A DNA stretch of 21,183 bases from Spirogloea muscicola (Eukaryota > Streptophyta > Zygnematophyceae > Spirogloeales > Spirogloeaceae): positions 223,402 to 244,584 of the forward strand of contig WELB01000189.1 in assembly GCA_009602725.1 (NCBI GenBank), written 5' to 3'. This document shows positions 1 through 21,183 of the stretch, one piece after another. The position numbers were made by a program, and so were the translations under genes. The notes under the pieces are model-generated. The model was given only the letters and a program-made list of their open reading frames with translations. It was not told the origin of the DNA and did not search any database. Each line of letters starts with the position of its first letter. Positions within the stretch are counted from its first letter, which is position 1.

Positions 1-277
1 CCCTCCTTTCCCCCACCCGCCCTCCCTCCTGCCATTGCTGCTTCCTCAACCTCCTCTAGCAGCTCCACAAGCGGTACAGGTCGAGTCGTCATGGCCCCCG
101 TCAGCACGGCTCTCCCCGCTGTGTGGCACCTCCAACCCTCCTTTCCCCCACCCGCCCTCCCTCCTGCCATTGCTGCTTCCTCAACCTCCTCTAGCAGCTC
201 CACAAGCGGTACCGGTCGAGTCGACATGGCCCCCGTCAGCACGGCTCCCCCCGCTCTGTGGCACCTCCGGCCCTCCT
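1..277 (+). repeat. 135-bp tandem repeat, two copies, at window edge
   Basis: Copy 1 is 1-135 and copy 2 is 136-270; a third copy starts at 271 but breaks off after seven bases. The copies differ at only a few positions. The period is a multiple of three, and frame 1 is open from the window edge to a TAG at 277-279, encoding a Pro/Ser/Ala-rich 45-residue repeat (PSFPPPALPPAIAASS, then a serine run, then MAPVSTA). Most differences between copies change the amino acid, so coding selection is not evident. It may be the end of a low-complexity gene or of a retroelement ORF cut by the window. I do not recognise it. Confidence 0.75.
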
Positions 278-344
278 AGTATAGGGCGTCTTTTCATGTA
301 GCCACATTCTTTGCGCTGCATTCTTTGCACTTTCTGCATTTCTG

Positions 345-414
345 CCTGAACAATGTAATGGCTTGAATTGGCCTCGCTTTAATTTCATGCGCACCGCGCG
401 CCTTCTCTCTCTTC
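345..414 (+). mobile_element. LINE 3'-tail remnant, type Y
   Basis: This segment, beginning CCTGAACAATGTA and running through a TTCATGCGC and CCGCGCGCC stretch, matches the 3' UTR ends at 2490-2560, 2610-2680 and (shorter) 12147-12168. It has no coding content. It directly precedes a type-X LINE end, as at 12147-12169. A partial hairpin tail (CCAGCCCCTATCCTC) follows at about 428-443. Confidence 0.6.
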
Positions 415-444
415 TGGCCTGGCTTGTCCAGCCCCTATCCTCTT

Positions 445-612
445 TTGTTTCTGGCATCTAGTATTCATGCCTCGATTTGTGACCTCTATGTTTTGACCCG
501 TGGTTATTGAGCGGGTCAATCTGCTGTAGGTTATGTAGATCTCTAGATGTGCTTGCCTTTGTACTTGGCCATTTGGTTTAGACCAAATTAGAGCAAAATG
601 TATTTGCTCTAA
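445..612 (+). mobile_element. LINE 3' end, type X (last codons plus 3' UTR)
   Basis: The C-terminal codons SICDLYVLTRGY and a TGA stop end near 511. About 100 nt of 3' UTR follow (GCGGGTCAATCTGCTGTAGG onward). This UTR recurs almost unchanged at 12507-12612 after the same protein end, so the two are paralogous 3' ends of one retrotransposon. Everything upstream of the last dozen codons is missing, as expected for 5' truncation during target-primed reverse transcription. Confidence 0.7.
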
Positions 613-629
613 TACACAGAGTTTTTGTC

Positions 630-660
630 CTCAATGGGCGAGCCCTTTCCCTTCTTCTTT
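630..660 (+). mobile_element. Type-Z tail terminus, sense
   Basis: TCAATGGGCGAGC at 631-643 is the terminal motif of type-Z tails, followed by a pyrimidine-rich stretch. It faces an inverted copy of the same motif at 679-691. Confidence 0.6.
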
Positions 661-671
661 CTCTCTGTCAA

Positions 672-772
672 AGAAGGTGCTCGCCCATTGAGAAGAGGGG
701 CTGGCAAAGCCAACCCAAAAAGAATGGACAATGTTCAAAGCCAAAAGAAAGAGGTGCTGAAAAAGGACTACA
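672..772 (-). mobile_element. LINE 3' tail, type V, antisense
   Basis: Read on the minus strand, this has a TGTAGT-rich start, then TTTGGCTTTG, CATTGTCCATTC, a hairpin GGGTTGGC/GCCAGCCC and the terminus CTCAATGGGCGAGC. The same order is found on the plus strand at 8975-9075, after the stop codon of the V-type copy. No coding sequence remains. Confidence 0.6.
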
Positions 773-807
773 CTAAAGGAGGACGAGCGTTTGGCGCTGC
801 TGGAAAC

Positions 808-847
808 AAAGAAGAAAGTGCTCGCCCGTGGAGAATAGGGGCTGGAA
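808..847 (-). mobile_element. Type-Z tail fragment nested antisense in W copy 1
   Basis: On the minus strand this reads hairpin half, CCAGCCCCTATTCTC, CACGGGCGAGCACTTTC. It splits the coding segment that is continuous in W copy 2 at about 1983 (the CCACCGCC junction). No clear target-site duplication remains. Confidence 0.6.
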
Positions 848-1053
848 AAGCCACCGCCTGGCGCGGCGTGCAGCGGCCCGCCGCCTCGGGCAGCAGGGCG
901 AGCAGCCCGGCTTCAACGTAGCCGGGTCCCTCGCTCAGGTTTTCCGTGTGCGTTTGGCCGTCTCGATGCAGCGGTCCCTCGCCTTCGCGGTTCACTTGCG
1001 CGCAGGCCGAGCTTTGGCGGCGGCCTCCGGCTTCCGTCAGGGCGACGTCTTGT

Positions 1054-1178
1054 CATTTCTTGCTGCTTCGCCTTAGGGCTTCGCCTGGCTTCCCCCCCCC
1101 TCTTCTTGTACTCTGTTCATTCTTTTTTGGGCTGGCTGTTCCAGCCCATATTCTCAATGGGCGAGCCCTTCTTCTTTC
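1054..1178 (+). mobile_element. Type-Z tail fragment nested in W copy 1
   Basis: It contains the Z-UTR order: TTAG..CTTCGCCTGG, TTGTACTCTGTTCATTC, a perfect hairpin GGGCTGG (1129-1135) / CCAGCCC (1141-1147), and the terminus TCAATGGGCGAGC (1154-1166). The uninserted paralogue at about 2175-2195 reads straight from GACGTCTTTCC into GGCTAGCTAC. Short duplicated TCTT flanks are possible, but their ends are ambiguous. Confidence 0.7.
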
Positions 1179-1233
1179 CACCAGCTAGCTACTCGGATCT
1201 GCATCTCCTGTCTAGAGGTTACTGAGCGTTCCC

Positions 1234-1257
1234 TTTTCTCAATGGGCGAGCACTTTC
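1234..1257 (+). mobile_element. 24-nt micro-insertion of type-Z tail terminus with 5-bp TSD
   Basis: The insert (TTTTCTCAATGGG followed by CGAGCACTTTC) lies between TTCCC at 1229-1233 and TTCCC at 1258-1262. The related W copy 2 has GCGTTCCCTGG uninterrupted at about 2233-2243, so this is an insertion with an empty-site control. Only the extreme 3' end of the Z tail is present, without the hairpin. Confidence 0.75.
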
Positions 1258-1371
1258 TTCCCTGGTTGATGTCTTAGTCCTAGTCGTTCGCACTCTAGCT
1301 CCCTCAGACCTTGTCCATTCTTTTGGGCTGGCCCTTCCCAGCCACCAGTCAATCTGGCCGCGCTTTCTTCG

Positions 1372-1652
1372 AAAAGCCAGCCCAAAAAAGAATGAACAGA
1401 GTACGAGAAGGGGGCCAGGGGAAGCGCTAAGAGAAGCAAGCACACAGAGAAACAAAGCAGCTACGAATCACTCAGTAACCTCTGCTAAGCAGCCGCAGGT
1501 CGGAGATGCTAGGCTCGTGGAAGTGGGTCCCCTGGCCAGAGCCAGAGGCAGCAGCGAGGGCTCTGCCGGCACGAAGGTGCAACGCCCAGGCCATAGGCCT
1601 CTGCAGCGAGACGGCCAGGCGCATTCTAAACACTTGCGCCAGCGACCCGGAA
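1372..1652 (-). pseudogene. LINE ORF C-terminus and 3' UTR, type Z, antisense
   Basis: On the minus strand the frame reads GSLAQVFRMRLAVSLQRPM, then HLRAGRALAAASGSGQGTHF and SISDLRLLSRGY, with a stop at 1474-1472. The Z UTR follows (AGCGCTTCCCCTGG, CTTCTCGTACTCTGTTC) and ends inside the hairpin at about 1372, abutting the plus-strand W tail that ends at 1370. Nearly the same protein and UTR are found at 12770-13185 on the plus strand. The copy is truncated on its 5' side. Confidence 0.8.
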
Positions 1653-1762
1653 ACTAAGAGGAAGCGCGGCCAGATTGACTGGTGGCTGGGAAAGGCCAGC
1701 CCAAAAGAATGGAAAGTCTGAGGGAGCATGAGTGCGAACGACTAGGACTAAGAAACAAAGCA
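1653..1762 (-). mobile_element. LINE 3' tail, type W, antisense
   Basis: On the minus strand this shows CTTAGTCCTAGTCGTTCGC, a TCCATTCTTTTGGGC stretch, hairpin GGCTGG/CCAGCC, ACCAGTCAATCTGGCCGCGC. It lies immediately upstream of the antisense type-Z copy. The same W-tail-then-Z-copy order occurs at 12684-13185. Confidence 0.75.
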
Positions 1763-1763
1763 G

Positions 1764-2352
1764 TCAGTCGTGGGGCCTCGTCAGCTGTTCTCGGGCTCGC
1801 GCTCAATGGGCGAGCACTTTCTTCTCGCGCGAGGAGGCGGGCTACGCAGTCGGCCAAGCGGCGGGCGAGCACTTTCCTCTTGAAAAGGAACGGAAGTACT
1901 CGGACCACCCGGTGGGAGACGAGTTCGTTCCACTGGCAGTCGACGTGCACGGAGCCTTCGGCTCGAAATGGCTTGACTTGCTCCACCGCCTTGCGCGGCG
2001 TGCAGCGGCCCGCCGCATCGGGCAGCAGGGCGAGCAGCCCGGCTTCAACGTCGCCGGGTCCCTCGCTCAAGTCATCCGAATGCGTTTGGCCATCTCGATG
2101 CAGCGCTCCCTTGCCTTCGCTGTTCACTTGCGCGCAGGCCGAGCTTTGGCGGCGGCCTCCGGCTTCCGTCAGGGCGACGTCTTTCCGCCGGCTAGCTACT
2201 CAGACTTGCATCTCCTGACTAGAAGTTACTGCGCGTTCCCTGGCTGATGTCTTAGTCCAAGTCCTTTCGCGCACTCCGGCTCCTTCAGACCTTGTCCATT
2301 CCTTTGGGCTGGCCTTTCCCAGCCACCAGTCACTCTGGCCGCGCTTTCTTTT
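1764..2352 (+). pseudogene. LINE ORF C-terminus and 3' UTR, type W copy 2
   Basis: This is the longest type-W copy. The frame reads VVGPRQLFSGSR (1767-1802), is broken by a micro-insertion, then continues EEAGYAVGQAA and EKERKYSDHPVGDEFVPLAV, DVHGAFGSKWLDLL (about 1942-1983), AGSLAQVIRMRLAISMQRS and HLRAGRALAAASG. It ends SDLHLLTRSY at about 2229. The usual TGA is mutated to TGC there, extending the frame four codons to a TGA at 2245-2247. The UTR carries the W hairpin (GGGCTGG CCTTTC CCAGCC, about 2307-2326) and terminus and joins a type-Y end at about 2353. It is a dead, 5'-truncated copy of a non-LTR retrotransposon. Confidence 0.8.
1803..1823 (+). mobile_element. 21-nt micro-insertion of type-Z tail terminus with 7-bp TSD
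   Basis: The insert TCAATGGGCGAGCAC plus TTTCTT lies between CTCGCGC at 1796-1802 and CTCGCGC at 1824-1830. Removing the insert and one duplicate joins codons ending at 1802 to codons starting at 1831 in one open frame that carries recognisable LINE protein sequence on both sides. The insertion is therefore real and younger than the host copy. Confidence 0.8.
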
Positions 2353-2692
2353 CGTGGCGGCGCTCCAGCTCCCCAAGTTAGCTTGTCAGATTTGTCTGTG
2401 CTCACCCGTGGGTACTGATGTCACCTTAGGCACCTTCGTTTCGGTCTCCGTATAATGTAGCCCTGTTTAGTTTGCCCTAGACTCTGCCTGAACAATGTAT
2501 CGGCTTCAATTGGCCTCCATTTCATTTCATGCGCCCCGCGCGCATTCTCGCTTCCTCTCGTTCGTTTTCCATCTTATGTAGCCCTGTTTAGTTGGCCCTA
2601 GACTCTGCGTGAACAATGTATCGGCTTGAATTGGCCTCCATTTCATCTCATGCGCCCCGCGCGCCTTCTCTCCAGCCTCCTCACCCACCGCA
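2353..2692 (+). mobile_element. LINE 3' end, type Y, with 121-bp tail duplication
   Basis: A short coding end, SLSDLSVLTRGY with TGA at 2417-2419, is followed by the Y UTR (TGTCACCTTAGGCACCTT, GTCTCCGTA). The last part of the UTR is tandemly duplicated: unit 1 is 2456-2576 and unit 2 starts at 2577, both opening TGTAGCCCTGTTTAGTT. The units differ at only a few positions. The same coding end and UTR occur once at 12040-12168, without the duplication. Confidence 0.75.
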
Positions 2693-3455
2693 GTGCGGCT
2701 GGGCGCCGGCTCATGCTCTTAGCTCGCCCATGCACACACTCTGCCCGGCACTTGCTCGCTTCTCGCTAGCCCACTCCTCACCTTAACACTGGTCGTGCAT
2801 CAGCTGCTGCCCTCGAGCCCTCCTTCGCAATTCCGCACCAGCCTGTCTGACCTCTGGCTGTACATTGCCATTGCTTGCTGCGGTCGTCAAGCTTGCGCAG
2901 TCACCTGGTCGCCACTGCTTCCGCCGCATTCTTCTTTTACTGTTCGTTGGCCCTCGCTTGCGCCCTCATGTTCCCAATATATCTGTCCGTCTGTCTGGGC
3001 TGGCAATGGTCTCTTCTTATGCCGATATACAGGCTACTGTCTTTCTCTTTTTTATCAGGCTTGCCACCACAGCCACTACACACTGTGAACAACATTCTGC
3101 TCAGCCGCCTGCAGCAACAACTCCACGCAGCTCACGCCTTTGCCTACTTAGGTGCCATGCAACCACCGCCCACCTCTGTGCACTCTTGGCATTGCCTTCA
3201 CGGCAGAACTGCTCACCCTGGCCTGCCAGGGACCCGCCCTTGCTCGTTGCTGCCTCCCTATGATCCTATCCTCTGACTTCGCGCCCATGTCTAGCCCCGC
3301 AGCACACAGTGACGGCTTGCCACATCCACTCCGGATCCATTCTCAAGCTACAGGCAGCGCACACCCATACAAAAACCCAAAACCCTCTACAAAATTGCGA
3401 GAGGAGGATCAAGCAGCACCCTTCCCCCCCAACCCACCGTGAAGTTTGGGCTAGT
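2693..3455. other. Region without recognisable gene; includes FZL 3' flank
   Basis: This is C- and T-rich sequence with several short overlapping open frames but no recognisable protein, retroelement tail or RNA. The right part must contain the 3' UTR of the minus-strand FZL-like gene, which stops at 3458-3456. I see no UGUAA motif for that gene. Confidence 0.5.
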
Positions 3456-6400
3456 CTATGAGCCCAAACTCTCAACTGTCTGAGTTAGCCTGTTCAGCTG
3501 GGAGGTCAGAGCCTGCAACCGGGTCTGGAAAGAGGCCACACATTGGCTTTCCTCCTGGGTAGCCTGAGCATAAGGTCTAATGAGCTTCTCTACCTGGAGA
3601 CGCAGAGCATCAAGGGACTCGCTCAACTCCACCTGCAGACCTTCTTCCAAGCTACGGGCCACAGCGTCAGCGGCCCTCCTCACCTTAGCTTTGACCTCCC
3701 CTCGTCTCAATGGGAGGTTTAGGACGCCAACGTACCTGCAGATCAAGAGTGGGCCATGATTAGACTTCCCCATTGTCAAACCCTTGCCAAGCTCCGCGCA
3801 AGAGTGTGGGCAGTCAGTACATACGTATGCCCAGGACTGACGAGGAAAAGCTGAAGTGCTTGTAGATTAGAGGGTTGTAGTGAGAAAGCTGCACTGCTGC
3901 AACATACCCTCCAGCTGAACACAAAGCAAGCGCCAGCAGGTCCTCCAATGTGGTGGGCAAGATCGTAGTGAGCACTGATGCCGACACGCCTGCTGCGCTA
4001 ACTCCAGCAAATGTGCCAAGCACCTGCAGCAGACCTTCCCCAAAACCTACTCAATGAGAAAAGAATGCTTTACAGGGAGCTCATCTGCAGCAGCTTGCAA
4101 AGCCCATGCAAGTGACACTTGAGTCTGACACAGCGCAACAATGATGCAGCAGTTGCAATTCCAAGATACGGACATATTCACTCATCCACATGACACATAC
4201 ACATGTCTGTACCGTCACCCAAGGTTGTGTGGCATCAACTGTGTGTACTGCAAGGTACAAAAGTAGTCAAAAGTCTCACCACTTGGCGCAGCTCTTCCTC
4301 CAGGACAAGAGCAGCAGCGTGGGGATCGAAGCTTTCTAACACCTCCAATGTTTTTGAGTGCTTCGTGGTCTCATCCACGTCTTGGTCGATGGCTACAACT
4401 CCATGCTCTTCTGATGTCAAATGAGAAAGGTCGGGCCACCGTTCCTTCGTGAATTCTTTGTAGTTGCGGAGCTGGCGTGCGTTGTTGGAAGACAACCACT
4501 CACCGTGATCCTCCATTGCTCTCTGGACCCAATTGACACCACAAATTGTTTCTCACAATCACCCCTTTGCACCCAAGGTCTTGATCATGGCTCACTCACA
4601 TTCTTGCATGGCGCATCTCAGTATAAGCAGGGACAGAAGTCGAGGCTGCACCTTCACATCTGCAGACGTTGACCCCATGATCTCCTTCTCAAAGTTGGAT
4701 CCTACAGGCAGTGAGGAGCTGGAGCTCGACCCAAGGACGTAGCCTGCCAGTGCTTGCACATTGGAAAGGGACAACGTCCTGTCCACAAGCCGCTCTGCTC
4801 GCGTTTTGGCAGCATCAACCTGCTCAATGTCACTCGGTCAATGTACATATTCCAGCAAGACGACACCAGTAGCATGACTGCACCAGCCTTATTGGAGCAG
4901 AACTCCTGCCTCGTAGCATCGGCGTTTGTGCTGCTAAAGACATCTCATCTCACCATGGAAAGTATGCGCTGCCGCTGGACCAATGCATCCTTGCGCATTG
5001 CATCCTTGTACCGGGCCATCTGCGCTCCCACGCTTTCAAGGGCCTGCCGATCCTGCGTGGCCTGATCCGCTCGCTCTGCCAGCTGCCGGGAGCAGGCGCT
5101 CAGCAGGACGGACCCAACCCCCAAGGGCGTACCCAACTTAAGCCTCATGCGCTCAGCACCAGCATCAGTGCTGCCTCCCAAGAAGCCGAAGATGAAATCC
5201 TCGAGCTCTTGAAAGCCGCTGGACCTCCACCCCTGGTCCTGCTCTAGTTTGGCCTTGCTCGTGCCGAGCTTTGCTTTCAAGGCTCTTCGAGCTGAGACAG
5301 GATAGACGGGTACTGGTGACACCCCAAGGAGCTTCTCTGCATTCACCTGCACAAACTGGAGGACCTCCTGAACCTGCAATGTTGAGCAGGAATATTGTCA
5401 GCCGCAAATTCTAAGCACAGAATGTCGAGGACAGTTATCAAGGTGGACAACACTGGAGGCTGATTGAGATGCAGGTACAGCAGCCTCACTATGGCTTCTT
5501 CTGAAGAGATGCCAACCAACCTCAGAAACCTCGGTCAGAACATCCGCCTTGTTGAGGATGAAGATGACCTTCTTGCCCCACTGTCTGATATACCGCAAGA
5601 AGGATACCTGCATCATCCAACACTCCAGGTGCATGACGTTCACAAGCACAAAGATGTGACTGAAGTGTGCCTTGAGAGCTAGTGCAGGCTTGGGTAGTAC
5701 TCGGCAATTCCACCATAAATTCTTCTTCCCTTCTTCATTTTTGTGTGTAAGCAGATGTGAGCTTCTTCTCACAAGAACCATAGCAGTGTGAGATCATCGA
5801 CCAACACTGCGTACCTCAGATTCTGTCAGTGGTCGATCAGCGGAGAGGACAAAGAGCACAAGGTCTGCCCTAGGAACAAACTCCTCCGTCAATCTCTGCT
5901 GCCTTTCCAGGATGACATTTGTCCCAGGCGTGTCAACCAGATTCATCTGCACAGCTTAAGAACTTCTTAATGTTGTTGTCCGTCTCCAACTCAATGTGCT
6001 AGACTGAGAGCCGAGGTGGCTGTATCTGGAAGCTAGACACAAGCTTAATGAGCTCTGGCTTTGAGTTGCCATTACTGAGGGCGGCAGTCAGCCACCAACC
6101 TGCTTTAGGAGGTTGGCTGGCAGATACTTCAGAAAGTGGCCGTCCGGATGCCGCTCAGCTTGCTCCTCCTCTACTTCCTTGTCGCTATGCTTCAGCATGG
6201 TAATCTCGTTCGTTGTCGGCACAACACCCTCCTTCAAGTACTTCTCTCCAAGGAGGGCATTGATCACCGACGACTTGCCTGAGTTGAACTCCCCCTGCAG
6301 TCAAGCAATAGCAGTCTCTATGAGTTGTTGCAAGCTGCAAACTCAGAGCCATCCTGAAGATGGCACTAGCAACTTCAATTGAAGCAGGCCCAATTCTGCT

Positions 6401-8371
6401 GCAGCAAGCATTTCTGGTCCCCTGTGGCCCTTGTGATTACAGACCACATTCAGTGTTCATGAGACGGACTGAGTCAACCAACTGACTTACAACAATCACA
6501 AGGAGGAAGAGGTCGTCAAGCTGCGCCAGCGCGTCCTCCAGCAAAGAGACTTCCGCCATCTGCCACATGAGGGCCCACTGCGAGAGGCAGTTAACATAAA
6601 GGCCACTGTACAGTCACTTCTCTGGGGCTTGACGTGCTTGTGCGACTTCCCACAAAGCAAGAATAAAACTCACTAAAGTCTGACAGGATGCCTGCATTTG
6701 CTGCTTGACCCTTGCACACTCCCAAGAGTGAAACAGACGCTGGACTTGCCTGTGGGCAAGCAACTTGGAGCAGGTCCAACATGTCCGTGAGCAATGAGCG
6801 CTCATCCTCAAGAAGGAGCTTTGCCTGATTGTCTAGGATCTGCACCACACTGCCATTGGTTGTGGAGTTCCTTCCACCCCCTCCTTTGTCCCCAGCCTTC
6901 TCCTGCTTCACCCTTGCTGAGTCTTCAGCTTGCTGAACATCTGAAGCGTGCCCGGCCCGCTGTGCCGCGGAGCCGATGGCACTGAGCACGGCTTCTGCGT
7001 ACTCCTTAGCTGCCCTGCTGGGATCTGAGCTTCCACCAGCAGCCTCCTCCAGACTCTGCCAAACATCGGAGAGGCGGAGCACTAGCCCGTCTGCCCCAAG
7101 GTGGACAGGGGAGAAGGTGATGCTGTCGGCCGCCAGATCTCCTGGAGCAGGAGCCGCAGACTCGCAGACGACTGGTATGCTGACTTGCCGCCTTACGGCG
7201 GTCACCAGCTCCTCCATGGATGCCCTCCTTTCACCAGCACCTCTCCTGGCCAGGACCAGGAGGTCTGCACCCTCCCCTGAGCTGGCAGACTCTGCCATCT
7301 GTGCGGTGCCGACAGAGCGGGCCACCAGTGGGAGCACGGGTGCATCCACGCCTGTCGCGCTCTGCATCATCCGCCGGGCTACCACCGCCGACAAGCCTGC
7401 ACAGGGGCAATGTTGCGGGCAGAGGGCAGCGGGTGACACAGAGTGAGGGGCGCCTGCAGATTGCTTGCTGAGGCAGAGGACTAGGTCCCCCGCTCACCCT
7501 GCCAAACATTGTCGACTACACTGAGGAGCTCGGGCCGGGCTGTGCTTGTTAGGAACGATTCCTCCATAGTGGCAGCACGGCAAAGCGCGTCGCCAAAAGA
7601 GCAATGAATGCCCACAGCGAGATTGTCTCGACAGTCTTGCCGTCAACACACCTCTGTCGGCGAGCAGCAGCCCGTCGGCCGAAGCAGCGGCAGCGATGTC
7701 CGCGCGCTCCACGACGAGGAGCTGGGCGCGGCCGCGGAGCAGGCCGCGGAGCGACAGCGCAGCATCGTACAGCTCCTCGCCGCCGGACCCTCCGGCATCC
7801 AGGAGGACCAGGCCCACACCGCCGGCCACCAGGTCACTCAGGACCTGCCACGTGGCGTCGCCAGACAGGCCTGGCAGGCCCCGCTGGACCTCCTCCGCCG
7901 TGACGCGCAGCGCCAGCGCCGGGATGCGCACTTGAGCTCGCCGCTGGCCCGCCCGGAACACCGACGGCTCCGCCACAGCTGAAGGCACGTCCGTGGCGCT
8001 GCCGTCCGGCAGCTTGGCTCGTGCGCATCGGACGCACTTGGAGCTCAGCTGCAGCGGCGGCGCCGGAGCCGGCAGCGAGGCCGAGCGCCGGCGGCCCGGG
8101 CGCTGCGCTCGCAAACTGGCGTACGACACAGGGAGCACGGGGTTCCGCGCCCCCCTCGACCAGCTGCCGACGCAGGGGCGCAGCGGAGCGGCGGGCCCGG
8201 CGCCCGCCACGNGGGGCCAGCGGCGCAGGGCCAGGGCGGGATGTGGCCGACGGAACGGGGTCGTCGCTCACGCTGCTCCGCTGCCGTTGGCGGACAGGCG
8301 GGGGCGGAGGTACTAGGCCCTGACTGCCTAGCCTGTGGCTCCGCTCCGCTAATGAAAGACAGCGCCTCCAT
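3456..8371 (-). CDS. FZL: FZL-like chloroplast dynamin-family GTPase (FZO-like), 11 exons, 5' end unresolved
   Basis: Likely a membrane-remodelling GTPase of plastids; Arabidopsis FZL acts in thylakoid and chloroplast morphology. Exons on the minus strand: ?-7652, 7396-6750, 6559-6491, 6294-6100, 5946-5815, 5607-5521, 5373-4954, 4819-4600, 4518-4280, 4023-3908, 3735-3456. Phases agree at every junction and give about 987 codons from 8210. Order: Arg/Ser/Ala-rich N-terminus (transit-peptide-like), thiamine-phosphate-synthase-like region (exons 1-2, e.g. ADGLLLADRG then LSAVVARRMM), G1 GEFNSGKSS, G2 VPTTNE, G3 VDTPGTN, G4 NKAD, helical region, hydrophobic hairpin (SASVLTTIL, LEDLLALALCSAGGYV), C-terminal coiled coil. 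Exon 2 ends with a GC donor. The exon 8/9 junction is the least certain. The exon 1 frame has no ATG and meets a stop at 8268-8270. The only ATG candidates (8371, 8428) are in another frame, across the N at 8212. Confidence 0.9.
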
Positions 8372-8462
8372 TGACTGGTGGCTGTGAGAGGCCAAGGACT
8401 GAACGGCCCGGATGGCGCATTGAGTCATGAATGCCCTCCTCTATGCACCTGGCTGGCCTCTA
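8317..8462 (+). repeat. Type-T repeat shared with DA2 upstream region, interrupted by W tail
   Basis: GCCCTGACTGCCTAGCCT and TGTGGCTCCG (8317-8343) match 13434-13460 with two differences in 27 nt. After an 81-nt interruption, TCATGAA and GCACCTGGCTGGC (8425-8455) match 13461-13485. The paralogue at 13434 directly follows a LINE C-terminal remnant, so this is probably another LINE tail. It overlaps the candidate 5' leader of the FZL-like gene. Confidence 0.55.
8344..8424 (-). mobile_element. Decayed type-W tail insertion carrying the candidate FZL ATG
   Basis: This 81-nt block is absent from the paralogous site at 13460/13461. On the minus strand it reads TTGGCCTCTCACAGCC followed by ACCAGTCAAT, resembling the W-tail hairpin and terminus (GGCCTTTCCCAGCC, ACCAGTCAATCTGG). 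The ATG at 8371-8369 arises within its ACCAGTCAATGG. TGGCTGTGAGAGGCCA (8379-8394, plus strand) recurs at 14007-14022. I see no clear target-site duplication. Confidence 0.5.
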
Positions 8463-8655
8463 CAAGAACAAAGTGCTCGCCCATTGCGGATAGGGGCTGG
8501 AAAAGCCAGCCCATAAATGAATGAACAGAGTACCAGAAGGGGGGCCAGGGGAAGCGCTAAGGAAAACAAGCACACAAAGAAGCAAAGCAGCTACGGATCA
8601 CTCAGTAACCCCTGCTAAGCAGCCGCAGATCAGAGATGCTAGGCTCCGAGATGCT
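8463..8655 (-). mobile_element. LINE 3' end, type Z, antisense (about 12 codons plus UTR)
   Basis: On the minus strand SISDLRLLSRGY and TGA are followed by the Z UTR (AGCGCTTCCCCTGG, GTACTCTGTTCATTC), a perfect hairpin GGGCTGG/CCAGCCC and the terminus CAATGGGCGAGCAC. It lies directly upstream of the plus-strand V copy. Confidence 0.75.
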
Positions 8656-9076
8656 ATGCTCCTTTTACACGGGGCCTTTGGCAGTGGCTGGTTTGATCTC
8701 CTCCAGCGGCTTGCCCGGGAGACCATTGAGCGGCGGCAGGGTTCGCCAGGCTTCAATGCTGCCGGCTCCCTCGCGCAGGTCTTTCGGATGAGGCTGGCGG
8801 TCTCGATGCAGCAATCTTTGGCTCATGCGGTCCACGCGCGCGCTGGCCGTGCTATGGCTACTGCTTCCGGGTCTCGGCAGAGCCGCTTTTCCTGCTTCGA
8901 GTTTTTCTGATTTGCTGTTGCTCACACGTGATTACTGAGCATCCATCTGCATCTCCCCCTGCACCGTCTTGCGCTTTGTAGTGTAGTACTTTTTCGGCAC
9001 TTTTTTCTTTGGCTTTGGACATTGTCCATTCTTTTTGGGTTGGCTCTGCCAGCCTCTTCTTTCTATGGGCTAGCTC
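8656..9076 (+). pseudogene. LINE ORF C-terminus and 3' UTR, type V
   Basis: The frame reads LLHGAFGSGWFDLLQRLARE, then FNAAGSLAQVFRMRLAVSMQ and HARAGRAMATASGSRQ. A frameshift near 8895-8910 precedes SDLLLLTRDY with TGA at 8936-8938. The UTR carries GTAGTGTAGTACTTTTTC, TTTGGCTTTGGACATTG, a weak hairpin (GGGTTGGC/GCCAGCC) and a degenerate terminus (CTATGGGCTAGC). The antisense tail at 672-772 is of the same type. Confidence 0.75.
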
Positions 9077-9077
9077 T

Positions 9078-9700
9078 TCTTTTCTTGCCGTCGGCTCTGG
9101 AGAAGTATAAGTTAGTGAGCTCTGCCAAAGGGGGCGGGGGCTGTAAATGGCCAGCCCAGAAAGAATGGACAAGAGGGCCGAAAGGCGTCAAAAGCACACA
9201 GCTATGCTAGAGACTACAGCGCAAGGGACCTTAGTAACCCCGAGTCAGCAGCCGCAAGTCGGAGTAACTTGCAGCTGGAAAAGAGGCAACTCGGCGAGAT
9301 CCAGAAGCAGCAGCTATAGTACGGCCTGCTAGCAAGTGCACTATGTGAGCCTGGGACCATTGGAAGGATATGGTTAGTCGCATGCGAAACACCTGGTCAA
9401 GCGACCCGGCGGAGCGTGAAGCCGGGCAGCTCACCTTGCTCTCCCTGCTGACAATTGATGGCCAGCCGAGCAAGCGGCTGCAGAAGGTCCAGCCTCCGAC
9501 TGCCAAGCGCCCTGTGCACGTCCATTGCAAGCACCAAAAATACAAGGGTGATCCGCATGTTTGCGATTTCTCCCGCTAGCAGCCTTGCCAACCGCGTGCC
9601 TTGCTTCCGTTGCCAATTTGATGGGTTGGCATAGTCGACGGAGTCGGTCTTCAAGACGTCCTCCACTTGAGGCACTGTCAGCTTGAGCGCTCTTCTGGCC
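9078..9700 (-). pseudogene. LINE ORF C-terminus and 3' UTR, type U, antisense
   Basis: On the minus strand two frames joined by a frameshift at about 9400-9430 read LAMDVHRALGSRRLDLLQPL with GEQGELPGF, then SAGSLDQVFRMRLTISFQ, LAGRTIAAASGSR and SYSDLRLLTRGY with TAA at 9233-9231. The UTR follows (GCGCTGTAGT, GCCTTTCGGCCC, TCCATTCTTTCTGGGCTGGC, CAGCCCCCGCCCCCTT). It faces a plus-strand copy of the same subfamily beginning near 9850. Confidence 0.75.
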
Positions 9701-9849
9701 ACTTCGAACGTGAGATATTCATCCGTCTTGGCTGGCCAACGGCAGCCATCGCCCTCTACTGGAAGAGTCCTTCACTAACTTGTCACAGCCCTCGCCCCTC
9801 GAGCATTTTCTTCTTTCTTCTTTCTTGTGGAAGAGCTGCTTCTTCTCCT

Positions 9850-10160
9850 CTTTCTGTGCTGTCGATGGACGTGCACGGGGCGCTTGGCAGTCGGTGGCAG
9901 GACCTTCTGCAGCGGTTTGCACGGCGGGCCATTGACAGTCGAAAAAGAATGCGGCTGCTGACCATCGTCGGCAGGGACAGCACGGTGAGTTGCCCGGCTT
10001 CGACTTGCGGCTGCTGTCTCGGGTCACTAAGCTCCCACTCGCTGTAGTTTCTTAGTTTGGCTTGATTTGGCTGTGATTTGGCGCCTTTCGGCCCCTTTTT
10101 TGGATGCATAGCTGTTTGGCTTAGGCGCTTTTCGGCTCTTTGGACCTGTCCACTCTTCTT
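9850..10160 (+). pseudogene. LINE ORF remnant and tail, type U, with internal deletion
   Basis: LSMDVHGALGSRWQDLLQRF and ARRAID (from about 9862) run into GRDST and CCCGGCTTC, then jump to a DLRLLSR end at about 10003-10023. Comparison with the antisense U copy implies that about 200 nt encoding SLAQVFRMRL to AAASG were lost. The terminal stop is lost as well. The UTR (GCGCCTTTCGGCCCC) extends to about 10160. Confidence 0.65.
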
Positions 10161-10185
10161 TGGGCTGGCCTTTTGGGCTGGCCAG

Positions 10186-10350
10186 GCTCTCTGACTTGAG
10201 GCTGCATCTTAGCAGGGGTTACTGAGTGCTTCGTAGCTGCTTTATTTCTTGTGCTTGTTTTTCTTAGCGCTTCCCAGGCCCCTTCTCGTACTTTGTTCAT
10301 TCTTTTTTGGGCTGGCATTTCCAGCCCCTATCCTCAATGGGCGAGCCCTT
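10186..10350 (+). mobile_element. LINE 3' end, type Z (about 10 codons plus UTR)
   Basis: SDLRLHLSRGY with TGA at about 10222-10224 (one extra codon relative to other copies) is followed by the Z UTR, a perfect hairpin GGGCTGG (10309-10315) / CCAGCCC (10321-10327) and the terminus TCAATGGGCGAGC (10334-10346). Confidence 0.75.
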
Positions 10351-10387
10351 CCATATCCCAGCCCCTGCCTTCTTTGGGAGAGCCACA

Positions 10388-10462
10388 TTCTGTTTGGACC
10401 TTGTTCATTCTTTCTGGGCTGGCTTTGTCCGCAGCCCCCGCCCCCTTCGGAACAGCTCACTG
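10388..10462 (+). mobile_element. LINE 3'-tail fragment, type U
   Basis: TTCATTCTTTCTGGGCTGGC, then GCAGCCCCCGCCCCCTTCGG and AGCTCACT, match the end of the antisense type-U tail at 9105-9165. No coding sequence is attached; the type-Y copy begins directly after it. Confidence 0.55.
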
Positions 10463-12168
10463 CTCACCTTCCTCCGCCAGACCCCACCACTCGGCATGGT
10501 GGTGCTTGGAGCCGCGTTGGGCTGCTGCGCATGTGGAGCAAGTTGTGGAGTCCACCCTTGAGAACCATCTCCAGACCCTCCCGGCCCTCCCCTCCTTACA
10601 GGACGCGCAGCTTGCGGTGGCATCCTCACCCGCTGTGTAGCCCAGCGTCCCACTTACCTGTTGCAGACTGTACCCCCCACCTCTGCACTAAGCGCTATCT
10701 ACTCTACCGGGGACTCCAGACTCCAACAGGCTCTTCACGGCCTGGTGGACCATCCCATGTTATCCGCCACGCCGGCTGCCATCCTACAGTGTACCCTTCC
10801 TACCAGCAAAGGCGGCCCTGGGTGCCGTCCACTGGCTCGCCTGTCCCAAGCAGCTAACATGGGTTGCTGGGCTCAAGTGGCCTCCACCATCTCCAGTCGC
10901 TCCATCCTGAGGGGCCAGGCTGTTATAGCACCCGCTATAGCGGGTGTTGCAACAGTGAACCTGCCCTTCCAGTTTTCCTTTACGGCAGCACTGCATGACC
11001 TCTCGCGCTCTCTACCAACACTTGCAGAGGGTCATGCAGATTTTGCGGCATGGGCACGCTGTTCTGACAGGAAAGCGCAGGCGCACTACACTCACGCTGC
11101 GGACGTGGCTGCCCGACTGCCCAAGGACGATGGACGTGGCTTCACCCGGCTCCTTTCCATCAGCTCCCTGGGCGCGTCTGAGTGGCTAAATGCTCTGCCG
11201 TTACACGAGTCCCTTCGGCTCACAGACACCCTGTTTCGCACAGCGCTCCACCACCACCTCGGCCTCCCCCCCCTTGCTTGGCTGGCATCCGCCAGTGCGA
11301 GTGTGGCCACATTGTCGATGACAAGCTCGATCTAGCTGCTCATATGCTGAGATGTGTTGAGGGGGGTGAGCGCATTGCCTCCCACGACTTACTCAGGGAC
11401 ACTATGTTTGGAATTGTGCGAGAGGCGGGGTATCATCCGGCGATGGAGGTGTCCGGCATCTTGCCAATCTCCTCAAGGCGCGGCAAGCCATACGTACGGC
11501 GTCTGGACGTGGTCGCCACCCCCCGGGGCGGTGGGCATCGTCTGCTCCTGGACGTGGGACTGATCGACGCAGACAAGGCTGGCGCACCCACGTCAACCGT
11601 GTCTGGCTGGGCCACGTCCAGCGCGGAGCGCAAGAAGGAGCAGCACTACCAGGACCATTCCCGAGGGGACCATCTTCATCCGTGTGCCACGATTATCTAC
11701 GGGGCTAAGGTGTAAATTGGTCCTCCCTGATCCACCATCTGGCCCGGCTGGTTGATGCGCGTCGTCGAAGTCGGGGGGGCAGCTTGGGCCACTCCAGCAT
11801 TCCGCAGGCCTTAGTTGCATATTATAGAATGCGGCTCTCTTAGTTTGCAGCGCTCGCAAGCATTGGCTCTTCATTAACGTGCAGGGCGCGCTCCAAGCGC
11901 TTCCCCTGGCCCCATTCTCGTCCTTTGTTGATTCTTTTTGGGCTGGCTTTTCCAGCCCCTATTCTCAATGGGCGAGCACTCTCTTCTGCTCCAAGTCAGG
12001 CCTCCGGCTTTTCGTGACGGCGCTCCAGCTCCCCAAGCTAGCTTGTCGGATTTGTTTGTGCTCACCCGTAGGTACTGATGTCACCTTAGGCACCTTAGTT
12101 TAGGTCTCCGTACTCTGTAGCCCTGTTTAGTTTGCCCTAAACTCTACCTGAACAATGTATCGGGCTTG
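10463..12168 (+). pseudogene. Longest LINE copy, type Y: RT thumb, zinc knuckle, nuclease-like segment, 3' UTR
   Basis: This is a 5'-truncated non-LTR retrotransposon ORF with several frameshifts. Order: GMVVLGAALG (about 10493); VEQVVESTLENHLQTLPALP (about 10527); ILTRCVAQRPTYLLQTVPP (from 10622), typical of the region after a LINE reverse transcriptase; GDSRLQQALHGLV; LPTSKGGPGCRPLARLSQAA; a zinc knuckle C-x-C-x12-H-x3-C (CECGHIVDDKLDLAAHMLRC, about 11295-11354); and a PD-(D/E)XK-like stretch (RRLDVVATPRGGGHRLLLDV). After a TAA at about 11713, shifted frames continue SSLIHHLARLVDARRRSR, YYRMRLS and SLQRSQALALH. The end is SLSDLFVLTRRY, TGA at about 12075-12077, then the Y UTR. Frame breaks fall near 10515, 10615, 11275 (after eight C), 11715 and 11840. 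It is non-functional. A Z tail is inserted at 11898-11987. Confidence 0.85.
11898..11987 (+). mobile_element. 90-nt type-Z tail insertion with 8-bp TSD
   Basis: The insert begins CGCTTCCCCTGG (Z UTR), contains the perfect hairpin GGGCTGG (11940-11946) / CCAGCCC (11952-11958), and ends with TCAATGGGCGAGC and a pyrimidine run. It is flanked by GCTCCAAG at 11890-11897 and 11988-11995. The flanks belong to the type-Y coding end. It is a clean example of target-primed integration of a tail-only transcript end. Confidence 0.85.
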
Positions 12169-12612
12169 GATTGGCGCGCCTTCCCCCTATGTGCACTACT
12201 CCGATTACCCCCAATGCGATCAGCTCCTGCCAGCAGCAAGCGACATCTATGGCTGTCTGGGTCCTCGTTTCCACAAGCTCCTTCAAAACATTGCCAATCT
12301 AGGCTACACTCGACGTGCAGATGTGTTTCCGGCTGAGATGGGCTTGCCAGCTGCATATATGTCGCTCTTGCGACGACGAGTTTCGCCCAGTTTGCAGCGT
12401 GCTCAGGCTAGTGCCTTGCCCCAGAAAGCTGGGCGAGCTCTAGTTGGTGGCAGAAGGGCTCCGTTTCTAGTAATCATGCATCGATTAGTGACCTTTATGT
12501 TTTAACCCGTGGTTATTGAGCGGGTCAATCTGCTGTAGGTTATGTAGATCTTTAGATGTGCTTGCCTTTGTACTTGGCCAATTGGCCTACATTTGTTTCT
12601 AATACACGGAAT
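12169..12612 (+). pseudogene. LINE ORF C-terminus and 3' UTR, type X
   Basis: The frame reads YVHYSDYPQCDQLLPAASDI, then YGCLGPRFHKLLQNIANLGY, MSLLRRRVSPSLQRAQASAL and KAGRALVGG. These align position by position with type W (KYSDHPVGDEFVPLAVDVHG and so on) but are much diverged, so X is an older or separate lineage. A frameshift near 12465 leads to ASISDLYVLTRGY with TGA at about 12518-12520. The UTR matches 512-612. It directly follows a type-Y tail. Confidence 0.75.
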
Positions 12613-12650
12613 TCCCTTTTCTGCCAAGAGGTACGGGGGGCTCCGGGTTC

Positions 12651-12683
12651 CTCTGCAGCACTGCGCGGCGCAGTGCTGCAGAG
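12651..12683. repeat. Perfect 16-bp inverted repeat with 1-nt spacer
   Basis: Left arm 12651-12666 is CTCTGCAGCACTGCGC, the spacer is G at 12667, and the right arm 12668-12683 is its exact reverse complement. It lies between the type-X tail and a type-W tail fragment that begins TCGTTCGCACTC. It may be a cruciform, a transcript hairpin or a fold-back from a replication error. Confidence 0.9.
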
Positions 12684-12755
12684 TCGTTCGCACTCAAGCT
12701 CCCTCAGACCTTGTCCATTCTTTTGGGCTGGCCTTTCTTTTTGGGTTGGCTTTGC
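12684..12755 (+). mobile_element. Type-W tail fragment joined to a V/Z-type hairpin fragment
   Basis: TCGTTCGCACTCAAGCTCCC, then CCTTGTCCATTCTTTTGGGC, are the W UTR, cut at its hairpin. A second tail (TTTTTGGGTTGGCTTTGCCA) follows and leads straight into the type-Z coding copy. Again the breakpoints are at the hairpin. Confidence 0.65.
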
Positions 12756-13185
12756 CAGTTCTTCCCGTTGGCCATCGACACACATGGGGCGCTGGGCGCT
12801 CGGTGGCTCGAGCTGCTCACCCAGCTCGCCCGCCACACCATCGCCCGGCGCTTCCATGGGGAGCCGGTTGACTTCCCTGCAGCCGGGTCGCTGGCGCAAG
12901 TGTATCGAATGCGCCTGGCCGTCTCGCTGCAGAGGTCCATGGCCCGGGCGCTGCACCTTCGTGCCGGCAGAGCCCTCGCTGCTGCCTCTGGCTCTGGCCA
13001 GGGGACCCACTTCCAGGAGCCCAGCATCTCTGATCTGCGGCTGCTTAGCAGGGGTTACTGAGTGTCTCGTAGCAGCTTTGTTTCTGTTACTTAGCGCTTC
13101 CCCTGGCCCCCTTCTCGTACTCTGTTCATTCTTTTTCGGGCTGGTTGTTCCAGCCCCTATTCTCAATGGGCGAGCACTTTCTTCT
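12756..13185 (+). pseudogene. LINE ORF C-terminus and complete 3' UTR, type Z
   Basis: This is the best-preserved C-terminus, open to its stop: LAIDTHGALGARWLELLTQL, HTIARRFHG, PAAGSLAQVYRMRLAVSLQR, HLRAGRALAAASGSGQGTHF, SISDLRLLSRGY with TGA at 13059-13061. The UTR (AGTGTCTCGTAGCAGC, AGCGCTTCCCCTGG, CTTCTCGTACTCTGTTC) leads to the hairpin GGGCTGG (13138-13144) / CCAGCCC (13150-13156) and the terminus TCAATGGGCGAGC (13163-13175). The intact frame and perfect hairpin suggest one of the younger insertions, but it is 5'-truncated and lacks the reverse transcriptase. Confidence 0.8.
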
Positions 13186-13186
13186 T

Positions 13187-13262
13187 TGCCAGCCCCTCTT
13201 CTCAATGGGCGAGCACCTTCTTCTTTTTCCCAGCCACCAGTCAATCTGGCCGCGCTTTCTCT
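13187..13262 (+). mobile_element. Two consecutive tail stubs (Z then W) cut at the hairpin
   Basis: Stub 1 begins CCAGCCCCTCTTCTC with terminus TCAATGGGCGAGC at 13202-13214. Stub 2 begins CCCAGCCACCAGTCAATCTG and runs to GGCCGCGCTTTC. Both start at the 3' arm of the hairpin and lack everything 5' of it. Confidence 0.7.
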
Positions 13263-13499
13263 CGCGGCGTCGCTTGCTCCGGTCCTGCTGCGGTTGTCTT
13301 TGTGCCTACAGCGGTCCCAGGCGATTGCTTTGCATCGCCGGGCTGGTCGCCTTGCAGCAGCCTCTGGTTTGCGCAGCGGGGTTGCTCTTCCTCCCCTCAG
13401 CTCAGCTGACTTGCCACTGCTGACACGGGGGGCGCCCTGCCTGCCTAGCCTTTGGCTCCGTCATGAACACCTGTGTGCATCTGGCTGGCAGTTTACAGC
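13263..13499 (+). pseudogene. LINE ORF C-terminal remnant, type T, with tail
   Basis: The frame reads SLAPVLLRLSLCLQRSQAIA, then LHRRAGRLAAASGLRSG and SSADLPLLTRG, aligning with the other LINE C-termini. The expected Tyr and stop are replaced (TRGAPC), so the frame stays open. The downstream tail (GCCCTGCCTGCCTAGCC at 13434 onward) is shared with 8317-8462. It is the last element before the DA2-like gene. Confidence 0.65.
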
Positions 13500-13752
13500 C
13501 GATTCTTCAATATCAGCAGCCGCACTCACTTCTTTTTCCTCGGGCCCGCCGCCCCCCGTCCCCGCAGAGGCCTCGGGCGGCCCGCGCCCCCGCAGCCGGC
13601 CCCGCCAGGGCACCCCCCCCCCTCCCCCGGCCCCCTCGCCGAAGCCGCCGCTCTCTGCTGCCGAGGCCGCCTCTGCGTGCCGGAGCTGTGGCGGCGCGCC
13701 CGCGCCGCTTCCTAGTGGCTCCCTCGCGCCCCGCGGCCGCCGCGCCGCTGCC
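13500..13752 (+). promoter_or_regulatory. GC-rich 5' region of the DA2-like gene
   Basis: This 253-nt stretch between the last retroelement tail and the ATG at 13753 is very C- and G-rich from about 13545 onward (runs such as CCCCCCCCC near 13613-13621). It must include the 5' UTR and probably the core promoter. No TATA box or other defined element is evident. The frame of the DA2 ATG stays open through it. Confidence 0.4.
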
Positions 13753-16700
13753 ATGGGCAACAAGCTGACGAAGCGCAGGCACTGCGTCGACGAGCGCCTC
13801 ACTCGCCCGCAGGTGCTGTGCCGCCGCCAGACCCTCTGCCTGGTCCTACAAATATTGCTCCGCATGCTCCTCTTAGTTGCCGTCAAAGCACGCAGCCGTC
13901 ATGAAGGGGGCCGCTCTTCTCCTCTCTCACAATTGTGTCTGCTGCGAGCACCCTGGGCCGGGACTAGCAGAAAAGAAAACAAAACAGCTCTTCCAAAGTA
14001 AGGCAATGGCTGTGAGAGGCCAGCGCAAAGGAATGTACAAGGCCCAGTAATCCTGGCTAGAAAGTGCTGTGACCTGCTCGCAGCGAGCAACAGGGGTGTC
14101 CGACAGTTGAGGTCGAGCACATGGCAGGCCGCTCTCATTGCCAGTATGTCTCAGCAGGCTGGCGAGGAGGAGCTAGAGCTTTCAGAGCACCCGCTTGACT
14201 GTCGTCGCTGCTGCGGGATTCTGCGCAGGGGCTGTACCTATACAGGGATCTGGACCACAGGAAGCTCCGGAAGCTCATCCTGGACGGAAAGCTGGCACCC
14301 TGCTACTTAGGCTCGGAGGAGCCTGCACTCGACCTGGAAGAGTGCCCCATTTGCTTCCTGGTGAGTGGGGGCATGCAGGCTACCTGGGCAGTACCTGGAG
14401 GGCAGGCGTGCAGAGTAGGCCACATCCTTAGAAGTTGTTATCGAGGTCCTGCCTGCAAGATTGGTCCCATGTTAGTGGCTCCTCCTGTCACTGCGTTGCC
14501 ACGAGACCTTTGAAGTCTGAGTCGAGTGGGGTCGTGAGAGGCTTATCTGCATGATGTGCAGCTGTATGTCTGGCCTATCTGCCTTCAAGAGTCGTAAAAT
14601 TGACCATCATTCAATTCGCTCACAACATGCCGCTGCTCTTCCTGTTTGAGCTGTTGACGACTGAGACTTGATAGAGGACTAGGCCGCCTGTGCGCTAGGC
14701 GGTGGCTGGGGTGGGTTTGTTTCTTGTGTGAATGCTGGCTTATGGTGTCGAAGAGTTGTGGCTGGGTGCAGCAATACCCCACCCTGAACAGGTCAAGGTG
14801 CTGCTGCAAGGCCATCTGTACAGGTCAGTGTCTGCCCCGCCTGCACTTTGTCTATTTGAGTTTTGGTCCCTTAGAGAACTAGTGATTGCACTTTGTGACA
14901 CATAACACTGCTTTCGGGTGCCATGCTCTTCGCTTGACTCCTTTTCTCGAAGCTGTCATGGACACACTGGATGAAGAAGCTCAGGGTACACTTCTGTCTG
15001 CTGACGGCAACAACAGCTCTGCACTGTCTATGGTCTCTACAGAGTGCTTCCTCCAGATGAAGCCGCCACAAGTTGCAAAGCCCACACAGTATGAATCAGG
15101 CCTTTTACTTGAAGCCAGTCATGAATTTTGGCCGAATAGGCTATGTGATTTCTCAATATCCTCTCATGCAAGGGCTATTTGCAGAGAAGTCAGCATAGAG
15201 CGTTGCTGTCCAAGGGGACAGTTCATGTCTCACTCCAGCTATCCAGTTCTGCATTTTGTTGGCACTGTTTGTAGCCAAGATTGCAAATGGTGCCTGCCTC
15301 AGGTGCCCATTCTGCAAAGCGCCTGGATATGCTGTGGAGTATAGAGGAGCGCAGACGCAAGAAGAGAAGGGTGTAGAGCAGCTAGTAAGCTCTTGCCTGA
15401 GATTGGAAGGTGGCTTCTTGTGCCCGTTATGAGGGCCGGCTGCAAGGCTGTGTTCGGCATCCATGGAGCCAAGAGCTAGGCAGGCAAGGTGGCCCTACTC
15501 GTTTGACTGGCCACTTTATGTGCAGGAGGAGCAGAAGGTGATCGAGGCTAAGATCAGGATGCGACAGCAGGAGCTCGACGAGGACAAGGAGAGGGCCCGT
15601 ACAAGAACGGACAGTGCTTCATCCATCCTGCCTATGCCACCAGTGCTCTCTGACAACCTTGCCACTGCTCCAACTTCTGAGGCCGCACCCCACGGCCCTC
15701 CTCAGCTGATGTTGGAAGCATCTCACTCGGCCTCAGGCCCCGCCTGGGGCCTGTGGTCGAGCTCTCCCAACCGTGCTGGAGCAGCAAGTGCTACGAGCGG
15801 CGGTGGGCCTCACAGCCCACATCCTGTGGCACGTGGAGTGGAGCCGGACTCCGTGTGGTCCAGGTCCGGCTTGAGAGCATCTGCTGGGGAAGTAAGAAAC
15901 CTATCGGGGCCTGGCATCCAACCGAGCCAGCTTCTCACGCAGGTTATGACTTCGCCCCGCCAAGTTGCAGCCTGCTAGCTCCCTCAGTCTGTGAGGTGGC
16001 GCATACACTGAACTTGAGCCACTCTCAAACAAACTTGTCCTTCATGCCTCGTGGCTGCCTCGTGGCTGAGGCGCATTCTGCTGCCCTGCACTCCAGAGCC
16101 ATGCAACGGCTGGCTCCCATGCGGCAGCAGCTAGGATGCAGTTTGGGCCTGGTGCACCTGCCGGAGGCGTGCTGAGCCCTCTAACTGGCAGCCATCGGCA
16201 GCGAGCGGCGTCCGTATCACAACCACTGCGGGCCGGCTCCAGGGCAGGTGCCAAAAATAACGCAAATTTCAGCAACTTCTGGCTTATTCCCATGGGGTGC
16301 TACCAAGCTTAACTCCCAGGCAAGTGACGCCATTTGTGTTTCAGAGGGGCAAGCCTCTGTGGTGGATGACCCTGACTCTTCAATTGGCATTGAGGGACAG
16401 TCACAGAGGAGGTCAGTGTGAGGCAGCTATATTTACAGTCTTATATTCAGTAGGACTTTTAGCACAGGTGTGCTCCCCCTTGTCTTCATCTTCACGTAAG
16501 CCTTCGTATTCCCATGCTGCTTGCCATACCTATCAGGAGCTATGGTGGCTATCAGGATTGCACTGTCAGCTGTGTCCTTCTTAAGGACAAGGTCAAGTGC
16601 TATGAGGGGCTTCATGGTAAGGTGGTGGCTTTGACAAGGAGTCAACCAAGTCTAGCTCTAAGTGACTACTTGTCTTGTGCACAGGTCAGAGGTATTCGAC

Positions 16701-17906
16701 CTTGACTTTGACGATATTATGCTAATGGAAGCCATCTGGCAATCCTTACGGGTACTCTCACTTTACTGTGCCCACATGCCCTGCTTCTCCTGTTCATCGC
16801 ATGGACTTTGCATCCACTTTGGAGCTCAGGTTGTGTACTTTTGGCATCTCAAATGTGCGTTGAGATGACAAGCGGATTGAGAATGAAGGCTGTTTGTGAC
16901 TTGTGCACTTTTATTGTTTGATGTGACTCTTACTCGGGCAGGAGTCCAGTAGCACGCTGACCTGGAGACTTTCCATCATTGTGCTGATTACTGTCAGGAG
17001 CAGGAGCTGCAAAGGCACGTGCACACTGAGCAAGCATCATCAGCCAGTGTGCGGACTGGTGCTGGTCCTGCACGTGCAGATGTACCTGTTGGCAGTAAGT
17101 CATTGTACGCCGAGCCTGGCAGGAGTTCAGTCACTTGGGGATTGGCAGAAGCAATTGCAGCTCTTGCCGAGCGAAGAGCAGTTCCAGCAGCCGAGGCTGC
17201 AGATTCAAGACCACCGCATTTGGGCTCCAGCTTGCATGCGGTGCAAGGACATGATTTACCCGCATTCTCATGTGCACCTGACGCTCCTTCGGCAGCCAGT
17301 AGCAGCGAGTGGGGCCAGAGCAATGTCAGCTCCGAGTCCATTGCCGAGTGGATGAGGGAGAGAGAGATGCTGGCGAGATCCAGCGTCGACGACCTGGTCC
17401 CGTCTAACCTGAGAAGAAGCCAATCGAGGGACGATATGACAGGCTTGCCTGGGTCACAGCAATCAATTGGTGCTCCATTGGAAAATGTGGAGCGCTCAGG
17501 AGCCAGCAGCAGTAGCACGAAGGAAAGCATGGGGATGTCTGTGGAGCCGCATGGAGAAGATGCCTCCCAACCTCGACCTCCTGCCGTTGTTGCCGAGCTT
17601 TCTGCCTCTCCTTCTCTAGCTGCGGAAAGTCCGGAAGATGCCGCAGCAGACAATCATCCAAGTGAAGTTCCACCGTCGAGGTTGGCTGTCCAAGAAGCAG
17701 AACCTCGATCGGAGGAGGTTGATGGAGGATGTATGTCACCTAGCACTATTCTTACAGGCCTTGCAGCACCATCGGAGACATTTGAAGAGCAGATGTGTAG
17801 AGCCCTAGCCTTGTCACTCCTTGAAGCTGATGTGCTGAGCACAGCAGGATGCTCTGGAGGGGCACAGGCGCCAACTTTATCAGCAGAGGAGTTGGACTTG
17901 GCGTAG
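13753..17906 (+). CDS. DA2: DA2/GW2-like RING-type E3 ubiquitin ligase, 9 coding exons
   Basis: Likely a ubiquitin ligase; plant DA2 and rice GW2 limit organ and seed size. Exons: 13753-13812, 14229-14360, 14772-14823, 15043-15088, 15303-15384, 15526-15891, 16347-16411, 16685-16751, 16998-17906, about 592 residues. The N-terminus [18 protein letters not shown] matches DA2 and has a Gly2 suited to N-myristoylation. RING: C59, C62, C74-C76, C80, C83, C98, C101 ([27 protein letters not shown]). Then [12 protein letters not shown] and [20 protein letters not shown] (about 125-144). A UIM-like helix [18 protein letters not shown] (about 273-290), [12 protein letters not shown] and a second UIM-like helix [20 protein letters not shown] (about 550-569) are also seen. 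Phases agree; weakest are the exon 6 donor and exon 7 acceptor (16345 or 16347). Exon 9 holds a possible donor at 17094. ATG chosen by family N-terminus. Confidence 0.92.
14005..14043 (-). mobile_element. Decayed type-W tail relic in DA2 intron 1
   Basis: On the minus strand GGCCTTGTACATTCCTTTGC, then GCTGGCCTCTCACAGCC, resemble the W tail (CCTTGTCCATTCTTTTGGGC, TGGCCTTTCCCAGCC). TGGCTGTGAGAGGCCA at 14007-14022 (plus) is identical to 8379-8394 upstream of FZL. Confidence 0.5.
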
Positions 17907-18192
17907 TTATGATGAGCCGCGTCTTGAGCGAGCCACTTTGTGCTTTTGGGCCTTCATGGCTACAAGATTCCGGGGTGATCCCAAGCAGAGCCTCCCTTTC
18001 GGGACTGGGGCAGTAGGTTGATTGATATGACATGTCGTTGTGAATGCCTGTCGACTTCTTGAGGACGTATCCCTGCCTCTTCATGTCTTATCTAGTGAGG
18101 ACTTGTGCACATTGGCCACGAATAATTGGCTGTCATTTGATCCTTAATGGACGACATTAAGGTCAGAGCAACGTGCCAGTCGGCGCTGTTGC

Positions 18193-18197
18193 TGTAA
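18193..18197 (+). terminator. Candidate UGUAA poly(A) signal of the DA2-like gene
   Basis: TGTAA is the first such motif I see after the DA2-like stop codon, 287 nt downstream. It is short and could be chance. Confidence 0.3.
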
Positions 18198-19365
18198 CAG
18201 GTCATCCAGAGACTTCAGACAGACACGTTATCCTGCAAACAGCTTTATGATGACAAGCGCAATGTTGCACGTCAACATTTGGAACATATGCAGTTCGGTT
18301 CAAGCAACGAATGGATCATCTGCGCACTTCTGCTTCGCAGTAGAGTTGGTTACCTGAGCCATCATGTGACCTGCAAAATTCTTTGGATGTGACGTCAGTT
18401 GCCCTGTCGCTGCGGTCAGTCAATGTCAAAGTCGTGCTTTTGCTCAAAAGCAGGAGGCCTTGGTGGATACAAGCAGGCAGTATCAGGTGGAGGCGTACAG
18501 CAAGTTCTTGGTGTCTTCCTTCTAATGCGCTCATCTCTCGATTTGCCATGCATTTGCCGGATGGGCGAAGCACAGCTAATGATTGACAGATGCATGGTGT
18601 CTAATCAGCGATTAGCATGTGCACATCTAGCACAATATGCAGAAGTTGCCTGCAAGCAAGCCCTTGGAGTCCATCTATTTTTCCTGGAACAGCAGTATTC
18701 ACAGTACTTTGTCACCATTATGCAAGGCATGGCACGCATGTCAAGCATGCAAGCATGGAGCTTGTAAGTACGCGGCTGGCAATCATGGACAGTTGAGAAG
18801 AGGCAGCATGACTATCTTGCATTGCTTGTTCTTGTTCCAGCTTGATTGCCGCTGATTGGTCAATGCCTCGTCAGACAAGCAAAGGATTGGCATGTGGCCC
18901 TCAAACAAGCCCCCTTGTTAGTCAAAACAATAGAGAGGACTTTCTGACTCAAGTCATCGCAGATGAGGATGACAATGTGCTCTCTGAGCACAACAGGCAA
19001 GAAAACTCATTGCTCGTGTGTGCCTTTATGGCCTTTGCTACTTTCTGAACCTAGGTATATCTGACATTTGAAGAGAAGCAACAGCAGTATACAAATGAAA
19101 AAGCGCACATACTAAACGTTCACTCGGTGGTTTCTGTACTCAGACTCGGAGCTCAATCCCGTCGCCAATACAGCCCAATACTGGGTCTCCCCACGGCAAA
19201 AGCTACCAGACAAAGAGCTCCATACTCGTGAGGGGTGCTCAGTTGAGCACTTGAGCACCTGTCAACAATATTACAAGCTCTAAACGCCACGTCGCCGTGA
19301 ACGAGGTGCTGGGTGGGTAGGCTTGTCATACATCACCGCCGGTCTTCCACAAGCCCTGCTGACGC

Positions 19366-19370
19366 TTACA
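19366..19370 (-). terminator. Candidate UGUAA poly(A) signal of the WOX-like gene
   Basis: TTACA on the plus strand, hence UGUAA in the transcript, 126 nt after the stop codon. UGUAA is the usual poly(A) signal of chlorophyte algae, but a five-base motif also occurs by chance. Confidence 0.35.
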
Positions 19371-19495
19371 GTGAACAGCAGGCAGTGCAGGCTACAGTGA
19401 GATGAGCAACTGTAGCAATTTATAGTCTGGTTTTGCCCAGTACAAGAATGATCACCATGACATGAGGTGACTGGGTTGCGGGGGAGCAATCTGCC

Positions 19496-21055
19496 TCAGC
19501 TGGGTGGAAGCAGGGGTGCGTGAGGGGACATACCGGTATGTCCATAGCCATTCCCAAGGGCAACCCCCATGGCATAGCGCAGTCCAGTGTGCTGCGAGTC
19601 ATCCAAGGCCTGAGGCAGCGTCGCCACCGAAGCCGTGCTCGCCTGGTGCTCCAGCCTTGAATGCCTCTCCATCCTGGATGCTGTGTCCTCCCCTTCTCTT
19701 GTGTTCTGCAGATCCTCCTCATCGTCCCCATCCGCATCTCCGTCTGTTCTCCTCAGCTTCTTCTCCCTCTCCTCCTCGGCGTCGATGTCCACCTCCTGGT
19801 CTGATCCCCCTCCATCTGTGTGAGCTGAGCTCTGTTTCCTTTTGGCCCGGGCCTTGCGGTTCTGCAGCCGCAAGTAGACATGGGCTGCTGTGAGATTGCA
19901 GAACAACCTCGCCTGCGCTGCTCCCAGGAACCCGCGGGCTGTACCTCTACGCCCCTGCACTAGCACGCTCTGCACAATCATCGACAGAGCGACCTACATA
20001 GCACTGACATAACGGCAAAGGCATTGAACGGTGCAGACTCCATATCACGAGGTGCACAGACAGCCTGGTCAGTGTGGATAGCACACCTGGAACCAGTTGT
20101 ACACATTCGTCTCCTCTATTCTGCCGTGCTGGCGGAGGTCGTCCGTGATCTCCTTGATGCGGTGCTTGTTGGGCGTCCCATTCCCCTGCACAAAGAGCTT
20201 CTCGAGGACTTGCAGCTGCGCTGGGCTCGGCGTCCACCTCTGACGTGACTTGCTGTGCGCCATGCTTCCCGAGTAGTGCACAGGCTCGTACCCAGCCATG
20301 ATGTGGTGGCCTGCACGCAGCAAGCGTGCGGCTCAGCAGGTGCAGCACGTGGAGGTAATGGAGGGCGAAGCATCCACCAGCCCACAACTTCTGAAGGCTC
20401 TTCCATTGCGCGTGACATCACAAGCCGCAGATAGCCAGCCCTCTGTCAGCCGCCGATGGCATACGCATGCATCAAGGCGGCATGGTGCGCGGAACTGGTG
20501 GCCATATCACACGGCCCCTCGTCAGCAAGGCAGCGCTGCATGGCTCCAGCGCCCCTGGAGCAATGTGACACCGGGGCACATGCGCTGCACGGGGGCTCGG
20601 GACCTCATTGCCATGCCGGTCCCCGGGCGGGCACCGTTCACTGAGCAAGGCCTGTGGCTTTGGGGGACTCGAGGGCAGTGCCACGGCTGCACGCCTCAGG
20701 GGCAATGGGCAGGCGAGGGGCAGCCCAGGAGGGCGCTGCGCAATGCCGGCCGCCCTGCTGCCGGCTCGTGGCCTGCCGGTCGCCGCGGCCGGCAGGCCGC
20801 AAACGGCGGCCCCAGGCTCTCACCCAGCCCTCATGCGAACCAGGAGCCAGCCTCGACGAGAGAAGCAGGGAGGTGCTGGAGCTCACTTGGCGCTGCCATT
20901 TGCGGCTGCACGGCGTGCTGGGCGTGCTGTACCGCCGCCGCCACCTGCTGGTGCTGCGCATGGGTCATGGCCTGGTGCATGGCCACCAGTTGCTGGCAGA
21001 TGGCGCTGTAGACCGAGATCTGGCGCCGCAGCAGGTCCAGCTGCTCCGCCGTCAT
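19496..21055 (-). CDS. WOX13-clade homeobox transcription factor, 3 coding exons
   Basis: Likely a nuclear DNA-binding protein. Minus-strand exons: 21055-20887, 20310-20087, 19861-19496, about 252 residues, phases consistent. The N-terminus [20 protein letters not shown] matches the conserved leader of the WOX13 clade. The homeodomain is about residues 78-141: [37 protein letters not shown], then [17 protein letters not shown] with an intron between WFQ and NRK. It has the longer loop typical of WOX proteins, and helix 3 residues W, F, N, R are present. An acidic stretch follows ([28 protein letters not shown]). No WUS-box or EAR motif is visible, as expected for this clade. The 3' end is somewhat uncertain because a GTATGT donor candidate lies at 19539-19534, inside an 18-bp palindrome; without splicing the frame stops at 19498-19496. 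Confidence 0.92.
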
Positions 21056-21116
21056 GGCGAGCGCGGCGCCCGGCCCCGGCCCCGGCCCCGGCCCGGGGCC
21101 CGGCCCGGGGCGCAGG
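21056..21116 (-). repeat. GGGGCC-type repeat immediately upstream of the WOX ATG
   Basis: On the minus strand this is a run of GGGGCC and GGGCC units directly before GCGCCGCGCTCGCC and the ATG. It has many runs of three or four G on the sense strand, so a G-quadruplex or strong hairpin in the 5' UTR or promoter is possible. Confidence 0.8.
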
Positions 21117-21119
21117 CTC

Positions 21120-21120
<1 letters not shown>

Positions 21121-21183
<63 letters not shown>
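21121..21183. repeat. 63-nt homopolymer T at the window edge
   Basis: An uninterrupted T run to the last base, right after the GC-only repeat. It may be a real poly(A/T) tract, a retroelement or cDNA tail, or an assembly artefact. Confidence 0.9.

What the first reader, a model, noticed from the sequence alone, without database searches (positions are those of the whole stretch)
1796..1830. 21-nt LINE-tail insertion with 7-bp target-site duplication inside an older LINE ORF
CTCGCGC flanks a 21-nt insert that is only the extreme 3' end of the type-Z tail. Removing insert plus one duplicate restores a continuous reading frame (…LFSGSR joined to EEAGYAV…). A retrotransposition event this short is remarkable and usually invisible. 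It implies that reverse transcription began at the tail end and stopped after about 20 nt, near the base of the hairpin.
Basis: seen in the sequence. Interest (0 to 1): 0.8.

Follow-up and report, generated by a model that had tools for sequence, protein, structure and literature searches.

The report
Tiny stub of an aborted retrotransposon
A 21-letter scrap of a jumping gene's tail, flanked by a copied 7-letter target sequence, appears to be a real retrotransposition that stopped almost at once, and the same alga-like genome holds other such stubs, some with their untouched empty sites still present elsewhere.

Summary
The structure is exact: CTCGCGC | TCAATGGGCGAGCACTTTCTT | CTCGCGC at 1796-1830. 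The insert is the 3' terminus of a LINE tail whose 22-nt core occurs 1906 times exactly in the 153-Mb source genome. It belongs to a class: of 111 candidate stubs, 26 carry a flanking repeat of 7 bp or more that is not only pyrimidine, against a mean of 1.5 and a maximum of 9 in 5000 flank shuffles; 85 do not. Inserts in 25 clear cases are 13-30 nt. Empty sites exist for other stubs: 659 places for a second stub in this window, and paralogues lacking the insert for 3 of 3 loci tested. Best explanation: ordinary target-primed reverse transcription that ended after about 20 nt. No empty site was found for this copy.

The parts
1796..1802 (+). left copy of the 7-bp target-site duplication CTCGCGC
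   Evidence: read directly; flank-shuffle control
1803..1823 (+). 21-nt micro-insert TCAATGGGCGAGCACTTTCTT, 3' terminus of the type-Z LINE tail
1824..1830 (+). right copy of the target-site duplication
1831..2350 (+).
1870..1884 (+). 15-nt tail-like insert CACTTTCCTCTTGAA in the same W fragment, preceded by GGGCGAG (1863-1869), letters found both in the target and in the tail; a multiple of three
   Evidence: absent from 29 of 29 aligned relatives, 0 of 28 by script; the 33-nt junction occurs once in the genome with up to 3 mismatches
1229..1263 (+). another stub: TTCCCT (1229-1234), 23-nt insert (1235-1257), TTCCCT (1258-1263)
   Evidence: empty paralogues
2236..2241 (+). single TTCCCT in an empty paralogue of the 1229-1263 site
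12774..13185 (+). 5'-truncated copy of the Z LINE: end of an ORF finishing LLSRGY, then the 3' UTR and full Z tail (13107-13185); 5' limit approximate
   Evidence: same ORF end before the tail in L017

Best explanation
The feature is a LINE insertion cut extremely short at its 5' end. A Z LINE protein nicked the target, the free DNA end primed on the CUU-rich 3' end of Z RNA, reverse transcription ended after about 20 nt, and the cDNA was joined to the other, staggered break, leaving a 7-bp duplication. Shown by sequence: the exact terminus, the duplication, the class-wide excess of duplications, and empty sites for other members. Inferred: the nick, the priming, the early end of synthesis and the joining. 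The short length looks like the low end of a broad truncation spectrum, not a special event.
For: Exact structure. 1906 exact cores, reversed-pattern control 0. 26 of 111 candidates with a repeat of 7 bp or more, a number reached in 0 of 5000 shuffles. Long repeats at other stubs: 18 bp at L110, 13 bp at L034, 12 bp at L240. Inserts 13-30 nt in 25 clear cases. 659 empty places for the stub at 1229-1263. Joined-flank test: the own loci of L034, L113 and L142 are longer than the query by 36, 27 and 33 nt, equal to insert plus duplication, while other contigs match across the junction without that length, 3 of 3 loci (coordinates and identities only, letters not seen). Flanks lying side by side elsewhere for 34 of 143 items, about 16 of them clean by eye. 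One W relative, L057, has a 23-nt reverse-strand stub with a 6-bp repeat; 24 of 28 placed relatives run through that site uninterrupted (20 by pattern, 4 more by eye).
Against: No empty site was found for this insert: its left flank is unique, and the joined query gave no uninterrupted match among the 41 matches returned, 40 of 409 candidates having been scored. 85 of 111 candidates lack such a repeat; one of the 26 (L112) has a repeat that is itself tail-like. 20 of 111 have hairpin-like letters just upstream and may be internally deleted long tails. Some insertions with an empty paralogue show no clear duplication (L080, L091). The left duplication meets the 5' boundary of the W homology, a coincidence left unexplained.
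Confidence: 0.85

Rival explanations
1. The stub is the residue of a longer tail or LINE copy that later lost its 5' part by internal deletion.
For: Some candidates look like this: 20 of 111 have hairpin-like letters just upstream, e.g. L035 and L043.
Against: A deletion would have to end flush with the duplication again and again; 26 of 111 have a repeat of 7 bp or more near the stub's ends, and 5' ends differ from copy to copy.
Confidence: 0.06
2. The stub and the W fragment are one event: at the 5' end of W the reverse transcriptase jumped to the 3' end of a Z RNA, copied about 20 nt, and stopped.
For: The stub abuts the 5' boundary of the W homology. Stubs that look like joined tail pieces occur elsewhere (L082, L128).
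Against: It leaves the 7-bp repeat on both sides to chance (1.2% of swapped pairings).
Confidence: 0.06
3. A filler sequence was copied into a double-strand break during repair, without the LINE endonuclease.
For: Insertions without a clear duplication exist (L080, L091), and 6 of 25 clear cases carry extra 5' letters.
Against: The stubs were found by their 3' terminus, so ending there is partly selection; but the excess of duplications is not expected from filler.
Confidence: 0.03

Closest known systems
5'-truncated human L1 insertions made by target-primed reverse transcription (PMC2912911: found passages and section 12 read)
   Same: 3' end present, variable 5' end, target-site duplication, occasional extra 5' letters
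   Different: Here the insert is 13-30 nt of tail only. That paper reports 5' microhomology in nearly 80% of 5'-truncated L1; here it is 15 of 25, but 6 of 16 once the 9 cases favoured by the search word are left out (p = 0.19), so it is not established.
LINEs and SINEs whose 3' microsatellite-like end is related to the first base of the duplication (Bov-B and Sauria, PMC13295347: found passages)
   Same: The tail ends in CTT-like letters; the next letter is C in 94 of 111 stubs and in 92 of 100 sampled copies of all lengths
   Different: Another clade and repeat unit; that C may belong to the tail or to the target, the boundary is ambiguous here.
LINEs with a restriction-like endonuclease (PMC4640811: found passages; five clades, HERO holding many without a fixed target)
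   Same: The Z ORF end in L017 shows CECG...H...C, HDRLRD, RRVDLV and LLLDV, which I recall as typical; it matches protein P0010 at E = 4.9e-11, a name I recall as from a sponge
   Different: Membership not established: no Pfam hit, no solved relative (best E = 1.8), poor model of a relative, reverse transcriptase domain not fetched.

Membership tests
5'-truncated LINE insertion by target-primed reverse transcription | insert ends at the 3' terminus of the element | tested here: met
5'-truncated LINE insertion by target-primed reverse transcription | flanking target-site duplication beyond chance | tested here: met
   7 bp here; class-wide control
5'-truncated LINE insertion by target-primed reverse transcription | empty site with one copy of the duplication and no insert | tested here: inconclusive
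   not found for this copy; found for other stubs
5'-truncated LINE insertion by target-primed reverse transcription | dependence on element reverse transcriptase and endonuclease | not testable with these tools
   needs an assay
LINE with restriction-like endonuclease (donor of the tail) | PD-(D/E)xK endonuclease at the C-terminus | tested here: inconclusive
   remote protein match; Pfam and solved structures negative; model of relative P0004 has mean pLDDT 42
LINE with restriction-like endonuclease (donor of the tail) | reverse transcriptase domain in the same ORF | not tested

The most novel reading that the evidence does not exclude
This genome holds a standing record of retrotransposition attempts that ended within the first 13-30 nt. 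From 22 nt upward, where it could be measured, ends occur at about the same rate per nucleotide as further along the tail; below 22 nt the rate is not known. If the pattern goes on downward, integration needs almost no cDNA and the enzyme has no protected start-up phase. L054, with a 9-bp repeat around only TCTTCT, hints that events may shrink to a duplication plus a few tail letters, invisible to repeat finders.
Probability: 0.4. Interest if true: 0.7.

Novelty: new variant of a known kind. Interest (0 to 1): 0.5.

Why it matters
Very short LINE insertions are normally missed, because nothing about a 20-nt sequence tells where it came from. A distinctive, GC-rich tail terminus makes them countable here, so the length at which reverse transcription ends, and the shortest cDNA that can still be integrated, could be measured from a genome. 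It would also mean that part of the small indels with flanking repeats in genes may be failed retrotranspositions; the 15-nt insert at 1870-1884, a multiple of three, shows how easily one could pass as an ordinary indel.

Tried and rejected
Hairpin-specific stop: tested on 100 sampled copies, not significant. Frame restoration: not supported. Starts at 12 nt: one hit; its flanks, read, show no flush repeat. 5' microhomology: 15 of 25, but 9 cases were favoured by the need for an intact search word; 6 of 16 without them, p = 0.19 (the 6 counted by hand), so not used as evidence. Donor protein: Pfam, solved structures and a model of a relative gave nothing usable; no fold search was run on the poor model. 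Rows dropped: L123 and L154 as duplicates of L101 before the count; L112 before the table of 25, because its repeat is itself tail-like. The stub list and the sample of 100 overlap in at least two loci (L031/L207, L079/L225). Papers: in the listings I saw no report of LINE stubs this short by title or abstract start, and in those no study of Spirogloea retrotransposons; the library holds open papers only and most listed papers were not opened. Found passages were read in PMC2912911 (plus section 12), PMC4640811, PMC13009371, PMC9915684 and PMC13295347; no paper was read whole.

Full report
What is there. At 1796-1830 the window reads CTCGCGC, then TCAATGGGCGAGCACTTTCTT, then CTCGCGC. The 21 nt are the last letters of a tail that stands in full at 13107-13185, after a LINE reading frame ending LLSRGY. 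The window is contig C189, 223402-244584, of an unnamed 153-Mb assembly in 471 contigs. Ten proteins match the Z reading frame; eight bear names of the form SM000...S, which I recall as gene names of the alga Spirogloea muscicola. The two highest identities are 94% over 29% and 89% over 34% of the query. The species name is likely but rests on recall.

Size of the family. The 22-nt core has 1906 exact places (947 + 959). With the four preceding C positions required to be other letters, 17 places remain exactly and 376 with up to 2 mismatches anywhere. Thirteen places begin at GGGCGAG with the six preceding letters all unlike the tail; read, several of these 13 are altered long tails rather than stubs. 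The reversed-pattern control was 0 in all four searches.

Truncation lengths. The first 100 of the 1906 places were taken as listed (L001-L030, L158-L227). The tail match ended at 22-38 nt in 16, at 39-99 nt in 35, and at 100 nt or more in 49. The hazard was 0.4-1.6% per nt, without clear trend by eye; KS p = 0.62 against a uniform spread of the 51. The sample was drawn with a 22-nt word and from contigs C1-C4 only, so shorter stubs are not counted in it.

Duplications. In that sample, 12 of 51 copies shorter than 100 nt have a flanking repeat of 7 bp or more, against 112 of 2550 swapped pairings (4.4%); for long copies, whose 5' boundary is not known, 6 of 49 against 83 of 2352. In the stub list (100 records, less 2 duplicates, plus 13 = 111), repeats of 7 bp or more that are not only pyrimidine number 26; 5000 shuffles gave a mean of 1.53 and a maximum of 9. 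85 of 111 do not reach this mark. Twenty-five of the 26 were tabulated: insert lengths 13-30 nt, extra 5' letters in 6.

Empty sites. Of 143 items, 34 had a place in the fetched sequence where both flanks lie side by side; about 16 were clean by eye, the rest mostly tail-to-tail, self or weak matches. The junction of the stub at 1235-1257 is found uninterrupted at 659 places within 2 mismatches, and in this window at 2236-2241. Joined flanks of L034, L113 and L142 matched their own loci with 36, 27 and 33 extra bases, equal to insert plus duplication, and matched other contigs across the junction without that extra length: up to 93% identity for L142, 79-80% for L113, 73-76% for L034. Only coordinates were seen for those contigs. 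L080 and L091 have empty paralogues but no clear duplication.

The locus itself. None of 29 aligned relatives of the right-hand fragment W has the 21 nt at this place (0 of 28 placed by script). But their homology begins at about GCTCG, and the 33 nt ending with the left repeat are unique. Part of the left side, 1752-1772, matches relatives exactly over 21 nt in the direction opposite to W, so the site lies between two LINE fragments of opposite direction, with some 25 nt of unknown origin between them. The claim of a restored frame falls. Chance is an unlikely source of the 7-bp repeat (1.2% of swapped pairings), but the empty allele is missing.

A second insert in the same fragment. The 15 nt at 1870-1884 are absent from the 29 relatives, and the junction occurs only here within 3 mismatches. 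The seven letters before it, GGGCGAG, belong both to the target and to the tail, so the join may have used that match; this is inference, and no clear duplication is seen.

Mechanism. Shown: the terminus, the excess of duplications, empty sites for other stubs, variable 5' ends. Inferred: nick, priming on the CUU-rich RNA end, early end of synthesis, joining. Human L1 truncations are treated in the same terms in PMC2912911 (passages and section 12 read), and a role of 3' repeats in priming is proposed for Bov-B in PMC13295347 (passages read). The C after TTTCTT is as common in long copies (44 of 49) as in short ones (48 of 51), so it is a property of the family and may be tail rather than target.

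The donor. The end of the Z ORF resembles the restriction-like endonuclease part of such LINEs (motifs recalled; match to P0010 at E = 4.9e-11). Pfam and solved structures gave nothing. A model of P0004, a relative 40% identical to Z, had mean pLDDT 42 and decides nothing. Membership stays open.

Verdict. A very short insertion that most likely arose by an ordinary mechanism, one of a recurring class in this genome. The interest lies in the class, which lets one measure how soon reverse transcription can end and still leave a mark.

Noticed in passing
window 1870-1884: 15-nt tail-like insert in the W fragment, absent from 29 aligned relatives; target and tail share GGGCGAG at the join
   Followed up: yes
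window 1229-1263: another stub with a 6-bp repeat; 659 uninterrupted places genome-wide
   Followed up: yes
L054 and L047: same target, TCTTTGGCT repeated in both; L047 holds a 25-nt stub, L054 only TCTTCT
   Followed up: partly
L082, L128, L132, L142: stubs that look like two joined tail pieces, as if the reverse transcriptase changed template
   Followed up: no
L057: 23-nt reverse-strand stub with a 6-bp repeat near the same place in a W relative
   Followed up: partly
window 8464-8950: LINE 3' end on the minus strand followed by body sequence in the other direction, as in twin priming
   Followed up: no
window 13145-13225: a full Z tail directly followed by a second, shorter tail of another variant
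   Followed up: no
window 1-270: 135-nt unit duplicated in tandem, 96% identical
   Followed up: no
L229, L230, L233: the other (W-type) hairpin tail also occurs as short pieces with flanking repeats of 6-7 bp by eye (3 of the 7 places fetched of 29 listed)
   Followed up: partly
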